Assembly (NCBI GenBank): GCA_019638115.1 | Contig: JAHBUK010000003.1 | Span: 558,001-622,000 of the forward strand | Direction: 5' to 3' | Source of the DNA: Flavobacteriales bacterium | Lineage (GTDB): Bacteria > Bacteroidota > Bacteroidia > Flavobacteriales_F > PHOS-HE28 | DNA length: 64,000 nucleotides | Part shown: one piece after another, positions 1-64,000 of the stretch | How the letters are laid out: every line of letters starts with the position of its first letter | Numbering within the stretch: the stretch's first letter is position 1 | Position numbers and translations under genes: made by a program | The notes under the pieces: model-generated | The model's database searches: none | Told to the model about the DNA's origin: nothing | Seen by the model: only the letters and a program-made list of their open reading frames with translations

Positions 1-1123
1 GCTGGGTGGTGCCGCTCAGATTGTCCATGTTGCTGCTGTTCACTTGCTCACCGCTGGAAAGGGGTTCGCCATTGGTGGTGCGCGTGCTGAACACCTGGTT
101 CTCCAAGCCGTCGCCGCCGCGTGTGCGCACGTTCTGCGAAAAGCTCAGGCTGTTGCGGTTGCTGATGTCCCAATCCAAGCCGATGCGGCCGCCGTTCATC
201 CGCCAACTTCCTCGGTTGTCCGTTTCCTGCTCGAAACGGCTCAGGGTTTCACCGTTCAGCAGGTCCGTGCGCGTGGTGCGCGCATCGGTGATGTTCTCGG
301 ATGTGTTGTAGTTGTAGCTGATGTTCACCCCCACACGCCCTTCGCGAATGCTGAAGTTGCCGGCCGCCTGGTACCTGTTGTTGGTGCCGATGCCTCCTTG
401 CAGTTGCCCGAAATAGCCGGGTTTGGTATTCTTCTTCAGGATCACGTTGATGATGCCGCCCGTGGTACTGGCATCGAACACCACCGAAGGATTGGTGATC
501 ACTTCGATGCGCTCGATGTCCTCGGAAGGGATCTGGTCCAGTGTGATGGAGCTGGGCCGCCCATCGATGAGCACCTGCGGTGAGCTGCCGCGCAATTGCA
601 CATTGCCTTCCACGTCAACGCTCAGACCGGGAATGTTCTTCATCACATCCACGCCGGTGCCGCCACGGGTGCTCAAATCGCGATCCACATTGAACACGCG
701 CCGGTCCACCTTCATCACCACCTGGCTGGCGCGGCCCGTTACTTCCACTTCCTTCAACACTTCCGCATCGGGCTCCAGCATCAGGTTGCCGAGGTCCACT
801 TCCATGCGCCCGCGCTCCAGCGTTACCTCCTGCACCAGGGTGCGGTAACCAATGAAGCTGATCTCCACGCGCAGCGCGCCCAAGGGCAGCTTGTCCACGC
901 TGAAGTCGCCGTTCTGGCGAACGGTGGAGCCTCCCAGCAGACTGTCCTTGCGCACCAGGTAGACCGCCACGGTGCTGAATTCAGCAGGTTTGCGGGTGGA
1001 GGCATCGAGCACGCGGCCATACACCTTGCCGATGGACGGCCCACCGCCCCCCGGTCGTTGTGCCATGGCTTTGGTGCCCAGGGTAAGGAGAGAAAGGATA
1101 AGTAGTAGGCGGAAGTGCTTCAT
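1..1123 (-). CDS. TonB-dependent receptor, N-terminal part (cut by window edge)
   Basis: Outer-membrane receptor that would use TonB energy to import a ligand or, in this OMP_b-brl subfamily, an unidentified substrate. The reading frame starts at an ATG at 1121-1123 with a signal peptide (residues about 1-22, ending AMAQ), then a carboxypeptidase-regulatory-like domain (about 30-115, motif GKVYGRVLDAST), then a TonB plug (about 120-225, motifs MKNIPGLSV, VQLRGSSPQVLIDG, IERIEVITNPS) and the first strands of a barrel. The C-terminal barrel lies outside the window. A box TATTTTCG at 1132-1139 (minus) just upstream resembles the -7 element of this phylum. The gene lies downstream of the RRM gene but is separated from it by a terminator, so it is probably transcribed alone. 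Family certain; substrate unknown. Confidence 0.9.
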   Translation of the reverse strand, partial: MKHFRLLLILSLLTLGTKAMAQRPGGGGPSIGKVYGRVLDASTRKPAEFSTVAVYLVRKDSLLGGSTVRQNGDFSVDKLPLGALRVEISFIGYRTLVQEVTLERGRMEVDLGNLMLEPDAEVLKEVEVTGRASQVVMKVDRRVFNVDRDLSTRGGTGVDVMKNIPGLSVDVEGNVQLRGSSPQVLIDGRPSSITLDQIPSEDIERIEVITNPSVVFDASTTGGIINVILKKNTKPGYFGQLQGGIGTNNRYQAAGNFSIREGRVGVNISYNYNTSENITDARTTRTDLLNGETLSRFEQETDNRGSWRMNGGRIGLDWDISNRNSLSFSQNVRTRGGDGLENQVFSTRTTNGEPLSSGEQVNSSNMDNLSGTTQ

Positions 1124-1226
1124 GGAAAGCGCGAAAATACCGGCTCTGTGCAAGCCGATCACGCAGTTGGACATTGGCAACGGTTAAAAGGTTCAAAGGC
1201 TTTGCAAGGGCCTCCGGATCCGGGTT

Positions 1227-1262
1227 GAAAAAGAAAGCCCCCCGGTGCGAACCGGAGGGCTT
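1227..1262 (-). terminator. Rho-independent terminator of the RRM gene
   Basis: On the minus strand a 12-nt stem (AAGCCCTCCGGT with ACCGGGGGGCTT, one mismatch) with a 4-nt loop is followed by TTTCTTTTT. It lies 22 bp past the RRM stop codon. Confidence 0.8.
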
Positions 1263-1283
1263 CGATCTTCAGGGACTGCTTGC

Positions 1284-1721
1284 TCAGTAGTCGTCGTTGC
1301 GGAATCCGCCACCGCGACGGTCGCCGCGATCGCCTCCACCGTATCCGCCGCGGTCGCCACCGCGATCGCCGCCGTATCCGCCGCGGTCGCCGCCACGGTA
1401 TCCACCGCGGTCACCGCCACGGTCACCACCGCCGTATCCACCACGGTTGCCGCCGCCGAAGCTGGGGCGATCGCCTTCGGTGCGAGGACGAGCCTCGTTC
1501 ACCACCAGGTCGCGACCGTGGAAGTTCTTGCCATTCGTCTGTTCGATGGCTGTACGACCGGAGTTGTCATCGGACATCTCAACGAATCCGAAGCCACGGC
1601 TACGGTTCGTCACTTTGTCCATGATGATCTTGGCCGATGTGACCTCCCCGTACGGCTCGAAAAGTTCGCGGAGATCTTGGTCCTTCACTGAGTAAGGCAC
1701 GTTGGCGACGTAAATATTCAT
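1284..1721 (-). CDS. RRM RNA-binding protein with Gly/Arg-rich tail
   Basis: A 145-residue single-RRM protein, probably a cold-shock-type RNA chaperone as in other Bacteroidota and cyanobacteria. The RRM covers residues 1-80 with RNP2 (IYVANVPY) at 3-10 and RNP1 (RGFGFVEM) near 45. Residues 85-140 are degenerate GGDRGGYGG-type repeats ending RNDDY, resembling eukaryotic RGG boxes. I chose ATG 1719-1721 because the RRM begins immediately after it; the open frame upstream to 1913 has no domain character and crosses the promoter. A strong promoter lies at 1804-1834, giving a leader of about 75 nt, a length often seen in cold-regulated genes. The RNA targets are unknown. Confidence 0.92.
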   Translation of the reverse strand: MNIYVANVPYSVKDQDLRELFEPYGEVTSAKIIMDKVTNRSRGFGFVEMSDDNSGRTAIEQTNGKNFHGRDLVVNEARPRTEGDRPSFGGGNRGGYGGGDRGGDRGGYRGGDRGGYGGDRGGDRGGYGGGDRGDRRGGGFRNDDY

Positions 1722-1803
1722 GAGTTCTACTGACGTGTGTTTTGTTGGTCTTTGCCTGTGCCCGATCGGTCTCGCCAAAGCACGGTCGGGTCGTTGGGCG
1801 CAA

Positions 1804-1834
1804 CGAAAGTAGGTAGGTTTTGGATCCCGGCAAC
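1804..1834 (-). promoter_or_regulatory. Promoter of the RRM gene
   Basis: Reading the minus strand: GTTG, 19-nt spacer, TACTTTCG. This matches the Bacteroidota primary sigma consensus (TTTG-N19-TAnnTTTG) and the hup and tRNA promoters in this window. Confidence 0.65.
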
Positions 1835-1976
1835 ACGGGAGGGCCGGAATTGTTGGGAGGGGGGGGAGTGTGGATGCCCCTGATCGTGCGTTACTTCCAT
1901 CCGTTCGGGGCACATTGCTCAGGCTCCGAGGGGTGCCGGGGCATCCTTTGGCCAGGGCCAGCGCAGGTGGGCCGCA

Positions 1977-3119
1977 CTAAAGACGAACGAATCGCGCAAT
2001 GTCCACAAGCCCACTTTGCTGCACGGCCTGCAGGAGGTAGGTGCCAGGTGCCAAGGCGCCCAGGTCCAAGTGCAGCACTTCGCTGGGCATTGTGGAGTGG
2101 GAGAGGACCGTCCGTCCACCAAGATCGAGGATGGTCAACCGTGTCAGAGCTTCGCCGCGCACCGTTAGCTGCTCGTTTGCCGGGTTCGGGAAGAGCTGCA
2201 TGCTTCGCAGTGTACCTGGGTCAAGCAGGTCGGTGGATATGGCGCAGTCCAGCGAATGCTGTTGGAAGAAGTCCCACATCAGGTCGTTCGCACTGATCGT
2301 GGTGCTCGGCGGATCACCGATCGGCGTCCCCGCTCCGCCATGCCAGCTATGCCCACCGTCCTGGGTGATGTATTGGATCATTTCCTGCTCACAATCGCAA
2401 GCATGCCAGCGCACAACGGTCATCGTTGCATCGTGCTGCAAAGTGTCGCGCAACACGGCACAATCCGCATGCAGGGCAAAAGCGGTAAGCACTGAATCCT
2501 GTGGCGAGTTGTAGTGGTTCGAGACCCCATCGCCAATGCCGCCGAGGTAGGGCACGCTGGTGTCCTGGTAGCTGTGGAAGCTGATGACCGGAACGGAACG
2601 CGTGGGCTGGCACGCTGCGATGGTCATACTTGCCGATACCGGTGCGATGGCCGCTATGCGTTCGCTCAGTTCGCAGGCCAGTCGGTAGCTCATGAACCCG
2701 CCGTTGCTCATGCCGGTGGCGTAGATCCGCGTCGTGTCGATCGCATGCTCGGCGATCAGAACGTCCAACAAGCCATTGATGAAGCCCACATCGTCGATGT
2801 TGTTGTTCATGGCATAACCGCAACATCCGCCCGCGTTCCAAGTGCGGATCGTGCCGGTTCCATCGGGATAGACCATGATGAAGCCCTCCTGTTCCGCCTT
2901 CGCACTGAGCTGCGATTGGTTTTCCACCTGTGTGCCGCTTCCGAAACCACCATGCATGCAGATCACGAGCGGCAGGGGCGTGGTGCCGTCGTAAACGGAT
3001 GGAAGGCGGAGCGTGTAGCTGCGTTGAAGGCCGCCGAAATTGATGGTGCCGGGCTGGGCATGGAGCTGCGGGGCGGCCAGACCAAGCAGAATGCAGAGTA
3101 GGTCGGTGCGGATGCGCAT
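1977..3119 (-). CDS. Secreted PHB-depolymerase-like esterase with T9SS sorting domain
   Basis: A 380-residue alpha/beta hydrolase of the polyhydroxybutyrate depolymerase / feruloyl esterase (LpqC) type. Signal peptide at 1-21 (ending QLHAQ). Catalytic features: oxyanion HGG near residue 56, nucleophile Ser in GMSNGG near 140, acid Asp in SYQDTSVPY near 190, and His in QDGGHSWHG near 255. Two Cys pairs (GGCCGY, CDCE) suggest disulfides. From about residue 300 (LFPNPA) it has a T9SS type A sorting domain ending in DIARFVRL, so it is likely exported by the secretion system encoded at 29.6-35.5 kb. A -7-like box TACTTTTG lies at 3128-3135. The natural substrate is not evident. Confidence 0.9.
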   Translation of the reverse strand: MRIRTDLLCILLGLAAPQLHAQPGTINFGGLQRSYTLRLPSVYDGTTPLPLVICMHGGFGSGTQVENQSQLSAKAEQEGFIMVYPDGTGTIRTWNAGGCCGYAMNNNIDDVGFINGLLDVLIAEHAIDTTRIYATGMSNGGFMSYRLACELSERIAAIAPVSASMTIAACQPTRSVPVISFHSYQDTSVPYLGGIGDGVSNHYNSPQDSVLTAFALHADCAVLRDTLQHDATMTVVRWHACDCEQEMIQYITQDGGHSWHGGAGTPIGDPPSTTISANDLMWDFFQQHSLDCAISTDLLDPGTLRSMQLFPNPANEQLTVRGEALTRLTILDLGGRTVLSHSTMPSEVLHLDLGALAPGTYLLQAVQQSGLVDIARFVRL

Positions 3120-3127
3120 GGTACTGT

Positions 3128-3135
3128 CAAAAGTA
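3128..3135 (-). promoter_or_regulatory. -7 box upstream of the esterase gene
   Basis: TACTTTTG on the minus strand, 8 bp before the ATG. A TTG lies 16 bp further up, shorter than the usual 19-20 bp spacing, so only the -7 box is well supported. Confidence 0.4.
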
Positions 3136-3234
3136 GCGTGGGCGTGCTGTGCAACGCTCGGATTAGGTTCCGCAATTCATGGCCACGCCATGTATCCTGG
3201 TCTTCGGTATTCGCAAATACGTGACCGTAGCCGA

Positions 3235-3762
3235 TCAAGGTCTATCGATCCGGTAGATCAGGGCTTCCGGGTCGTGCTCGCACACGTCGGTCTTCCAGTA
3301 GTACATGCCCACTTTTTCCAGCACCCGCACGGAGGCGAGGTTTTCGCGGGCCACACGGCCGATGATCCATTCCAAGCCGTGGTGTGCGAAGCCGCGCTCC
3401 AGGCAGGCAAGCGCCGCTTCCGTTGCGTAGCCCTGGCCCCAATGTGCCCGCAGCAGCCGGTAACCGAGGTCCACTTCACCGTTCGGGTGGCGCTTCAGCC
3501 CGCACCAGCCCAACCACGCTCCATCCGCCTTGCGCACCACGGCCCAACGTCCGAAACCATGCAGGCGGTAGTCCGGGTAAGCGGCAAGGAAATCCCGGGT
3601 GGCCTCGATCGTGTCGAAGGGGCCATCGCCGGTGTAGCGTATCACCTCCGGGTCGCTGTTCAAGCGGAAAGCGTCCCCGGCATCGTCCGGTACCATTTCG
3701 CGCAGGTGCAGGCGCGCCGTGCTGAACAAGGTCTCCATCGCTGGGCGAAGATGCTCATTCAC
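3235..3762 (-). CDS. GNAT family N-acetyltransferase (RimJ/RimL type)
   Basis: A 175-residue acetyltransferase of the ribosomal-protein/small-molecule RimL branch. Typical features are LHLREMVPDDAGDAF near the N-terminus, the acetyl-CoA loop RLLRAHWGQGYATEAA (about 103-118), and the ENLASVRVLEKVGM motif (about 140-153) that ends the GNAT fold. Start could be M1 (3762) or M9 (METLF, 3738); M9 fits the family better because the conserved fold starts there. It is transcribed divergently from the desaturase. Acceptor unknown. Confidence 0.85.
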   Translation of the reverse strand: MNEHLRPAMETLFSTARLHLREMVPDDAGDAFRLNSDPEVIRYTGDGPFDTIEATRDFLAAYPDYRLHGFGRWAVVRKADGAWLGWCGLKRHPNGEVDLGYRLLRAHWGQGYATEAALACLERGFAHHGLEWIIGRVARENLASVRVLEKVGMYYWKTDVCEHDPEALIYRIDRP

Positions 3763-3819
3763 AACGGAAGGTTACCAAGCCATGCCCGTGCCTTGGCCAA
3801 TGCTGGTGGGGATGGCTCC

Positions 3820-3827
3820 TACCTTTG
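3820..3827 (+). promoter_or_regulatory. -7 box of the desaturase promoter
   Basis: TACCTTTG matches TAnnTTTG and lies 32 bp before the chosen ATG at 3860. No TTG is found at the normal 19-20 bp spacing. It supports 3860 over the upstream in-frame starts. Confidence 0.45.
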
Positions 3828-3859
3828 TCGCCGCAAGGCACCGTTACCGTGCCGCCCCT

Positions 3860-4933
3860 ATGACCAATCCCACCTTCGCCAAAACGCCTCCCGTTTTCTT
3901 TCAACGCCTTCGTGAAGTCACCGAGGCCTACTTCAAGGAGAACAATCTGCGCAAGACCGGCGATATCCGGCTTTACTCCAAGACCGCCATTCTCATTTCG
4001 GCACTGGTGGGCCTTTATGTGGTGCTGGTCTTCTTCACGCCCGCATCCCCCTGGGTGTCGCTCAGCCTTGCGGGCCTCATGGGCGTGGTGGTCGCCTCCA
4101 TCGGGTTCAATGTGATGCATGATGGTGCCCACGGCAGCTACAGCAGCCGCCAATGGGTGAACGAGTTGATGGGCCATTCGCTCAACGTGCTCGGCGGCAA
4201 CGTATACCTGTGGAAGCTGAAGCACAACGTGAACCACCACACCTTCACCAACGTGGAAGGGCACGATGATGACATCGACATCAAACCTTTCGTGCGCGTG
4301 CACCCTGGCCAGCCGAAGTACTGGTTCCACCGTTTCCAGCACATCTATGGACTGCTGCTCTACGGGCTCACCTACCTCTTCTGGGTTTTCTTCAACGACC
4401 TGAAGAAGTACTTCACCCGCAAGATCGCGGACCATACGATCATGAAGCCGATGAGCCTGAAGGAGCACATCATCTTCTGGGCCTCCAAGGTTTTCCATGT
4501 GGTGGTCTTCATCGCCCTGCCCATGTGGAGCGTGGGTGTGCTGGCCACGTTGGCTGGTTATGGTGTCATGGTGTTCATTACCGGCTTGGTGATCGCGGTG
4601 GTGTTCCAACTGGCGCACGTGGTGGAGGACACCGACTTTATCCATCCGGCGAACGACGGCAACCACATCGAGAGCGAATGGGCCATCCACCAGGTGCAGA
4701 CCACGGTGAACTTCGCCACGCACAACAAAGTGTGGAACTGGCTCTTCGGCGGCCTCAACTTCCAGGTGGAGCACCACCTCTTCCCGCGCATCAGCCACGT
4801 ACACTACCCCGAGCTCAACAAGCGTCTTAAGGAGGTGTGTGCCGAGTTCAATGTGCAGTACCGCGAGTTCCCATCGTTGCGCAGCGCGCTGTGGAGCCAC
4901 TTGCGGCACTTGCGGCAGGCGGGTGTGGCTTGA
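3860..4933 (+). CDS. Membrane fatty acid desaturase (acyl-CoA/linoleoyl type)
   Basis: A 357-residue integral membrane di-iron desaturase that introduces a double bond into membrane acyl chains. The three His boxes are visible: MHDGAHGSYS near residue 90, HNVNHHTFTN near 125, and QVEHHLFPRISH near 305, where Q replaces the first His as in front-end/delta-6-like members. Hydrophobic pairs lie around 40-85 and 180-250. ATG 3860 (MTNPTFAK) follows a TACCTTTG box; open frame upstream of it has no family character. It stands alone between the GNAT and a repeat region. Regiospecificity cannot be read from sequence. Confidence 0.93.
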   Translation: MTNPTFAKTPPVFFQRLREVTEAYFKENNLRKTGDIRLYSKTAILISALVGLYVVLVFFTPASPWVSLSLAGLMGVVVASIGFNVMHDGAHGSYSSRQWVNELMGHSLNVLGGNVYLWKLKHNVNHHTFTNVEGHDDDIDIKPFVRVHPGQPKYWFHRFQHIYGLLLYGLTYLFWVFFNDLKKYFTRKIADHTIMKPMSLKEHIIFWASKVFHVVVFIALPMWSVGVLATLAGYGVMVFITGLVIAVVFQLAHVVEDTDFIHPANDGNHIESEWAIHQVQTTVNFATHNKVWNWLFGGLNFQVEHHLFPRISHVHYPELNKRLKEVCAEFNVQYREFPSLRSALWSHLRHLRQAGVA

Positions 4934-4939
4934 GGGATT

Positions 4940-5036
4940 TGCGAGTGGCGAGTTTCGAGTGAGCGAGTGGCGAGTGGGCCGATCTGCACCATGGCCCACT
5001 CGCCACTCTTTACTCGCCACTCGCCACTCGCCACTT
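4940..5036. repeat. Self-complementary GAGTGGC-type repeat, copy 1
   Basis: Degenerate 7-8 nt units (GAGTGGC, GAGTTTC, GAGTGAG) at 4941-4978 are followed by their reverse complements (GCCACTC units) at 4992-5035 around a short CCGATCTGCACC loop. The RNA would form one long imperfect hairpin. It lies just after the desaturase stop codon and has no open frame of its own. Confidence 0.8.
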
Positions 5037-5072
5037 CTACATTCATTCCAACACCACCGGTATATCCTTCGG
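4953..5072. repeat. Direct repeat, outer copy (hairpin plus DUF4139 3' end)
   Basis: From TTTCGAGT through the GAGTGGC hairpin to the ATATCCTTCGG that encodes the C-terminal PKDIPVVLE. The inner copy is 5182-5282. Together with 5073-5181 this fills the roughly 320-bp gap between the desaturase and the DUF4139 gene. Confidence 0.7.
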
Positions 5073-5075
5073 CGG
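5043..5075 (-). pseudogene. 3' remnant of a DUF4139 gene
   Basis: Minus-strand codons read PPKDIPVVLE then stop, nearly identical to the last residues (HPKDMPVVLE) of the intact neighbour ending at 5253. The frame upstream of this tail does not resemble DUF4139, so only the last ten or so codons survive. It looks like the relic of a tandem duplication. Confidence 0.6.
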
Positions 5076-5181
5076 CAACACACCAACCCGCACGAACAGC
5101 TGGTAACAGGCTCGCGCTACAGCACGACACCGCCTAGCGTAGCGCCAAGAAGTCGGAACAAGCGGGCAATGATCGTAGACG

Positions 5182-5282
5182 TTTCGAGTAGTGAGTGGTG
5201 AGTGGGCCGTTCCGCACCATGGCCCACTCGCCACTCACTACTCGCCACTCGCTTACTCCAGCACCACCGGCATATCCTTCGG
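5182..5282. repeat. Direct repeat, inner copy (hairpin plus DUF4139 3' end)
   Basis: Second copy of the unit at 4953-5072: TTTCGAGTAGTGAG, GAGTGGGCC, GCACCATGGCCCACTCGCC, then the true 3' end of the DUF4139 gene. The inverted arms at 5184-5207 and 5221-5253 would give that gene's transcript a long terminal hairpin. Confidence 0.7.
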
Positions 5283-6857
5283 GTGTTTCACCGTGTAGCT
5301 GAAGCCAAGCTTTTTCGTAGACTTCGGTTCCAGCGTGAACTTCCACGTGAGCGTGCCTTTCTGGTCGTCGACCACAGCGCCGCCCTTGTCCTCCAGCTTC
5401 ACCTCTATCTCGCTCTGGGGGCTTAATGGATACTGATCGCGCACTTCGAGATCCACGGCCGTGCCTTTGGTGTTGCGCACGGTAAGGTCCCAGCCGATGG
5501 TGACCGTGCGCTTGCTACCAACGATGGCTTTCTGGTCGGTGGTCTTGCGCTTCACGCGTTCCACAACCACGCCTTTGTCTCGGCCCAACGAGATCTCCAA
5601 GGTATCCTTGGGTACATCCAGTTGCAGGTAGCTCTGGCCCACGAAAGTGCCCTCGAAGAACACGTTGGCCTCGCCGGGCAGCAGGTTCAGGTCTTCCCAG
5701 CCCGTGGTGCGTGCGTAGAGGAAGGCATCGCGGTCCAATTTGGGCGTCGCATAGTGCTTGTAGGTGGCTGCGATGTTGTGGCTCTTCACACCCACGGTGT
5801 GCGCCTTGCCATCGCTCGGTATGGTGAAGGGCGTTTCGATCACGAACTCGGTGGTGGTGGTGCGGTAGGCAACGGTGTTGGCCACGGTTGTCTGCACGGC
5901 CATGTCCTCGTATTTCATGCTCATGGTTTCCGTATCGCTGTACGCATTGCTTTGCCGCGCAGGTGCCGGTGCACGGCTCATGGAAGTTTCCCGCAGTTGC
6001 ACTGGTCGTGGTATGTACAGTGTCCACGGATACAATTGCGGCATCACACCGCCGAGCGTGGGGTTGCCACTGCTGAGGCTCAGTGCCACCTTGCTCCAAT
6101 CCTCACCGGTGTTATTGGTAACCTGGGCCTTCATCAATAGTTCGATCGGTTGCCCAACGCCCTTGGCGCGCAGGTCGTAGGCCGGTATCCAACCCGCGTT
6201 CGGCACGAAGCAGCTCAGCGTGAAGCTCGCATTCACTTCCACCGCGCTGTTGATCTCCACCACCACTTCGCTGGTGGGCCGTGGCGCCTGTGCCTGTAGC
6301 TGCTGCAGTTGCTGGCGCTGCTTCTGCAGGTCCTCGTTGATGGCCACCAACTTTTCCTGTTGCGCCAGCCAGTTGGCCTTGGTCACTTTCAGCCGTTCGC
6401 GCACATAGTCGTTAACGGCGGTGAGCTGTGCCGCGGTGAGCCCGTTCTGCTGCCCGCCGATGCTGCTGTTCTTGCCCAGCAGTTGCTCCTCGTTCACCCA
6501 CACGTCCTGCATGGCCTTCTCGTAGGCGTGGTCCTTCTCCAGCTTCATGATCCGCGCCGTGATCTCCTCGATCTCCTTCTTCTTCGGGCTCTCCGTCAGG
6601 TAGTTCATCCGGTGGTTCACGCTCAGGATGGTGTATCCGCCCTTGCCGGTTACCTGTATGCTCTGCGGATCCAGTTGCTGGGGCAGTCCGGTGAAGACCA
6701 ACGTGCTGGTGCCAGCGGGTACCGATGCATTCGCAGTGCGCGCAAGCTGGGCGCCACTCAGGAAGACCTTGACCTCGGTGAGTTTGGAGGTGACGGGCTT
6801 TTCGGTGGCGTACAGGGAGGTGGCGATCAACAGGGAAAGGAGGAGGAAGGAGCGCAT
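5253..6857 (-). CDS. DUF4139/DUF4140 protein (mucoidy inhibitor A-like)
   Basis: A 534-residue exported protein of unknown biochemical role. Signal peptide MRSFLLLSLLIATSLYA, then an N-terminal DUF4140 domain (about 25-125, motif VKVFLSGAQLARTA), a coiled-coil stretch (about 125-190), and a C-terminal DUF4139 beta domain (about 200-534, motifs WIPAYDLRAKG, NNTGEDWSKV, DQYPLSPQSEIEV). The start is ATG 6855-6857; an in-frame ATG seven codons upstream would spoil the signal peptide. It is 89 bp downstream of a longer paralog on the same strand, and a remnant of a further copy follows it. Family members occur in envelope contexts, but no reaction is established. Confidence 0.85.
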   Translation of the reverse strand: MRSFLLLSLLIATSLYATEKPVTSKLTEVKVFLSGAQLARTANASVPAGTSTLVFTGLPQQLDPQSIQVTGKGGYTILSVNHRMNYLTESPKKKEIEEITARIMKLEKDHAYEKAMQDVWVNEEQLLGKNSSIGGQQNGLTAAQLTAVNDYVRERLKVTKANWLAQQEKLVAINEDLQKQRQQLQQLQAQAPRPTSEVVVEINSAVEVNASFTLSCFVPNAGWIPAYDLRAKGVGQPIELLMKAQVTNNTGEDWSKVALSLSSGNPTLGGVMPQLYPWTLYIPRPVQLRETSMSRAPAPARQSNAYSDTETMSMKYEDMAVQTTVANTVAYRTTTTEFVIETPFTIPSDGKAHTVGVKSHNIAATYKHYATPKLDRDAFLYARTTGWEDLNLLPGEANVFFEGTFVGQSYLQLDVPKDTLEISLGRDKGVVVERVKRKTTDQKAIVGSKRTVTIGWDLTVRNTKGTAVDLEVRDQYPLSPQSEIEVKLEDKGGAVVDDQKGTLTWKFTLEPKSTKKLGFSYTVKHPKDMPVVLE

Positions 6858-6946
6858 GGGGCTTATTTGGTGGGACAAAGGAAGGACATGGAACGCCGTT
6901 CAGTAAGAACCTGTACAAGCGTTGTGTCTGAAGGTTCGATCCTGGA

Positions 6947-9046
6947 TCATTCCAGCGCCAAGGGCATTGCTCGCGGGGCTTTCACGGAATAGACGAAGCC
7001 GTGTTTTTCGGTCGAGCGTGCGGGTACCACCATTCGCCAAGTGAGGAAGCCGCGATCAGAATCGACTTTGGTGGCATCATGCCCTTCCAGGCTTACGCTG
7101 ATCTCATTCCGAACAGGTACCGGTACTTGGTCCGTGATGACCAGTTCGATAGCCTCACCCTTCGTGTTTCGTACCTCAATGTTCCAGCCAACGCTTTCCG
7201 TCCGTTTGTTGCCATTGAAATGTCTGCGCGTGAACTCCTGTTCCCGCACACGTTGCACCTGCACGCCGCGATCTCGACCCAACGAGATGTCCAGCGTGTC
7301 GGTGACCTGTTCGCTGTCCAGATAGGTCTCGCCGATATAGGTGCCTTCGAAGTACAGGGTTGCCGGGCCAGGCAGCAGGTCCAGCGCATCCCAGCCGGTG
7401 GCTTTGGCGAATAGGTAGGCGTTCGGGTCCAGTTTGGGTGTGCAGTAGTGCCGGTAAACACTGGTAACATGGTGCTCCTTCACGGCCACTGAATGCCCTT
7501 GACCATCGCTGGGAATGCTGTACGGAAGCGTGATCGCGAATGCGAAGTGGGTGTTCCGTTGCCGGACGCTCACTTCAGGTTGGTGGATGTTCACCAAGCC
7601 AGTATTGATATCACCGTAGTTCGCGGGTATTCCACCGCTTATGCGATCCAGCCCATCAGCGTACACCTTGATGCCATCCACATAGTAGTAGGTATTCTCC
7701 GGTCTTGATCCACGCATGTGGATACCATCATCACTACCTCTTTTGGTCGTGCCAGATACTGTCGTGGCGATTGAGGACGCTGTTCGGCCAGGGGACTTTT
7801 GGATGTCCTCGCGTTTTAGAGTGCCACCAGAAGCTCCCCCATCGCGGTCTATCAAGGGCACCGAGTATTGCACAACTTCAAAGGCTTTGAGCTCCACGGC
7901 CGACTGTTGCAGGGCCACGTTCATTGAACTGCTGTGGATGTCCGATCGATAGGGTTGATAGCCCACATAGGAGATGCGTAGAGCGCGTCCACCAGCCGGT
8001 ATGGCGAGGGCATAGTATCCCTCGAAATTGCTGGTGGTTGTGTTAAGCACGCTGCCGTCGCTTGCAGTGGCACTGATCGATACGAAGGGCAACGCTTCGC
8101 CGGTTTGGGCATCACGTACCATACCACGCACGTCGCGAACGGCCGCATCAAAGGTCTTGTTCTCCTGCCGGATCATGGCGGGTCGATGGCCGGAATCCAA
8201 TCGCCACATTGCCAGTTGTGGCATTACTCCGCCCTGCTGGGGATCACCGGATGCCAGCTCCAGTTGTACGTTGTCCCAGTCCTCACCGCTGCTTTGGTAC
8301 ACGTTGGCCTTGTACACCAGTTCCAAGGGTGAGTTCAGGCTGTGTACCCGGATGTCGTACTGCGGGCTCCAACCAGCGCTTCGAACCACATAGCGTAGCG
8401 TGAAAGTGCTTCGAATTGCCTGGGGGACCGCCAATTCAACCAGCACTTCGCTACGGGCCTTGGGTTTGCGTGAACGCAGTTGACCCATTTGCAAGTATGC
8501 CTGTTGTGCTTCTTCGCGTAAGCGCTCGATGCGTCGTTGCCGATCATTGATCCCGGTCCGTACAGCTGTGATACGCTCCCGCAGGTAGTCGTTGATGGAG
8601 CGCAGTTGTTCCAACGTACTGCCCCGTTCACCGCCGTGTACCGACTCGTTCTTCAGTATGCGTTGTTCTTCGTTCTGTAGAATGCCGATCTGCGTCTGTT
8701 CATCCTGGATGATCTGTTCGGTCGTTTTGATCCGTGCTTCCAAGGCTTTGATCTCCGCGCTGGAGGACAACTCTGAGCCGTGGTCCAGGCGGTGTTTCAC
8801 GCTGAGGATGGTGAAGGTGCCGGTCCCGTTCACTTGAATGCTCGCTGGGTCGACCTCTTCGCTGAGGTCCTTGAACACCAGGCGCTGTGTGCCTTTGTTC
8901 AGATCCACACTTGCAGTGCGCGTGATCTCCGCACCGTTGAGGTGAACGGTGACATGGGTTATGTTGCTCTTGATGGCGTTGTCGTTCGCATGAGAAAGGA
9001 GTGCGGGGAGCAGCAGGAACAGACTGAGGGTGTATCGATAGCGCAT
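6947..9046 (-). CDS. DUF4139 protein with inserted TonB-receptor-like N-domain and plug
   Basis: A 699-residue paralog of the preceding gene. Signal peptide 1-20, DUF4140 about 25-125, coiled coil about 125-195, and DUF4139 halves at about 205-295 and 500-699. Between the halves lie about 200 extra residues: a carboxypeptidase-regulatory-like domain (VRDAQTGEALPFVSI ... ISYVGYQPYRSD) and a segment matching a TonB plug (GGTLKREDIQKSPGRTA, HMRGSRPENTYYYVDGIKV, GGIPANYGD). The barrel that normally follows a plug is absent and the DUF4139 frame resumes with ITLPYSIPSDGQGHS, aligned to TPFTIPSDGKAHT of the paralog. The frame is continuous, so it appears functional. Confidence 0.85.
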   Translation of the reverse strand: MRYRYTLSLFLLLPALLSHANDNAIKSNITHVTVHLNGAEITRTASVDLNKGTQRLVFKDLSEEVDPASIQVNGTGTFTILSVKHRLDHGSELSSSAEIKALEARIKTTEQIIQDEQTQIGILQNEEQRILKNESVHGGERGSTLEQLRSINDYLRERITAVRTGINDRQRRIERLREEAQQAYLQMGQLRSRKPKARSEVLVELAVPQAIRSTFTLRYVVRSAGWSPQYDIRVHSLNSPLELVYKANVYQSSGEDWDNVQLELASGDPQQGGVMPQLAMWRLDSGHRPAMIRQENKTFDAAVRDVRGMVRDAQTGEALPFVSISATASDGSVLNTTTSNFEGYYALAIPAGGRALRISYVGYQPYRSDIHSSSMNVALQQSAVELKAFEVVQYSVPLIDRDGGASGGTLKREDIQKSPGRTASSIATTVSGTTKRGSDDGIHMRGSRPENTYYYVDGIKVYADGLDRISGGIPANYGDINTGLVNIHQPEVSVRQRNTHFAFAITLPYSIPSDGQGHSVAVKEHHVTSVYRHYCTPKLDPNAYLFAKATGWDALDLLPGPATLYFEGTYIGETYLDSEQVTDTLDISLGRDRGVQVQRVREQEFTRRHFNGNKRTESVGWNIEVRNTKGEAIELVITDQVPVPVRNEISVSLEGHDATKVDSDRGFLTWRMVVPARSTEKHGFVYSVKAPRAMPLALE

Positions 9047-9139
9047 GTTGCGGGATTTTCAAGTTGATGCGGAATGGTGCATGATCGCATAAACAAGAAC
9101 CTTGGTCTTTGTTGTCGGAAGAGTAGCGCCAACATGAAA

Positions 9140-9172
9140 TGAAAAGGGGCCACCTCTTTGAGACAGCCCCTT
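9140..9172 (-). terminator. Terminator of the three-repeat secreted protein gene
   Basis: On the minus strand AAGGGGC ... GCCCCTT with a 15-nt loop followed by TTCATTTC, about 30 bp past the stop codon at 9203. Confidence 0.6.
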
Positions 9173-9202
9173 GGAGATGTTGACTCGCTCTTCGTAGACG
9201 AG

Positions 9203-10147
9203 CTACTCCTTCACGAACGGGATGCTCTTGGAGCCCTGTTCGTCGGAAAGGCGAAGCACATAAGTGCCTGGCGCCAATGCGCTGATATCCCACTGGCGGT
9301 TCATGGTTCCGTGAATATGCCAAGTATCCGCCCCTTGCACCAATTGCCCGCGCGTGTCGATGAGTTCCACTTGTAGCGACTTGCCTAGGGCAGCATTTAC
9401 ACGCATGCCGATGTGGTTCGTGGCCGGATTGGGAAAGAGTAACACATCGCTGATGCCCGGCAGCTCCTCGATGGAGGTGAAGAAGTGGAATGTGCTGCTC
9501 AACGGCACGCTCCATTCGCCGTTCGCACTGCGGAAGCGGATGGTGAATAGATGATCACCCCATTGGGTAGGTACTGGTAGGTCCGCGATAAGGTCCACCA
9601 CGTTGGCGGCCGAGATACTGGTCGTCACGCGCGCATCTATCTCGTCGTCGATCCAGTACTCGTAGCCGTCCACCGGTCCGCTGTTGCGGCTGAAGGCCCG
9701 CGTGACAGGAGCGCTCCAACTGCCGTCCACTTCACGGAATTGCAGCGTCGCCAGGTTGAAGGGACGGTCCAGTGTGCTCGTGGCAAGCAGGGCGTTCAGG
9801 TCCACTGTTGCTCCCGGCGTAAGGCTGGCGCTCACCAGGGTGCTGGGGTCGTCGTTCAGCCAGTAGCGGTAGCCGTTCACTTGGCCGCTGTTGCGCACGA
9901 AGAGGGTGGTGTGGGGTGCGCTCCAGAAGCCATCCGAATCGCGCACTTGCATGGTGAAGCGGTGGTATCCGGGCTCCATGGTGCCGGTGGGCAGTGTGGT
10001 GCTCAGCATCAGCTCGGGCGTGGGTGCCACGGTGGTGGTCACGGCGCTGGCGGCGGCATCATCGTACCAGTAGCGGTAGGCGGTGATGCTCTGGGCTTGC
10101 GCACAGACGGCCACCAGGGCAAGGGGAAGAAGGGTCAGGCGCAACAT
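9203..10147 (-). CDS. Secreted three-repeat protein with T9SS sorting domain
   Basis: A 314-residue protein of unknown function. Signal peptide 1-18 (VCAQAQ). Three tandem repeats of roughly 75-80 residues each begin with a YRYWYDD / YRYWLNDD / YEYWIDDE motif and close with a (V)RDSDGFWSAP, REVDGSWSAP or RSANGEWSVP motif. A T9SS type A sorting domain starts at LFPNPAT (about residue 240), with PGTYVLRLSD near the end, so the protein is probably cell-surface or secreted. The start codon lies 3 bp beyond the stop of the beta-helix gene, so the two form an operon. I do not recognise a characterised relative. Confidence 0.8.
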   Translation of the reverse strand: MLRLTLLPLALVAVCAQAQSITAYRYWYDDAAASAVTTTVAPTPELMLSTTLPTGTMEPGYHRFTMQVRDSDGFWSAPHTTLFVRNSGQVNGYRYWLNDDPSTLVSASLTPGATVDLNALLATSTLDRPFNLATLQFREVDGSWSAPVTRAFSRNSGPVDGYEYWIDDEIDARVTTSISAANVVDLIADLPVPTQWGDHLFTIRFRSANGEWSVPLSSTFHFFTSIEELPGISDVLLFPNPATNHIGMRVNAALGKSLQVELIDTRGQLVQGADTWHIHGTMNRQWDISALAPGTYVLRLSDEQGSKSIPFVKE

Positions 10148-10150
10148 GGC

Positions 10151-11233
10151 TCAGTTGGGTTGCGCGGCCACGCGGATGTTCACCGGCAGCTCACCGTTGG
10201 CATTGGTGCTGGGCGCTATATCGGCCTGGCGGTAGTGCGGGTTGAAAGGCATTGCACCATCCTTGTAAGGCGAGCTGGATCCGTAGATGCCGATATCGGT
10301 GCCATCATTCGCTCCGCCAACACCGGGGCTGCTCGGTACAAGATGCAGATCGTCCACGTAGTCGTACTCGTTGTTGGTCTCGTTCACGAAAAGCTGTGAG
10401 GCAGTAACACTGAACGTGTTGTTCGTGAGCACGAGGTTGGATGAGTTGGTGGACGGGTCGCTGGAGACAAAGAGGCAGTTCGAGATGCTGGCATTGTTGC
10501 TCTGGTGGATCGGACCGCTATTGGGCCGCGTGAAAATGCAGTTGCGAACCGTGGCATTATCGCTGTTGGTGATCGTGCCCCTGAGCAGCACACTGTTCTC
10601 GAAGGTCAGCGCACCCGGATTCTGGAACAGGTTGATCGTGCCTCCCGCACCCGGGTTGTGGTCCAAAATGCAGCGGGTCATCACAGCGGACCCATTGTAA
10701 CCATTCACTTCATGCTTGAAGATGCACGCATCGAACGTGGTCTGGGAATAGGTTCCGTCGTTGATACCGTTCCCCAAGTCCACCCGGCCATTGAAATGAC
10801 AGCGCTGGAACAGCATGCCTGTGGGGTGGTCGTTTGAACTCTCCGTGCCGTACTTGACACCGTATGCAATGGATGAACCGGGTTGGAAGCGTATGCCGGT
10901 GAAGGTGCTGTTGCTGGCACCATTGGTGAAGATCAATGGACCGCTGCCAAGCCCTTGCAAGGAGGTTATGTCCGTGACCGATGTGCTGTCCGGGTGGATC
11001 CCCGCACCGATGAAGTGCAGGGGCATGGAGATGGTCGTGTTCGCCGGGTAGGGGAAGCTGCCGCCACTGAAGTATAGCCGGTCGTTCGGCTGCGCTGCGG
11101 CCAATGCTTCAACGAAATCGGTGAATACTTGAGGTGAACCGGAGCCTTGGAGAACAATGCGTGGTGCTTGGGCCGAGAGCGTGGCGGCCAGCAGGGTGCA
11201 TGCGGTGATCAGGGTAAGTGTTCGGTGTTGCAT
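10151..11233 (-). CDS. Secreted right-handed beta-helix-like protein
   Basis: A 360-residue exported protein. ATG 11231-11233 gives a good signal peptide (MQHRTLTLITACTLLAATLSAQ); the frame remains open upstream to 11656 but that part has no recognisable features and overlaps the ECF gene on the other strand. The body is rich in Asn/Thr/Ser ladder turns typical of parallel beta-helices (TFENSVLLRGTITNSDN, ATVRNCIFTRPNSG, ASISNCLFVSSD). The C-terminal region (DDLHLVPSSPGVGGANDG) resembles the ends of choice-of-anchor and polymorphic-repeat beta-helix proteins. No T9SS sorting domain is obvious. It heads a two-gene operon. Ligand or substrate unknown. Confidence 0.78.
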   Translation of the reverse strand: MQHRTLTLITACTLLAATLSAQAPRIVLQGSGSPQVFTDFVEALAAAQPNDRLYFSGGSFPYPANTTISMPLHFIGAGIHPDSTSVTDITSLQGLGSGPLIFTNGASNSTFTGIRFQPGSSIAYGVKYGTESSNDHPTGMLFQRCHFNGRVDLGNGINDGTYSQTTFDACIFKHEVNGYNGSAVMTRCILDHNPGAGGTINLFQNPGALTFENSVLLRGTITNSDNATVRNCIFTRPNSGPIHQSNNASISNCLFVSSDPSTNSSNLVLTNNTFSVTASQLFVNETNNEYDYVDDLHLVPSSPGVGGANDGTDIGIYGSSSPYKDGAMPFNPHYRQADIAPSTNANGELPVNIRVAAQPN

Positions 11234-11464
11234 GGTAACGGTGTTTGGGTGATCGATCCAGGCCGATGTTTTCCGGCCGCATACCCATACATCGAGGCAG
11301 GTGGTCACAGGTGAACGATCGTCCCACATTTTCCATTCGCCGCATGATCCCCTGTTCACATTCCGGCCTCGTGCCGATGTGTGCATGGGGCCGACATGCA
11401 TCGGACCACCTGCCACCCATGGATCGCAACGCATTGGACCTCCGCGATAGGATCTCGTATCATC

Positions 11465-12067
11465 GTGATCCACACGCCCCATTCCTTGGAGAAGGCCACC
11501 ACACCCAGTACTACGGAACCACCTATCTGGTTGGAGGGCCTGCGCCGCAACGACCCCGCCACCGTGCGGGCGCTCTACGCGGCACATTTCCCTGCGGTGA
11601 AGCAGTACGTGCTGGCCAACAGCGGCACCACCACCGATGCCGAGGACATCTTCCAAGAAGCCATCACCGTGTTGTGGATGCGCGCCAAGGAAGGTGGGCT
11701 GGATGCATCAGCGGACCCCGGCGGTTTCCTGTTCCGTGTATCGAAGTACAAATGGCTGGACGTGGTCCGGTCCGCAGCGCACAAGCACATGAAAGTGGTG
11801 CATGACGACCGCCAGCTCGAGACCCACGACGAGCAGGACCACGACTTGGAGGCCCGGATCGTGCGCCTGCGCGGCGTGTACGACAAGCTCGACGACAAGT
11901 GCCGCACCGTGCTGGACCGCTTCTACTTCGAGCGCAAGGACCTCGCTTCCATCGCTTCCGAAATGGGCGTGGAGGAGGAGAGCATCCGCACCATCAAATA
12001 CCGCTGCATGATGAAGCTGCGCGCATTCCGTAGGACCATCAGTGGCGAAGACCAACGACAGGCATGA
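11465..12067 (+). CDS. RNA polymerase ECF-type sigma factor
   Basis: A sigma-70 family ECF factor of about 200 residues. Region 2 is at about residues 30-95 (YAAHFPAVKQYVLAN, DAEDIFQEAITVLW) and region 4 at about 130-190 (LDDKCRTVLDRFYFERKDLASIASEMGVEEESIRTIKYRCMMKL, a helix-turn-helix). No ATG precedes region 2 except ones 28 codons upstream (11381); GTG 11465 (VIHTPHSLEK) gives the usual ECF length, so I prefer it with moderate certainty. The stop overlaps the ATG of the next gene (ATGA), indicating translational coupling to its probable anti-sigma partner. Confidence 0.9.
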   Translation: MIHTPHSLEKATTPSTTEPPIWLEGLRRNDPATVRALYAAHFPAVKQYVLANSGTTTDAEDIFQEAITVLWMRAKEGGLDASADPGGFLFRVSKYKWLDVVRSAAHKHMKVVHDDRQLETHDEQDHDLEARIVRLRGVYDKLDDKCRTVLDRFYFERKDLASIASEMGVEEESIRTIKYRCMMKLRAFRRTISGEDQRQA

Positions 12068-12819
12068 ACGAGGGCACCCTGGACCGCAAGCGCTTCGAGG
12101 CGATCGAAGCCTATGTGATGGGCCGCATGTCCGATGACGAGCGCGCGCGCTTCGAGCAGGACATGGCCACCGACCCCACCCTGCGTGCCGAAGTGGACCT
12201 GCAGCGCGAGAACACCATGGCCATCGAGCTCGGGGGCATGGACCGCCTGTTGAAGCAGGTGCGTGCCGAGCAGCAGCGGACATCGGAAGGCAGTGGTGGA
12301 AACGGATGGACCACCTACCTGAAGTACGCAGCGGCCATTGCCTTGCTGATCGCTGGTGCGCTCTGGTGGTTGGACCGCGCGCCGCAGCACGACCGTCTTT
12401 TCGCAGAGCACCACGTGGCGGATCCCGGGTTACCGGTGCCCATGAGCCTGCCTGCCGAACGGGCAGGTGCGACGAATGATGCCGCTTTCCACGATGCCAT
12501 GGTGGCCTACAAGCTGGGCGACTTCGCCGAAGCGCGCAGCAAATGGACCTCCCTGCTGAATGCCGCTCCGGGCAACGATACGCTTCGCTATTACATCGCC
12601 CAGGCCGCACTAGCCGAGGGGGACGCCGACAGCGCCGTGCCGCTCTTCGAGCAGGTGGCTGCGGATGCTGCTTCGGTGTTCAGTGGCAAGGCGCGTTGGT
12701 ACCTCTTCCTGGCGCATCTGAAACGTGGCGATCGTACGGCCATGCAGGCTCTCCACCTGGAGGATGATGCCGTGTACGGCGAGCGCGCACGGGCCATCCT
12801 CGAAGCATTTGAGCCGTGA
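12064..12819 (+). CDS. Membrane-anchored TPR protein, probable anti-sigma factor
   Basis: A 251-residue protein coupled to the ECF gene by a 4-bp overlap. Residues 1-80 form a soluble helical N-domain with the acidic FEAIEAYVMGRMSDDERARFEQDM motif typical of zinc-less anti-sigma domains in Bacteroidota. One transmembrane helix lies at about 86-103 (YAAAIALLIAGALWWL), and the periplasmic part (about 135-251) has TPR-like repeats (AYKLGDFAEARSKW, YIAQAALAEGDADSA). The topology fits a signal-transducing anti-sigma factor: cytoplasmic sigma-binding part, periplasmic sensor. Its stop overlaps the GTG start of the CHAT gene. The anti-sigma role is inferred from order and topology. Confidence 0.75.
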   Translation: MNEGTLDRKRFEAIEAYVMGRMSDDERARFEQDMATDPTLRAEVDLQRENTMAIELGGMDRLLKQVRAEQQRTSEGSGGNGWTTYLKYAAAIALLIAGALWWLDRAPQHDRLFAEHHVADPGLPVPMSLPAERAGATNDAAFHDAMVAYKLGDFAEARSKWTSLLNAAPGNDTLRYYIAQAALAEGDADSAVPLFEQVAADAASVFSGKARWYLFLAHLKRGDRTAMQALHLEDDAVYGERARAILEAFEP

Positions 12820-15800
12820 TACGCACGCTCGCCATCGTATGGGCTTGTGCGCTGCCATGCCTTGTGCTGGCGGCGAACGGCGATGCCCTGGCGCAACGCC
12901 ATGCACGCATCAATGCCCTGTACAAAGCGGGCGAGCATAAGCAGTTGATCACGGCGATCGATGCGCAACTGCGCGAAGTACCGGGCACCTCCTGGGCCGA
13001 TTCGGTGCACCACTACCTCTACAAGCATGCTCGCGCACACCGCATGATACACGGCGCCGATGCAGGGGTGCAGGCCGGCGAGCATATTCTGCGGCTTGTG
13101 CAGGAGCGAGCCGTTCCGCAGCACGAGCTGAAGGCCTTGATGGACCTCAGCTGGATCTATTACGAAGTGGGACGCTTGCAGGATTGCGCCCGGGTGGACA
13201 GCCTCGCCGTAGCCCTCACCGACAGGCATGCCGTGTTCTCCGCCGAGCAGCGCGGTAAGGCGCGGCATTACCTCGCTTTCGATCACAGCATCATGGGCGA
13301 GCATGCCAAGGCCGCCCAATGGGCGCGTGCCGCGATCGCCGAGTATGCAAAGAGCGCCGATCCCTTGCCCATGGAACTGGGCGAGAGCCGGACAGCCCTT
13401 GCTGCTTCGCTCCAGCATCTGGGTCGCTTCCGTGATGCGCAGGAGGAGTTCGGCAGGGCCAGGGAGGCGCTGGGAGACAGCGATGCGCTGGACTTCATCA
13501 ACCGCCGCGCGGCCATCGAGGGCAACATGGGCACGTTGTGGCAGGATGCCGGTGACCTGCCCCGCAGCCTCGTCCACTACCAGGCCAGCATACCACACTA
13601 CGACCGCGTGATCGCCGAAGCGGAGTTGGAATACATACGCGATGAAGCGGTGCTGAACCGCTCGCGCACCTACCTCAACATGGCCACGGTCTACTACGAG
13701 CTGGGCGACCTGGGCCGCGCACAGCGCCTGCTGGAAATGGCGTGGAAGGACCGCAGCAGCGTGTTGGAACCGGGCGATGCGCAATTGCTCGCCGTAAAGG
13801 ATCGCATGGCCGATGTGGCCTCCGCAAAGGGAGATCTGGTACAGGCCGTGGCATTGGTGTCCGCCTACCTGAAAGCCTGCCGCGAGAGCTTCGGGGAGCG
13901 CGGTTCGCAGTACATCCGCGCGGCCTCCAAGCTCGGTGACCTCTACCGCCAGCAGGGCGATCACCAACGAGCCGATTCGCTCTTCCGCACCAGCCTGTCC
14001 GTGGGCGGTTTCGGTGCGGACGATGCGATGGACCAAGTACTGCGCCTTACCCTCCTACGGCGTGCACAGTTGCACCGCGCCATGGGCCGCCATGAACAGG
14101 CTATAGCCGATCTGCAACGGGCACGCACGGTGATGGTGAACATCCACGGACCGACGCACTACAAGGTGGCGCAGGCGGACATCGTCCTCGCCGAAGCACA
14201 CTTCGAGGCCGGTGATAATGCGCAGGCTTTGGCACATGCACGCAGCGCACGTGAGATCCTTGGCGAACGTACCGCCGCACTCCAGGCCAACGCTTTGCCG
14301 GTGAACTTCCCCGATCCGCAACTGTTGTCCGAGGCCATCCACTGGGAGGTGCGCGCCGAGCGCGCCATGGCACCACGACCTGCACCCATGAAGCGATGGA
14401 ATGCCCAGCTCGATCTGGCCATCGATGCCCTGGCCCGCAACAAGGCCAGCATGCAGGACGAGGCTTCCAAATTGCTGCTGGTGGGTGCGCAGAAACGCCT
14501 CTTCGACCTGGCCATCGAGATCGCCTACGAGCATTACGCGGAAAGTGGAAGCGAAGCCGCCATCGAGCGTTTCCTCGCGCTCACCGAGGCCGATCGTTCC
14601 GTGTTGCTCAAGGGCAAGTTGAACGCCTTCGCCGGATTGCGCTTCGCCGGTGTGCCCGACAGCCTGCTGGTGAAAGAGCAGGAATTGCTTGCCGCGCTCG
14701 CCATCCGAACCGATGACCGCAGCAGTGCTCGGGACCTCGCGGAAAAGGAGCAGGCCTACCGCGATCTGTTGTCTAAGCTGGAGCGTGATCATCCGCGCTA
14801 CTTCGCGTTGCGCTATGGTGAACCGCAGATAACGCTGGAAGGCGTGCGTAAGGCGCTGCTCAACGGCCAACGTGACCTGGTGGCATATGCCGTCACGACC
14901 GATCATGTGCACGTGCTGGTGGTGGGCGTGGAAAAGGCGTCCATCCTGCGTCTGCCGAACGATGATCTTGCCGGAAAGGTGGCCGCCCTCAATGCCTCGA
15001 TCGCCGCACGCGATGCTGGTGCATACGTGGAGCAGGCGCATGCGCTGTACGCACTGGTCTTCGCTCCGGTGGCCGAGCGCACCAATGCACTCGAGCTGCT
15101 CATCATCCCGGTCGGCCCCTTGCATACGCTCAACTTCGAGGCGCTACTCGTGGCACCATCCTCGCCCACGGCATTCCGCGAGCAGCTGCTGATCCAACGC
15201 CGCGCCATCGCCTACCTGCTTTCGGCCACCACGGCCCTGCGTTTCGCGGAGCTGGCCCGAGGCCGTGCCACCACCGCCATCGCCTTGGCACCCGGCTTCC
15301 AGGACGAGCTGAAGCGCGACTACCTGGCGCAGGTGCGTGACAGTGCGCTCATCGACCAAACCTTCCTGCGCTACGTACGCCAACCCTTCGCGGTGAACAC
15401 GGCGCGCGACCTCGGTGGCCTGCTTTCGGCCCGCGTGATGGTGGGTGGTGAAGCCACCGAACAGCGCTTCCGGGAGGAGGCATCGCGCCATGGCATCCTG
15501 CACCTGGGCACGCACGCGGAGATGAACGCCACCTCGCCGATGTACTCGCGGCTGGTGCTCAGCAAGGACGGCGCGGGCCTGGACCCCGATACCGACGGCT
15601 ACCTGCATGCCTATGAGATCTACGAGCTGGACCTGCGTGCACAACTGGCCGTGCTCACCGCCTGCGAAACCGGCACGGGTCGCCAGGATGCCGGCGAGGG
15701 TGTACGTTCCATCGGCCACGGCTTTGCCTATGCCGGCTGCCCCAGCCTGGTGCTCTCTCTCTGGAAGATCGATGAGAAGGTGACGTCGGAGATCATCAAG

Positions 15801-16037
15801 CGCTTCTACACGCACCTCGCCGCGGGCATGCCCAAGCACCTCGCCCTGCGCCAGGCGAAACTGGACCACCTGGAGAACGCCATGGATGAACTCGCACTGC
15901 CCTATTACTGGGCCGGCTTGGTGCTGGTGGGCGATGTGGAGCCGGTGCAGCTCGACAGCGGAACACCGTGGGTGCTCATGCTGGTTGCCGCCGCCTTGGG
16001 CCTGCTGCTGATCGGGCTGTGGATGCGGCGCAGGTGA
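12816..16037 (+). CDS. TPR-CHAT protein (caspase-fold protease domain)
   Basis: A 1073-residue protein starting at a GTG that overlaps the previous stop (GTGA). Signal peptide about 1-20; TPR array about 20-520 (for example YLNMATVYYELGDLGRAQRLLE); linker; CHAT domain about 690-1035; C-terminal transmembrane helix about 1048-1068 followed by RRR. The caspase-type dyad is intact: His in ILHLGTHAEMN and Cys in VLTACETGTGRQDAGEG. The SLWKIDEKVTSEIIKRFY and PYYWAGLVLVGD motifs are CHAT hallmarks. The signal peptide and C-terminal anchor place the protease domain outside the cytoplasm, anchored in the inner membrane. Substrate unknown; the coupled sigma/anti-sigma pair suggests a stress or signalling pathway. 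Confidence 0.9.
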   Translation: MIRTLAIVWACALPCLVLAANGDALAQRHARINALYKAGEHKQLITAIDAQLREVPGTSWADSVHHYLYKHARAHRMIHGADAGVQAGEHILRLVQERAVPQHELKALMDLSWIYYEVGRLQDCARVDSLAVALTDRHAVFSAEQRGKARHYLAFDHSIMGEHAKAAQWARAAIAEYAKSADPLPMELGESRTALAASLQHLGRFRDAQEEFGRAREALGDSDALDFINRRAAIEGNMGTLWQDAGDLPRSLVHYQASIPHYDRVIAEAELEYIRDEAVLNRSRTYLNMATVYYELGDLGRAQRLLEMAWKDRSSVLEPGDAQLLAVKDRMADVASAKGDLVQAVALVSAYLKACRESFGERGSQYIRAASKLGDLYRQQGDHQRADSLFRTSLSVGGFGADDAMDQVLRLTLLRRAQLHRAMGRHEQAIADLQRARTVMVNIHGPTHYKVAQADIVLAEAHFEAGDNAQALAHARSAREILGERTAALQANALPVNFPDPQLLSEAIHWEVRAERAMAPRPAPMKRWNAQLDLAIDALARNKASMQDEASKLLLVGAQKRLFDLAIEIAYEHYAESGSEAAIERFLALTEADRSVLLKGKLNAFAGLRFAGVPDSLLVKEQELLAALAIRTDDRSSARDLAEKEQAYRDLLSKLERDHPRYFALRYGEPQITLEGVRKALLNGQRDLVAYAVTTDHVHVLVVGVEKASILRLPNDDLAGKVAALNASIAARDAGAYVEQAHALYALVFAPVAERTNALELLIIPVGPLHTLNFEALLVAPSSPTAFREQLLIQRRAIAYLLSATTALRFAELARGRATTAIALAPGFQDELKRDYLAQVRDSALIDQTFLRYVRQPFAVNTARDLGGLLSARVMVGGEATEQRFREEASRHGILHLGTHAEMNATSPMYSRLVLSKDGAGLDPDTDGYLHAYEIYELDLRAQLAVLTACETGTGRQDAGEGVRSIGHGFAYAGCPSLVLSLWKIDEKVTSEIIKRFYTHLAAGMPKHLALRQAKLDHLENAMDELALPYYWAGLVLVGDVEPVQLDSGTPWVLMLVAAALGLLLIGLWMRRR

Positions 16038-16040
16038 TGA

Positions 16041-16085
16041 ACGCAACAAGCCCCGGCCATCACTGAACGGGGCTTGCCCTTGTTC
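16041..16085. terminator. Terminator-like hairpin, copy A (flanks ATPase island)
   Basis: Stem CAAGCCCCG (16047-16055) with CGGGGCTTG (16068-16076), followed by CCCTTGTTC. It lies between the convergent CHAT and ATPase genes and could end both. 42 of 45 bases are identical to copy B at 17551-17595, with all three differences in or beside the loop. Confidence 0.8.
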
Positions 16086-16165
16086 ACCTCTGAGGTGGCT
16101 TGATCAGCATGCCGGAGGCAACGTGGTGACCTCCAATCTGGATCGATCGAATGGCAGGAGTTGGA

Positions 16166-17359
16166 TCACACGATCCTCCAGTCTTCCTGTGGCATGATCC
16201 TCTTCATGAACTGATCGAAAAGCGGAACGGTGAAGGCGGTATCACCGTGGTTCGGACTCCAGATCATGCCCTTTGCGATCAGGTTGTTGCGGCGAGGACC
16301 GAGTGCGGACACAGCAACGCCCAGCACTTGGGCAATGTCCCCCGATCGGTGTGGCCCCGGGCCAAGTTCAGCCATGGCGCGTAGGTAGACCTTCTCAGCA
16401 GGTGTGAGGCGATCGAACCGTACCCGGAAGAAGCTCTCGTCAAGCGCTGCGATAGTAAGAGGCGTTGCATTCCGGACATCACTTTCGGTAATCGGTGACG
16501 CGTCGGCGACATCCCACGTATGCTTGCCCCATTCTTGGATGAAGTAGGGATAGCCTTCTGTCTTTTCGATGATCAGGTCCGTAGCCGCCTTCTCCACATG
16601 TACCTGTTGTCCGGCGGCGGGCTTCTCGATCGCGCTGCGGGCATCCGCAGGGGATAGCGGACCTATGGTGGGGTAGGCGAACAAACGTTCGGCGTATGAC
16701 TTTGCCTCGCCCATACGACCTCGTAATTGTGGCAGGCCAGCCCCGATCAACAGGATCGGCGAACGATTTTGGGCACACCGGTGCATGGCGGTGATCAAGG
16801 CCGCCATCTGATCCTCCGGCACGTACTGGAGCTCGTCGATGAATATGGCGATCGCCGTCCCGCCTTTTGCGGCCGCTTTGCCTGCTGCTTCCAACAGGGC
16901 TTGAAGATCATGCTCCAAGTCGCCGTTGTCGGCCAGGCCGGGTTCAGGATCGAAGTCGAAGCCAACTTCGATGTCGCCGTATTTGACCTTCAAGGCTTTT
17001 GCAAAGCCGGCCAAACCCCGCAGTGCGCGTTCAGCAAGATCTTGCGCATTGGCGTTCCGTGATAGACGGAGAAGGGCCTGCCTGAGTTGAGGCACCAACA
17101 AGGCAGGCAGCGACCCTCTTTCCTTTGCTTCTATGCGAAGTGTGTGGACCCCACTGGCTTCAGCATCATCCTTCATGCGATCCAACAGAACGGTTTTGCC
17201 TACTCCGCGCAAGCCTACCATCATTACGCTCTGGGCGGGGTTGCCAATGCGTACACGAGCGATGGCTATGCGCACTGTTTCCAAGAGATCATCCCGGCCA
17301 ACTAATGCCGGTGGCTGTGTTCCAGCGCCAGGCGCGTAGGGATTTCTGATCGGGTCCAT
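16166..17359 (-). CDS. AAA ATPase with C-terminal winged-helix-like region
   Basis: A 397-residue ATP-binding protein of the orphan family that starts with NPYAPGAGTQPPALVGRD. Walker A is GLRGVGKT near residue 50, Walker B is IAIFIDELQYV near 170, sensor-1-like GAGLPQL near 205. Residues about 320-395 (LTPAEKVYLRAMAELG ... DIAQVLGV ... LIAKGMIW ... FTVPLFDQFMKR) look like a winged helix, as in Orc/Cdc6-like and STAND-type ATPases, so DNA binding is plausible. No signal peptide. It stands alone, on an AT-rich upstream region unlike the flanking DNA, and is bracketed by duplicated terminators, which suggests acquisition by transfer. Function unknown. Confidence 0.85.
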   Translation of the reverse strand: MDPIRNPYAPGAGTQPPALVGRDDLLETVRIAIARVRIGNPAQSVMMVGLRGVGKTVLLDRMKDDAEASGVHTLRIEAKERGSLPALLVPQLRQALLRLSRNANAQDLAERALRGLAGFAKALKVKYGDIEVGFDFDPEPGLADNGDLEHDLQALLEAAGKAAAKGGTAIAIFIDELQYVPEDQMAALITAMHRCAQNRSPILLIGAGLPQLRGRMGEAKSYAERLFAYPTIGPLSPADARSAIEKPAAGQQVHVEKAATDLIIEKTEGYPYFIQEWGKHTWDVADASPITESDVRNATPLTIAALDESFFRVRFDRLTPAEKVYLRAMAELGPGPHRSGDIAQVLGVAVSALGPRRNNLIAKGMIWSPNHGDTAFTVPLFDQFMKRIMPQEDWRIV

Positions 17360-17363
17360 GACT

Positions 17364-17371
17364 CAAATGTA
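17364..17371 (-). promoter_or_regulatory. -7 box of the ATPase promoter
   Basis: TACATTTG on the minus strand, 4 bp before the ATG, so the message would be nearly leaderless. No TTG is present at the usual spacing; an operator-like site begins 6 bp upstream. Confidence 0.45.
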
Positions 17372-17377
17372 AGAATA

Positions 17378-17392
17378 TTAGCCAAATTATCC
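17378..17392 (-). promoter_or_regulatory. Operator-like site 1 (GGATAAnnTGrCTAA)
   Basis: Minus-strand GGATAATTTGGCTAA lies between the -7 box of the ATPase gene and its -33 position. It matches two further copies about 120 bp upstream at 17498-17532, so a regulator bound here would cover the promoter. Confidence 0.5.
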
Positions 17393-17493
17393 TATGAGAA
17401 TAATATTGATAATTTCATTCAATTTGATTGAACGAAAGCTTGCCGATGAGGATGCCCCAAACCCGGATCGATCTTGACTGGCCCGTTCATACA

Positions 17494-17536
17494 GAGTTTA
17501 GTCAAATTATCCTGATTGGATAAACTGACTAAACTC
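17494..17536. promoter_or_regulatory. 43-bp inverted repeat, operator-like sites 2 and 3
   Basis: Arms of 19 bp, GAGTTTAGTCA-nn-TTATCC and its complement, pair at 17 of 19 positions around the 5-nt loop TGATT. Each arm contains the 15-mer GGATAAnnTGrCTAA (17498-17512 on minus, 17518-17532 on plus). No T-tract follows, so it is more likely a protein-binding site than a terminator. Confidence 0.6.
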
Positions 17537-17550
17537 AGTATAACTCCTTA

Positions 17551-17595
17551 ACGCAACAAGCCCCGGCCATTCCTGACCGGGGCTTGCCCTTGTTC
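17551..17595 (-). terminator. groEL terminator, copy B (flanks ATPase island)
   Basis: Stem CAAGCCCCG/CGGGGCTTG downstream of groEL on the minus strand. It is 42/45 identical to copy A at 16041-16085. The island between the two copies, 17360-17550 included, contains the ATPase gene and its AT-rich control region only. Confidence 0.8.
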
Positions 17596-17642
17596 CGTAC
17601 CTCCGCAGCGGTCTCCCGAAGGGGACCCTGCGGCTGTAGTGC

Positions 17643-19641
<1,999 letters not shown>

Positions 19642-19775
19642 GTTGTTGAATGGATTGGATCGGTTAGGTATTGACGATGTTTCGTCGGACCGCGCCGGTC
19701 AATGCACGTGCCACTCGGCCTTCAAGTGGCCAAGCCTGTCAACATTGCGCAAGTATGACTGGATCACCGGAGGGC

Positions 19776-19803
19776 TGTCAGGGACACGACTGCCAACCTG
19801 ACA
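19776..19803. promoter_or_regulatory. TGTCAGG inverted repeat upstream of groES
   Basis: Seven-base arms TGTCAGG and CCTGACA separated by 14 bp in the 183-bp gap between secG and groES. The same heptamer forms part of the palindrome on the miaB promoter (24583-24597). It is not followed by a T-run, so a terminator is unlikely; regulation of groESL is possible. Confidence 0.35.
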
Positions 19804-19824
19804 AGGTGAAAGGGCCTGCGCCGC

Positions 19825-20160
19825 TTACTCGGTCACTTCCTGACCCTGATCGGCAGCGTTCACTGCGTTCGGGTCGAAGTCGCTGCCAGGGGCGATGGTC
19901 GTGCTCGGGGCATCGAACTCGTCCAGGCTGCTGCCACCGCCTTTTTGCACACCGGCAGCGGCGAGGCAAAGCACCATCAGGGCAATGGCCATGGTCCAAG
20001 TGCCTTTTTCCAGGAAGTCAGCGGTGCGCTGCACGCCACCGATCTGTTGGGCGCCCGTGAAGCCAGCGGCCAGACCACCGCCTTTGGGGTTCTGCGCAAG
20101 CACGAACAACGCAAGGATGGCGCAGATGATCAGGATCAGGACGGAGATGGTGATGAGCAT
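19825..20160 (-). CDS. secG: Preprotein translocase subunit SecG
   Basis: A 111-residue inner-membrane SecYEG component. Two transmembrane helices at about 2-22 (ISVLILIICAILALFVLAQ) and 55-73 (TMAIALMVLCLAAAGV) flank the conserved cytoplasmic NPKGGGLAAGFTGAQQIGGVQRTADFLEK loop. The polar C-terminal extension is usual for Bacteroidota SecG. It lies 3 bp past the stop of the TPR gene, so it is in the lptE operon. Confidence 0.96.
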   Translation of the reverse strand: MLITISVLILIICAILALFVLAQNPKGGGLAAGFTGAQQIGGVQRTADFLEKGTWTMAIALMVLCLAAAGVQKGGGSSLDEFDAPSTTIAPGSDFDPNAVNAADQGQEVTE

Positions 20161-20163
20161 GGC

Positions 20164-21351
20164 TTATTTGGTACTTCGCTCCAGGAGCTCTTTTTGGCGG
20201 GCCGCAAAGTAAGTGCTTTTGTCCGGGTATTTCAATGCCAGCTTGCGGTACGCTTCGGCGGCTTTGCTGAAGTTCCCCTGCTTCTCATAGATGCGCGCCA
20301 AGGTCTCGGTGACCATGCCTGCCGTATCGTCCAGGCTCTGCTTGCCGGCCTGCTGGGGCGTGAAGAAGGTGGCCTTGGGCTTGGGCTCCGGTGTGCTCTG
20401 CTGTATGAAGCGGTCGATCAGCTCGCTGGTCGGCAGGGAAGGGGCTTTCGTTACCGTGGCTTCCACATCAGTCGCAGGGACCTCCTTGTTCTCCGGCTCC
20501 AACTCATAGGCCGGCTTTTGGGTCGGAACCTCCTGGTGAACAACAGCTGCTTTGGTGGGTGCCGATGGTGCGGGTGTTATGTCTGCTTCGTTGATCCAAG
20601 CCGCGAAGGACCGGCGACCGCGCGCCGGTTTCGGAGCCGGGACAGGCGCTGATATCGGTGCTGAGGGCTCCTCCTCCCGAACGGGTTCCGGGGCTTGCAA
20701 AACAGGTGGCGCTTTAGCAACCGCTACTTCCGGCATCACGGGCGCAACGGCTTCGGGTTCGGCGGAAGCTCCCAAACTTTCAGCGCCATGCTCCATGAGC
20801 AGTTCGTAGCTGGTGGCCATCGCAGCGCGACGGATCTCAAGGTCCAGCGGATCGGCGACCGGTAGGGGTGGGGTGGGCACTTCGGAAGCGGGTGTGGCCT
20901 CAATGGCAGCCGACTCATCCACGATATCTTGCACTTCATCCACCACCGCCACTTCCAACGGCTCTGGCTCAGCAGGGAGGTCCACAGCAACAACGATCGC
21001 TTCGGAAGCGGGTTCCGGCAACGCTGCTTCGGGTGCTGGCGTGGTTTGGACCGCCTCGGGTAGGCTCTCGGTCACAACACGCATCGTGGGCACGGTCTCC
21101 TGGGGCGCAGGGGCGTGAGCGGCATCGTAGAGGGGAACGCGTGTGGGAACGTGGGCGGCCGCAGTGCGCAGGGTCTCTTCGTGAAGCACTTCACCGGCTG
21201 CTTGTTCGCCCATGGCCCGCAGCAACTGGGCGCCGGAGAACCAAGGGTAGCGCTCGGTCAGGTCGCGCAGCCCGGGCAGGTCCTTGGCTCCCAAGTCCTT
21301 GGGTGCGGCTATGATCCGCTGTAGCTGTTCCCTATCCATGCCGGTGGCCAT
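20164..21351 (-). CDS. TPR-containing hypothetical protein
   Basis: A 395-residue protein of unknown role, conserved in position between lptE and secG in Bacteroidota. The N-terminal 60 residues are helical (RDLTERYPWFSGAQLLRAMG). The middle, about 65-330, is low-complexity and rich in Ala, Pro, Val and Glu (EPEPLEVAVVDEV, PEVAVAKAPPVLQAPEPVRE). The C-terminus (about 345-395) has one TPR-like unit (IYEKQGNFSKAAEAYRKLALKYPDK). No signal peptide is seen. The start lies 2 bp after the lptE stop, so it is co-transcribed. Confidence 0.85.
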   Translation of the reverse strand: MATGMDREQLQRIIAAPKDLGAKDLPGLRDLTERYPWFSGAQLLRAMGEQAAGEVLHEETLRTAAAHVPTRVPLYDAAHAPAPQETVPTMRVVTESLPEAVQTTPAPEAALPEPASEAIVVAVDLPAEPEPLEVAVVDEVQDIVDESAAIEATPASEVPTPPLPVADPLDLEIRRAAMATSYELLMEHGAESLGASAEPEAVAPVMPEVAVAKAPPVLQAPEPVREEEPSAPISAPVPAPKPARGRRSFAAWINEADITPAPSAPTKAAVVHQEVPTQKPAYELEPENKEVPATDVEATVTKAPSLPTSELIDRFIQQSTPEPKPKATFFTPQQAGKQSLDDTAGMVTETLARIYEKQGNFSKAAEAYRKLALKYPDKSTYFAARQKELLERSTK

Positions 21352-21353
21352 GC

Positions 21354-21866
21354 TTACCAGTTCCCAATGGTGCGATCGAAGATATCCTGTGCCAGCTGTT
21401 TCCCGATCTCGGTCACGAGCTGCTCCTCCACCGTCACCAAGTCGCGGCTGCTATCGTAGTCTGCGAAGCGCGAAACGGTGAACTCGCTGTTCTTTTTGGG
21501 CTCCAAGGTGTTCACGTAGATGATGCTGGCGGTGAGCGTGAGGCGGTTCAACGCGGCCGATTCATTGGCCTGTATGCTCACGGGTTGCACGTCATATCCC
21601 ACTATGGCCCCGCTGTACTGCAGGTCGCCATCGCCCCGGGCCAGTTTCAGCGGACTTTGGGCCAGCAACACATCGCGCAAGGTCTCGGTGAATAGTTGGG
21701 CGCTTTGTGGTGTGGCCAGCGGCGCACGTGCTTGGAACAGGTCCACGCTCACGGTCCGTGCCTGCCCCACATCACCTCCTGTAAAAGACACGTTCATGCG
21801 GCACGCACCAAGCATGAGCATGCCAAGGAACAGGATCCAACGCGGGTTATGGTGCACGGTGCTCAA
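21354..21866 (-). CDS. lptE: LptE-family LPS-assembly lipoprotein
   Basis: The 170-residue outer-membrane lipoprotein partner of LptD in lipopolysaccharide insertion. A lipoprotein signal ends at LGAC (about residues 19-22). The family fold is visible as FTGGDVGQARTVSVDLFQARAPL near the N-terminus, a FTETLRDVLLAQSPLKL helix, and SIIYVNTLEPKKNSEFTVSRFADYDSS in the C-terminal half. It lies 12 bp downstream of the sigma-54 activator gene and heads into the TPR and secG genes, the standard Bacteroidota order. Confidence 0.9.
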   Translation of the reverse strand: MSTVHHNPRWILFLGMLMLGACRMNVSFTGGDVGQARTVSVDLFQARAPLATPQSAQLFTETLRDVLLAQSPLKLARGDGDLQYSGAIVGYDVQPVSIQANESAALNRLTLTASIIYVNTLEPKKNSEFTVSRFADYDSSRDLVTVEEQLVTEIGKQLAQDIFDRTIGNW

Positions 21867-21878
21867 GTTGGTTCCGCT

Positions 21879-23087
21879 TCAGATGCCGTACTCCTTGATC
21901 TTGCGGTACAAGGTGCGCTCGCTGATGCCAAGCTCTTGTGCGGCCGTCTTGCGCCGGTTGCGGTGCTTGGTCAGGGCCTTGCGGATCATCTCTTTCTCTT
22001 TCTCCTCCAGGCTCAGCACCTCCTCCACTTCAGTGTGCTCCACATCCTCGTCCAAGGCTTCTCCGGGCATGTGTATGCTGAGCGTTCCCTGCGGTGCGCT
22101 TGCCGGAATGATGAACTCCTCGCGGTAAACAGGCTGCACTTTTGGCGTGGGCATGGCCTGCCCGTGGGTGAGCGCTTGCACCTGTTCCTTCAGCAGGTTC
22201 AGGTCGCTTTTCATGTCGTACAGGAACTTGTAGATCAGCTCCCGTTCATTGATGCTGTCCAAGCCGCCTTCCGCAGCGCCGCCACCCATGGTGGCCAGTG
22301 CGGTCACCTCCGCCGGCAGGTACTGGCGCAGGGTCTTGCCATCCACTTCGCGCCGCTGCTCGATCACGCTCATCTGCTCCACGATGTTGCGCAACTGGCG
22401 CACGTTGCCCGGCCAGCGGTAGGCCAGCAGCAGTTGCAAGGCCTCGTCGGTGAGGCTCAGCGGCGGTGCCTTGTACTTGTTGCCGGCTTCCTGGGCGAAC
22501 CAGCGGAAGAGTAAGCGGATGTCCTCCTTGCGCTCCCGCAGCGCAGGCACATGGATGGGTACGGTGTTCAGGCGGTAGTACAGGTCCTCGCGGAAACTGC
22601 CCCGCTGCACGGCCTGCAGCATCTGCACATTGGTGGCGGCCACCACGCGCACGTTGGTCTTCTGTGCCTTGCTGCTGCCCACGCGGATGAACTCGCCGGT
22701 CTCCAGCACGCGGAGCAGGCGCACCTGGGTGGTCAGCGGCAGTTCGCCCACTTCATCCAGGAAGATGGTGCCGCCGTTGGCCACCTCGAAATAGCCCTTG
22801 CGCGCTTCGTGTGCTCCGGTGAAGCTGCCCTTCTCGTGGCCGAATAGTTCGCTGTCTATGGTGCCCTCGGGAATGGCGCCGCAGTTCACTGCGATGTAGG
22901 GGCCGTGCTTGCGCGCGCTGTAGGCGTGGATGATCTGCGGCATCACCTCCTTTCCGCTCCCGCTCTCACCCTGTATCAGCACGCTTAGGTCGGTGGGTGC
23001 CACCTGCGCCGCGATCTCGATGGCGCGATCGATCAAGGGCGAATTGCCGATGATGCTGAAACGCTGTTTGATGGTCTGCACGTTCAT
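21879..23087 (-). CDS. Sigma-54-dependent transcriptional activator
   Basis: A 402-residue AAA+ activator of RpoN-dependent promoters without an N-terminal receiver or GAF domain. Walker A GESGSGKE is near residue 40, the sigma-54 contact loop is GSFTGA near 89, Walker B GGTIFLDEVGELP near 108, and arginine-finger region YYRLNTVPI near 178. The C-terminus holds a Fis-type helix-turn-helix (KTAAQELGISERTLYRKIKEYGI). Absence of a sensor domain suggests constitutive activity or control by abundance. The start codon overlaps the miaB stop by 4 bp, so it is co-transcribed with miaB. Confidence 0.96.
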   Translation of the reverse strand: MNVQTIKQRFSIIGNSPLIDRAIEIAAQVAPTDLSVLIQGESGSGKEVMPQIIHAYSARKHGPYIAVNCGAIPEGTIDSELFGHEKGSFTGAHEARKGYFEVANGGTIFLDEVGELPLTTQVRLLRVLETGEFIRVGSSKAQKTNVRVVAATNVQMLQAVQRGSFREDLYYRLNTVPIHVPALRERKEDIRLLFRWFAQEAGNKYKAPPLSLTDEALQLLLAYRWPGNVRQLRNIVEQMSVIEQRREVDGKTLRQYLPAEVTALATMGGGAAEGGLDSINERELIYKFLYDMKSDLNLLKEQVQALTHGQAMPTPKVQPVYREEFIIPASAPQGTLSIHMPGEALDEDVEHTEVEEVLSLEEKEKEMIRKALTKHRNRRKTAAQELGISERTLYRKIKEYGI

Positions 23088-24538
23088 GCCTTGGCGAGTG
23101 CTTCTTCAACGATGCCGGTCACTTCCCCTTGCAGGCTGCCCGCGGTACTGCTGCTGATCCGGGCATGCACGAACATGCCGGGTTTCAACTCGAAGCCGTC
23201 CACGTAACGGGGCACGATAACGATCGAGTTCTGGCTGTTGCGCCCGAAGAGGTGCTCGGCGCTGCGCTTGCTTACTCCTTCAATGAGCACCTCGTGCATC
23301 TGGCCCACATAGCCGGCCATGCGCTTGGCGCTTGACATTTTCTGTGCTTCTATGATCTCCGCCAAACGCCTGCCCTTCTCTTCCTCGGGCACATCGTCCG
23401 GGTACTTACGGGCCGCCAGTGTTTTTGGCCGTTCGCTGTACTTGAACATGAAGGCCATGTCGTAGCCCACTTCGTTCATCAGGCTCAAGGTCTCCTGGTG
23501 GTCCTCCTCGGTCTCTCCGCAAAAGCCCGCAATGATGTCGGTGCTGATGGCACAGTCCGGCATGTGCCTGCGGATGCTCGCCATGCGCTCCATGTACCAG
23601 GCCCGGTCGTAGCCCCGATTCATGCGCTTCAGCACCGCGCTGCTACCGCTTTGCACCGGAAGATGGATGTACTTGCAGATGTTGGGGTACCTCGCCATCA
23701 CCACCAACACCTTGTCGGTCATGTCCTTGGGGTGACTGGTGCTGTAGCGGATGCGCAGGGTAGGGCAGGCCAGTGCCACCATCTCCAGCAGGTCGGCGAA
23801 GTCGACCCTTAGGGGAAAAGCGTCGGACGATGGAAGCCCCTCTCCCCCGGAGAGGGGTTGGGGTGAGGCTGCATTCCCCCCTTCTCCTTGGGAGAAGGGG
23901 ACGGGGGATGAGGTGTATTTGTAGCTATCCACGTTCTGCCCCAGCAGCGTCACCTCTTTGTATCCCTTGGCCACCAGATCGCGGCATTCGTCCACAATGC
24001 TGTGCGGGTCACGGCTGCGTTCACGGCCTCTGGTGAAGGGCACCACGCAGAAGGCGCACATGTTGTCGCAGCCCCGCATGATGGTGACAAAGGCCGTTAC
24101 GCCGTTCGTGTCCAAACGCACCGGCACGATCTCGCCGTAGGTCTCCTCGCGGCTCAGCAGCACGTTCACGGCTTTCTGGCCGGTGCCTACTTTCTCCAAC
24201 AGCTCGGGCAGGGTGCGGTAAGCATCAGGACCCACCACCAGGTCCACCACTTTCTTCTTCTCCAGCAGCTCTTCGCGCATGCGCTCGGCCATGCAGCCCA
24301 ACACACCCACCTTCAAGCCCTTGTTGCGGGCCTTCAGGTTGTTCATCTCGTTGATGCGCTGCAGCACGGTGTACTCGGCCTTCTCGCGGATGCTGCACGT
24401 GTTCAATAGCACCAGATCGGCCTCTTCGGCGCTCTTCACAGCCGTGTAGCCGTCCTTCGCCAATATGCTCGCCACGACCTCACTGTCGTTCACGTTCATT
24501 TGGCAGCCGTAGCTTTCTATGTACACCTTCTTTTGCAC
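23084..24538 (-). CDS. miaB: tRNA-2-methylthio-N6-dimethylallyladenosine synthase MiaB
   Basis: Radical-SAM methylthiotransferase that adds the ms2 group to i6A37 of tRNAs. The UPF0004 domain starts KKVYIESYGCQMN; its three cluster Cys lie in YGCQMN, LNTCSIRE and VLGCMAER. The radical-SAM CxxxCxxC is CDNMCAFCVVPF. A TRAM domain closes the protein. I chose GTG 24536-24538 (VQKKVYIES) because a promoter -7 box lies at 24559-24566, so the earlier in-frame TTG would not be in the message. A 38-codon insertion after GQNVDSY (DNA 23807-23920) contains two hairpin repeats read in frame; the Fe-S ligands are unaffected. Confidence 0.95.
   Translation of the reverse strand: MQKKVYIESYGCQMNVNDSEVVASILAKDGYTAVKSAEEADLVLLNTCSIREKAEYTVLQRINEMNNLKARNKGLKVGVLGCMAERMREELLEKKKVVDLVVGPDAYRTLPELLEKVGTGQKAVNVLLSREETYGEIVPVRLDTNGVTAFVTIMRGCDNMCAFCVVPFTRGRERSRDPHSIVDECRDLVAKGYKEVTLLGQNVDSYKYTSSPVPFSQGEGGNAASPQPLSGGEGLPSSDAFPLRVDFADLLEMVALACPTLRIRYSTSHPKDMTDKVLVVMARYPNICKYIHLPVQSGSSAVLKRMNRGYDRAWYMERMASIRRHMPDCAISTDIIAGFCGETEEDHQETLSLMNEVGYDMAFMFKYSERPKTLAARKYPDDVPEEEKGRRLAEIIEAQKMSSAKRMAGYVGQMHEVLIEGVSKRSAEHLFGRNSQNSIVIVPRYVDGFELKPGMFVHARISSSTAGSLQGEVTGIVEEALAKA
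23837..23900. repeat. Pair of hairpin (REP-like) repeats inside miaB
   Basis: Hairpin 1 at 23837-23857: CCCCTCTCC, 3-nt loop, GGAGAGGGG. Hairpin 2 at 23878-23900: CCCCTTCTCC, 3-nt loop, GGAGAAGGGG. They are 20 bp apart and followed by GACGGGGGATGAGG. They encode PFSQGEGG and PLSGGEG within MiaB. Confidence 0.8.
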
Positions 24539-24558
24539 TGGCCTTCGGAAATGGCCCG

Positions 24559-24589
24559 CAAAAGTACGTCTTGACCGGGGTGCTGACAA
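24559..24589 (-). promoter_or_regulatory. miaB promoter
   Basis: Minus strand CTTG, 20-nt spacer, TACTTTTG. Transcription would start near 24553, leaving a leader of about 15 nt before GTG 24538. Confidence 0.6.
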
Positions 24590-24597
24590 GCTGTCAG
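24583..24597. promoter_or_regulatory. 15-bp palindrome on the miaB -33 box
   Basis: CTGACA-AGC-TGTCAG, perfect 6-bp arms around a 3-bp centre, overlaps the TTG of the -33 element, as expected for an operator. Confidence 0.45.
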
Positions 24598-24626
24598 GAG
24601 TGGTCGATATGGGCTTGGACCTGGGA

Positions 24627-25184
24627 TCACTTCCCCGGCAGGTACTCCAAGCTCACACTATTGATGCAGTAGCGCTGCCCCGTCGGCTTCGGGCCATCAT
24701 CGAACACGTGGCCGAGGTGGGCGTCGCAGCGGCCGCAGGTCACCTCCGTACGGATCATGCCGTGCGTGCGGTCCATGTGGTATTGCAAGGCGTCCTTGCG
24801 GTCGGTCTTGAAGAAGCTGGGCCAGCCACAGCTGCTGCTGAACTTGGCGTCGGCCTGGAAGAGCACGTTGCCGCACACGGCACAAGCGTATGTGCCGATG
24901 CCCTCGAAGTCCCAGAACTTGCCGGTGAAGGGCCGTTCGGTACCCTTCTCGAACGCGATGTAGTAGAGCTCGTCCGGTAGCAGTTTCTTCCACTCGCTCG
25001 TGGGCACGCTCAGCTTCGCGGTATCGCTGTGCGAGTAGTAAGGATTGTTGCTGTGGTCATATTGGCTGGTGGTATCCATGGTGCTGGTGCTCTTGCTGCG
25101 CGATTGTCCATTGCTGTTGCCACAACCGGCCAGTATGAGGGCTGCTGTGAGCAGTAGTGGAAAGGTGTGTGTGTTGAACATCAT
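24627..25184 (-). CDS. msrB: Peptide-methionine (R)-S-oxide reductase MsrB, lipoprotein form
   Basis: Reduces methionine-R-sulfoxide in damaged proteins. A lipoprotein signal (residues 1-20, lipobox LAGC) is followed by a Ser/Thr-rich linker, so this copy acts in the envelope. The MsrB domain occupies about 60-185: zinc-binding CxxC pairs CAVC and CGRC, FSSSCGWPSF, and the catalytic Cys in GQRYCINSVSLEY. Length (185) fits a signal plus one domain. Start may be M1 or M2, which are adjacent. It is monocistronic, between the miaB promoter and a repeat-rich gap. Confidence 0.96.
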   Translation of the reverse strand: MMFNTHTFPLLLTAALILAGCGNSNGQSRSKSTSTMDTTSQYDHSNNPYYSHSDTAKLSVPTSEWKKLLPDELYYIAFEKGTERPFTGKFWDFEGIGTYACAVCGNVLFQADAKFSSSCGWPSFFKTDRKDALQYHMDRTHGMIRTEVTCGRCDAHLGHVFDDGPKPTGQRYCINSVSLEYLPGK

Positions 25185-25220
25185 TTGCTTGGCGGCATCA
25201 AAGGAACGGTGGATCTGGAT

Positions 25221-25347
25221 GAGGGGCTAAAGAGGTGAGGAAGGGTAGGAAGGTGATGGAGGCAATGGAGGTGGAGCCAGGTGATGAAGTTTGCGGCGGT
25301 GCCTCCTCCCTACCTTCCCTGACCTCCCTTCCCTCCCTTACCTCCTC
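25221..25347. repeat. Self-complementary GGTAGGGAGG-type repeat
   Basis: Purine-rich GAGGTGAGGAAGGGTAGGAA units at 25231-25275 face pyrimidine-rich CCTCCTCCCTACCTTCCC units at 25301-25346, with a 25-nt centre. The transcript could fold into one long imperfect hairpin. This takes up most of the roughly 350-bp gap between msrB and topA; I see no gene in the gap. Confidence 0.65.
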
Positions 25348-25436
25348 GATCTAACGCATCAACATACGAGCGTGGTGCTTCGTTCGGATCGAAAGTGGAA
25401 CCGTTCATGGCCCCCGGACGCACTGTTGAAAAAAAC

Positions 25437-25455
25437 CTTCCCCCTAAAGGGGAAG
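25437..25455. repeat. CTTCCCC/GGGGAAG palindrome upstream of topA
   Basis: Seven-base arms with a 5-nt loop, followed by TAGGGGAGGC. It lies about 80 bp before the topA ATG and resembles the C-rich hairpins found in miaB. Confidence 0.5.
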
Positions 25456-25531
25456 TAGGGGAGGCAGAGAAAGTCGAGTGAACCGATCGGTGTTCCATGC
25501 CCTTTTATTTGCCCCCCGAAAAGCCAGAGTC

Positions 25532-28129
25532 ATGTCCAAGAAGAGTGCAGGCGATCTCGTGATCGTGGAGTCCCCGGCGAAAGCGAAGACCATCGAGAAG
25601 TACCTCGGTACCGGTTATACCGTGCTTAGCAGTTTCGGCCACGTTCGCGATCTGCCCGAACGTGACATAAGTGTGGATGTGGAGAACGGCTTCGAGCCCA
25701 ACTACATCATTCCGGACGATAAGAAGGACCGCCTGCGCCAACTGCAGCGCGAAGCCGACAAGTCCGCCACCGTATGGCTCGCGACCGACGAAGACCGCGA
25801 AGGGGAGGCCATCAGCTGGCACCTCAAGGAAGCCCTCGGCCTCACTGCCGACAAGGTGAAGCGCATCACCTTCAACGAGATCACCAAAACGGCCGTGATG
25901 AAGGCCATCGAGAACCCGCGTGAGATCGACGTGCATTTGGTGGATGCGCAGCAGGCGCGTCGTGTACTGGATCGTTTGGTGGGTTACGAGCTGAGCCCTG
26001 TGCTTTGGCGAAAAGTGAAGCCCGGCTTGAGCGCTGGCCGTGTGCAGAGCGTGGCCGTGCGCATCATCGTGGAACGGGAACGCGAGATCCTCGACTTCAA
26101 CAGCAAGAGCGCATTCCGTGTAACGGCCGTGTTCACCACCTCCACAGGGGCACAAGTGAAGGCCGAACTGCCCACACGTTTCGCCACCGAGGCGGAGGCC
26201 ATGGAGTTCCTGCAAGGCTGCATCGGTGCCAACTACACGGTCAACGCCGTGGAAAAGAAACCCGGCAAACGCACGCCGGCCGCGCCCTTCACCACATCCA
26301 CGCTGCAGCAGGAAGCCAGCCGCAAACTGGGCTACGGGGTGGACCGCACCATGCGGATCGCCCAAGGACTGTACGAGCAAGGCCACATCACCTACATGCG
26401 TACCGATTCGGTGAACCTCAGCGAAACGGCCATCGCTGCCGCTGCGGCGCAGATCACCGCGCAATACGGCGAACGCTATAGCAAAAGCCGACGCTACACC
26501 AGCAAGAGCAAGGGCGCCCAGGAGGCGCACGAAGCCATTCGCCCGGCGGATATGATGGTGCGCAACGCCGGTGCGGACCGCGATGCCGAGCGCCTCTACG
26601 ACCTGATCTGGAAGCGCACCCTCGCCAGCCAGATGGCCGATGCCGAGTTGGAGAAGACCGTGGTGGACATTGCCATCAGCACCCGACCGGGCCAGGTCTT
26701 GAAAGCTTCCGGGGAGGTGATCCTCTTCGACGGCTTCCTGAAAGTGTACATGGAGGGCAAGGACGATGAGGATAGTGAAGAGCAGGAGGGATTGCTGCCC
26801 GACATGAAACAGGGTGAGAACCTGGGCATGCGTGAGCTGACCGCAACCGAACGTTTCGATCGCCCTTCGCCGCGCTTCACTGAAGCCAGCCTGGTGAAGA
26901 AGTTGGAGGAACTCGGCATCGGCCGCCCTTCCACCTACGCTGCAACCATCAGCACCGTGCAGAAGAAGAACTACGTGGTGAAGGAGGATCGCGAAGGCAC
27001 CAAGCGCAACTACCGCATTCTTTCCCTGGCCAACGATAGTATCACCGACAGCACCGCAACGGAGAACGTGGGTGCCGAGAAGCAGAAGCTGTTCCCCACC
27101 GATATCGGCATGGTGGTGAACGATTTCCTGGTGGAGCACTTCCCCACGGTGGTGGACCTGAACTTCACGGCCAAGGTGGAGGAGGAGTTCGACGTGATCG
27201 CCGAAGGCAAGGAGAACTGGCGCGAGATGCTGGCGCGTTTCTACAAGCCTTTCCATGCCACCATCGGTACGGTGAGCGATACCGCCGAACGTGCCACGGG
27301 TGCCCGCGAACTGGGCGTTGATCCCGCCAGCGGCAAGAAGGTCTATGCGCGCATCGGTCGTTTCGGTGCCATGATCCAGATCGGTGAGGCCGACGATGAA
27401 GAGAAGCCTCGCTTCGCCAGCCTGCGCAAGGACCAGAGCATCGCCTCCATCACCTTCGAGGAGGCCATGGACCTATTCAAGCTGCCCCGCACAGTGGGCA
27501 GCCGTGATGGCGAGGATGTCGTGGTCGGGATCGGACGCTTCGGCCCGTACGTGAAATTCGCGGGTACTTTCGCCAGCCTTACCCCGGAGGACGATCCGCT
27601 GGAGATCGATCTGCAGCGTGCCATCGAACTTATCGAGCTGAAGAAGATCGCCAATGCCACCCGCGATCTGGGCGAGTACCAAGGTGAGATGATCGTGCAG
27701 GGTCGTGGACGTTTCGGACCCTTCGTGAAGCACGGAAAGCTCTACGCCAACATCCCCAAGGCGGAGGATCCCGCAACGGTCACATTCGAGCGCGCAGTTG
27801 AACTGGTGGAGGCCAAGAAGGCCGGTGCCCGCCAGAACGTGCTGAAGGAGTTCGAGGGTTCAGTGATCCAGGTGTTGGATGGCCGCTACGGTCCGTACAT
27901 CACCGACGGCAGCAAGAATGCGAACCTGCCCAAGGAGACCAAGCCGGAGGACCTGAGCTTGGAGCAGGCAACGGCCTTGCTTGCCGCTGCTCCGGAGCGA
28001 AAAGGCGGCAAGGGACGGAAAGGGGCACGCAGCGCTGCGCCAGCCAAGAAGGCCGCGCCGAAAAAGACGGCCGCCAAGAAAGCCGCGCCGAAAAAAGCAG
28101 CGAAGAAGGCGGCCCGCAAAAAGGCTTGA
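25532..28129 (+). CDS. topA: DNA topoisomerase I
   Basis: Type IA topoisomerase relaxing negative supercoils. 865 residues from MSKKSAGDLVIVESPAKAKT (ATG 25532; upstream frame carries no homology). Toprim domain about 8-125 with the acidic WLATDEDREGEAISWH motif; active-site Tyr in HITYMRTDSVNLSE near residue 295. After the core come several glycine-patterned C-terminal repeats (ARIGRFGAMIQIG, VGIGRFGPYVKFA, QGRGRFGPFVKHG, LDGRYGPYITDG) in place of zinc fingers, and a Lys/Ala-rich tail (AAPKKTAAKKAAPKKA) like histone H1. It heads the region leading to the T9SS genes, a usual Bacteroidota order. Confidence 0.97.
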   Translation: MSKKSAGDLVIVESPAKAKTIEKYLGTGYTVLSSFGHVRDLPERDISVDVENGFEPNYIIPDDKKDRLRQLQREADKSATVWLATDEDREGEAISWHLKEALGLTADKVKRITFNEITKTAVMKAIENPREIDVHLVDAQQARRVLDRLVGYELSPVLWRKVKPGLSAGRVQSVAVRIIVEREREILDFNSKSAFRVTAVFTTSTGAQVKAELPTRFATEAEAMEFLQGCIGANYTVNAVEKKPGKRTPAAPFTTSTLQQEASRKLGYGVDRTMRIAQGLYEQGHITYMRTDSVNLSETAIAAAAAQITAQYGERYSKSRRYTSKSKGAQEAHEAIRPADMMVRNAGADRDAERLYDLIWKRTLASQMADAELEKTVVDIAISTRPGQVLKASGEVILFDGFLKVYMEGKDDEDSEEQEGLLPDMKQGENLGMRELTATERFDRPSPRFTEASLVKKLEELGIGRPSTYAATISTVQKKNYVVKEDREGTKRNYRILSLANDSITDSTATENVGAEKQKLFPTDIGMVVNDFLVEHFPTVVDLNFTAKVEEEFDVIAEGKENWREMLARFYKPFHATIGTVSDTAERATGARELGVDPASGKKVYARIGRFGAMIQIGEADDEEKPRFASLRKDQSIASITFEEAMDLFKLPRTVGSRDGEDVVVGIGRFGPYVKFAGTFASLTPEDDPLEIDLQRAIELIELKKIANATRDLGEYQGEMIVQGRGRFGPFVKHGKLYANIPKAEDPATVTFERAVELVEAKKAGARQNVLKEFEGSVIQVLDGRYGPYITDGSKNANLPKETKPEDLSLEQATALLAAAPERKGGKGRKGARSAAPAKKAAPKKTAAKKAAPKKAAKKAARKKA

Positions 28130-28287
28130 GGACCAGTACTGCGCAAGCATTCCACACGGTTGCCAACAGCAGGGTGTGGGCAGAACGGGTTCTTGGCCGC
28201 GCATGGTCGCCTTGCTCCACGCCGAACTTCGTCTCCGAACGATCGGTGGCGGTCCAGAGCATTTCTGATCGCCAGATCTTCTGATCG

Positions 28288-29463
28288 GTGATGGACATCA
28301 GCATCTACTTCAGGCCTTCGGAGCGTTTCGGAGCCACACGCCCCGAGTGGCTTCCCAATTCGTTGGGTGACAATACCCGCTTCCATCGCTCCGGAAAGGC
28401 CTTCCCTGCTTTGGAAGGCGCACAATTGGCCATCTTCGGTGTGATGGACGATCCGGGACATGCCCGGCCACGCACGTGTTCGGAAGCACCTGACGCCATC
28501 CGCGAAGAGCTGTACAATTTGTACATGCCCGCCGACCACTTGCAGATCATCGATCTCGGTGACATCCATCCCGGTGCCTGTGCCGCCGACACGCAACATG
28601 CCGTGGCCGAGACACTGGCCGAGTTGATGCGCATGAACATCGTTCCCATCATGCTCGGTGGTGGACAGGGGCATACCTACTCACAGTACCTCGCGTACGA
28701 GATGTTGGAGCGAACGGCTAACCTGGCCTGTATCGATGCCCGTTTCGATCTGGGTGAGCCAGGACAAGGCTTGGCGGAAAGCAGTTACCTCAGCCACATC
28801 GTGCTGCGCCAGCCCAACTTCCTGTTCAACTACAGCAACCTGGGCTTCCAAACCTACCTGGTGGACCAGCCGGGCATCGAGCTTATGGACAAGCTCTACT
28901 TCGATGCCCATCGCCTTGGTGAACTACGCGCCAACCTGGCGGATGCTGAGCCTGTGTTGCGCAACGCCGATACGCTCAGTGTGGACATGACGGCCGTTCG
29001 GCGCAGCGACGCGCCCGGAACCACACGGCCTGGTCCGAACGGATTCCACGGTGAGGAGATCTGCCAACTGATGCGTTATGCCGGGGTCAGCGAGAAGATC
29101 AGCTCGGTGGCCATCTATGAAATGGACCCCGCCCGGGATCAGGACGGGACCACAGCACAACTCGTGGCCCAGATGGTCTGGTGTTTTCTCGATGGCTTCC
29201 GCAGCCGCACCAACGACCTGCCTTGGCTGGACCGCAAACGCTTCGTGCGCTTCCGCATCCCCATCCGTGGCCATGAGCAGGAACTGGTGTTTTACAAGAG
29301 CAACGTGAGCGATCGCTGGTGGATGGACATCCCGTACCGGGCGGAACAAGAGGCCCGCTTCGAACGTCATCACCTCGTGCCCTGTTCCTATTCGGACTAC
29401 CGGATGGCGTGTAGAGAGGAAGTGCCGGACCGATGGTGGCGCACTTTCCAAAAGCTTGCTTGA
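28288..29463 (+). CDS. Arginase/formimidoylglutamase-fold protein with altered metal site
   Basis: A 391-residue ureohydrolase-superfamily member conserved between topA and the T9SS genes of Bacteroidota. The three metal motifs can be placed but are degenerate: GGGQGHTYSQY for GGDHS, ACIDARFDLGE for DAHxD (His replaced by Arg), and SVDMTAVRRSDAPGT for SxDxDxxxP (second Asp replaced by Thr). Loss of these ligands makes a normal binuclear manganese hydrolase unlikely. The rest of the fold, including the AIYEMDPARDQDGTTAQLVAQM helix, is preserved. It is 151 bp upstream of porP/sprF. Whether it serves secretion is inference from gene order. Confidence 0.82.
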   Translation: MMDISIYFRPSERFGATRPEWLPNSLGDNTRFHRSGKAFPALEGAQLAIFGVMDDPGHARPRTCSEAPDAIREELYNLYMPADHLQIIDLGDIHPGACAADTQHAVAETLAELMRMNIVPIMLGGGQGHTYSQYLAYEMLERTANLACIDARFDLGEPGQGLAESSYLSHIVLRQPNFLFNYSNLGFQTYLVDQPGIELMDKLYFDAHRLGELRANLADAEPVLRNADTLSVDMTAVRRSDAPGTTRPGPNGFHGEEICQLMRYAGVSEKISSVAIYEMDPARDQDGTTAQLVAQMVWCFLDGFRSRTNDLPWLDRKRFVRFRIPIRGHEQELVFYKSNVSDRWWMDIPYRAEQEARFERHHLVPCSYSDYRMACREEVPDRWWRTFQKLA

Positions 29464-29513
29464 CCTCGTGAGCGGTCGCAGCCGCACCGACCCCGCATGT
29501 TTGCCGGGGAAAT

Positions 29514-29542
29514 TTTGTCGGATCGGATGTTTGTTATATTGG
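29514..29542 (+). promoter_or_regulatory. Candidate promoter of the porP-gldKLMN operon
   Basis: TTTG, 17-nt spacer, TATATTGG, about 73 bp before the porP ATG. Spacing is slightly short and the -7 box has one mismatch to TAnnTTTG. Confidence 0.4.
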
Positions 29543-29552
29543 CGCCGGGATC

Positions 29553-29584
29553 GGAGGGGTCCCAGGGGATTTTTCGTCCCCTCC
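29553..29584 (+). promoter_or_regulatory. Leader hairpin before porP
   Basis: GGAGGGG (29553-29559) pairs with CCCCTCC (29578-29584) around an 18-nt loop containing AGGGGATTTTTCG. It would form in the leader RNA. It could alternatively be a weak terminator because of the T5 inside the loop. Confidence 0.3.
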
Positions 29585-29614
29585 AACTCTGTGCCAACCG
29601 AACGGAACAATCGT

Positions 29615-30556
29615 ATGAGGGGGATAATTACCGCAGTCTTCTGCGCGGTCGTGGTGAGCGCTTCGTTCGCTCAACAGGATCCACAGTTCACGCAATACAT
29701 GTTCGACCGGCTGTCGGTCAACCCGGCTGTTGCCGGTGTGGGGGGGCAGCTCTGTGGTACGGCATTGCTCCGACAGCAATGGACCGGCTTTGATGGGGCT
29801 CCCAAGACGGGCCTGCTCAACGCCTCCATGCCCATCGCCAGCATCAGCAGCGGCGTCGGCCTGTCCGTATACCTCGATGAATTGGGACAGCAGAAGAGCA
29901 CGTTCGCCCGTTTCCATTACTCCTTCCACCGCAGGGTGGCTGGCGGTAAGGGGACGCTTGCTTTCGGTCTCTACGCCGGTATGGGCAGCCATACATTGGG
30001 TCGCAACTGGTTGGCACGCGATCCCGTGACCGATGATAACGCCATCCCCGCCAACGGGCAAAGCGACGGTGGTTTCGACCTCGGCGCAGGCATCTACTAC
30101 CAGAGCTCCAAAGTGTGGGTGGGGGTCTCCAGCACGCACCTGCCGGAAACGGAGCTCGATGATGTGAGCATCAAAATGCGCCGTCACTACTTCGTGCAAG
30201 CCGGTTACAATTGGGTCCTTGCGAACGACGATAAGTACGTTCTTCAGCCTTCGACCATGATCAAGAGCGACGGCTCTTCCATGCAGGTGGACCTGAACGC
30301 CACGTTCCTCTATAATAACATGGTTTGGCTGGGCGTTTCGTACCGTACTGAAGATGCTGTGGCACCCATGATCGGTTACCAGTTCGCCCCCAATCCGAAG
30401 TCCATGCTGAAGCTGGGCTACAGCTACGATGTTACCACCTCCCGCCTGAACAACTACAGCAGCGGAAGCCATGAGGTGATGCTCAACTACTGCGTGCTGC
30501 TGGAGAAGCAACCCAAAGCACAACGCCACTTCAATACCCGATACCTGGGTCAGTGA
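29615..30556 (+). CDS. PorP/SprF-family type IX secretion membrane protein
   Basis: A 313-residue outer-membrane beta-barrel of the PorP/SprF family, needed for T9SS function or adhesin anchoring. ATG 29615 gives signal peptide MRGIITAVFCAVVVSASFAQ; the hallmark QQDPQFTQYMFDRLSVNPAVAG follows directly. Alternating beta strands continue to the C-terminus. Its stop lies 125 bp upstream of the gldK ATG, the porP-porK-type order of Bacteroidota. Several paralogs usually exist per genome, so I give no symbol. Confidence 0.93.
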   Translation: MRGIITAVFCAVVVSASFAQQDPQFTQYMFDRLSVNPAVAGVGGQLCGTALLRQQWTGFDGAPKTGLLNASMPIASISSGVGLSVYLDELGQQKSTFARFHYSFHRRVAGGKGTLAFGLYAGMGSHTLGRNWLARDPVTDDNAIPANGQSDGGFDLGAGIYYQSSKVWVGVSSTHLPETELDDVSIKMRRHYFVQAGYNWVLANDDKYVLQPSTMIKSDGSSMQVDLNATFLYNNMVWLGVSYRTEDAVAPMIGYQFAPNPKSMLKLGYSYDVTTSRLNNYSSGSHEVMLNYCVLLEKQPKAQRHFNTRYLGQ

Positions 30557-30681
30557 CCAAGTGTAACCCGAGAACAGCAACCGCCGTAAACTGCCACGTC
30601 CATGGTGTCCGCTTACCCGGATCACCGCCGATGGACATCCCTGCAAGGATCAAGGAACAGAACGGCATAACCTGGAAGAGC

Positions 30682-32043
30682 ATGCAACGTCCCATTTTTT
30701 ATCTCTGTGCCATAGGCTTGCTGGCGAGCTGCGGCAGGGGTGGTCAGGGGCAACTGATCGGTGTCCAGAACAGACCGTCCTGGTACCAAGTGGACCCCTA
30801 TGGTATGAACTACATCGGCATGGGCTCCTTCGTGATGGGGCCCAGCGATCAGGACGTACCCTACGCCATGGTCTCCAAGAGCAAGACCGTGTCCGTGCAG
30901 GCGTTCTACATCGACCAAACGGAGATCTCCAACAACGAGTACCGTCAGTTCGTGTATTACGTAAGGGATTCCATCGCCAAGCGCATTCTGGGCGATGAGG
31001 ATATCGGATACCACGTGTTCACGGAGGATGAGTACGGAGAGGACATCGATCCCCCGATCATCAACTGGAAGGAACGGATCTATTGGGATGGTGATGATGA
31101 GCGCGAAGCTTTGGCGGAATTGTTCCTGCCTGAAAGCGAGCGCTTCTATCGCCGCAAAGAGATCGATACCCGCAAGCTGTTGTTCGAATACTGGTGGATC
31201 GACCTGAAAGAAGCGGCTCGCAAAGGGACCGCTCCGAACTGGACCCGCGACCTGGACCTCAGTTACACCAACGTGAAGGGACAGAACAACGCGATCCGGG
31301 GGCACAGCGACCGCTCGCAGTTCATCATCCACGAGATCATCCCGATCTATCCGGATACGCTGGTATGGGTGCACGACTTCACGTACTCCTTCAACGAGCC
31401 GATGACCGAGAACTACTTCTGGCATCCGGCCTATGATGATTACCCGGTGGTGGGCCTCACCTGGCAGCAATGCAACGCGTTCAACGTTTGGCGCACGCAG
31501 CTGATGAACACCTGGTTGTCCTACAACGGCGATGCCTACATCAACCGCTTCCGCCTTCCTTCCGAGGCTGAGTGGGAGTATGCGGCGCGCGGTGGTCTGG
31601 ACCTTGCACCATTCCCTTGGGGCGGTCCTTATGTGCGGAATCGTCAGGGCTGTTTCTTGGGCAACTTCAAGCCGCTTCATGGCAACTACGTGGATGACGG
31701 AGGTTTCCATACGGTCCCCGTTGACAGCTACACCCCCAACGATTACGGGCTGTACAACATGGCAGGTAATGTGGCCGAATGGACGAACACCGCTTTCGAT
31801 GAGAGCGTGTACGATTTCGATCATGACCTGAACCCGGAGTACAGCTACGATGCGCTCGCCAACGATGTGCCTGCACTGAAGCGCAAGGTCATTCGTGGCG
31901 GTTCATGGAAAGACATCGGCTACTACATGCAGACCGGTACACGCAGCTACGAGTACCAGGATACCGCCAAGGCATACATCGGTTTCCGTTCCGTAATGAC
32001 CTACCTGGGTCGCGGAAAGGCTGTGAATGCCAACGACCTTTGA
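30682..32043 (+). CDS. gldK: T9SS outer-ring lipoprotein GldK
   Basis: A 453-residue outer-membrane lipoprotein that forms the periplasmic ring with GldN. ATG 30682 gives MQRPIFYLCAIGLLASCGRG with lipobox LASC. The body is a formylglycine-generating-enzyme-like fold: IGMGSFVMGPSDQD, FYIDQTEISNNEYRQFV, RLPSEAEWEYAARGG, YNMAGNVAEWT, KVIRGGSWKD. As in other GldK/PorK proteins the fold serves structure rather than FGE activity. First of gldKLMN. Confidence 0.96.
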   Translation: MQRPIFYLCAIGLLASCGRGGQGQLIGVQNRPSWYQVDPYGMNYIGMGSFVMGPSDQDVPYAMVSKSKTVSVQAFYIDQTEISNNEYRQFVYYVRDSIAKRILGDEDIGYHVFTEDEYGEDIDPPIINWKERIYWDGDDEREALAELFLPESERFYRRKEIDTRKLLFEYWWIDLKEAARKGTAPNWTRDLDLSYTNVKGQNNAIRGHSDRSQFIIHEIIPIYPDTLVWVHDFTYSFNEPMTENYFWHPAYDDYPVVGLTWQQCNAFNVWRTQLMNTWLSYNGDAYINRFRLPSEAEWEYAARGGLDLAPFPWGGPYVRNRQGCFLGNFKPLHGNYVDDGGFHTVPVDSYTPNDYGLYNMAGNVAEWTNTAFDESVYDFDHDLNPEYSYDALANDVPALKRKVIRGGSWKDIGYYMQTGTRSYEYQDTAKAYIGFRSVMTYLGRGKAVNANDL

Positions 32044-32135
32044 TCATGCTCTGTGCGTGACCGTTACTTGGACCGAACGGTCGCATTCAGCAATTCGGAA
32101 GACCTTCAGAACAACCTAAAACGCAAGGAAGAACA

Positions 32136-32924
32136 ATGAAACCCGGGAGCAAGAAGTGGAAGAACTTCATGGCCAAACTGTATGGCTGGGGAGCGGCATT
32201 GGTGATCGTTGGAGCACTCTTTAAGATCGAACACTGGCCATTTGCCAGCGCATTTCTCGTGATCGGTCTTAGCACCGAGGCCATCATCTTCTTCTTCTCA
32301 GCCTTCGAACCTCCACATGAGGATCCCGATTGGAGCTTGGTGTACCCTGAACTGGCCACCGGTGACCACGCGGAGGGTGATGACTTCAAGAAGGAGGACA
32401 ACCGTTCCGTTACCGAGCAGTTGGACGATATGCTGGAAAGCGCCAAGATCGAGCCCGAACTGATCGCCAGCCTGGGCGATGGAATGCGCAACCTGAGCGA
32501 GCAGGCCAAGCACATGGGGCAGATCACCGGAGCTGCTTCCGCAACCAACGAATATGCCAGCAGCCTGAAGGACGCCTCCGAGAAGGTGAGCAGCTTGAGC
32601 GACAGTTATGCCAAGGCCAGCGAGAGCTTGGTGGGGCTTACTGCCAACGTTGATGCCGGTCGCAATGCGGGTGAAAGCCTGCAGAAGATGAGCCAGAACC
32701 TCAGCGCGCTCAACGAGATGTACGAGATGCAACTCCGTGGCAGCCGCGAGAAGTTGGAAGCTGCCAACCAGATGTTCGAGGGTATGAGCGAGATGCTCTC
32801 CAACCTGAAGAACTCTGTGGACGACACCAAGCGCTACAAGGAGAACATCGCCGAGCTTAGCGACAACCTGGCCAAGCTCAACACGGTGTACGGCAACATG
32901 TTGAACGCCATGACCGTCCGCTAA
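32136..32924 (+). CDS. gldL: T9SS motor protein GldL
   Basis: A 262-residue inner-membrane protein forming, with GldM, the proton-driven motor of type IX secretion and gliding. The first 60 residues have two transmembrane helices (about 15-30 LYGWGAALVIVGALF and 38-57 SAFLVIGLSTEAIIFFFSAF) separated by KIEHWPFA; charged residues in the second helix (STEAII) belong to the motor core. The remainder is a long cytoplasmic, largely coiled-coil region (SLSDSYAKASESLVGL, EIADNL-like heptads). 92 bp separate it from gldK and 45 bp from gldM. Only one gldL is in the window. Confidence 0.96.
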   Translation: MKPGSKKWKNFMAKLYGWGAALVIVGALFKIEHWPFASAFLVIGLSTEAIIFFFSAFEPPHEDPDWSLVYPELATGDHAEGDDFKKEDNRSVTEQLDDMLESAKIEPELIASLGDGMRNLSEQAKHMGQITGAASATNEYASSLKDASEKVSSLSDSYAKASESLVGLTANVDAGRNAGESLQKMSQNLSALNEMYEMQLRGSREKLEAANQMFEGMSEMLSNLKNSVDDTKRYKENIAELSDNLAKLNTVYGNMLNAMTVR

Positions 32925-32969
32925 GCAACAGTGCTTGGACGTTCAGAAGCCTATTAACCTACTAGGACA

Positions 32970-34622
32970 ATGGCAGGAGGTAATCTGTCCCCGAGGCAGA
33001 AAATGATCAACATGATGTACTTGGTGCTGACGGCGCTGCTCGCGCTGAACGTATCCAAGGAGATCCTCGACAGTTTCGTGACGGTCAATACGGGCTTGGA
33101 GATCACCAAGCAGACCTTGTCCACGAAAATGAACGAGACCTACGACCAGTTCGGAAAGCTCGCAGGTGAGAACCAGGAGAAATACGGACAAGCATACAAT
33201 GCGGCCAACTTGGTCAAGAGCAGTGCGGATAGCCTGTTCAGCTACATCGACACCATCAAGGCCCAAGTGATCGCCCAAACCGAAAAGCTCCCCATGGATT
33301 CGGTGGTCATGAAGGATGAGAACGGTCGCCCTTACCTGCGTCCGCTTGATTTGGTGAGCGGCAAGGACAATTACACGGTCCTCACGAACTTCATGGGCAT
33401 GGGTGATCCCGGAATGCCCAAGGAGGTACCCTATGGCGCTGTGGAACTGCGTGGGAAGCTCGAGGCGTTCCGCGAGAACCTCAAGGCCGCCGCCACTGGT
33501 AACGATGTGCTGATCGCCAACTTCGATCGGATGTTCACATTCGATGGCATGAAGGACTCAGGTGGCAAACCAGTGAGCTGGGAGGCCCTGAACTTCTATC
33601 ATGTTCCATTGGCAGCCGGTGTCACCATCCTTTCCAAGATCCAGATGGACATCCGCAATGCGGAGGCCGAATTGGTGAACTGGATGATGGGTGAAGTGGA
33701 AGGTCAGAGCTTCAAATTCAACAAGCTTACCGCGATCGTAAAACCCCAGAGCAGCTACGTGACCGTGGGTGGGACCTACCGTGCCGAGATCTTCCTCGGT
33801 GCCTACGACGACCAGAACGTTCCTGAAGTATACATCGCTGGTCCTGGCGCCAAAGTGGATTTCGAGAACAAGAAGATCATCGGCGAGGCGGTCAAGCTTC
33901 CCATGGAGGGTACAAAAGCCAAGCTGGAGCAAGGAGCCGGAGGTGCCGGTTTGCGCACCGTGAGCGGTATCATCAAGTTCAAGCCCGTTGGTGGTGAAGA
34001 GCAGATCGAAGCTTTTGAGACCACCTACGAAGTGGCCGCTCCCAACGTGGTTGTGAGCCCCACTAAGATGAACGTGTTCTACCGCGGCGTTGACAACCCG
34101 GTGGACATCAGCGTGGCTGGTTATAGCGCCAAGGACATCAACGCATCGATCAGCAACGGTACCATATCCAAGGCAGCCAATGGCTACATCGTGAAGCCTG
34201 GTGCGGGTAACGATGCAACGGTGAACGTAACGGTGACCAACATCGACGGAACCAAGAAAGCCATGCCCGGTGTGAGCTTCCGTGTGAAGCGTGTGCCGGA
34301 TCCGGTGCCCGTATTCGCTGGAAAAGGTCCTGCTGATGGCACCATCGGCCGCAGTGAGATGATGGCCGCACAGGGTGTTGTTGCCCGGATGGAAGGCTTC
34401 GACTTCGACCTCAAGTTCGAGGTGGTGGAGTTCACCGTGGTGGCGACCATCGGCGGTGAAGTGAAGGACCGTAACATCAAAGGCAACAAGATGACCCCTG
34501 AAGCGCGCGAAATGCTGCAGCGCGTGAAGAATGGTCAGCGTATCTGGATCGAGAACGTGAAGGCCAAAGGACCGGACGGTACCATCCGTACCCTCGGAAC
34601 CCTGGCCCTGAAGGTGAGCTAA
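32970..34622 (+). CDS. gldM: T9SS motor/shaft protein GldM
   Basis: A 550-residue inner-membrane protein whose single N-terminal helix (about 12-35, MINMMYLVLTALLALNVS) sits inside the GldL ring and whose four periplasmic domains reach the GldK/GldN ring. N-terminus MAGGNLSPRQK includes Arg9, a residue I recall as functionally important in the solved GldLM motor. Periplasmic landmarks: VSWEALNFYHVPLAAGVTIL, PTKMNVFYRGVDNPVDISV, FRVKRVPDPVPVFAGK. It is 20 bp upstream of gldN. A diverged second copy is at 38493-40112. Confidence 0.97.
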   Translation: MAGGNLSPRQKMINMMYLVLTALLALNVSKEILDSFVTVNTGLEITKQTLSTKMNETYDQFGKLAGENQEKYGQAYNAANLVKSSADSLFSYIDTIKAQVIAQTEKLPMDSVVMKDENGRPYLRPLDLVSGKDNYTVLTNFMGMGDPGMPKEVPYGAVELRGKLEAFRENLKAAATGNDVLIANFDRMFTFDGMKDSGGKPVSWEALNFYHVPLAAGVTILSKIQMDIRNAEAELVNWMMGEVEGQSFKFNKLTAIVKPQSSYVTVGGTYRAEIFLGAYDDQNVPEVYIAGPGAKVDFENKKIIGEAVKLPMEGTKAKLEQGAGGAGLRTVSGIIKFKPVGGEEQIEAFETTYEVAAPNVVVSPTKMNVFYRGVDNPVDISVAGYSAKDINASISNGTISKAANGYIVKPGAGNDATVNVTVTNIDGTKKAMPGVSFRVKRVPDPVPVFAGKGPADGTIGRSEMMAAQGVVARMEGFDFDLKFEVVEFTVVATIGGEVKDRNIKGNKMTPEAREMLQRVKNGQRIWIENVKAKGPDGTIRTLGTLALKVS

Positions 34623-34641
34623 CCTGAAAAAGCGAACGCCC

Positions 34642-35487
34642 ATGAACATCCGCCTCGCCATACTGATGCTGCCGTTGCTCACCCTGTGTGGTGGTGCAAC
34701 GCAGGCTCAGACCGTGCTCGACGGTGCGTACATCAAGGAGCACACCCGTACCAAGCGAGTGGTGCCCTACACGCACATCCGTGAGGCCGACGTGATGTGG
34801 GCTCGGCGCGTGTGGCGCCAGATCGATCTGCGCGAGAAGATCAATCACCCGCTCTATTACCCCACCACACCGACCACGGACCGCAAGAGCCTGTTCGATG
34901 TGATCCGTCAGGGCCTTTTGGTCGATGGTTCGATCACGGCCTATGATGACGGTCTGGGTGAAGGTGACCAGTTCAAGAAGGCACTGCTGCCAATGGAGGT
35001 GAAGCAGTTGCTTGAGAAACGCGACACCTTGCAGACGGAGGACCCCGATACCGGTGAACTGAAGGAGGTGATCATCGACAACCCCATCACCGCTGCCGAC
35101 GTGATCTCCTACAAGCTGAAGGAGGATTGGATCTTCGACAAGCAGCGCTCGGTGGTCGATATCCGCATCATCGGTATCGCACCGGTGATCGCTGACAAAG
35201 GTTCCGATGGTGAGTTCCGTGGTCCGAAGACGCTCTTCTGGCTCTACTTCCCGGAGTGCCGCTACGTCTTCGCCAACTGGGATTCCTTCAACCGGGAGAA
35301 CGATTCGGAGCGTCGCAGCTTCGAGGACCTTTTCTGGAAGCGCCAGTTCAGCAGCTACATCACCAAGTGGAGCAACGTGTACGACCGCTCCGTGAACATG
35401 TACAAGACCGGTCTTGATGCCTTGTTGGAAGGCGAGGAGATCAAGCAGGCCCTGTTCGAGTTCGAGCACGACCTCTGGAACTTCTGA
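34642..35487 (+). CDS. gldN: T9SS ring protein GldN
   Basis: A 281-residue periplasmic protein that pairs with GldK in the secretion ring. Signal peptide about 1-22 (GGATQAQ). Core motifs: YTHIREADVMWARRVWRQIDLREK, ITAYDDGLGEGDQF, YKLKEDWIFDKQRSVVDIRIIGIAPV, GPKTLFWLYFPECRYVFANW. Last gene of the gldKLMN operon, followed by a terminator at 35509-35539. A second gldN follows 110 bp downstream. Confidence 0.96.
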   Translation: MNIRLAILMLPLLTLCGGATQAQTVLDGAYIKEHTRTKRVVPYTHIREADVMWARRVWRQIDLREKINHPLYYPTTPTTDRKSLFDVIRQGLLVDGSITAYDDGLGEGDQFKKALLPMEVKQLLEKRDTLQTEDPDTGELKEVIIDNPITAADVISYKLKEDWIFDKQRSVVDIRIIGIAPVIADKGSDGEFRGPKTLFWLYFPECRYVFANWDSFNRENDSERRSFEDLFWKRQFSSYITKWSNVYDRSVNMYKTGLDALLEGEEIKQALFEFEHDLWNF

Positions 35488-35508
35488 GTTTCCAAGCAAT
35501 TCTTGATG

Positions 35509-35539
35509 AAAGCCCTCCGCCCAGCGGGGGGCTTTTTTC
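35509..35539 (+). terminator. Terminator of the gldKLMN operon
   Basis: Stem AAGCCCTCCGC / GCGGGGGGCTT (one mismatch) with a 3-nt loop and TTTTTT tail, 22 bp past the gldN stop. It separates gldN from its paralog. Confidence 0.9.
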
Positions 35540-35597
35540 TTGCGGATATGTGAACGGATCCCTGGTTGGGGCGCGTTGTCCATGAAGCCCCTCCGAC

Positions 35598-36422
35598 ATG
35601 CGATCCTCACCCTCCACGGCCACATGCGTGTGGCTCACGTTCAGCGCCTTTTCCGCGAACGCCCAGTTGCTCGAGCCTCCGGTGCTGGATAGGCCGATAC
35701 CCTACGTCCACATCCGGGAGGCTGATGTGATGTGGGCGCGACGTGTCTGGCAATGGATCGACCTGCGGGAGAAGATCAACCTGCCGCTCTACTACCCCCT
35801 GGAGCCTGCCAACGGGCGGAAGGCCTTGTTCGATGTGCTCCGCGATGCGCTCCTGATCGAAGGGAGCATAACGGCCTACGACGATGGACTCGGGGATGGT
35901 GACCAATTCCTTAGGCCGCTCTCGAAAGTGGCCCTGCAGCGATTACTGCAACGCGTGGATACGGTCCACACCGAAGACCCGGATACTGGTGACCAGCTCC
36001 AAGTGATCACCGCTTCGCCGGTGCAGGCTTCGGAAGTGATCGGCTACAAGCTGAAGGAGGACTGGATATTCGACAAGCAACGGTCGGTGTTGGAGATACG
36101 GATCATCGGTCTGGCGCCTGTGATCGCGGACAAGGGGCCGGATGGCGAGTTCCGCGGCCCCAAGACCCTGTTCTGGCTGTACTACCCGGAATGCAGGTAT
36201 GTGCTGAACGCCGCCGTGGTGCAGAACCGTGAGAACGATGCTGTACGCTTGGGCTTTGATGACCTCTTCCGGAAGCGCATGTTCAACGCGGTGATCACCA
36301 AGGCCAGCAATGTGTACGATCGGTCCATCAGCAGTTACGCCACTGGGATCGATGCCCTGCTGGAGAGCGAAGCCATCAAGGAGGAGCTCCTGAACTTCCA
36401 ATTGGACCTCTGGCACTACTGA
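35598..36422 (+). CDS. Second GldN (GldN/GldO-like paralog)
   Basis: A 274-residue paralog of the gene upstream, keeping YVHIREADVMWARRVWQWIDLREK, ITAYDDGLGDGDQF, YKLKEDWIFDKQRSVLEIRIIGLAPV and GPKTLFWLYYPECRYVL. Signal peptide about 1-22. It differs mainly in the middle (for example LSKVALQRLLQRVDTVHTED) and at the C-terminus. A terminator precedes it, so it is not part of the gldKLMN message. Flavobacterium gldN/gldO is a known precedent for tandem copies; whether this is the same duplication or an independent one is not decidable here. A second gldM follows beyond one gene. Confidence 0.92.
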   Translation: MRSSPSTATCVWLTFSAFSANAQLLEPPVLDRPIPYVHIREADVMWARRVWQWIDLREKINLPLYYPLEPANGRKALFDVLRDALLIEGSITAYDDGLGDGDQFLRPLSKVALQRLLQRVDTVHTEDPDTGDQLQVITASPVQASEVIGYKLKEDWIFDKQRSVLEIRIIGLAPVIADKGPDGEFRGPKTLFWLYYPECRYVLNAAVVQNRENDAVRLGFDDLFRKRMFNAVITKASNVYDRSISSYATGIDALLESEAIKEELLNFQLDLWHY

Positions 36423-36449
36423 TCGCAACGACCGCCTTGGGCTTAGCCG

Positions 36450-36457
36450 TACCTTCG
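36450..36457 (+). promoter_or_regulatory. -7 box of the ABC-F gene
   Basis: TACCTTCG, 8 bp before the ATG at 36466; a nearly leaderless message is expected. No TTG at normal spacing. Confidence 0.35.
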
Positions 36458-36465
36458 CGGCCCAA

Positions 36466-38397
36466 ATGATAACCGTACAAGGCCTAACGCTCCATTTCGG
36501 TGTCCGACCGATGTTCGATGAAGTATCCTTCTTCATCGGCAGTGACGATCGCATTGGGCTTGTGGGCCGCAATGGGGCAGGGAAGAGCACCCTGCTGAAG
36601 ATCCTCGCCGGGCAGCAGCAATTCGATAAGGGCACCATCGGAAGGCCCAAAGAGCTTACCATGGGATACCTGCCCCAGCAGATGGACCACGACCTGCACC
36701 TGAGCCCCTGGCAGGTGGCGGAGAAAGCCTTTGAGGAGGCGCAGCAGCTCAATGCCTCCTTGGAGCGCATCGAGAAGGACCTGATGAACGCCACCACCGA
36801 TGAGGAGGCCATGGAACTGGCAACCCTGCTGGCCCATGCGCACGAACGGCTCAATGCACTCGGTGCTGGTGATCACGACATGCAGGTGGAGCGCATGCTG
36901 AAGGGCATCGGCTTCACGGCACCGGACCTGCACCGCCCCTTGTCCGAACTGAGCGGTGGTTGGCGCATGCGTGCGGAGCTGGCCCGCATCCTGCTGATGC
37001 AGCCGGACCTGCTGCTACTCGACGAACCTACCAACCACCTTGACCTGCCGGCCATCCAGTGGCTGGAGGACCTGCTGCGCACCTATCCCGCCGCATTGGT
37101 GCTCATCTCACACGACAAAACCTTCCTCGACCGCCTCACCAAGCGCACGCTGGAGGTCTTCGGCGGAAAGATCATCGACCGCAAGGTGCCCTGGAGCCAG
37201 TACGTGGAGCTGCGCAAGGTGGAGCGCGAGCAACAGGCCGCCGCCGCGAAGGACCAGCAGAAGTACATCGAGGAGACCGAGAAGCTCATCAACAAGTTCC
37301 GCGCGAAGGCCAGCAAGGCCGCCTTTGCTCAGAGCCTCATCAACAAGCTGGACAAGCTGGAAAGGATCGAGGTGGAGGACGAGGACCTGCGCAAGCTGCT
37401 CGTGAAGTTCCCGCCCGCGCCACAGAGCGGAAAGCTGGTGGCCGAGGTGAAGAACGTGAGCAAAGCCTATGGGGACAAGGTGATCTTCCGTAATGCGGAA
37501 CTGACCATTGCCAAAGGAGAACACCTTGCCATGGTGGGTGCCAACGGAACCGGAAAGTCCACGCTTGTGCGTATGGTCGTCGGTGAGGAGCCCTACGAGG
37601 GAGCCATCAAGTTGGGCCACAACGTGATACTCGGGTACTATGCCCAGGACATGCCCGAGCGCATGGATCCGCGACGCACCGTGCTGGAAACCGCAGAGGA
37701 TGCCGCCAGCGAGGACAATCGTGTCCGGGTGCGCGCCATGCTGGGCGCATTCATGTTCAGTGGTGAGGATGTGGACAAGAAGGTGAAGGTGTTGAGCGGT
37801 GGCGAGCGGGCCCGCTTGGCGCTTTGCTGCATGCTGCTGAAGCCGCTCAACTTCCTCATCCTCGACGAACCCACGCACCACTTGGACATCCAGAGCAAGG
37901 ACGTGCTGAAGGAGGCCCTGAAGAACTACGATGGCACCTTCCTGTTGGTGAGCCACGACCGGGATTTCCTCACCGGGCTCACGCATCGGATCCTGGAGTT
38001 GGATGAGTTCCGCATCCGCGATCAGCACATGGACATCCTGGAGCTTATCGAGAAGCGGAAAGCCCTGCAGGGTGCGGATATCGGCAAGTCCTCCACGGAA
38101 CGACCAAAGGCCAAGCAACAAGAGAAGGGTGGAAACGAGCAGCGCGATCGCCGGGAGCGTGACAAGGAGCGGCGCCGGGTGCAGAACCAGGTGGAGCGCT
38201 TGGAGAAGCAACTGGCCGAATTGGAGCGCGAGGAGAAGGAGCTACAGGCCGTTGTGATGAAGGGAGGTATCGCTCCTGCGGAGTTGGAGAAAGGCTACAC
38301 CCGCTTGGGCGAGTTGGCCCAGCGCATCGCGGAGACCATGGCCGAGTGGGAAGGCGCCTCCACGCGTTTGCAGGAACTGGGAGAGGAGGTCGCCTGA
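36466..38397 (+). CDS. ABC-F family ribosome-associated ATPase
   Basis: A 643-residue soluble protein with two ABC domains and no membrane part, of the Uup/EttA/YdiF class that acts on stalled ribosomes. Domain 1: Walker A GRNGAGKST near residue 36, signature ELSGGWRMRAELARILL, Walker B LLLLDEPTNHLD. Domain 2: GANGTGKST, VLSGGERARLALCCMLL, FLILDEPTHHLD. Between them is the ABC-F linker (EREQQAAAAKDQQKYIEETEKL). A charged coiled-coil tail (about 540-643) resembles Uup. It lies between the second gldN and the second gldM but has no recognised link to secretion. Confidence 0.94.
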   Translation: MITVQGLTLHFGVRPMFDEVSFFIGSDDRIGLVGRNGAGKSTLLKILAGQQQFDKGTIGRPKELTMGYLPQQMDHDLHLSPWQVAEKAFEEAQQLNASLERIEKDLMNATTDEEAMELATLLAHAHERLNALGAGDHDMQVERMLKGIGFTAPDLHRPLSELSGGWRMRAELARILLMQPDLLLLDEPTNHLDLPAIQWLEDLLRTYPAALVLISHDKTFLDRLTKRTLEVFGGKIIDRKVPWSQYVELRKVEREQQAAAAKDQQKYIEETEKLINKFRAKASKAAFAQSLINKLDKLERIEVEDEDLRKLLVKFPPAPQSGKLVAEVKNVSKAYGDKVIFRNAELTIAKGEHLAMVGANGTGKSTLVRMVVGEEPYEGAIKLGHNVILGYYAQDMPERMDPRRTVLETAEDAASEDNRVRVRAMLGAFMFSGEDVDKKVKVLSGGERARLALCCMLLKPLNFLILDEPTHHLDIQSKDVLKEALKNYDGTFLLVSHDRDFLTGLTHRILELDEFRIRDQHMDILELIEKRKALQGADIGKSSTERPKAKQQEKGGNEQRDRRERDKERRRVQNQVERLEKQLAELEREEKELQAVVMKGGIAPAELEKGYTRLGELAQRIAETMAEWEGASTRLQELGEEVA

Positions 38398-38492
38398 GCG
38401 GGATCGCTCCGCTGGCGTGTTACGCGCGTGCTTCGTGTGCATTGGTGTTCATGGTGCCGCATGGTGCGGCGCCGTTCCAAACCACCTGCACC

Positions 38493-40112
38493 ATGGCCTC
38501 CGGACAACTGCCTCTCCGTCAGAAGATGATCAACATGATGTACCTCGTGCTCACGGCCATGCTGGCCTTGAACGTGAGCAAGGAAGTACTGGACGCATTC
38601 GCCATCATGGATGCGGAACTTGTGCGCAGCGAGCGTGCTCACGAGCAACGTTCCCAGCTGGAATATGCGCTCTTTGCCACCGCAGCGGAGCGCTTTCCGG
38701 AGAAGTTCGCCGCCAAGCACCTGCAGGCCATGCGCGTGAAGGAACAGGCCGACGCACTGGTGGAGCACATCGAGCGCATCAAGGCGGAGGCCGTTGCTGC
38801 TGCGGACAAGCTGGAACCCGCCATGCTGAGGGGCGTGGATGCCACAGGCAGGGACACGCTGCGCGCCCTGATGGCCTTGAACGCCAAGGACGACCGCAGC
38901 ACGCTCACACGCATGCTCATCGGTCCAGATCCCGCCAAGCCGCACCAAGGCCCGGGCGGTGCGCATCAACTGAAGTTGCAGGTGGCCGCTTTCCGGGACA
39001 GCCTGAAAAGCCTGGCAGCAGGGCAGGATGAGACCTTGCTGGCGGCCCTCGATCTGCTGTTCGACCTGGGGGACCGGCGGGATGCATCCGGCACTTGGAA
39101 CAACTGGGAGTCGGTCAACTTCTACGACGTGCCCTTGGCCGCCGGCATCGCCACGCTTTCGAAGATCCAGGCCGATGTGCGCAGTTCCGAGAACGACCTG
39201 GTGAAGTGGTTGTACCGTTCCGTGGAAGCGGACGATTACAAGTTCGGGACGCTTACGGCCGCCGTTATCCCGCAGAGCAATCTCATCATGCAGGGCGATT
39301 CCTTCCGCGCCGATGTGTTCCTCGCAGCCTACGATCCACGCAATCCGCCGCAGGTGAATGCCGAGCGGATCGGCGACCTGCCCATCGGTAGCGATGGCAA
39401 GGCCAAGCTGCGCCTGCGTGGAGACCAGGTGGGTGAACGGGAAGTGCAGGGCATCATCCGCTTTGAAGGGCCGGCCGGTGTGGAGGAGATCCCCTACCGT
39501 ACCACCTACCAGGTGATGGCTCCGCTGCTGGTGGCCTCGCCCACCAAGATGAACGTGCTCTATCGCGGGGTTGAGAATCCCGTGGAGATCTCCGTGCCGG
39601 GTGTGCCGGCGGAGCGGGTGCAGGCGATCACCAGCAACGGGCGTATCACGCGGCAGGGGCAGGGTTGGGTGGTGCAGGACCTTGCTCCCGGAACCGCCGA
39701 TGTGTATGCCGTGGTGGGCATGGCCGATGGGAGCAGCAGACGCGTGGGCCCCATGAGCTTCCGCGTGAAGGACCTGCCACCGCCCATGGCCTTCGTGGCC
39801 GGCAAGAACGCCACCGACAACAGCGTGGGCAAGGCAGAATTGGCTGCCGCACTGGGGATCTCCGCCCGGCTGGACGATTCACCCTTCAATGCCCCGTTCA
39901 ACGTTACCCGGTTCCAACTCACTTGGGTGCGCAAGGACGGAACTGTCACCACCTTCACTGCTTCGGGCAACAAGTTCACCACCGAGATGAAGAACGTACT
40001 GACCAACTGCCGTCCGAACGACAGGGTCATTTTCGAGGACATCCGGGCGAAACTGAGCAACGGCCAGGGCCGGGAAGTACAGCTGGGGCAGATCTCCTTG
40101 CGTGTGCTGTGA
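38493..40112 (+). CDS. Second GldM (diverged paralog)
   Basis: A 539-residue paralog of GldM. N-terminus MASGQLPLRQK and helix MINMMYLVLTAMLALNVSKEVLDAF match GldM closely, including Arg9. Periplasmic landmarks remain: WESVNFYDVPLAAGIATLSKI, PTKMNVLYRGVENPVEIS, FRVKDLPPPMAFVAGK, with the family C-terminus GQISLRVL. The first periplasmic domain (about 35-130) is strongly diverged from the first copy (ERAHEQRSQLEYALFATAAERF). ATG 38493 was chosen because the conserved N-terminus begins there. No second gldL accompanies it, so if expressed it would probably use the same GldL ring. Confidence 0.93.
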   Translation: MASGQLPLRQKMINMMYLVLTAMLALNVSKEVLDAFAIMDAELVRSERAHEQRSQLEYALFATAAERFPEKFAAKHLQAMRVKEQADALVEHIERIKAEAVAAADKLEPAMLRGVDATGRDTLRALMALNAKDDRSTLTRMLIGPDPAKPHQGPGGAHQLKLQVAAFRDSLKSLAAGQDETLLAALDLLFDLGDRRDASGTWNNWESVNFYDVPLAAGIATLSKIQADVRSSENDLVKWLYRSVEADDYKFGTLTAAVIPQSNLIMQGDSFRADVFLAAYDPRNPPQVNAERIGDLPIGSDGKAKLRLRGDQVGEREVQGIIRFEGPAGVEEIPYRTTYQVMAPLLVASPTKMNVLYRGVENPVEISVPGVPAERVQAITSNGRITRQGQGWVVQDLAPGTADVYAVVGMADGSSRRVGPMSFRVKDLPPPMAFVAGKNATDNSVGKAELAAALGISARLDDSPFNAPFNVTRFQLTWVRKDGTVTTFTASGNKFTTEMKNVLTNCRPNDRVIFEDIRAKLSNGQGREVQLGQISLRVL

Positions 40113-40121
40113 AGAAAGATC

Positions 40122-40152
40122 CTTGCAGGCTCAAAAGGAAAGCCTACATTTG
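40122..40152 (+). promoter_or_regulatory. Promoter of tRNA-fMet
   Basis: CTTG, 19-nt spacer, TACATTTG: the clearest match in the window to the Bacteroidota consensus. It ends 9 bp before the tRNA. Confidence 0.75.
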
Positions 40153-40160
40153 CGGTCCAT

Positions 40161-40233
40161 TGCGGGGTGGAGCAGATGGTAGCTCGTCGGGCTCATAACC
40201 CGAAGGCCGTAGGTTCGAGTCCTACCCCCGCTA
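40161..40233 (+). tRNA. Initiator tRNA-fMet (anticodon CAT)
   Basis: A 73-nt tRNA: acceptor TGCGGGG pairing with CCCCGC, D-stem GAGC/GCTC with A11-T24, anticodon stem TCGGG/CCCGA around CTCATAA, T-stem GTAGG/CCTAC, discriminator A. Initiator hallmarks are an unpaired 1-72 position (here T with T), three GC pairs at 29-31/39-41 and A11-T24. CCA is not encoded. Confidence 0.95.
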
Positions 40234-40236
40234 CAA

Positions 40237-40272
40237 AAGGGGCCGTCTCCAACAGGGACGGCCCCTTCGTAT
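40237..40272 (+). terminator. Terminator of tRNA-fMet
   Basis: Stem AAGGGGCCGTC (40237-40247) with GACGGCCCCTT (40257-40267), 9-nt loop, then CGTATTT. Four bases after the tRNA. Confidence 0.85.
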
Positions 40273-40336
40273 TTCCCCTAAGCGCTTCCTGCTGCCAGTC
40301 GCACGGCCGCATCGCTTCGCTTACGATCTTCGAGCC

Positions 40337-41212
40337 ATGGCCCACAAAGCTGGATACGTCAACATCATCGGTGAACCCAACGTGGGCAAGAGCACGCTGC
40401 TCAATGCTTTGCTGGGTGAGCAGTTGGTGATCACCAATCCCAAGGCACAGACCACGCGCCACCGCATCCTCGGCATCCTCAACGGGGAGGACCACCAGCT
40501 GATCCTCAGTGACACGCCCGGTATCCTGGACCCGCAGTACAAGATGCAGGAGCGCATGATGCACGCCGTGGATGAGGCGCTCATCGATGCGGACATCCTG
40601 ATCGTGCTCGTGGAACTGGGCCAAAGCCCGGAGCGTGCGGAACAGGTGGTGAAGCGTGCCAAGCGTTTCAAAGGACCGCTCATCGTGCTGGTGAACAAGG
40701 TGGATGCTGGCACGGAAGAGCAGGTGCTGGTCGCCTTGCACGCCTGGCAGGACACCTTCCCATCGGCCAAGGTGGTGCCTTTGAGCGCCCTGCACGGGCT
40801 GAACGTGGAAGAGTTGCGCAACCACCTGGTGAACAACCTGCCCGAGCATCCGCCCTATTTCCCGAAGGATGAACTGAGCGATCGCAACATGCGCTTCTTC
40901 GTGAGCGAGATGATCCGCGAAAAGGTGCTCGCCATCTACAAGCAGGAGATCCCCTACAGCACCGAGGTGGTGGTGAACAGCTTCGTGGAGGAGGAGAACA
41001 TCATCCGGATCCAGGCCGATGTGATCGTGATGCGCGAAAGCCAGAAGGGCATCATCATCGGCCAGGGTGGAAAGGCCTTGCGCAAGCTCGGCACTGAAGC
41101 ACGCATGGCGATCGAGCGTTTCGTGGACAACAAGGTGTTCCTTGACCTGCGGGTGAAGGTGGACCCGGACTGGCGAGAGGACGAGAAGAAACTGAAGCGA
41201 TACGGATATTGA
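40337..41212 (+). CDS. era: GTPase Era
   Basis: A 291-residue GTPase for 30S ribosomal subunit maturation. G1 GEPNVGKST near residue 12, G2 region TTRHRI, G3 DTPG near 60, G4 NKVD near 121. The C-terminal KH domain has the RNA-binding GQGGKALRKLG loop. It lies directly after tRNA-fMet and before der, separated from der by a long inverted repeat. Confidence 0.98.
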   Translation: MAHKAGYVNIIGEPNVGKSTLLNALLGEQLVITNPKAQTTRHRILGILNGEDHQLILSDTPGILDPQYKMQERMMHAVDEALIDADILIVLVELGQSPERAEQVVKRAKRFKGPLIVLVNKVDAGTEEQVLVALHAWQDTFPSAKVVPLSALHGLNVEELRNHLVNNLPEHPPYFPKDELSDRNMRFFVSEMIREKVLAIYKQEIPYSTEVVVNSFVEEENIIRIQADVIVMRESQKGIIIGQGGKALRKLGTEARMAIERFVDNKVFLDLRVKVDPDWREDEKKLKRYGY

Positions 41213-41228
41213 AATGCGAATGCAAAAA

Positions 41229-41358
41229 GTGAATGGTCATTGGTGAATGGCGAATAGGCGGAATTACGCGTTGACGGATCCTGCCATGCGCACCATTCAC
41301 CCTTCACACCAAAGCGCTGAGGGGACTCCCATTCACCACTGACCATTCGCCATTCACC
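41229..41358. repeat. Self-complementary GTGAATGG-type repeat between era and der
   Basis: GTGAATGGTCATTGGTGAATG units at 41229-41255 are complementary to CATTCACC, CCATTCAC and GACCATTCGCC units at 41292-41358. A long imperfect hairpin would form in the transcript; the right end is 8 bp before the der ATG. Confidence 0.75.
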
Positions 41359-41366
41359 AAAGGAAC

Positions 41367-42671
41367 ATGGGTAACATCGTCGCCATAGTAGGCCGTCCCA
41401 ACGTAGGCAAGAGCACGCTCTTCAACCGCCTGATCGAAAGCCGGGAGGCCATCACGGACCCCACCGCAGGTACCACCCGCGACCGGCACTATGGCAAGGC
41501 CGAGTGGAACGGCATCATCTTCAGTGTGGTTGATACCGGTGGATACATCTCCGGCAGTGATGACGTGTTCGAGGGAGAGATCCGCAAGCAGGTGAACCTG
41601 GCCATCGAGGAGGCCGATTCGGTGCTCTTCCTGGTGGATGTGAAGGGTGGGATCACCGCCATGGATGAAGCCATTGCCACCATGTTGCGCAAGGCCCGCA
41701 AACCGCTGTTGCTGGTGGCCAACAAGGTGGATAATCCGCAGGATTCATACACTTCATCGGAGTTCTACAAGCTGGGCCTCGGGGAGGTCTTCAACATCGC
41801 AGCCACCAGCGGTGCTGGCACCGGCGACATGCTGGACGCCCTCGTAGCCACCTTCAAGAAGCCCAGTGAGGAGGAGGAAGAGGACATCCCCGCCATGGCC
41901 ATCGTGGGCAAACCCAATGTGGGCAAATCCTCGCTGGTGAACGCCTTGCTGGGTCGCGAGCAGAACATCGTGACACCCGTGGCCGGCACCACCCGCGACC
42001 CCATAAACACCCGTTGGAACGTCTTCGGGCACGACATCATGCTGTTGGATACCGCCGGTATCCGCCGCAAGGGGAAGGTGGAGGAGGACATCGAGTTCTA
42101 CAGCGTGATCCGCTCCGTGCGGGCGATCGAGGAAAGCGATGTGTGCCTGCTGATGATCGATGCGCAGGAAGGTGTGCAGCAGCAGGACCTGCACATCCTT
42201 TCCATCATCCAGAAGAACGGAAAAGGCCTGGTGGTGCTGGTGAACAAGTGGGACCTGGTCGCCAAGGAGACCAACACCATGAAGAACTTCGAGGCCGAAG
42301 TGCGCAAGCGCCTCGAACCCTTCACCGATGTGCCGATCGTCTTCATCTCCGTGCTGGAGAAGCAGCGCATCCTGAAAGGCATGGAGATGGCCATGCAGGT
42401 GTACGAGGACCGCAAGCGGCGGATCCCCACGCGTAAGCTCAACGATGAGTTGTTGCCGATCATCGAGCGACAGCCGCCACCCATGTACAAGGGCAAACAG
42501 GTGAGCATCAAGTTCATCACCCAGTTGCCCACGCACGTGCCCACCTTCGTGTTCTACTGCAACCTGCCGCAGTACATCAAGCCGAGCTACGAGCGATTCC
42601 TGGAGAACCGCTTGCGCGAGCATTGGCGTTTCACCGGGGTGCCCATCCGCCTTTTCTTCCGGAAGAAGTAG
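41367..42671 (+). CDS. der: Double-GTPase ribosome biogenesis protein Der (EngA)
   Basis: A 434-residue protein with two tandem GTPase domains needed for 50S assembly. Domain 1: GRPNVGKST, DTGGYI, NKVD; domain 2: GKPNVGKSS, DTAGIRRKGK, NKWD. The C-terminal KH-like domain ends with HWRFTGVPIRLFFRKK. Normal length. It follows era after the inverted repeat; the pair are neighbours in other Bacteroidota. Confidence 0.98.
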   Translation: MGNIVAIVGRPNVGKSTLFNRLIESREAITDPTAGTTRDRHYGKAEWNGIIFSVVDTGGYISGSDDVFEGEIRKQVNLAIEEADSVLFLVDVKGGITAMDEAIATMLRKARKPLLLVANKVDNPQDSYTSSEFYKLGLGEVFNIAATSGAGTGDMLDALVATFKKPSEEEEEDIPAMAIVGKPNVGKSSLVNALLGREQNIVTPVAGTTRDPINTRWNVFGHDIMLLDTAGIRRKGKVEEDIEFYSVIRSVRAIEESDVCLLMIDAQEGVQQQDLHILSIIQKNGKGLVVLVNKWDLVAKETNTMKNFEAEVRKRLEPFTDVPIVFISVLEKQRILKGMEMAMQVYEDRKRRIPTRKLNDELLPIIERQPPPMYKGKQVSIKFITQLPTHVPTFVFYCNLPQYIKPSYERFLENRLREHWRFTGVPIRLFFRKK

Positions 42672-42699
42672 GCCTTCGAGGCCAGGCGCTTGAGAGGCC

Positions 42700-45204
42700 A
42701 TGTCCGACCTTGTCCAACACCACGATCCTGCTGCCCAAGAAAGGCGATTGGTCGGTTGGCTGGTGCAGTTCCATAAGCGATATGGTTGCTGGTCAGGTGC
42801 ATCGTGTCTCGCGCTGTTATTGTTGCTCTTCGGGTCCGGCGCGTTCGCTCAACAGGTGCTTGTGGTGGATGCATCGCAGCGGCCGCTGGAAGGCGCCACT
42901 TTGTTCGATCCGGAAAAGGGGCGTGCGGCAGTGACCGATGCACGCGGAAGGACCGATGCAAGTGGCTTCGTGGATTCGGATACGATCATGTTCCGCATGA
43001 TCGGTCATGAAGCGCGAACGCTTTCATGGACCGAACTACGACAACTCGCATTCCGGGTGGTACTGACACGAATGCCTTTCGCCTTGGATGAGTTCGTGGT
43101 GAGTGCCAGCCGTTGGGAGCAGGAGTCCGAGCGCGTTCCCGGACAGATCACGGTCATCACGCCGCGCGACGTGGCCTTCAACAACCCGGGCACTGCGGCC
43201 GATCTGCTCCAGCAAAGCGGCGAGGTGTTCATGCAGCGCAGCCAACTGGGAGGAGGCAGTCCCATGATCCGCGGCTTCGCGGCCAACAGGGTGCTCATCG
43301 TGGTGGATGGTGTGCGCATGAACAACGCCATCTTCCGGGCCGGGAACCTGCAGAACGTGATCGCTGTGGATGCTGACGGTGTGGAGCGCGTAGAGGTGCT
43401 GCATGGCCCAGGGGCAATGACCTATGGCAGCGATGCCATCGGTGGGGTGATGGACTTCCACCTCTTGCGCCCGCGCTTCAGTCCTGACAGCGGCATGCTG
43501 GTGCGCGGCGGTGCCATGGCGCGCTACGGAACGGCCGCCAACGAGTTGGGTGGCAACGTACACCTTGGTGTGGGTGGGCGCAAGCTGGCCTTCGTGGGCA
43601 ACGCGTCGTTCACACGCTTCGGCGATCTGCGCGCCGGCAGCAATGGCCCTGCGGACTACCAGCGCCCTTGGTACGTGGAGACCATCAACGGCGTGGACTC
43701 CCTGGTGGTGAACAGCGATCCCGATGTGCAGGTAGGCAGCGGCTACAACAATATCAACCTTTTCGGCAAGCTCGCCTTCAAGGCTTCCGATGCGCTGGAA
43801 CTGGGGCTCAACGTGTATTACAGCACCACCAGCGACATCCCGCGCTACGACCGGCTCATCGAGTTGCGACCCAATGGAATGCCGCGCTCGGCCGAGTGGT
43901 ATTATGGTCCCCAGGAATGGCGCATGATGAGCTTTAGTGTGCGGCACAGTGCCACAGAGGGACCATGGAGCAATGCCCGTTTCATCGCGGCCTGGCAGGA
44001 TTACACCGAGAGCCGCAACGACCGCAACTTCCGCGGTGCGAGCAAGCGCACACAGACCGAGCAGGTGCAAGGTCTGTGGATGAACATGGACTTCGAGAAG
44101 GAACTTGATGCCCGCACGCAGCTGCTCTACGGCGCGGAGTTCGTCACCAATGATGTGGGCTCCAACGGGATCCGCGTCGATCGGAACAATGGTGCCGCCA
44201 CGATCATCAATTCACGCTACCCCGATGGGTCCACGTGGAGCACGGGATCCGTGTACTTCGGCGGGATGCACGATGCTACAGAGCGCCTTGCCCTCTCCGC
44301 TGGTGCACGGTTGAACTGGTCTGCACTCGCATGCACCTTCGACACCACCTTGTTCCAGTACCCCACCACCAGCACGGATCTGTACAATAGTGCGCTCACG
44401 GGCAATTTCGGTGTGGCGTACAGACCTGGTACCGGGTGGAAACTATCGCTCGACCTCAGCACCGGTTTCCGAGCGCCCAACATCGATGATATCGGCAAGG
44501 TGTTCGACAGCGAACCCGGCGCGGTGATCGTGCCCAACCCCGGTCTGCGACCTGAGTATGCATACTCCGCCGAGGTGGGCATGGAGAAGACCATCCATGA
44601 ACTGGTGCGGCTGCGTGGCGGTGCCTATCTCATCCTGTTGGATGATGCCATGGTGCGGCGCCCCTTCACGCTGAACGGGCAGGACAGCATCGTGTATGAC
44701 GGTGAGCCCAGCCGCGTGGATGCGATACAGAACGCGGCAAGGGCGCGGGTGTACGGTTTCCTGCTTGGTGTGGACGCACGGATCACGAAGTACCTGAGCC
44801 TGGACCTACGCTACAATTGGCAGGATGGCGTGGAGCAGGATGATGCGAACACCACGGATGTGCCGCTCCGACACGCACCCCCACCTTTCGGGCAAGCCGG
44901 GCTCACGTGGGATCGCAACAAGCTTCGTGCGCAGGTCTTCACCCAATTCAGCGGCGGCTTCGATTTCGATGAGCTACCACCCAGTGAGCAGGCGAAGGCA
45001 CCCATCTACGCGAAGGATGAATTGGGCCGTCCCTTCTCACCCGCGTGGTACACCTTGAACCTGCGCCTGGCCTATCGGCTGCACAAGGCCTTGCAAGTGA
45101 CCGCTGCCGTGGAGAACATCACCGATCAACGCTACCGGCCATTTTCCTCCGGCATCTCGGCGCCGGGCAGGAACATCGTCGTGGCATTGAGGGCTACGTT
45201 CTGA
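42700..45204 (+). CDS. TonB-dependent outer-membrane receptor
   Basis: A receptor of up to 834 residues for TonB-driven uptake. A signal peptide is clear (SCLALLLLLFGSGAFAQQ) but begins some 33 residues into the frame; GTG 42763 (VQFHKRYG) would give a conventional N-terminus, so the true start is uncertain. A short carboxypeptidase-regulatory-like domain follows (VLVVDASQRPLEGATLF), then a TonB box/plug (EFVVSASRWEQESERVPGQI, SPMIRGFAANRVLIVVDGVRMNN, VERVEVLHGPGAMTYGSDAIGG). The barrel ends ENITDQRYRPFSSGISAPGRN...ATF with a terminal aromatic residue. The plug resembles heme/hemoglobin or cobalamin receptors; ligand not proven. Confidence 0.92.
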   Translation: MSDLVQHHDPAAQERRLVGWLVQFHKRYGCWSGASCLALLLLLFGSGAFAQQVLVVDASQRPLEGATLFDPEKGRAAVTDARGRTDASGFVDSDTIMFRMIGHEARTLSWTELRQLAFRVVLTRMPFALDEFVVSASRWEQESERVPGQITVITPRDVAFNNPGTAADLLQQSGEVFMQRSQLGGGSPMIRGFAANRVLIVVDGVRMNNAIFRAGNLQNVIAVDADGVERVEVLHGPGAMTYGSDAIGGVMDFHLLRPRFSPDSGMLVRGGAMARYGTAANELGGNVHLGVGGRKLAFVGNASFTRFGDLRAGSNGPADYQRPWYVETINGVDSLVVNSDPDVQVGSGYNNINLFGKLAFKASDALELGLNVYYSTTSDIPRYDRLIELRPNGMPRSAEWYYGPQEWRMMSFSVRHSATEGPWSNARFIAAWQDYTESRNDRNFRGASKRTQTEQVQGLWMNMDFEKELDARTQLLYGAEFVTNDVGSNGIRVDRNNGAATIINSRYPDGSTWSTGSVYFGGMHDATERLALSAGARLNWSALACTFDTTLFQYPTTSTDLYNSALTGNFGVAYRPGTGWKLSLDLSTGFRAPNIDDIGKVFDSEPGAVIVPNPGLRPEYAYSAEVGMEKTIHELVRLRGGAYLILLDDAMVRRPFTLNGQDSIVYDGEPSRVDAIQNAARARVYGFLLGVDARITKYLSLDLRYNWQDGVEQDDANTTDVPLRHAPPPFGQAGLTWDRNKLRAQVFTQFSGGFDFDELPPSEQAKAPIYAKDELGRPFSPAWYTLNLRLAYRLHKALQVTAAVENITDQRYRPFSSGISAPGRNIVVALRATF

Positions 45205-45267
45205 ACGAACGGTTCGTGCTGTTCGAGCCATCTGCGACTTTCATCGATACGTGGACCTTGCCGATCG

Positions 45268-45277
45268 CCCCCCCCCC
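45268..45277 (+). repeat. C10 homopolymer upstream of a surface-protein gene
   Basis: Ten consecutive C residues 73 bp before the ATG at 45351, near where its promoter should lie. Tracts of this length are slippage-prone. Confidence 0.85.
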
Positions 45278-45350
45278 GTTGTTTTCGTCGAACGGATAGG
45301 TGATTATCCGCAAGAACGCTTAGTTTCACGTTGCGCTTACCCCAAGGATC

Positions 45351-46697
45351 ATGATGAATACACGGACACTCCTTGTCTCTTTCCTGCTTGGAATAGCTGT
45401 TCCATGTGTTGCGCAGATCACGGTCGGTGCGATCCCCACGGGTATCCTATGCGCCAACGTGCAGATCGAGCTGCCCTACACGGCATCGGGTACTTACAAT
45501 GCGGGGAACAACTTCACGGCTGAGCTATCGGACGTCAACGGCTCCTTTGCGACACCAACGGTGCTGGGTTCCGTGGTATCCACGGCCTCGGGAACGATCA
45601 CCTGCATCTTCCCTGCAGGGCTTTCCGGCAATGGTTTCCAGTTGCGGGTGAACAGCAGTGATCCGCTGGAGTTGGGTGTTCCGACGGCAGGGCTTCTGAT
45701 GGAGGCGCCTGATGCTGGTACCAGTGCCACCGCCACAATCTGCGGTTCCACGGTGAATGCGCTGCCCCTGCTGGGGGGCACCCCCGAACCGGGTGGGAAC
45801 TGGATCGTCGTCATGGGCTCGATGACATGGGGGGGCATGGGTGATCTGTTAGCCGGTGTCACGAACGGTTCGGTCGTCGAGTATCATGTGACGTCACCGG
45901 GTGGATGCCCTGCCATGGCACTGTTGGAGTTTTATACGGTGCAGCCTCCAAATTCGGGCACCAGTACTTCCATGTCGGTCTGTTCTTCCGATGCCCCGTT
46001 CTCGATGTTCCAGGCATTAGGTGGTTTCCCCGATGCTGGCGGCACATGGACGAGCCCGGATGGTGTTCCACAGTCGCCCATCTTCACCCCGGGGATCAGT
46101 ATGCCCGGCTGTTACACCTACACGGTCGCCGGATCCCTGCCGTGCGCCAGTGCCTCCAGCAGCTTGTGCATCTCGGTGAATGATGCAGCAGTGCTGGGAC
46201 CGAACTTCAGCATCACGCTGTGCTCGCCCACTCCATACGACATGGGGGCGGGACTCCCGCCGGGCGGAACATGGACCTATTTGGGTGCGGTTCACTCCAA
46301 TATGTTCACTCCTGGTGTCGACCCCATCGGTCCATACGTGTATACCATTCCTGGCATTCCACCTTGCCAGGCTGCCAGTCTAACAGCACTGATGAACGTG
46401 GATGTGCCTGCCAACGCCGGCACCAACGCCACCTTGAACTGGTGCCTCAGCTCCGGTGCGCTCGACCTGTTCGAGCAATTGGGTGGTGCGCCGCAGCCGG
46501 GTGGCACATGGACGGACGACAGCGCTACTGGTGCACTGAGCGGAGCGACCTTCAACCCGGCAGGTGTTCCTTCAGGTACCTATGTGTTCACCTACACGGT
46601 GGGTGGTGGAGCGTGCCCAGCGGCCAGCGCTTCGGTTACGGTGAACCATAGCGGTGTGTGCATCGTGCCTCCCCAGTACCCGTATCCCGTGGAGTGA
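45351..46697 (+). CDS. Exported repeat protein (GGTWT repeats)
   Basis: A 448-residue secreted or surface protein of unknown role. Signal peptide about 1-22 (GIAVPCVAQ). After an N-terminal beta domain come four repeats of about 80 residues, each starting with AGT-x-AT-x(3)-C, containing LGG-x-P-x(2)-GGTWT, and ending with a YTYTV turn and PC: for example FQALGGFPDAGGTWTS, FEQLGGAPQPGGTWTD. Such repeats occur in giant gliding-motility-associated and adhesin proteins of Bacteroidota. No C-terminal T9SS sorting domain is visible; the chain ends VPPQYPYPVE. Its stop abuts the stop of the convergent PLP-enzyme gene with no gap. Confidence 0.8.
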   Translation: MMNTRTLLVSFLLGIAVPCVAQITVGAIPTGILCANVQIELPYTASGTYNAGNNFTAELSDVNGSFATPTVLGSVVSTASGTITCIFPAGLSGNGFQLRVNSSDPLELGVPTAGLLMEAPDAGTSATATICGSTVNALPLLGGTPEPGGNWIVVMGSMTWGGMGDLLAGVTNGSVVEYHVTSPGGCPAMALLEFYTVQPPNSGTSTSMSVCSSDAPFSMFQALGGFPDAGGTWTSPDGVPQSPIFTPGISMPGCYTYTVAGSLPCASASSSLCISVNDAAVLGPNFSITLCSPTPYDMGAGLPPGGTWTYLGAVHSNMFTPGVDPIGPYVYTIPGIPPCQAASLTALMNVDVPANAGTNATLNWCLSSGALDLFEQLGGAPQPGGTWTDDSATGALSGATFNPAGVPSGTYVFTYTVGGGACPAASASVTVNHSGVCIVPPQYPYPVE

Positions 46698-47861
46698 TCA
46701 CATGCGGGAAAGCGCATGCTCCAGGTCTGCGATGAGCATGTTGGGATCCTCCAGCCCCACGTATAAGCGTATCATGGTGAAGGGCAGATCCGTGTAGTAT
46801 CCGCTTGGCCCTTGCAATGCGCATACGGGCCATTGCAAGCTTTCGTATCCACCCCAGCTCACTGCGATCAGGAAGGTCTTCAGGTTATCGCAGAAACGTT
46901 CCACGGCTGCAACGTCCGGTGCATCCAGTTCGATGCTCATCAAGCCGGCCACACGCTTCATCTGCTTCTTCGCAAGTGCATGCTGCGGATGACTTTCCAG
47001 CCCCGGCCAATGCACACGTTTCACCTTCGGGTGCGCCTCCAGGAAGCGCGCCACCTGCTCCGCATTGTCGGCACTGCGTTCCATACGCAAGGGCAGCGTG
47101 CGCAGGCCGCGCATCAGCAGCCACGCATCGTGCGGTGATGGCGCTGCACCAAGCGTCATGAACTCCTTGCTCATCACCTGGCGCATGTGCGCAGCACTGC
47201 CCGCGAGCACGCCCGCCACCACATCGCTGTGGCCGTTCAGGTACTTGGTGGCACTATGCGCTACCATGTCGATGCCGAGGTCGATCGGGTTCTGGTACAG
47301 CGGACTGTTGAAGCTGTTGTCGCAGAGCGTGATGATGCCGCGCTCCTTGGCGATGGCAGCGACCGCCGCTATATCCTGCAGCTCGAAGGTGAGCGAGTTG
47401 GGGCTCTCCAGGATGAAGAAGGTGGTGTTCGGCTTGATGGCCTTGCGGTAGTTCTCCGCATCGGAGCCATCAACGAACGTGTGTTCCACACCGAAACGCA
47501 CGAGCAGTTCGGCCAGCAGTTTCTTGGTCCAGCTGTAGGGCTTGTGTACGCACACGATGTGATCGCCCGCTTTGGTGAAGCTGATCACCGCCGCCGCGAT
47601 CGCAGCGCTGCCACTGCTGAAGACCAGCGCATCCTCGGCATGTTCCAGTGCGGCGATCTTCTTCCGCAGCATACCCACGGTGGGGTTGAAGCCGCGCGTG
47701 TAGAGCGGGCGCTCCATCTCCTGCTGCACCACGGCACGCATGGCCGCCACGGTGGGGTAGGTGAAGTTGCCGCTCTGTACGATGGGCGGTACAACGGCAT
47801 CATAGCCGCGCTCACGGTCTTCGCCGAGGTGTGTGAGGATGTGGGAGAGGTCGGCGGACAT
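46698..47861 (-). CDS. Cys/Met-metabolism PLP-dependent enzyme (cystathionine gamma-synthase/lyase family)
   Basis: A 387-residue fold-type I PLP enzyme of trans-sulfuration. PLP Lys in HSATKYLNGHSDVVAGV near residue 200; YTRGFNPTVGMLRKKIAALE near 55, EDALVFSSGSAAI near 75, ESPNSLTFELQDI near 145, and DNSFNSPLYQNPIDLG near 175 are all family hallmarks. Synthase, gamma-lyase and homocysteine-forming lyase cannot be separated by eye. It is monocistronic and ends at the same point as the convergent repeat protein. Confidence 0.9.
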   Translation of the reverse strand: MSADLSHILTHLGEDRERGYDAVVPPIVQSGNFTYPTVAAMRAVVQQEMERPLYTRGFNPTVGMLRKKIAALEHAEDALVFSSGSAAIAAAVISFTKAGDHIVCVHKPYSWTKKLLAELLVRFGVEHTFVDGSDAENYRKAIKPNTTFFILESPNSLTFELQDIAAVAAIAKERGIITLCDNSFNSPLYQNPIDLGIDMVAHSATKYLNGHSDVVAGVLAGSAAHMRQVMSKEFMTLGAAPSPHDAWLLMRGLRTLPLRMERSADNAEQVARFLEAHPKVKRVHWPGLESHPQHALAKKQMKRVAGLMSIELDAPDVAAVERFCDNLKTFLIAVSWGGYESLQWPVCALQGPSGYYTDLPFTMIRLYVGLEDPNMLIADLEHALSRM

Positions 47862-47982
47862 CTAATGGTTTCAATAGGTTGATACTGTGATGGCAAAGGA
47901 ACGCATAGGGACGAAGTGGTCCTATGATTCGATGATATGCACTGGGTTACTTGCTCCCTGCGGGAGCGGACGCAGAAATATT

Positions 47983-48106
47983 CAAACCACGGATGAACAC
48001 GGATACACACGGATGGGGAGATGAAGCAAGCATCCTGGTCCTATTGCCACATCAGTACATCGAGGCAAACGGATCCGTGTCCATCCGTGTTCATCCGTGG
48101 TTAAAG
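47983..48106. repeat. Self-complementary CCACGGATGAACACGG-type repeat
   Basis: CCACGGATGAACACGGAT (47987-48004) plus ACACGGATG pair with CCGTGTCCATCCGTG and ATCCGTGTTCATCCGTGG (ending 48100). The core phrase is common between genes in many environmental genomes. It occupies the centre of the roughly 300-bp gap between the PLP-enzyme and glycosyltransferase genes, which otherwise shows no gene. Confidence 0.8.
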
Positions 48107-48167
48107 GCATTCACTTCCAAAGCGCCTTCAGGCGCGCGCGAGAAGAGCCCATCACCATCGGTGCGTA

Positions 48168-49814
48168 TCAGCTTGGTTCCCGCTTGAAGAACACGAACCC
48201 GTTCTTGCGGTACAATTCATCGAAGGTGCCCAAGGCTTCCACCTCCTCTATATGCGTCACTTTGCACGAGAGGTAGACCGGCCTATCGATCGGGCCATGC
48301 CACAGGGTCGCTTCATCAGGCTTTGCTTCGCGCACTCTGCCGTAGAACTGCGGTACATAGCTCTTGTAGCCCTTGGTCATCAACCAGCACTGTTCATCAG
48401 CCTTGCTTTCGAAGAACTCCACAGCCGCACTCTGCGAATAGCCTTCGATGCGATTGATGAAAAAGAAGAGCGTAACGGTGACGAAGAGCGCCGTGCCACC
48501 GAACACGGCAAGGATGCTTTCGCGGTAGCGGGCTTTGCCGTGCAGTACATGGCCAGCAAGCAATGATGCAAGAAGCAGCGCGCCGGCCAGCGCTTCAAGT
48601 CCCGTCCACTTCACGTTGGCATCCAGGTTGGCCAGTGCGAAGGGGTCCTGCGCGAAGAGCGGCTTCAGCATGTTGATGTTCATGCCTGCGAAGGGTACCA
48701 CGATGAAGATCACCGCCACCAACGAACCCAGGCCACCGAGCACGAAACGCGACCAGCCGAAGGACGCGCGCTTCTTCCAGACACGCTCCAACTGCAGCGC
48801 CGCCAGGTACGTGAGCGGGAAGTACGCCATGCTGCTGTAGTGTACGATCTTGGTCTTCACGAAGCTGAAGAGGATCAGCACCACCCAGAAGAGGATCACC
48901 ATCCAGCGGCGGTGGTCGTTCTGTGCGGCATCGGCCGTGCGGGTCGGCTTAAGCAATTCTTGCAGTGCGAACACCGATGCTGGGAAACAGCCGAGCAGCA
49001 GCACCACGAAGTGGTAGCCCACGAAGCCGCCGTGCCCGGCATCCTCGGTGGTGAGCATGGCCACTTGACGCCAGAAGAAGGCCACCATGAACTCCGGTCC
49101 GTTGCGTAGCAGATCGATCACGGCCCAGGTGCTGATGCTGAGCAGCGTGGCCAGCGCGATGATGCCCAAGCGCCGCCAGCGCAGGTAGGGCCTGAATCGC
49201 CCCCACGCCCAGTACACACCCATGGCCAGGCCGGGAATGAGCACGCCTACAGGACCTTTCGTAAGCACGGCCAGCCCCAGGAACAGCCCGGCCAACCAAG
49301 CATGTTTTTCATTGCGGGCGTTCAATGCACCGGCTTGCCGGCTCGGATCGCACTGCACCAGTGTGATGATGGCGTGCAGCCCCAGGAAGATGAAGAGGTT
49401 GAACCACGGATCGATGATGCCGCTGCGGAAGTAAAGGTGTGGCAGGATGGAGCCGATGTACGCCAAGGCCCACAGCATGCCGAAGACCTTGCCCCGCAAT
49501 TGATCGCCGATGCGGTAGATGACCAGCAGCGTGAGCATGCCGCAGATGGCGTTCGGCAGGCGCGCAGCGAACTCGCCGATGCCGAAGAGTTTCATGCTCA
49601 AAGCCTGCAGCCAGATGAAGAGCGGCGGCTTCTCGTGGAAGGGCAGGTAGTCGATCTGCGGCTGTGCCCAGTTGCCGGTAACGAGCATCTCGCGCGCGAT
49701 CTCCGCGAAGTTGATCTCGTCCCAATCGAAGAGGTGTACCGCACCCAGGCCGGGAACGAACAGCAGTGCCGAAGCAAGCAGGATGAGCAGCTGTATGCGG
49801 CCGCGCGTGAGCAT
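48168..49814 (-). CDS. Membrane glycosyltransferase, ArnT/GT39-like
   Basis: A 548-residue polytopic GT-C enzyme that moves a sugar from a lipid carrier to an envelope acceptor. The first periplasmic loop carries LFDWDEINFAEIAREM, the acidic motif of ArnT/PMT enzymes, followed by LPFHEKPPLFIWLQALSMKLFG. About 11-12 hydrophobic helices cover residues 10-430, and a soluble periplasmic C-domain follows (AAVEFFESKADEQCWLMTKGYKSYVPQ). It is 24 bp downstream of a family 2 glycosyltransferase on the same strand, suggesting a polyprenyl-phosphate-sugar pathway. Acceptor unknown. Confidence 0.9.
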   Translation of the reverse strand: MLTRGRIQLLILLASALLFVPGLGAVHLFDWDEINFAEIAREMLVTGNWAQPQIDYLPFHEKPPLFIWLQALSMKLFGIGEFAARLPNAICGMLTLLVIYRIGDQLRGKVFGMLWALAYIGSILPHLYFRSGIIDPWFNLFIFLGLHAIITLVQCDPSRQAGALNARNEKHAWLAGLFLGLAVLTKGPVGVLIPGLAMGVYWAWGRFRPYLRWRRLGIIALATLLSISTWAVIDLLRNGPEFMVAFFWRQVAMLTTEDAGHGGFVGYHFVVLLLGCFPASVFALQELLKPTRTADAAQNDHRRWMVILFWVVLILFSFVKTKIVHYSSMAYFPLTYLAALQLERVWKKRASFGWSRFVLGGLGSLVAVIFIVVPFAGMNINMLKPLFAQDPFALANLDANVKWTGLEALAGALLLASLLAGHVLHGKARYRESILAVFGGTALFVTVTLFFFINRIEGYSQSAAVEFFESKADEQCWLMTKGYKSYVPQFYGRVREAKPDEATLWHGPIDRPVYLSCKVTHIEEVEALGTFDELYRKNGFVFFKREPS

Positions 49815-49838
49815 GGGTCCGAAGGTAAACCGCGCGCC

Positions 49839-50585
49839 TCAGCGCTTGCCCAGCAGCTCCCAGCCCATGATGCCGGTGCGCGCCAGGAAGTAGCGCCAGC
49901 TTACGTGCAGCACACCCAGCCCGTAGGTGACGCTGCGGCTGAAGTTGATGCTGCTGGCCTCATCGAAGTACTTGGTGGGGCAGGTGATCTCGGCCACCTC
50001 GTAGCCCTTCCAGAAGATCTGCCCCACGATCTGGTTGTCGAACACGAAATCGTCCGAGAGCCGGTTGTAGTCCACGCTACGGAGCACCTCGCCACTGTAA
50101 GCGCGGTAGCCGGTATGGTACTCGCTAAGCTTCTGGCCCATCAGGATGTTCTGCGTGAGGGTGAGCAGGCGGTTGGCGATGTACTTGTACATGGGCATGC
50201 CGCCCTTCAGCGCGCCCTTGCCCAGGATGCGCGATCCGAAGACCACCGGGTACACCTCGTTGCCGATCAGCGCGATCATGCTCACCAGCAGCTTGGGTGT
50301 GTACTGGTAGTCGGGGTGGAGCATCACCACGATGTCGCCGCCCAGTTCCAAGGCCTTGTCGTAGCAGCTCTTCTGGTTGCCGCCGTAGCCGCGGTTCACC
50401 TCATGGATCACAATGTGCTTGATGCCGAGCTGGCGCGCCACCTCCACCGTGTTGTCCGGGCTGCGGTCGTCCACCAGCACCACCTCGTCCACCAGGTCGA
50501 AAGGGATCTCGCGGTAGGTCTGCTCAAGGGTGAGTGCAGCCCGGTAGGCGGGAAGTACGACGATCACTTTCTTTCCCTTGTACAT
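49839..50585 (-). CDS. Glycosyltransferase family 2 (polyprenyl-phosphate sugar synthase type)
   Basis: A 248-residue cytoplasmic GT-A enzyme. KVIVVLPAYRAALTLEQTYREIP at the N-terminus, nucleotide-sugar acidic motif EVVLVDDRSPDNTVEVA near residue 37, and MLHPDYQYTPKLL near 88 (DxD equivalent), followed by GSRILGKGALKGGMPMYKY. No membrane helices, so it is of the DPM1-like soluble type that loads sugar onto a lipid carrier. It is immediately upstream of the GT39 gene, which would use such a donor. Confidence 0.9.
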   Translation of the reverse strand: MYKGKKVIVVLPAYRAALTLEQTYREIPFDLVDEVVLVDDRSPDNTVEVARQLGIKHIVIHEVNRGYGGNQKSCYDKALELGGDIVVMLHPDYQYTPKLLVSMIALIGNEVYPVVFGSRILGKGALKGGMPMYKYIANRLLTLTQNILMGQKLSEYHTGYRAYSGEVLRSVDYNRLSDDFVFDNQIVGQIFWKGYEVAEITCPTKYFDEASSINFSRSVTYGLGVLHVSWRYFLARTGIMGWELLGKR

Positions 50586-50665
50586 GGTCCGGTGGTCCTT
50601 GGTGTGTTGGTCCCGATCGACATCCAGCGATCAAGTGCTACATGTCATTTGGTCCGGCGAAGATC

Positions 50666-50690
50666 GCATCTTGTGCCGTTCGCACTCACA
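50666..50690. repeat. Direct repeat, left copy (flanks toxin-antitoxin genes)
   Basis: GCATCTTGTGCCGTTCGCAC then TCACA. It differs by one base from the right copy at 51784-51808; weaker similarity (ACACTCACCA against ACGCTCACCA) continues beyond. Confidence 0.7.
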
Positions 50691-50826
50691 ACGGCCGCTC
50701 TGCCACACTCACCAAACCTCCGCAGATCCGGATGTGCGGGGGCACATGCGGCCTTTAAGCAGAGAGGATGCGCAGGATTGGAGGTAGTGAACAGGGTGGG
50801 GGCTTTTGCAGGGCGCCCCAGGACGG

Positions 50827-51270
50827 TCACAGGATGTCGGTGACGAAGTCCGCAGGCGAATAGACCTCCAGCTGGGTGGCCGCCTTGGGGAAGTCCTTGC
50901 CATTGCAGGTAACAATTGCATCCACCTTGCCCGATCGCAGAGCGGCGAAGTGCTGCATACCATCCTCCAGATCCACAAAGCCACTGGCCATGCTGGCGTA
51001 GAAGTCGGCCGTATCCACGGGTGCCATGGTGAACAGGGGGAGAAGAATGGTCATGGCACGTATCACTTTCGGCCGATCGGGCGCTCCTTTCTTCACCTCC
51101 CACTTGCGGCCAAGAATGTGCTGTATGTTGGCCATTAGGACCGGCGTTGTGACACCAACGAATTTGCGGTCAAGTAAGGCTTGCATAACCACTTTGCATT
51201 CAGGGGTCTGGGCCTCATTGTCCAACATGGCCGCAATGACCACATCGCTATCCACCAGCACACGCATCAT
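50827..51270 (-). CDS. PIN-domain toxin (VapC-like)
   Basis: A 147-residue PIN ribonuclease. Acidic active-site residues: Asp in MRVLVDSDVVIAAM near residue 8, Asp/Glu in SGFVDLEDGMQHFAAL near 98-101, and Asp in DAIVTCNGKDFPKA near 115-125. The start ATG overlaps the antitoxin stop (ATGA), typical of coupled toxin-antitoxin operons. It probably cleaves a tRNA or rRNA as other VapC toxins do; its target is unknown. Short direct repeats bracket the pair, suggesting acquisition. Confidence 0.88.
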   Translation of the reverse strand: MMRVLVDSDVVIAAMLDNEAQTPECKVVMQALLDRKFVGVTTPVLMANIQHILGRKWEVKKGAPDRPKVIRAMTILLPLFTMAPVDTADFYASMASGFVDLEDGMQHFAALRSGKVDAIVTCNGKDFPKAATQLEVYSPADFVTDIL

Positions 51271-51542
51271 GCCCGCTTGGCAGTTTTGGTGCGCCGCGTG
51301 CGTGGTGCTTTGGCCTTTGTGGCCATGCGCCCGAGCCGGTCCTTGGAGCGTGCGTCCTCATCGGTAAGTTCAAGGGAGTTGCCAAGCAACTCATCCCAAG
51401 ATCGGCCTTTGGACTTGGCCTCTACGGCATGGGCAACACCAAGCTCGAATATCTCGCCCAAGCTCATTCCCGTGCGCTTCTTGTGGGCTTCTGCGCGGCG
51501 CTTGGCCAATGCATCCACGCTAAGGGTGATCTTCTCTTTCAT
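51267..51542 (-). CDS. Antitoxin of the PIN-domain pair
   Basis: A 91-residue basic protein upstream of and overlapping the toxin. From ATG 51540-51542, MKEKITLSVDALAKRRAEAHKKRTGMSLGEIFELG has the beta-strand plus two helices of a ribbon-helix-helix DNA-binding domain (DUF6364-like). The middle (SKGRSWDELLGNSLELTDEDA) would wrap the toxin, and the Lys/Arg-rich end (KAKAPRTRRTKTAKRA) is unusual. Immediately upstream are a -7 box and an inverted repeat likely used for autoregulation. Confidence 0.85.
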   Translation of the reverse strand: MKEKITLSVDALAKRRAEAHKKRTGMSLGEIFELGVAHAVEAKSKGRSWDELLGNSLELTDEDARSKDRLGRMATKAKAPRTRRTKTAKRA

Positions 51543-51547
51543 GTTCC

Positions 51548-51555
51548 CAAATATA
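51548..51555 (-). promoter_or_regulatory. -7 box of the toxin-antitoxin promoter
   Basis: TATATTTG on the minus strand, 5 bp before the antitoxin ATG. Confidence 0.5.
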
Positions 51556-51581
51556 CGTACGGTGCATGTGGCTCTACGTAT
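51553..51581. promoter_or_regulatory. Candidate antitoxin operator
   Basis: ATACGTA (51553-51559) and TACGTAT (51575-51581), perfect 7-bp arms with a 15-bp spacer, overlapping the -7 box. It is suited to a dimeric ribbon-helix-helix repressor. Confidence 0.5.
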
Positions 51582-51783
51582 GCTGGCGAACATTACGTCC
51601 CAACCCGTACGGAACCCGGCCCTCCAAAACTACGCTGGTCCGATACAAATGTGACCTCCCGATGAACAATGGGCACTTACGGTCTTGAAGTGCAAGTGGC
51701 CTTTCAGGAGTCCCTGCGCAGGTTGAGAAAGCCATCACTTTCTCTAACACAGTGGACCCTAACTTACCCGGTTCACGAACATT

Positions 51784-51808
51784 GCATCTTGTGCCGTTCG
51801 CATTCACA
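51784..51808. repeat. Direct repeat, right copy (flanks toxin-antitoxin genes)
   Basis: 24 of 25 bases match 50666-50690. This copy spans the stop codon of the EamA transporter gene (51804-51806). Confidence 0.7.
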
Positions 51809-52706
51809 TGCGTCGGCCGGACACGCTCACCAGATACACCCCGCCAAGTACCACGGCGATCATGCCCACTTGCGCCCAAGTGATGTACTCGTCATCCAGC
51901 AGCCCCCAGCCGATCGCCACCACGGGCATCAGGTAGGTGACCGTGCTTGCTGAAAGTGCCGAGGTGCGCTGCAACAGCATGTTCCAAAGCACCAGTGCGA
52001 GGGCCGAGCTCAACACGGCCAGCGTTACCACATGGCCGAAAGCACGCCAGCCTGCAGGATGCTCCATAAGCGTCTCGGGCAGGCCGCTGGTGAGGGCTAA
52101 CACGATGCACACCGGCCCCACGAAGGTGAGCGCCAACGCGGAAATGGCCACGGGCGGCAGTCTGTACAAATACTGCTTCACGATGTTGCCGCTCAGGCCG
52201 TAGCCCACGGTGCCCAGGATCGGAAGCAGCGCGTAAAGCGACCAGGTCGGCATGCCGTCGCCCTGTTTCAGCAGGATAAGCCCCGCTGCTCCACCCAGTC
52301 CGATCAACACACCGATCACATGCACGGCCCGCAGGCGTTGGCCGAAGAGCAGACCACCGGCCACCAGGGTCATCAGCGGCGTAAGGCTGTTGAGCATCCC
52401 GCTCAGCGAACTGTCGATCCGCGTTTGTCCAGTGGCGAAGAGGATCGCCGGTATACCGTTCCCCAACAAGCCTGAACCCAACAAGGGCAGCCAGTGCTTC
52501 CGCAGCAGTCCGGCGTGTTTGAGCAGCACCGGGCTTAGCACAAGCCACGCGATGGAAAGCCTTGCCGTGGCCAGCTGCCAGGGGCTCAGCACCGCCTCCC
52601 CTTCGTGGAAAAGCCCGCGCTTCATCAGGATGAAGGAGCTTCCCCAGATCAGGGCCAGGATCCCCAGCAGCAGCCAGACCACTGGGACGGAGCGTTGGTT
52701 TTGCAT
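51804..52706 (-). CDS. EamA/DMT-family transporter
   Basis: A 300-residue inner-membrane protein with ten predicted helices in two EamA halves (about 8-140 and 155-295). Family motifs: LALIWGSSFILMKRGL in helix 1, LFATGQTRIDSSLSGMLNSLTPLMTLVAGGLLFGQRL at the end of half 1, and TSALSASTVTYLMPVVAIGWGLLDDEYITWAQ at the end of half 2. Start MQNQRSVPVVW at 52704-52706 places helix 1 directly after it. The promoter region is shared with the divergent heavy-metal-domain gene. Substrate unknown. Confidence 0.9.
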   Translation of the reverse strand: MQNQRSVPVVWLLLGILALIWGSSFILMKRGLFHEGEAVLSPWQLATARLSIAWLVLSPVLLKHAGLLRKHWLPLLGSGLLGNGIPAILFATGQTRIDSSLSGMLNSLTPLMTLVAGGLLFGQRLRAVHVIGVLIGLGGAAGLILLKQGDGMPTWSLYALLPILGTVGYGLSGNIVKQYLYRLPPVAISALALTFVGPVCIVLALTSGLPETLMEHPAGWRAFGHVVTLAVLSSALALVLWNMLLQRTSALSASTVTYLMPVVAIGWGLLDDEYITWAQVGMIAVVLGGVYLVSVSGRRM

Positions 52707-52751
52707 GGGGCCGTTGGGGCGCGCGAAAGTACCGCACCACTTCCTATGAAC

Positions 52752-52759
52752 TACTTTTG
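52752..52759 (+). promoter_or_regulatory. -7 box of the heavy-metal-domain lipoprotein gene
   Basis: TACTTTTG in the 104-bp divergent region; on the opposite strand a TACTTTCG (52722-52729) could serve the transporter. Confidence 0.4.
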
Positions 52760-52810
52760 TAACTCCTTCCACCCGTGAAGCGTCACATGCACAAGCATCA
52801 TCCCTTCGCC

Positions 52811-53344
52811 ATGAAAGCCAGCCGCTCCCTTCCCCTTGTCGCTATTGCAGTATTTGCACTCTCCTGTGGACGTGCCGATGCACCAATGGACGCGGCTGCC
52901 GCGGCTGCCACGGAAGGCATCGAGCGCATCGAGAAGAACGAGGTGATCACCAGCGGAACCCCGGTTGCCACGGCCGACCTGCGGATCGACGGAATGAGTT
53001 GCATGATGGCCTGCGGTTCATCCATCCGGAAGGCGCTCAACAAGGTCTCCGGAGTAGCCTCCACGGAGATCATCTTCAACGAAGGGGATGAGGCCGACCA
53101 TGCCATTGTCACCTATGATCCCACCAAGGTGAACGACAATGAGCTGATCCAAGCCGTGCATGGTCTGTATGACGGTCAGTACAAGGTGACCGCGATCACC
53201 ATCACCAAGCAGGTGAAGAGCGCTTCCTCCAACGGTGGTGCATCGGGTGCTGGTGCGGAGGATAGCGGGGTTTCCGTGCATATTCCGGCCAATGCCTGGC
53301 TGCCCGGCCTGGTGGGTGTGCTTACGCGCATCCTGCGCCATTGA
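52811..53344 (+). CDS. Lipoprotein with heavy-metal-associated (HMA) domain
   Basis: A 177-residue envelope protein from MKASRSLPLVAIAVFALSCG (lipobox ALSC); an in-frame GTG at 52775 gives a longer form. The HMA ferredoxin-like fold covers about residues 50-125: LRIDGMSCMMACGSSIRKALNKVSGVAS. The metal motif is C-x3-C where canonical HMA domains have C-x2-C, so metal geometry may differ. A Gly/Ala/Ser linker and a hydrophobic C-terminal helix (NAWLPGLVGVLTRILRH) follow. It could be a periplasmic copper or zinc chaperone; no transporter partner is adjacent, but the downstream gene makes heme A for copper-containing oxidases. Confidence 0.82.
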   Translation: MKASRSLPLVAIAVFALSCGRADAPMDAAAAAATEGIERIEKNEVITSGTPVATADLRIDGMSCMMACGSSIRKALNKVSGVASTEIIFNEGDEADHAIVTYDPTKVNDNELIQAVHGLYDGQYKVTAITITKQVKSASSNGGASGAGAEDSGVSVHIPANAWLPGLVGVLTRILRH

Positions 53345-53365
53345 GCCGAGCGAACGATCCATGAA

Positions 53366-53389
53366 GAGGGGGCTGCGGCCCCCTTTTTT
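53366..53389 (+). terminator. Terminator after the HMA lipoprotein gene
   Basis: GGGGGC / GCCCCC stem with a 4-nt loop followed by TTTTTT, 22 bp past the stop codon. Confidence 0.92.
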
Positions 53390-53437
53390 CGTGCCTTGAA
53401 TACGTGGGCGAACCGGGGCGTTGCTTTCCGTGTTGGA

Positions 53438-53445
53438 TACTTTTG
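53438..53445 (+). promoter_or_regulatory. -7 box of the heme A synthase gene
   Basis: TACTTTTG, 7 bp before ATG 53453, implying a nearly leaderless message. Confidence 0.45.
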
Positions 53446-53452
53446 CCGCCCC

Positions 53453-54490
53453 ATGATGAACGCCGATAGCAAGTTGCATGCGCCTGTGGTGAAATGGCTT
53501 TTGACCGGATGCGTGCTTATTGCGTACATGGTGGTCATCGGTGGCATAACCCGCCTCACGGGAAGTGGTCTCAGCATCACGGAATGGAAACCCATCATGG
53601 GTGCATTGCCTCCCATGAACGATATGGAATGGAATGAGGCTTTCAAGAAGTACCAGGCCATTCCGGAGTACACGCTGAAGAACCAGCACATGGACCTTGA
53701 CGGGTTCAAACGGATCTTCTTCTGGGAATACCTCCACCGCAACTGGGGGCGTCTCATGGGCTTGGTGTTCATCGTGCCATTCGCCCTGTTCTGGTATCAG
53801 GGCCGCTTGAAAGGCTGGCTCTTCAACCGCTCCATCGCAATTCTGGTCGGTGGTGGCTTGGTGGGTGCCTTGGGCTGGTTCATGGTGATGAGCGGCCTGA
53901 GTGATAACCCGGACGTGAGCCATTTCCGCCTGGCCATCCACCTCTGCGCCGCGTTCAGCGTGTTCGCCGTGGTGCTCTGGACCGCCCTCGACCTGGCCTC
54001 GGGAATGCGTTCGTTCGCTCCGGATGGCAGTGCTGCTGGCCGCTGGGCCCGTGCGTTGTTGGTGCTGCTGGTGGTGCAGATCGTGTGGGGGGCTTTCACT
54101 GCCGGGTTGGATGCCGGCCACATGTACAACACCTGGCCATTGATGAACGGTGAGTTCATGCCGGAGAACGTTCGCGCATTCGGGGCGCTCTGGACGGACC
54201 TTGCGGATCACAAGGACGGGGTGCAGTTCGTTCACCGGAACCTGGCCTGGCTGGTGGCCGCTGGCTTCGTGGGTTTCGCGGTGCACTACCGCCGCGAGGC
54301 TGGACTGCGCCGTGTCTGGGGCTGGCTATTGGCCGCTGTGCTGGTGCAATTCACGCTCGGGGTGCTCACGCTGCTCACCCATGTGAACATCGTGCTGGGT
54401 GTCCTGCACCAGTTCGGTGCGCTGCTGTTGCTCGCCGCGTTATTACTGGCCTTGCACGGCACGGGAAGGGTGCGGTCTTCGCAGGCCTGA
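53453..54490 (+). CDS. ctaA: Heme A synthase (COX15/CtaA)
   Basis: A 345-residue inner-membrane enzyme that oxidises the heme O methyl group to formyl, producing heme A for cytochrome oxidases. Eight helices in two four-helix bundles. Hallmarks: GGITRLTGSGLSITEWKPIMG near residue 32, EYLHRNWGRLMGL with a heme-ligand His near 100, FRLAIHLCAAF near 160, VHRNLAW near 263 and NIVLGVLHQFGALLLL near 315. The ATG follows a TACTTTTG box by 7 bp. Monocistronic; converges on gldD. Confidence 0.95.
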   Translation: MMNADSKLHAPVVKWLLTGCVLIAYMVVIGGITRLTGSGLSITEWKPIMGALPPMNDMEWNEAFKKYQAIPEYTLKNQHMDLDGFKRIFFWEYLHRNWGRLMGLVFIVPFALFWYQGRLKGWLFNRSIAILVGGGLVGALGWFMVMSGLSDNPDVSHFRLAIHLCAAFSVFAVVLWTALDLASGMRSFAPDGSAAGRWARALLVLLVVQIVWGAFTAGLDAGHMYNTWPLMNGEFMPENVRAFGALWTDLADHKDGVQFVHRNLAWLVAAGFVGFAVHYRREAGLRRVWGWLLAAVLVQFTLGVLTLLTHVNIVLGVLHQFGALLLLAALLLALHGTGRVRSSQA

Positions 54491-54496
54491 GCACGA

Positions 54497-55078
54497 TCAA
54501 CGTCCTGCCCAGCGCAGCGTTGCGCTCACGTGCCGCATGTCCTCCCGGATCCGCGCCGTTACCGGTGCCAACGAATCCGCATTGGGCCGCGAATCGAAGT
54601 ACAGCGCACCGTACAGGAAGTTGGAAGTGCTGTCCGTGAGGTAGAACACCATGGGGCTGGCCACATCGCCATCCACATCGAACAAGGTGCCGAACACCCG
54701 GTCCTCGGGCCTCAACACGCGTTCACGGCCGATGCGTGCGGCCTTCACTTCGTGCTTCTCCTTGAAGATGTGGGCATCCTCGATCAAGGTGTTCAGGTCG
54801 CCGTTCACGCGTGACCAGGTGAGGTGCATGGTGGCACGCTGACCGGGAAAGCGCAGGTCGTACCAGCGGGCTTCAGGGCTGCTGCGCCGTTCCACCATGC
54901 GCGCGTAGGCAGGCAATTCGGCGGAGAAACTCCGCTCGTCAACCCAGGTCGCATAGCTCTTCTCCGGCAGGTCCAGGCGGAGCCAGCCTTTGGGCTTGGG
55001 CACCGGGTCTTCGTTGCAGGAAGCAAGTGCGAGCGCCGCCAGCAGAAGCATGCCGATATGATCAATCCGCATCCGCAT
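54497..55078 (-). CDS. gldD: Gliding motility lipoprotein GldD
   Basis: A 193-residue lipoprotein (lipobox LASC about 18-21) required for gliding in Flavobacterium; precise function unknown. Conserved motifs: PVPKPKGWLRLDLPEKSY immediately after the lipid anchor, WYDLRFPGQRATMHLTWSRV, HEVKAARI, and FYLTDSTSNFLYGALYFDSRPN near the end. Its start overlaps the gldE stop by 17 bp, the standard gldE-gldD arrangement. Confidence 0.94.
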   Translation of the reverse strand: MRMRIDHIGMLLLAALALASCNEDPVPKPKGWLRLDLPEKSYATWVDERSFSAELPAYARMVERRSSPEARWYDLRFPGQRATMHLTWSRVNGDLNTLIEDAHIFKEKHEVKAARIGRERVLRPEDRVFGTLFDVDGDVASPMVFYLTDSTSNFLYGALYFDSRPNADSLAPVTARIREDMRHVSATLRWAGR

Positions 55079-56423
55079 GCATGATCAATTTCACGCGCCG
55101 GATGCGCTTGTTGTCCGAGCCTTCGATCACGAAGGTGAAGTGCTGCAGGTCCACACGTTCACCTTTCTTCGGTATGCGTCCGGTCATCTCCAGGATGAAG
55201 CCGCCCAAGGTGCCGCTTTCGCCCCGGTGTTCCTCGAAGACCTGCCCATCGATGCCCAGTACCCTGTACAAGTCCGGTAAGGGTGCGCGGCCTTCGAAGA
55301 TGTAGGTGTGATCGTTCAGCTTGCTGTAGATCAGGTCCTCGTCGTCGTATTCATCGGTGATCTCCCCTACGATCTCCTCGATCACGTCCTCCAAGGTGAT
55401 GATCCCGCTGGTGCCACCGTACTCATCGACCACCACGGCCAGATGGACTTTCTGCACCTGGAATTCCTTCAGCAGGTCGTCCAGTTTCATGCTTTCCGCC
55501 ACGCAGTACGGCTCGCGCAAGAGCTTGTGCCAGTCCAGCGCCGGGTCGTCTATGTGGGGCAGGATGTCTTTGATGTAGAGGATGCCCACCACACGATCCA
55601 AGGTCTCTTCGTAGATGGGCACCCGCGAGAAACCGGAGTCTACGATCGCCGCCAGCAGCTCTTTGAAGGTCAACTCCTTGTCGAAGGCCACCACCTCGGT
55701 GCGCGGTCGCATCACCTGCTTCACCTCGATGTTGCCGAACTTCACGATGCCGCGCAGCATGCGCTGTTCCTCGGCGTTGGTGCCTCCATCCTTGGTGAGC
55801 TCCAGCGCGTGGCCGAGCGAATCCACGGAGATGTTGTGCGAGTTGATCCGCTGGAAACGCTTCTCTATGAATTGTGTGCTGTTCACCAGTGCGGTGCTGA
55901 GCGGTCCGAAAGCCCAACGCAGCGCACTGAGCACGGGTGCCATGCGTAGGGCCACCTGCACCGGATGGCCGTTGGCGTAGACCTTTGGGATCACCTCGCC
56001 GACCAGCAGCAGGATGAAGGTCACACCCAATACCTGTATGGCGAAGACCACCAGCCCTGACAGCCCTTCGATATTGATCAGCGAGTCGATCACGAACGCC
56101 GACAGGATGATCGCACCCACGTTCACCAGGTTGTTGGCGATGAGGATGGTGGCCAGCAGACGCCGGGGTTTCGATACGAGGTCCATCACGCGCTGGCCTG
56201 CTGGTCCATGCTTCTCCTTCAGGTCGCGCAATTGGGTCGGCGACAGGGAGAACAAGGCTACTTCACTGGCTGACATGGCTGCGGAAGCGACCAGGAGCAG
56301 AAGCACGACACCCAAGGCGATCGCTGTTTCCACGTCCAATGGACGCATCAACAGGAACGGCAATACGCTATGTGCGGACGGAGGCTCCAAAAGCGGGGAT
56401 GCAAGGAGAGATGCAGGGTCCAC
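55062..56423 (-). CDS. gldE: Gliding motility protein GldE (CNNM/CBS hemolysin-family)
   Basis: A 453-residue inner-membrane protein of the CorB/CNNM family, partner of GldD. N-terminal DUF21 membrane domain about 30-200 with four helices (ETAIALGVVLLLLVASAAMSASEVALFSL); CBS pair about 220-345 (VKQVMRPRTEVVAFDKELTF, VVVDEYGGTSGIITLEDVIEEIVGEI); C-terminal transporter-associated domain about 360-450 ending HADAD. It overlaps gldD and lies 2 bp after ssb, so ssb-gldE-gldD are co-transcribed. Confidence 0.94.
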   Translation of the reverse strand: MDPASLLASPLLEPPSAHSVLPFLLMRPLDVETAIALGVVLLLLVASAAMSASEVALFSLSPTQLRDLKEKHGPAGQRVMDLVSKPRRLLATILIANNLVNVGAIILSAFVIDSLINIEGLSGLVVFAIQVLGVTFILLLVGEVIPKVYANGHPVQVALRMAPVLSALRWAFGPLSTALVNSTQFIEKRFQRINSHNISVDSLGHALELTKDGGTNAEEQRMLRGIVKFGNIEVKQVMRPRTEVVAFDKELTFKELLAAIVDSGFSRVPIYEETLDRVVGILYIKDILPHIDDPALDWHKLLREPYCVAESMKLDDLLKEFQVQKVHLAVVVDEYGGTSGIITLEDVIEEIVGEITDEYDDEDLIYSKLNDHTYIFEGRAPLPDLYRVLGIDGQVFEEHRGESGTLGGFILEMTGRIPKKGERVDLQHFTFVIEGSDNKRIRRVKLIMHADAD

Positions 56424-56425
56424 GA

Positions 56426-56872
56426 TCAGAACGGCAGGTCATCCTCATCACCGGCCGATGCTGGCTGGGGGGCGGATACCGGTGCCGCTGGTGCGGAGGC
56501 TTGCGCTGGGCGTGGGGCCGCTGCGGATCCTTCGCCGGCAGCACGGTCCAACATGGTCATCTCATCGGCATGGATCTCGGTGGTGTAGCGCGTGTTGCCG
56601 TCCTTGTCCTGCCATTGGCGTGTGCGGAGCTTGCCTTCCACGTACACCTTGCTGCCCTTGCGCAGGTAGCGCTCGGTGATCTCGGCTAGGCCACGCCACG
56701 CCACAATGCTGTGCCACTCGGTCTGCTCGCGCTTCTCGCCGGTCTGCTTGTCCTTGTAGGTCTCGCTGGTGGCAATGCGGAAATTGGCAACACTGGCGCC
56801 GTTCTGCAGGTGGCGCACTTCAGGGTCGGCACCGAGGTTACCGATCAAGATCACTTTGTTCACTCCGGCCAT
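56426..56872 (-). CDS. ssb: Single-stranded DNA-binding protein
   Basis: A 148-residue SSB. The OB fold spans residues 1-110 ([53 protein letters not shown]), with a Pro/Ala linker and the acidic protein-interaction tip DDLPF. It heads ssb-gldE-gldD. A -7 box TATCTTTG is at 56893-56900. Confidence 0.98.
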
Positions 56873-56892
56873 GGTCGTTCTTACTGGGAGCC

Positions 56893-56900
56893 CAAAGATA
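56893..56900 (-). promoter_or_regulatory. -7 box of ssb-gldE-gldD
   Basis: TATCTTTG on the minus strand, 20 bp before the ssb ATG. The -33 element is not clear. Confidence 0.5.
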
Positions 56901-56965
56901 GTGCTTCATCCCCGGCGTACTTGGTGGGGGCTCCATGCTGCGCTTGGCCGCGGCTACCGCGGACT

Positions 56966-58027
56966 TCACACCCGCTTCTCCGGAAGTTCCCCGTTCAACC
57001 AGCGCTCCACCAAGCGCGGAACGGCCACGCTGTGTATCCGGTCTTTCGGCACCCATTGCCGATCTGATGAAAACTCGGGTTCCAATGCGATGGATACTCG
57101 CCAGAACACGGCCTGGATGCGTTGGTGGCTGAGCACGTGCACCACCCGTTCGGAACGTGCGGTGGGAACGGCTCCTGGCAGGAAGGTCCGCAGGCTGTTC
57201 AGCAGTCCTTTGCTGCCAAGGGCTTTGGTGGATTCCACCAAGGGGAGCTGGTGCAGGCCCTCCCAGATATCACCTGGGCCACGACGTTCCATCACAAGGC
57301 CCTGTGGTCCTTCGATGTGCAGGTAGTTGAAGTGGCGGATGCGAACCTTGGTCTTGCCGACTTTCACAGGTAGCCTGTCGATCGCATCGTGGGCACGTGC
57401 CAGGCACTTGTCCGCCAAGGGGCACTGGTGGCACAAGGGTTTGCGGGGTGTGCAGACCGTTGCGCCCAACTCCATCAATGCCTGGTTGTGGTCGCCGGGC
57501 GCTTGTGCGTCGAGTAATTCGGCCGCGCGCTCCCGGAATTCCCGTTTGCCGGCCGTGCTGTCGATGGGTGTGGAGATGAGCAGGAGCCTGGCCAGCACCC
57601 GGTACACGTTGCCATCCACCACCGGTTCCGGTATTCCGAAGGCAATGGAAGCGATCGCTGCGGCCGTGTAGTCGCCCACGCCCTTGAGTTGCAGCAGGGC
57701 GTTGTGGTCGGCAGGGAAGTGCCCACCATGCCGCTCCACCACCTGGCGGGCAGCCGTAAGCAGATTGCGCGCTCGGCTGTAGTAACCCAGGCCCTGCCAC
57801 AGCTTCAGCACTTCGTCTTCCTTTGCCGCCGCCAAGTCGGTAACGCTGGGGTAGTGCTCCATGAACCGCTGCCAGTAGGCAAGGCCTTGGTCCACCCGGG
57901 TCTGTTGCAGGATCACCTCGCTCAGCCAGATGGGGTAGGGGTTGGTGGTGCGGCGCCAGGGGAGCTCGCGCCGATGCTCGCGGTACCACGGCAGCAGCCG
58001 CTCGCTTAACCATGAATACCTTGACAT
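56966..58027 (-). CDS. mutY: A/G-specific adenine DNA glycosylase MutY
   Basis: A 353-residue base-excision repair enzyme removing A mispaired with 8-oxoG. Catalytic Glu in WLSEVILQQTRV near residue 37; helix-hairpin-helix LKGVGDYTAAAIASIAF near 117; catalytic Asp in PVVDGNVYRVLAR near 138; 4Fe-4S Cys in CTPRKPLCHQCPLADKC near 193-209. The C-terminal NUDIX-like 8-oxoG domain starts near 230. ATG 58025-58027 (MSRYSWLSERLLPWY) is preferred over an upstream GTG. It is divergent from hup. Confidence 0.96.
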   Translation of the reverse strand: MSRYSWLSERLLPWYREHRRELPWRRTTNPYPIWLSEVILQQTRVDQGLAYWQRFMEHYPSVTDLAAAKEDEVLKLWQGLGYYSRARNLLTAARQVVERHGGHFPADHNALLQLKGVGDYTAAAIASIAFGIPEPVVDGNVYRVLARLLLISTPIDSTAGKREFRERAAELLDAQAPGDHNQALMELGATVCTPRKPLCHQCPLADKCLARAHDAIDRLPVKVGKTKVRIRHFNYLHIEGPQGLVMERRGPGDIWEGLHQLPLVESTKALGSKGLLNSLRTFLPGAVPTARSERVVHVLSHQRIQAVFWRVSIALEPEFSSDRQWVPKDRIHSVAVPRLVERWLNGELPEKRV

Positions 58028-58043
58028 ACAGGAGCAAAGATGC

Positions 58044-58074
58044 GTTGCGCGATCCACTTGGAACGCTATCTTTG
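58044..58074 (+). promoter_or_regulatory. Promoter of the HU gene
   Basis: GTTG, 19-nt spacer, TATCTTTG, 21 bp before the ATG at 58096: a textbook Bacteroidota promoter. Confidence 0.7.
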
Positions 58075-58095
58075 CGCCCCCAAACGGAAAAGGGT

Positions 58096-58395
58096 ATGAC
58101 GAAGGCGGAGTTGGTCAGTATCATCGCGAAACGCACCGGGATCGAGCGCCAGGTGGTGCTCACCACGGTTGAAGCGTTCATGGAGGAGGTGAAAGTGAGC
58201 CTGGCCCAGGGCGAACCCGTGCACCTGCGCGGCTTCGGCAGTTTCGTGGTGAAGCACCGCGCCCAGAAGACCGGGCGTATTCTGGCGAAGAACACCACCA
58301 TCATCATCCCGGCGCACGATGTGCCCGCCTTCAAGCCTGCCGACGTGTTCGTCGACAAGGTGAAGAGCCGCAGCAACGACAAGCCTGCATCATGA
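58096..58395 (+). CDS. HU/IHF-family DNA-binding protein
   Basis: A 99-residue histone-like protein. MTKAELVSIIAKRTGIERQ at the N-terminus, dimerisation helices, and the DNA-clamping arm VHLRGFGSFVVKHRAQKTGRI then IIIPAHDVPAFKPADVF match the family signature. ATG 58096 follows a good promoter, which excludes the in-frame start at 58012. The stop overlaps the next start (ATGA). Confidence 0.96.
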   Translation: MTKAELVSIIAKRTGIERQVVLTTVEAFMEEVKVSLAQGEPVHLRGFGSFVVKHRAQKTGRILAKNTTIIIPAHDVPAFKPADVFVDKVKSRSNDKPAS

Positions 58396-58874
58396 AACTC
58401 GGCAGGATGCAGTGGATCGCCTTGGGCGCAAGCGGTGTAGCAGCCGTTATGCTGGCCATGGCACCGCGCACACCTGCCCCGGAGGCTGGCACACAGCCCC
58501 CAAGCTCTGCGGATGCACGATTGGCGGAAGCCGTTGCGCTGGTGAACGGGGAGAACCCCATGATGGGAATTCAGCAGTTGCTGGCCATCGTGGAGGAGGA
58601 CCCCAGCAACGTGGAAGCACACTGGCATCTGGGCCTGTTCTCCGTTCAAAGCGGGCAATACCCCAAGGCGCTGGAGCGGTTCCGCAAAGTGGCCGATATG
58701 GGCGGTGACCGCATACCTGATGTGTGGTTCTACTTGGGCCGCACGTATGCCACCATGGATAGCACGGAACAGGCCATCTCGAGCCTGAAGCATTACCGGA
58801 CATTGACGCAGGATACGGCCATTCTCCGTGGAGTGGACCGCTTCCTGTTGGAACTTGAACACGAAAAACCCTAA
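58392..58874 (+). CDS. Membrane-anchored TPR protein
   Basis: A 160-residue protein coupled to the HU gene by a 4-bp overlap. One N-terminal helix (about 7-23, WIALGASGVAAVMLAMA) anchors or exports it; residues 45-150 hold about three TPR units (NVEAHWHLGLFSVQSGQYPKALERFRKV, DVWFYLGRTYATMDSTEQAISSLKHY). The gene is conserved in this position between HU and RNase G in Bacteroidota, but its role is unknown. Five bases separate its stop from the following small gene. Confidence 0.85.
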   Translation: MKLGRMQWIALGASGVAAVMLAMAPRTPAPEAGTQPPSSADARLAEAVALVNGENPMMGIQQLLAIVEEDPSNVEAHWHLGLFSVQSGQYPKALERFRKVADMGGDRIPDVWFYLGRTYATMDSTEQAISSLKHYRTLTQDTAILRGVDRFLLELEHEKP

Positions 58875-58879
58875 GCACC

Positions 58880-58975
58880 ATGCCGTGCGGAAAGAAGCGT
58901 AAGAGGCACAAGATGGCCACGCACAAGCGCAAAAAGCGCTTGCGGAAGAACCGACACAAGAAGAAGGTCCGCTAG
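58880..58975 (+). CDS. 31-residue basic ribosomal-type protein (AURKAIP1/COX24, mS38-like)
   Basis: MPCGKKRKRHKMATHKRKKR followed by LRKNRHKKKVR. Twenty of 31 residues are Lys, Arg or His. The KMATHKRKKRLRKNRHKKK segment is the signature of the AURKAIP1/COX24 family, whose mitochondrial (mS38) and mycobacterial (bS22) relatives sit in the small ribosomal subunit. A small-subunit role here is inference. It is 5 bp after the TPR gene and before RNase G, a position kept in other Bacteroidota. Too short for many gene finders. Confidence 0.85.
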   Translation: MPCGKKRKRHKMATHKRKKRLRKNRHKKKVR

Positions 58976-59097
58976 GACTTTGACTTCTTGCGCTTGGGCA
59001 TGATCCGTGCGACTGGTAGGTCGCATGGATCGTGTTCGCGCGTTGTTGTCCGGCATCCCTGCGGAGCCCCCATGCACACGTACAGCCCCCTCATCCG

Positions 59098-60651
59098 GTG
59101 AACGTAGACCTGGTCATCCATTCGGGTCCAACGGAAGTTGCCATTGCGCTGCTTAAGGACAAAGTCTTGTCCGAATTGCACCGCGAGCGCACTGAGCGTG
59201 GCTTTGCCGTGGGCGATATCTACCTGGCCAAGGTCCGGAAAGTGGCGCCAAGCCTCAATGCGGCCTTCGTGGATGTAGGGCACGAAAAGGATGCCTTTCT
59301 ACATTACCTCGATCTCGGTCCCCAGTACCGCAACTCCTACAAATACACCAAGGGTGCCGTAGGAGGAAGCTTGCGCACTTCAACCTTGGAGGAGTGGAAG
59401 CCGGAAAAGGACATCGATAAGAACGGCAAGCTCTCCGATGTGGTGAGTGCCAGCCAAAGCATCCTGGTGCAGATCGTCAAAGAGCCGATCAGCACAAAGG
59501 GCCCGCGCCTTTCGGCAGAGGTGACGCTGGCCGGTCGGTACATGGTGCTGGTGCCTTTCATCAACAAGGTGAGCATCTCCGCGCGCATCAAGGATGAGGA
59601 GGAGCGTGCACGCCTGAAGCAGCTCATGCAGCGCATCCGCCCCGTGAACTTCGGGGTTATCATCCGCACCAATGCGGAGCACAAGAAGACCGAGGACCTG
59701 GAAGCCGACCTGAAGTCGCTGCTGGCCCGCTGGGATGTGCTCTTCCACAACCTGCGGAATGCCATCCCGCCGAAGAAGGTGTTGGGCGAGATCGATCGCA
59801 CCAGTGCCGTGCTGCGCGACCTGCTCAACAAGGACTTCAACAACATCCACGTGGATGATGAGCTCCTGGCCGAGGAGATGCGCCAGACCTTGGAGAAGAT
59901 AGCTCCGGAAAAGGCCGGTATCGTGAAGGCCTACAAGGGCAAGCTCGACATCTTCGACCAGTTCGGGGTGAACAAGCAGATCAAGCAGGCCTTCGGCAGG
60001 CAGGTGATGCTGCCCAGCGGCGCCAGTCTGATCATTGAGAAGACCGAGGCCATGCACGTCATCGACGTGAACAGTGGCAGCCGCAAAGGCGCCGGGGCCA
60101 AGGACCAGGAGACCAACGTGCTGGAACTCAACATCGAGGCCGCCAAGGAGATCGCCCGCTTGCTGCGATTGCGCGACATGGGCGGCATCGTTGCCATCGA
60201 CTTCGTGGACCTCTACGAGCCGGAGAACCGCCGTGCGCTCCACAAGGCATTGAAGGATGCCATGGCCGACGACAAGGCCAAGCACAACGTATTGCCCCCG
60301 AGCCGATTCGGTGTCATCGAACTCACCCGCCAGCGCGTGCGGCCGGAAACGGAGATCGACACCAGCGAGAGCTGCCCCACCTGCGCCGGTACCGGGGAGG
60401 TGCAGGCACCGGTGCTGATCGTGGACCAGATCGAGCACGCCATCAACTACCTGATCACGGAGAAGGACATGAGCGGGCTTACGCTCGGCGTGCATCCCTT
60501 CATCCATGCCTACCTCACCAAGGGGCTGCCAAGCATTCAACACAAATGGTGGATGCGCTGGCGGAGGTGGGTGAAGGTGAAGCCCGTTGGCAGCTTGCAG
60601 TTCCTGAGCTTCACGGTGCTCGATACCGAGGGCAACGAGGTGCCCATTTAG
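59098..60651 (+). CDS. rng: Ribonuclease G (RNase E/G family)
   Basis: A 517-residue endonuclease for rRNA and mRNA processing. The conserved start VNVDLVIHSGPTEVAIALL begins at GTG 59098; no ATG is in a suitable place. S1 domain about 35-125 (GDIYLAKVRKVAPSLNAAFVDVGHEKDAFLH); catalytic region with MHVIDVNSGS and GGIVAIDFVDLYEPENR carrying the two metal-binding Asp; zinc-link CPTCAGTG near 430. Normal length for RNase G, without the long C-terminal scaffold of RNase E. Confidence 0.96.
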   Translation: MNVDLVIHSGPTEVAIALLKDKVLSELHRERTERGFAVGDIYLAKVRKVAPSLNAAFVDVGHEKDAFLHYLDLGPQYRNSYKYTKGAVGGSLRTSTLEEWKPEKDIDKNGKLSDVVSASQSILVQIVKEPISTKGPRLSAEVTLAGRYMVLVPFINKVSISARIKDEEERARLKQLMQRIRPVNFGVIIRTNAEHKKTEDLEADLKSLLARWDVLFHNLRNAIPPKKVLGEIDRTSAVLRDLLNKDFNNIHVDDELLAEEMRQTLEKIAPEKAGIVKAYKGKLDIFDQFGVNKQIKQAFGRQVMLPSGASLIIEKTEAMHVIDVNSGSRKGAGAKDQETNVLELNIEAAKEIARLLRLRDMGGIVAIDFVDLYEPENRRALHKALKDAMADDKAKHNVLPPSRFGVIELTRQRVRPETEIDTSESCPTCAGTGEVQAPVLIVDQIEHAINYLITEKDMSGLTLGVHPFIHAYLTKGLPSIQHKWWMRWRRWVKVKPVGSLQFLSFTVLDTEGNEVPI

Positions 60652-60685
60652 CAGTTCCACCCGGTTCTCGATCTCCTTTGTCGGC

Positions 60686-61159
60686 ATGGGCGCTCCGCTT
60701 TCCGCCCCCGATGCGCTGGTGAAGGCCCGCGCCTATTGTGCCCGCCAGGAACGCGCCCAGCAGGAGGTGCGCGACAAGCTCTACGCTTGGGAGCTATCCG
60801 GAAAGGATGTGGAGGCCATCATCAGCCAGCTGATCGCCGAGGGCTACCTCAACGAAGCGCGCTTCGCCGAGCATTTCGCAGTGAGCAAACTCCGCCAAAA
60901 GGCCTGGGGAAAGCGCAAAGTGGAACACGCCCTTCGCCTGAAGCGCGTCTCCGAACCGTGCATCCGGGCAGCGTTGGCCGCCATTGCCGACGATGAACAC
61001 CTGGCCCAACTGGGCAAGCTGGCGGCCAAGCGTTGGGCGCAACGTAAGGATGTCGATCCCCGTGCGCGAAGGATGAACGTGATGCGCTACCTGTTGGCCA
61101 AGGGATATCCTTCCGACGCCATCGTGCGGGAATTGGACCGCTTGGAGCAGGACAAGTAG
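60686..61159 (+). CDS. recX: RecX-family regulatory protein
   Basis: A 157-residue all-helical protein; RecX relatives modulate RecA filaments. Three tandem three-helix repeats: ALVKARAYCARQERAQQEVRDKL, VEAIISQLIAEGYLNEARFAEHFAVSKLRQKAWGKRKVEHALRLK, and MNVMRYLLAKGYPSDAIVRELDR. It lies 34 bp after rng and converges on the ABC importer genes. recA is not in the window. Confidence 0.9.
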   Translation: MGAPLSAPDALVKARAYCARQERAQQEVRDKLYAWELSGKDVEAIISQLIAEGYLNEARFAEHFAVSKLRQKAWGKRKVEHALRLKRVSEPCIRAALAAIADDEHLAQLGKLAAKRWAQRKDVDPRARRMNVMRYLLAKGYPSDAIVRELDRLEQDK

Positions 61160-61171
61160 GACGGACAGTGT

Positions 61172-61930
61172 TCAGCGCAGGGAGCCGGTATTGGCATCGA
61201 AGGTGAGTCCTTCGCTTTGGAAGGCGCTGGCCAGTGCCCCGGAAGCAATGGCCTCCGCTGGCGTTCCGCTCCACGTCTTTCCCTGGTGGATCAATACGAT
61301 CCGGTCCGCAAGATCGAGGGCACTGCGCAGGTCGTGCGTGGAAAGCAGCACGGATCGGCCGAGTTCCCGGGCGATGCGCTGCAAGAGCCGCATCACCTTC
61401 ACACTGTTCACCAGGTCCAGGAAAGCGGTCGGCTCATCCAGCAGCAACACCGGTGTATCCTGCGCCAAGGCTCGGGCGATCATCACTTGCTGGCGCTCAC
61501 CATCGCTGAGTGCTTCCAAGGCGCGCTCCCCGAAGTTGCCGATCCCACAGCGCTCCAGGGCCTGCTCCACCACTTGCTCATCGGCTGGTGTGAGTGTGCC
61601 CAGCACGCCGGTCCACGGTTGACGACCCAGCCCCACCAGCGTTCGCACGTCCAGCAGCCCCGCCTGTGGTCTTCCGGTCAATACCACGGCCATGTGCTGT
61701 GCACGCTCCCGCGCACTGAGTTCTCCCAGTTCGCGGTCGCCGCAATGGATGGTGCCGGAAATGGGCTTGAGCAGGCCGGCCAGTGTACGCAGCAGGGTGG
61801 ATTTGCCGCTTCCGTTCACGCCGATCATGGCCACCAACTCGCCGGGCAACAGCTGCAGGTCTATGCCTTCGACCACCGCGCATGGACCATGGCCGACACT
61901 GAGAGAGCGGGTGTGCAAGGGATGCTTCAT
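61172..61930 (-). CDS. ABC transporter ATP-binding protein (FecE/BtuD/HmuV type)
   Basis: A 252-residue ATPase of a metal-chelate importer. Walker A GVNGSGKST near residue 40, Q-loop VVLTGRPQ near 82, signature LSDGERQQVMIARAL near 140, Walker B PVLLLDEPTAFLD near 160, switch His in LLSTHDLRSALDLADRI. ATG 61928-61930 overlaps the permease stop, so the two are translationally coupled. The substrate (iron-siderophore, heme or cobalamin) cannot be told by eye, and no binding-protein gene adjoins. Confidence 0.94.
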   Translation of the reverse strand: MKHPLHTRSLSVGHGPCAVVEGIDLQLLPGELVAMIGVNGSGKSTLLRTLAGLLKPISGTIHCGDRELGELSARERAQHMAVVLTGRPQAGLLDVRTLVGLGRQPWTGVLGTLTPADEQVVEQALERCGIGNFGERALEALSDGERQQVMIARALAQDTPVLLLDEPTAFLDLVNSVKVMRLLQRIARELGRSVLLSTHDLRSALDLADRIVLIHQGKTWSGTPAEAIASGALASAFQSEGLTFDANTGSLR

Positions 61931-62946
61931 GCCGCGCGCGCCCAACGTTTGCCGCTCAACAGGACCCAGGCCACCACCGGGGCGCCCAGCAGTGAGGTAA
62001 CGGCGTTCAGGGGAATACTGGCCTCCGAGCCTGGCAGTCGTGCCACCAGGTCGCAAAGCAAGGCCAGCACGGCACCGCAGAGGATGGTGGCAGGCATCAG
62101 CAGGCGGTGGTCACTACTTCTGAGCAGGCCACGTGCCACATGCGGCGTGGCCAGGCCAAGGAATGCGATCGGTCCGCAGAACGCGGTGATCGTTCCAGCG
62201 AGTAGGCCGGTGGTCCACATGATGATGCGTCGTGTGCGGGCCACCTGCACACCCATGGTGGCGGCCTGGTCCTCGCCCAGCAGAAGCGCGTTCAGCGGCT
62301 TCACCAGTAACAATGCCGCGCCGATGCCAAGCACTCCGGGTACCACCAGCCAGGGCAGTCGCTCCACGCTTACCCCGGCGAAGGAGCCCATGCCCCAGAG
62401 CACATAGCCCTTCAGCGCATTGGCGGGGCTGGTGGCTTGCATCACGCTGATCAGTGCCGAACAGAGGTAGCCCACCATAAGGCCGATGATGAGCAGGGTG
62501 ATGCCATCGCCGATGCGCCGGTCGGCCAGCAGGATCACAGTAAGCACGCCGAGTGCGCCGGCCAAGGAGGCGAGCACCAGTTTGGCATCAGGGGCAAGCG
62601 GCAGCCAATTCAACAGTGGCTGCATGAGTAGCATGAAGGCCACACCGAGGCTTGCGCCCGAGCTGATGCCCAGAACGGATGGGCCGGCAAGCGGGTTCCG
62701 GAACAGGGTCTGCATCAGCAAGCCGCAAGCGGCCAGGCCGCCGCCTGCCACTAATGCGGTCATGGCTTGTGGTAGCCGGATGCTGCGGACGATCAATCCG
62801 TGTCCCGCCTGTTCCGCCTCGCCGATCAGTGCCTTCCAGACCGCAGTGGGAGATAGGGTGACGGAGCCTGTCCAGAGATGCAGGAGAAAGAGCAGGGTGC
62901 CAAGCACGGGCAGGAGCACGAAGGGCCAGCGGCGCGCATTGGACAT
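61927..62946 (-). CDS. FecCD-family ABC transporter permease
   Basis: A 339-residue inner-membrane permease with about ten helices. Family hallmarks: IRLPQAMTALVAGGGLAACGLLMQTLFRNPLAGPSVLGISSGASLGVAF near residue 56, GYVLWGMGSF near 185, and CGPIAFLGLATPHVARGLLRSSDHRLLMPATILCGAVLALLCDLVAR in the C-terminal half including the coupling EAA-like loop. First gene of a two-gene operon with the ATPase. A TACCTTCG box lies at 62951-62958. Confidence 0.95.
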   Translation of the reverse strand: MSNARRWPFVLLPVLGTLLFLLHLWTGSVTLSPTAVWKALIGEAEQAGHGLIVRSIRLPQAMTALVAGGGLAACGLLMQTLFRNPLAGPSVLGISSGASLGVAFMLLMQPLLNWLPLAPDAKLVLASLAGALGVLTVILLADRRIGDGITLLIIGLMVGYLCSALISVMQATSPANALKGYVLWGMGSFAGVSVERLPWLVVPGVLGIGAALLLVKPLNALLLGEDQAATMGVQVARTRRIIMWTTGLLAGTITAFCGPIAFLGLATPHVARGLLRSSDHRLLMPATILCGAVLALLCDLVARLPGSEASIPLNAVTSLLGAPVVAWVLLSGKRWARAA

Positions 62947-62950
62947 TCGG

Positions 62951-62958
62951 CGAAGGTA
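62951..62958 (-). promoter_or_regulatory. -7 box of the FecCD-type importer operon
   Basis: TACCTTCG on the minus strand, 4 bp before the ATG. No cobalamin riboswitch or Fur-like palindrome is evident. Confidence 0.35.
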
Positions 62959-63016
62959 TCGTCATGATCGGCACGGTGATCGCTCGATGGAGCCCCGTAT
63001 TTTCGCCCCTCTTTCC

Positions 63017-64000
63017 ATGCGCTCCCTGTTGTTATTCGCTTCCTTGTTGTTGGCCACCGCTGTGCTCGGCCAACGTAAACAGCTGGAGAAAGCCGCCAGT
63101 TATGAGCAGGCCGGTATGTTGCAGGAGGCGTTCACGCGCTACGAAGCCATCCACAAGGGCAAGCCCAAGCGCGTGGAAGCACACCTGGGCATGAAACGCT
63201 GTGCGCAAGGGCTCTTCGATCGCATGCAGCAGGACGCTTCAGGCTTCTACCTGCTCAACGACCTTGATGCCGGCGACCGGAAGCGCTCGGAAGCGATCCT
63301 CTACAAGCAGCAGATGGACCGTAAGGGCTTGGAGTTGCAAGTGGATGCGCTGTTGGATGTGCGCCGTCGCGATGCGCAACTGTACCGGGCGAACACACTG
63401 TATGAGCAAGCCGATGCGGCTTACCGGGCGGACCGATTTGCCGATGCGGAAGAACTTGCGCAACGCAGTTTGAAGCTGAACTCCGAGCGCAAGGAGGCCG
63501 AGTACCTGCTGAAGCTGGCACAGCTTGAACCGCTTTACCGACAAGGGAAGCGCGCCATGGACCTGGAGCTTTGGCGCGACGCCTTCCAAGCGTTCAAACG
63601 GGTTACGGACCGTGATGCCGGTTACCGCGATTCATGGGCTTTGTTGAGCGCAGTGCGCGAACGGGCCGTGCTGGTGGTGGCTTATGTGCCGCTCTTCAAC
63701 AAGAGCGTCTACTCCACCAATCTGAGCCTAAGCGGCGAAGGCCAGATCGAGGCCCAGTTGGCGGCCTCCACCAAGCAGGCCATTCTGGACCTGAAGAGCC
63801 CCTTGATCATGCTGGTGGACCGCGACAATACCGACCAGCTACTGGCCGAACAGCAGCGCCAGTTGAGCGGCGTGTTCGACGATCGCTACGTGGTGGATGC
63901 GGGCAAGCTGATCGGTGCGCGGTACGTGCTCACGTCCAAGATCCTGCGTTACGATGAACTGCTGCGCCGCGAGGTTGAGGTGCAGTTCCAACTGTTGGAT
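63017..64000 (+). CDS. Exported TPR protein, cut by the right edge
   Basis: The first 328 codons of an exported protein. Signal peptide about 1-18 (FASLLLATAVLGQ). Helical TPR-like repeats follow at about 20-210 (AASYEQAGMLQEAFTRYEAIHKGKP, ADRFADAEELAQRSLKLNSE, DAFQAFKRVTDRDAGY). From about 218 (VLVVAYVPLFNKSVYSTNLSLSG) the sequence resembles the CsgG-like fold of curli-secretion and penicillin-binding-regulator lipoproteins, with IMLVDRDNTDQLLAEQQ and DAGKLIGARYVLTSKI. A TATTTTCG box at 62998-63005 precedes it. The C-terminus is outside the window, so family assignment is tentative. Confidence 0.82.
   Translation, partial: MRSLLLFASLLLATAVLGQRKQLEKAASYEQAGMLQEAFTRYEAIHKGKPKRVEAHLGMKRCAQGLFDRMQQDASGFYLLNDLDAGDRKRSEAILYKQQMDRKGLELQVDALLDVRRRDAQLYRANTLYEQADAAYRADRFADAEELAQRSLKLNSERKEAEYLLKLAQLEPLYRQGKRAMDLELWRDAFQAFKRVTDRDAGYRDSWALLSAVRERAVLVVAYVPLFNKSVYSTNLSLSGEGQIEAQLAASTKQAILDLKSPLIMLVDRDNTDQLLAEQQRQLSGVFDDRYVVDAGKLIGARYVLTSKILRYDELLRREVEVQFQLLD

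What the first reader, a model, noticed from the sequence alone, without database searches (positions are those of the whole stretch)
6947..9046. DUF4139 protein with a TonB-receptor N-domain and plug nested inside it
The 699-residue protein is collinear with its 534-residue neighbour except for about 200 residues inserted in the DUF4139 half. The insert has a carboxypeptidase-regulatory-like domain followed by the plug motifs HMRGSRPENTYYYVDGIKV and GGIPANYGD, but no barrel. A plug without a barrel, housed in another exported domain, is unusual. It could bind a TonB-linked partner, act as a decoy plug, or be a captured ligand-binding module.
Basis: partly seen in the sequence, partly recalled or inferred. 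Interest (0 to 1): 0.75.

Follow-up and report, generated by a model that had tools for sequence, protein, structure and literature searches.

The report
Receptor N-terminus captured inside DUF4139 protein
An exported bacterial protein of unknown function carries, in one of its loops, the front end of an outer-membrane nutrient receptor (its extra domain, its motor-contact peptide and a shortened plug, but no pore), and related bacteria have made the same kind of capture in the same loop more than once.

Summary
Window 6947-9046 (-) is a 699-aa MuiA-family protein (DUF4140 + DUF4139) with a TonB-receptor N-terminal module inside DUF4139: a SusC-type NTE domain (305-387), a TonB-box-like peptide (384-394) and plug sequence (397-488). 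It is not an assembly fusion: it lies in a genus-wide paralog group of 13 sequences. Two features change the interpretation. (1) The plug is not whole. TonB box and plug are 65% identical to the genome's own Oar-like TonB-dependent transporter (TBDT), but the conserved strand 'SAIEEVQVI' is missing, orthologs carry different further in-frame deletions, and the Pfam score only equals the cut-off. The NTE, in contrast, is conserved almost like the host core. (2) Barrel-less plugs are not unusual in this phylum. The same DUF4139 loop carries NTE and/or SusC-type plugs in other Bacteroidota, and some of these genomes also have plugs in vWA/YfbK, M56 and small stand-alone proteins. Best reading: recurrent capture of the TBDT NTE-TonB box-plug module into a permissive loop, here from the resident Oar-like TBDT. 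NTE and TonB box are kept, probably to contact TonB or another NTE partner; the plug is a shortened leftover. The contact function is inferred, not shown.

The parts
6947..9046 (-). 699-aa exported MuiA-family protein (DUF4140 + DUF4139) that carries the insert
8663..8953 (-). DUF4140 domain, residues 32-128
   Evidence: Pfam E 6e-21
8177..8401 (-). first part of DUF4139 (about residues 216-290), ending at the loop that receives the insert
7886..8134 (-). NTE: carboxypeptidase-regulatory-like domain, residues 305-387
   Evidence: Pfam PF13620/PF13715; AlphaFold pLDDT 70-81 over most of it, best match 9hfj, NTE of SusC BT3090, TM 0.82
7865..7897 (-). TonB-box-like peptide VELKAFEVVQY, residues 384-394
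   Evidence: aligned with IELKEFEVVQY of the resident TBDT; TonB box position after an NTE as in BT1763 (PMC7782687)
7583..7858 (-). incomplete plug, residues 397-488 (Pfam Plug 409-470); 11 residues with the SAIEEVQVI strand missing
6971..7549 (-). second part of DUF4139 (about residues 500-692), after the insert
5253..6878 (-). tandem paralog without the insert (534 aa from the ATG at 6857)

Best explanation
The protein is an exported MuiA-family (DUF4140-DUF4139) protein. A permissive loop of its DUF4139 domain received the N-terminal module of a TonB-dependent transporter: NTE domain, TonB box and plug. In this genus the TonB box and plug came from the resident Oar-like TBDT, most simply once, near the base of the genus (supported by similarity and tree). 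Since then the NTE has been kept as a folded domain under constraint close to that of the host. The plug has been shortened in frame, differently in each lineage, and is no longer a complete plug (shown at sequence level). The most likely working part is therefore the NTE plus the exposed TonB-box peptide, which would let this exported protein contact the C-terminal domain of TonB or whatever partner TBDT NTEs have; the plug remnant would be a spacer or leftover (inferred).
For: TonB box + plug 65% identical to the own-genome TBDT. Host plugs form one clade with the genus' TBDT plugs, excluding those of neighbouring families. 13 insert-bearing hosts form one paralog clade. NTE mean identity 57% against 60-67% for the core, but TonB box 39% and plug 28%; NTE dN/dS near the core's. 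NTE fold matches a SusC NTE. EVVQY and its surroundings nearly identical to the TBDT. An LxEVVV-like motif follows the NTE in most hosts, and a few hosts with neither NTE nor plug keep it. Precedents: TonB box VDEVVV after the NTE is needed in BT1763 (PMC7782687); the NTE-plug part of Oar without its barrel interacts with the TonB C-terminal domain (PMC6434023).
Against: No binding was tested. In the other paralog lineage of the genus the TonB box is only loosely kept (39% on average). EVVV-like motifs could be kept as part of the NTE unit without binding TonB. The NTE of this protein is much less like the TBDT's (32%) than the plug is, so NTE and plug may not have come together. The function of MuiA/DUF4139 itself is unknown.
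Confidence: 0.45

Rival explanations
1. Neutral passenger. The DUF4139 loop is disordered and tolerates anything in frame. TBDT N-termini land there because TBDT genes are numerous in these genomes, and the insert is slowly lost without doing anything.
For: Different in-frame deletions in each lineage; relaxed plug remnants in the third-paralog lineage (dN/dS 0.36-0.49); TBDTs are very numerous in some of these genomes; the loop also varies in hosts without insert.
Against: NTE conserved almost like the core across 13 hosts; SusC-type plugs of f5 hosts as conserved as their cores; the aligned plug residues of this protein and L065 also constrained (pN 0.32 vs pS 0.80).
Confidence: 0.25
2. NTE-only function. 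The NTE is the working part, binding the still unknown partner of TBDT NTEs (for instance something in outer-membrane protein assembly); TonB box and plug are leftovers.
For: The NTE is the best-kept part in all 13 genus members. Deleting the NTE of a SusC had a strong growth effect thought perhaps not to involve transport itself (PMC7782687). A chain of the F. johnsoniae BAM complex is among weak structure matches (9n2d_E, E 2e-3, rmsd 15).
Against: Several hosts of other families keep a plug without an NTE (L081, L082, L083, L051, L044), which an NTE-only function does not explain. The BAM match is too weak to count.
Confidence: 0.18
3. Decoy or ligand-binding plug. The plug folds and either binds a TBDT ligand or competes for a TBDT barrel or for TonB.
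For: SusC-type plugs in other DUF4139 hosts score well above the Pfam cut-off over most of the profile (L051, L067), so a folded plug is plausible there.
Against: In this protein a conserved strand is missing, the Pfam score is only at the cut-off and orthologs have lost other parts; AlphaFold gives no confident fold, although on shallow alignments.
Confidence: 0.1
4. Assembly, sequencing or annotation fusion of two genes.
For: None found.
Against: Intact frame; same arrangement in orthologs L065 and L066 from separate assemblies and in other families.
Confidence: 0.01

Closest known systems
MuiA family (TIGR02231; DUF4140-DUF4139)
   Same: Both domains, export signal-like start, collinear with the insert-free neighbour
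   Different: Carries a TBDT N-terminal module in a DUF4139 loop; no paper found that mentions DUF4139 together with TonB
Oar-like TonB-dependent transporter (PF13620 NTE + TonB box + PF07715 plug + barrel)
   Same: NTE, TonB-box peptide and plug motifs in the same order; 65% identity over TonB box and plug to the resident member
   Different: No barrel; plug lacks a core strand; embedded in an unrelated protein
NTE of SusC proteins (BT1763, BT3090; PF13715)
   Same: Predicted fold (TM 0.82 to 9hfj) and a TonB-box-like peptide right after it
   Different: Not attached to a transporter
Other barrel-less plug proteins of Bacteroidota (YfbK/vWA, M56 half-plugs, small NTE-plug or plug-only proteins) seen here
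   Same: TBDT plug sequence without barrel in an exported or membrane protein
   Different: Other hosts; plug complete or a half-plug; some adjacent to ECF sigma genes

Membership tests
MuiA family / DUF4139 | DUF4140 and DUF4139 over curated cut-offs; TIGR02231 over cut-off | tested here: met
TonB-dependent transporter | C-terminal 22-strand barrel | tested here: not met
   No barrel family found; the frame returns to DUF4139 and ends
TonB-dependent transporter | complete plug domain | tested here: not met
   Strand SAIEEVQVI missing; Pfam 23.9 bits = cut-off, profile 11-70 of 107 only
TonB-dependent transporter | NTE (PF13715/PF13620) before the TonB box, as in SusC and Oar | tested here: met
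   Sequence and predicted fold
TonB-dependent transporter | TonB box that binds TonB | not testable with these tools
   Peptide nearly identical to that of the resident TBDT; binding needs an experiment
Functional plug fold | confident predicted plug structure | tested here: inconclusive
   pLDDT under 35 for about 390-500, but alignments of only 6 and 4 rows and no true-plug control

The most novel reading that the evidence does not exclude
Plug-bearing MuiA proteins, with the vWA, M56 and stand-alone plug proteins, are non-receptor clients of TonB: a captured TonB box lets ExbBD-TonB, or the machinery that recognises TBDT N-termini, act on exported proteins that import nothing, a use of the Ton system for which I found no description.
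Probability: 0.2. Interest if true: 0.8.

Novelty: new variant of a known kind. Interest (0 to 1): 0.52.

Why it matters
TonB is thought of as the motor of receptors that import (or, for Oar, secrete) through a barrel. Repeated capture of the TonB-contact module by barrel-less exported proteins, at one loop and in several lineages, gives a simple testable prediction that the Ton system has other clients. It also gives the uncharacterised MuiA/DUF4139 family of Bacteroidota a concrete link to a known envelope machine, and the NTE domain of unknown function a setting where it can be studied without a transporter.

Tried and rejected
Assembly or frame artefact: rejected, since the ORF is intact and orthologs L065 and L066 in separate assemblies carry the module. 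Plug as a unique oddity: rejected. Link with the F. johnsoniae BAM complex: looked up, no link to plugs or DUF4139 found. Sequence search of the full protein against solved structures gave only carboxypeptidase D, weakly (E 0.09); Foldseek on the full model found nothing at E<=1e-3. The genome-contig scan with the full protein gave few relatives, among them a Saprospiraceae protein with NTE, LDEVVVTGY and a plug remnant. Gene neighbours of the f5 plug-bearing hosts, as far as read by eye, show no TBDT or Ton genes. Searches failed on input or availability. In one search I mistyped the first residues of the query (MKLPDRD where the TBDT has VPLIDRD); the alignment used from it lies further on.

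Full report
WHAT IS THERE. The ORF at 6947-9046 (-) encodes a 699-aa protein. It belongs to the MuiA family (TIGR02231, 257 bits, cut-off 113), with DUF4140 at 32-128 and DUF4139 spread over 216-692. Inside DUF4139 lie a carboxypeptidase-regulatory-like domain (305-387) and a Plug match (409-470) whose 23.9 bits equal the Pfam cut-off. Its tandem neighbour at 5253-6878 is collinear without the insert; the net difference is 165 residues, not 200. A third paralog (G000:C4, 645 aa) has the NTE and only scrambled plug motifs (GGVPASY, YMDGV, RIRGSRS, in an order unlike a plug's).

WHERE THE INSERT CAME FROM. The nearest sequence to the insert in the whole genome, apart from itself, is a complete Oar-like TBDT (G000:C1, 1251 aa). 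Over TonB box and plug the identity is 65% (70/107), over the NTE 32% (27/84); the NTE is closer (54%) to that of the paralog. Most of the 44 genus genomes searched have this TBDT. In a tree of the plug sequences, those of this protein and of three relatives (L016, L065, L066) form one clade (bootstrap/SH-aLRT 97/84) that groups with the genus' TBDT plugs (83/92) and excludes TBDTs of neighbouring families. Whether the host plugs are sister to or inside the TBDT clade cannot be told (AU p 0.465). On the tree of host cores, the 13 insert-bearing genus sequences form one paralog clade (98) and the 25 without insert another (94). The simplest account is one capture near the base of the genus. The contrast between NTE and plug may reflect a second source for the NTE or just weaker constraint on NTEs (TBDT NTEs 77%, TonB box + plug 89% identity within the genus).

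WHAT HAS HAPPENED TO IT. The NTE is kept: mean identity 57% among the 13 hosts against 60-67% for the core, and dN/dS close to the core's. The TonB box (39%) and plug (28%) are not. The window's protein has the fullest plug seen in the genus but lacks 11 residues including the SAIEEVQVI strand, which aligns with the IERIEVV strand of Cir- and FepA-type plugs. L065 and L066 lack other pieces, each in frame, and score no Plug match. Still, the aligned plug residues of the window's protein and L065 are about as constrained as the core (pN 0.317 vs 0.279, with pS 0.80 vs 0.67), so this is not plain decay. The alignments were very shallow, so the latter is not proof of disorder.

IT RECURS. In a sample of 395 genomes of the phylum I count by eye 89 DUF4139 proteins over 100 bits outside the window's genome; those with a long DUF4139 span were fetched. 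The same loop (after PWxL, before IPSDG) carries an NTE in at least 28 and a SusC-type plug in at least 8 (three with both). The NTE is mostly followed by an L-x-E-V-V-V motif, as in the TonB box shown for the SusC protein BT1763 (VDEVVV; PMC7782687), and a few hosts without NTE or plug still have it (L043, L045, L037). SusC-type plugs are about as conserved between hosts as the cores (L068/L069: plug 60%, N-core 54%, C-core 65%). In genome G061 the DUF4139 plug is 79% identical to that of a SusC receptor of the same genome and 73% to a plug in its YfbK/vWA protein. So there were at least two captures, from different TBDT subfamilies, into one loop.

BARREL-LESS PLUGS ELSEWHERE. Bacteroidota genomes in the sample carry plugs in a YfbK/vWA protein, in M56 peptidases (half-plugs) and in small exported proteins. 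The window's genus has a 240-257-aa NTE-plug protein directly before an ECF sigma gene in most genomes checked, also in another family; G061 has the parallel set plug-only protein, ECF-sigma-like gene, vWA protein with NTE and plug.

HOW IT MAY WORK. Shown by others: the TonB box after an NTE is needed for SusC function (PMC7782687), and the NTE-plug part of Oar without barrel interacts with the TonB C-terminal domain in a two-hybrid test (PMC6434023). In Pseudomonas, muiA is under an ECF sigma factor and rises with envelope stress (PMC10418997). Inferred: the NTE with its TonB-box peptide, displayed from a DUF4139 loop, gives this exported protein a contact to TonB or to the NTE's own, unknown partner. 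A complete, working plug is unlikely here. A passenger in a permissive loop is the main rival; core-like conservation of the NTE, and of SusC-type plugs elsewhere, speaks against it.

VERDICT. Real, recurrent, not an artefact; a new arrangement of known parts. The evolutionary part is well supported; the function is a hypothesis with a direct test.

Noticed in passing
G000:C3 about 434.8-435.6 kb; L119 2126-4570 (-); also L271-L276, L278, L279, L282: A 240-257-aa exported protein made of an NTE and a full-length plug, without barrel, is encoded directly before an ECF sigma gene (and, in G000, a membrane/TPR protein) across the genus and in one other family; possibly surface signalling by a barrel-less plug.
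   Followed up: partly
L280 939-4836 (-) (genome G061): Parallel operon in another family: 175-aa plug-only protein, ECF-sigma-like gene, 895-aa protein with NTE, plug and YfbK/vWA domains; its plug is 73% identical to the one in the same genome's DUF4139 protein.
   Followed up: partly
L185, L183, L209: M56-type peptidases (or the genes next to them) of Bacteroidota carry one or more plug second halves (VIDG...VLK..YG..G.NGVI) at their C-terminal end.
   Followed up: no
G000:C4:243652-244932 (L001): Third DUF4139 paralog of the genome: NTE kept, plug motifs present in scrambled order and replaced in relatives by a basic RRIRRQK stretch.
   Followed up: partly
L151 6850-7308 (+): Saprospiraceae DUF4139 protein with NTE, LDEVVVTGYG and only MKGSRSKSSDYYVDGQRV left of a plug.
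   Followed up: no

Follow-up and report, generated by a model that had tools for sequence, protein, structure and literature searches.

Duplicated terminator regions around a single AAA+ ATPase gene between groEL and a CHAT gene in a Flavobacteriales genome

Insertion with long target duplication is described for Helicobacter pylori, often in connection with restriction-modification genes, in PMC1643837, and PMC3031569 reports that the insertion of restriction-modification systems can be accompanied by long target duplications of variable length. Both sources cite Nobusato et al. (2000, Gene 259:99-108) for this process, and Furuta et al. (2010) is also cited there. Flanking repeats around transposed genes are reported for Arabidopsis in PMC2869330, which discusses both long target duplication and the recombination of circles. 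In these papers, insertion with long target duplication is tied mainly to restriction-modification genes. Here we describe a locus with a similar architecture in which the inserted gene encodes an AAA+ ATPase.

The locus lies in a 64,000-nucleotide stretch of a Flavobacteriales genome (the window). A first-pass annotation had reported near-identical terminators in the same orientation 1.5 kb apart, and this was confirmed: read on the same strand, positions 16041-16085 and 17551-17595 share 42 of 45 bases (43 of 46 when the preceding base is included). With flanking sequence and one 3-bp gap, the repeat extends over the two intervals listed in Table 1. The interval between the copies was also as annotated, consisting of one orphan ATPase ORF, with no transposase or integrase, and a 190-bp region before the start codon. 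This control region has a GC content of 36% versus 60% for the window; the ATPase ORF itself is 58% GC, and hence the AT-richness is confined to the control region.

TABLE 1. Features of the groEL-CHAT interval, in positions of the window
Feature	Position	Strand	Remarks
TPR-CHAT gene	12816..16037	+	convergent with groEL
CHAT-side copy of the duplicated terminator region	16040..16090	-	3 bp past the CHAT stop
AAA+ ATPase (AAA_16), 397 aa	16166..17359	-	Pfam AAA_16
P2, operator/promoter palindrome immediately preceding the ATPase start	17364..17418	-	left half degenerate
P1, additional operator palindrome adjoining the groEL-side repeat	17489..17544	-	
groEL-side copy of the duplicated terminator region	17550..17603	-	
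groEL ORF (chaperonin GroEL, TIGR02348)	17643..19325	-	usual start probably ATG at 19283

A strict hairpin pattern, AAGCCCCGG..CCGGGGCTT, was detected at 4 places in the 4.06-Mb genome, indicating that the 45-mer is not a dispersed repeat. Genome-wide hairpin and repeat searches thus ruled out the dispersed-repeat explanation, and the many scattered copies that the annotation had named as counterevidence did not appear. A search of Rfam with positions 15500-18500 gave no match. A 464-kb sample contained 103 strong hairpins (5253 pairs), and only 10 of these pairs reached a score of 60 or more, with the window terminator pair scoring 77; seven of the other nine were close neighbours at one locus (six in one array) and two were dispersed. 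Apart from close neighbours, no hairpins in the sample were as alike as the window pair. Several other hairpins were recorded. A second hairpin after groEL (17598-17633, about CCGCAGCGGTCTCCCGAAGGGGACCCTGCGG) is a small REP-like repeat with other genomic copies that are 84-92% identical over 35-43 bp, and it is also found near groEL in relatives. Two near-identical hairpins with 9-bp stems lie about 230 bp apart at 4971 and 5200 of the window, and an array of at least 5-6 similar hairpins spaced at 53-110 bp is present at L278:11065-11620 (contig C3 of the same genome, at about 711 kb).

The groEL loci of 14 relatives were read, and all had a hairpin 3' of groEL, mostly of a related type; CHAT was also visible in 6 of the 14 stretches. 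In one of these (G004), groEL and CHAT are separated by a gap of about 175 bp containing a single hairpin that serves both genes. This junction is an empty site of the kind predicted by the annotation, with a single terminator, although the hairpin sequence is unlike that of the window. The other five CHAT-bearing loci had groEL-CHAT distances of 1.2 to 5 kb and different contents. In one (G039), the groEL terminator is present twice (43 of 47 aligned columns identical), on either side of a gene encoding a 625-aa secreted-type protein; this comes close to a case that the annotation had set against insertion, namely, both terminators without the ATPase, with the difference that another gene occupies the site. 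The varied contents and the bracketing in G039 indicate that the interval is variable and that terminator bracketing is not peculiar to the ATPase. In another relative (G025), CHAT and groEL each have their own AAGCCCCGG-type hairpin, with differing loops. Such an arrangement would be expected if nothing had been duplicated in the window, CHAT and groEL each having carried a hairpin common in the genus and the ATPase gene merely lying between the two. We consider this very unlikely, as the 46-bp match in the window runs through the loop and both flanks, whereas the groEL-side and CHAT-side hairpins of the relatives match poorly (best scores of 23 to 31 across the six CHAT-bearing loci); in addition, unlinked hairpins in the sample rarely scored 60, and G004 has one hairpin for both genes.

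ATPase matches were found in 11 of 45 genomes of the genus, eight of the window type (one a fragment) and five of a second type that is about 30% identical, with two genomes containing both. Beyond the window copy, the same genome contains only the 30% identical second type, and no match was detected in 53 sampled other genomes of the class. ATPase genes were visibly adjacent to groEL only in the window and in G027, in which the ATPase is flanked by a repeat of roughly 200 bp from the 3' end of groEL, including the terminator; the other copies in the genus are at different genes. The ATPase is flanked by a 49-bp repeat of the rimO 3' end in G008 and by a 31-bp repeat in G024, while in G011 there is a weak 26-bp similarity to the end of recN (a gene named by eye). 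A comparison of flanks detected no repeat in G004, and the loci in G001 and G043 end at contig ends. The second-type ATPase precedes ileS, with a truncated ileS start upstream and the whole ileS start overlapping the ATPase stop; the ileS repeats scored 93, 78 and 49 in three genomes and were weak (32) or absent (22) in two. These five second-type loci may share one ancestral insertion.

To quantify flanking repeats, the 400 bp upstream of each ATPase was compared with the 400 bp downstream, with a score of at least 40 as the threshold. For distant loci, 110 of 120 were used, 109 of which had enough flank; L142 and L149 (cut) and L168, L186-190, L192 and L197 (cut, short or near-duplicates) were left out, while the near-identical phage loci L158-160, L180-181 and L184-185 were counted separately. 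The threshold was reached by 10 of the 109 loci versus 0 of 1090 mismatched pairs. Two of the ten were artefacts, due to a run of N (L101) and a repeated operator (L112), leaving eight, with L123 being weak; most distant ATPase loci exhibited no repeat. A second set included the genus loci but not the window and was restricted to one locus per near-identical set, with short-flank and N-run loci dropped. In this set, 15 of 102 ATPase loci passed, in comparison to 6 of the 547 other ORFs that these loci contain. The gene edges identified as duplicated include the ribD 5' end (185 bp) and the fabH 3' end (53 bp) in addition to rimO, ileS and groEL, and the repeat of L095 resembles, by eye, part of a tRNA gene. 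Repeat lengths varied from about 31 to >200 bp. As regards the annotation's suggested search for further copies within hairpin repeats, other copies are bracketed by copies of neighbouring gene edges, most of which are coding sequence and not terminators. No strand bias of the upstream neighbour was detected over all ATPase loci (60:44 versus 314:227 for controls); hence, co-direction with the duplicated gene is noted only where an edge repeat belongs to a named gene, which is the case at few loci. Together, the G004 empty site and the edge-bracketed copies supported the annotation's proposal of a gene-end insertion with a duplicated target and no transposase.

The same footprint was detected around unrelated genes. 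Of 310 ORFs in the window and a 400-kb sample of the same genome, 7 passed the repeat test, including the window ATPase. The strongest case was a 440-aa FISUMP gene directly behind pdhB (L263:4669-5992, contig C1), on the far side of which the pdhB end recurs over 151 bp (137 of 151 positions identical). In G042 (L300), a different, 245-aa gene is situated behind pdhB, and the pdhB 3' end is likewise repeated beyond it. In 800 kb from two relatives, 3 of 438 ORFs passed, one of them beside a PIN-like gene (named by eye). Passing ORFs in L276, L280 and L342 were tandem paralogues or unclear. An 86-bp sequence occurs on both sides of the stretch with the PIN-like gene (L345:13105-13735, in G025), which, judged by eye, is perhaps a toxin-antitoxin pair. 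As unrelated genes in G039, the window's own genome and G042 are bracketed alike, the suggestion that this footprint is peculiar to the ATPase element, or to hairpins, was not upheld. What the footprint marks is a general way of gaining genes, one that is neither specific to the ATPase nor the sign of a new transposon.

Relatives of the ATPase are widespread, with at least 579 detected in species genomes. The best 80 of these are 56-75% identical and occur in Proteobacteria, Acidobacteria, Verrucomicrobia, Planctomycetota, Chloroflexota and others; a further 40 loci are in viral or prophage contigs and matches occur in 118 plasmid records. With relatives in so many phyla, the gene is horizontally mobile. 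When loci from unrelated bacteria are aligned pairwise, the match extends from about -70 bp to just short of the stop codon and in most cases no further, so that the shared unit is a palindromic operator/promoter of about 65 bp and the ATPase ORF only. The copy-number search used 50 of the 80 genome loci, and 49 of the 50 carrier genomes had one ATPase copy, a pattern unlike that of an active transposon. E. coli genomes contained no match to a Mangrovibacter copy. Apparent transposition between two plasmids of Arthrobacter ZXY-2 was rejected, since the near-identical copies align over nearly 8 kb, reflecting a shared plasmid backbone. Searches of the open-licence literature listed no paper that, by its title or abstract, presents this ATPase as a mobile unit.

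An AlphaFold2 model of the window ATPase had a mean pLDDT of 91.3 and a pTM of 0.87. The top structural matches were PABY2304 (2qen; Z of 24.0, rmsd of 4.4, 323 residues aligned) and SSO1545 (2fna; 23.0, 4.2 and 323), followed by ORC2 (1w5t; Z of 20.2) and then NLR/apoptosome ATPases and TnsC (Z of 16.8). By this model-based fold match, the protein has the AAA+ fold of the Orc1/Cdc6 and TnsC clade. The archaeal AAA+ ATPases PABY2304 and SSO1545 share the fold across most of the ATPase at an identity of 14-16%, and the likeness to Orc1/Cdc6 and TnsC is limited to the fold. PADLOC detected no defence family for the locus, with only weak Cas3 matches near an E value of 0.001, and the PHROGs match was phrog_6841, a family of unknown function. 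The operator consensus computed on 82 loci, TTaTAncgAnnTTAgnnAgtTTATcn..gaTAAAtTnncTAAntTcgnTATAAt, is a palindrome, and in the window's own genome the pattern occurs at this locus only, at two sites. The ATPase is probably autoregulated through this palindrome, its own operator, to which it would bind by the C-terminal part. The palindrome was also considered as an integron attC site and rejected by eye against the attC consensus.

The reading that we favour, with moderate confidence, is that transposase-free recombination placed a self-contained single-gene unit, made up of the palindromic operator/promoter and the AAA+ ATPase, between groEL and CHAT and in doing so duplicated about 51-54 bp containing the terminator. 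The unit would travel on DNA that includes a copied gene edge, at which homologous recombination would make the host gene whole with the edge of the donor and would leave the native edge beyond the ATPase. The unit would first become joined to a new host gene through an illegitimate, short-homology event, which would survive when the host gene stays intact. Relevant evidence came from G027. The last ~60 nt of its intact groEL match G036 best, while nt 750 to 1525 are nearest to G024, G034, G008 and G026 and further from G036; the orphan groEL tail beyond the ATPase has a G024/G034-type ending. A foreign tail beside the ATPase and a native-like displaced tail indicate that homologous recombination at the gene edge took part at this locus. 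The two rimO copies in G008 share 43 bp without a mismatch, and a plain target duplication fits this as well as a donor edge. The pdhB copies resemble each other (91% identity) more closely than they resemble any other species compared, and among relatives the states of both copies are mixed. A recipient origin of both copies therefore fits rimO in G008, is contradicted by groEL in G027 and is mixed at pdhB; for the ribD edge, the relatives compared were too distant to point to a donor. We take ordinary recombination at gene edges to be the most probable process.

The positions of the junctions bear on this reading. The far copy begins 5-23 bp from the ATPase stop in seven loci (L061, L086, L097, L063, L058, L079 and L152) and 58-167 bp from it in L145, the window, L095 and L178. 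Random illegitimate joints should scatter, and hence the tight junctions count against our preferred explanation; they are the main fact that gene-edge recombination leaves unexplained. Unit boundaries that are tight at both ends across unrelated sites would fit a dedicated enzyme inserting the unit with long, variable target duplications, either encoded elsewhere or helped by the ATPase, whose ORC/TnsC-like fold is encoded next to a palindrome. The TnsC match and the restriction of the operator to this locus in the genome would also suit such an enzyme. We nevertheless consider it unlikely, given that the same footprint surrounds unrelated genes lacking both operator and ATPase in this genus, that 49 of the 50 carriers have a single copy, that the repeats vary so widely in length and that a donor-type groEL tail is present in G027. 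Broader still would be the proposal of pan-bacterial, transposase-free one-gene units (a ~65-bp palindrome plus an ORC/TnsC-like ATPase) in which the palindrome-bound ATPase drives gene-edge insertion with long variable target duplications and keeps itself in single copy; this we regard as decidedly improbable.

The additional palindrome P1 could point to a more complex history. P1 and P2 are spaced 70 bp apart, and P1 abuts the groEL-side repeat in the position occupied by the operator in G027; a second operator-like palindrome was also seen, by eye, upstream of the G004 ATPase. It is conceivable, if doubtful, that an earlier groEL unit like that of G027 left P1 behind and that a second unit, consisting of P2 and the present ATPase, replaced or joined it. 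However, the stretch from P1 to P2 had no convincing match in the 45 genus genomes (best other match of 25 bp, E value of 0.002), so that no source for such a remnant was found. A history of two events would be compatible with gene-edge recombination as the process. Operator copies with no ATPase directly behind them were observed at P1 of the window (17489-17544), in L060 (upstream of 7192) and in L112 (about 342 bp past the ATPase stop), and are perhaps remnants of earlier units.

In comparison with known systems, the absence of a transposase ORF, a shared unit of operator and ATPase without an element's terminal repeats, and the rarity of several similar copies per genome (one copy in all but one of the 50 carriers) distinguish the unit from an insertion sequence or transposon. 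Homology-facilitated illegitimate recombination, as presented in PMC3240628 and PMC2884548, could add a gene through homology on one side and an illegitimate joint while the host gene stays whole; here, in contrast to those accounts, the joints are close to the cargo ends and recipient DNA is duplicated rather than deleted. Gene movement without a transposase at this locus looks like a known, little-studied kind. The window case shares the architecture of insertion with long target duplication in having an insert between long target repeats of variable length, with no transposase of its own, and a single-copy empty site in a relative (G004, with a differing hairpin sequence). The case differs in cargo, in spread and in one locus with a donor tail: an AAA+ ATPase with a palindromic operator, as well as FISUMP and other secreted-type protein genes, are carried here, and the repeats are mostly gene edges, with a donor-type edge at one locus (G027). 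That such insertions surround an ATPase gene spread over many phyla, and secreted-type protein genes within a single genus, suggests a broader way for bacteria to gain single genes while sparing the neighbouring gene. Since the duplicated edge records the entry point of each gene, the mechanism can be tested by genome comparison. For this uncharacterised, probably self-regulated, single-copy ATPase family, defence and addiction are candidate functions.
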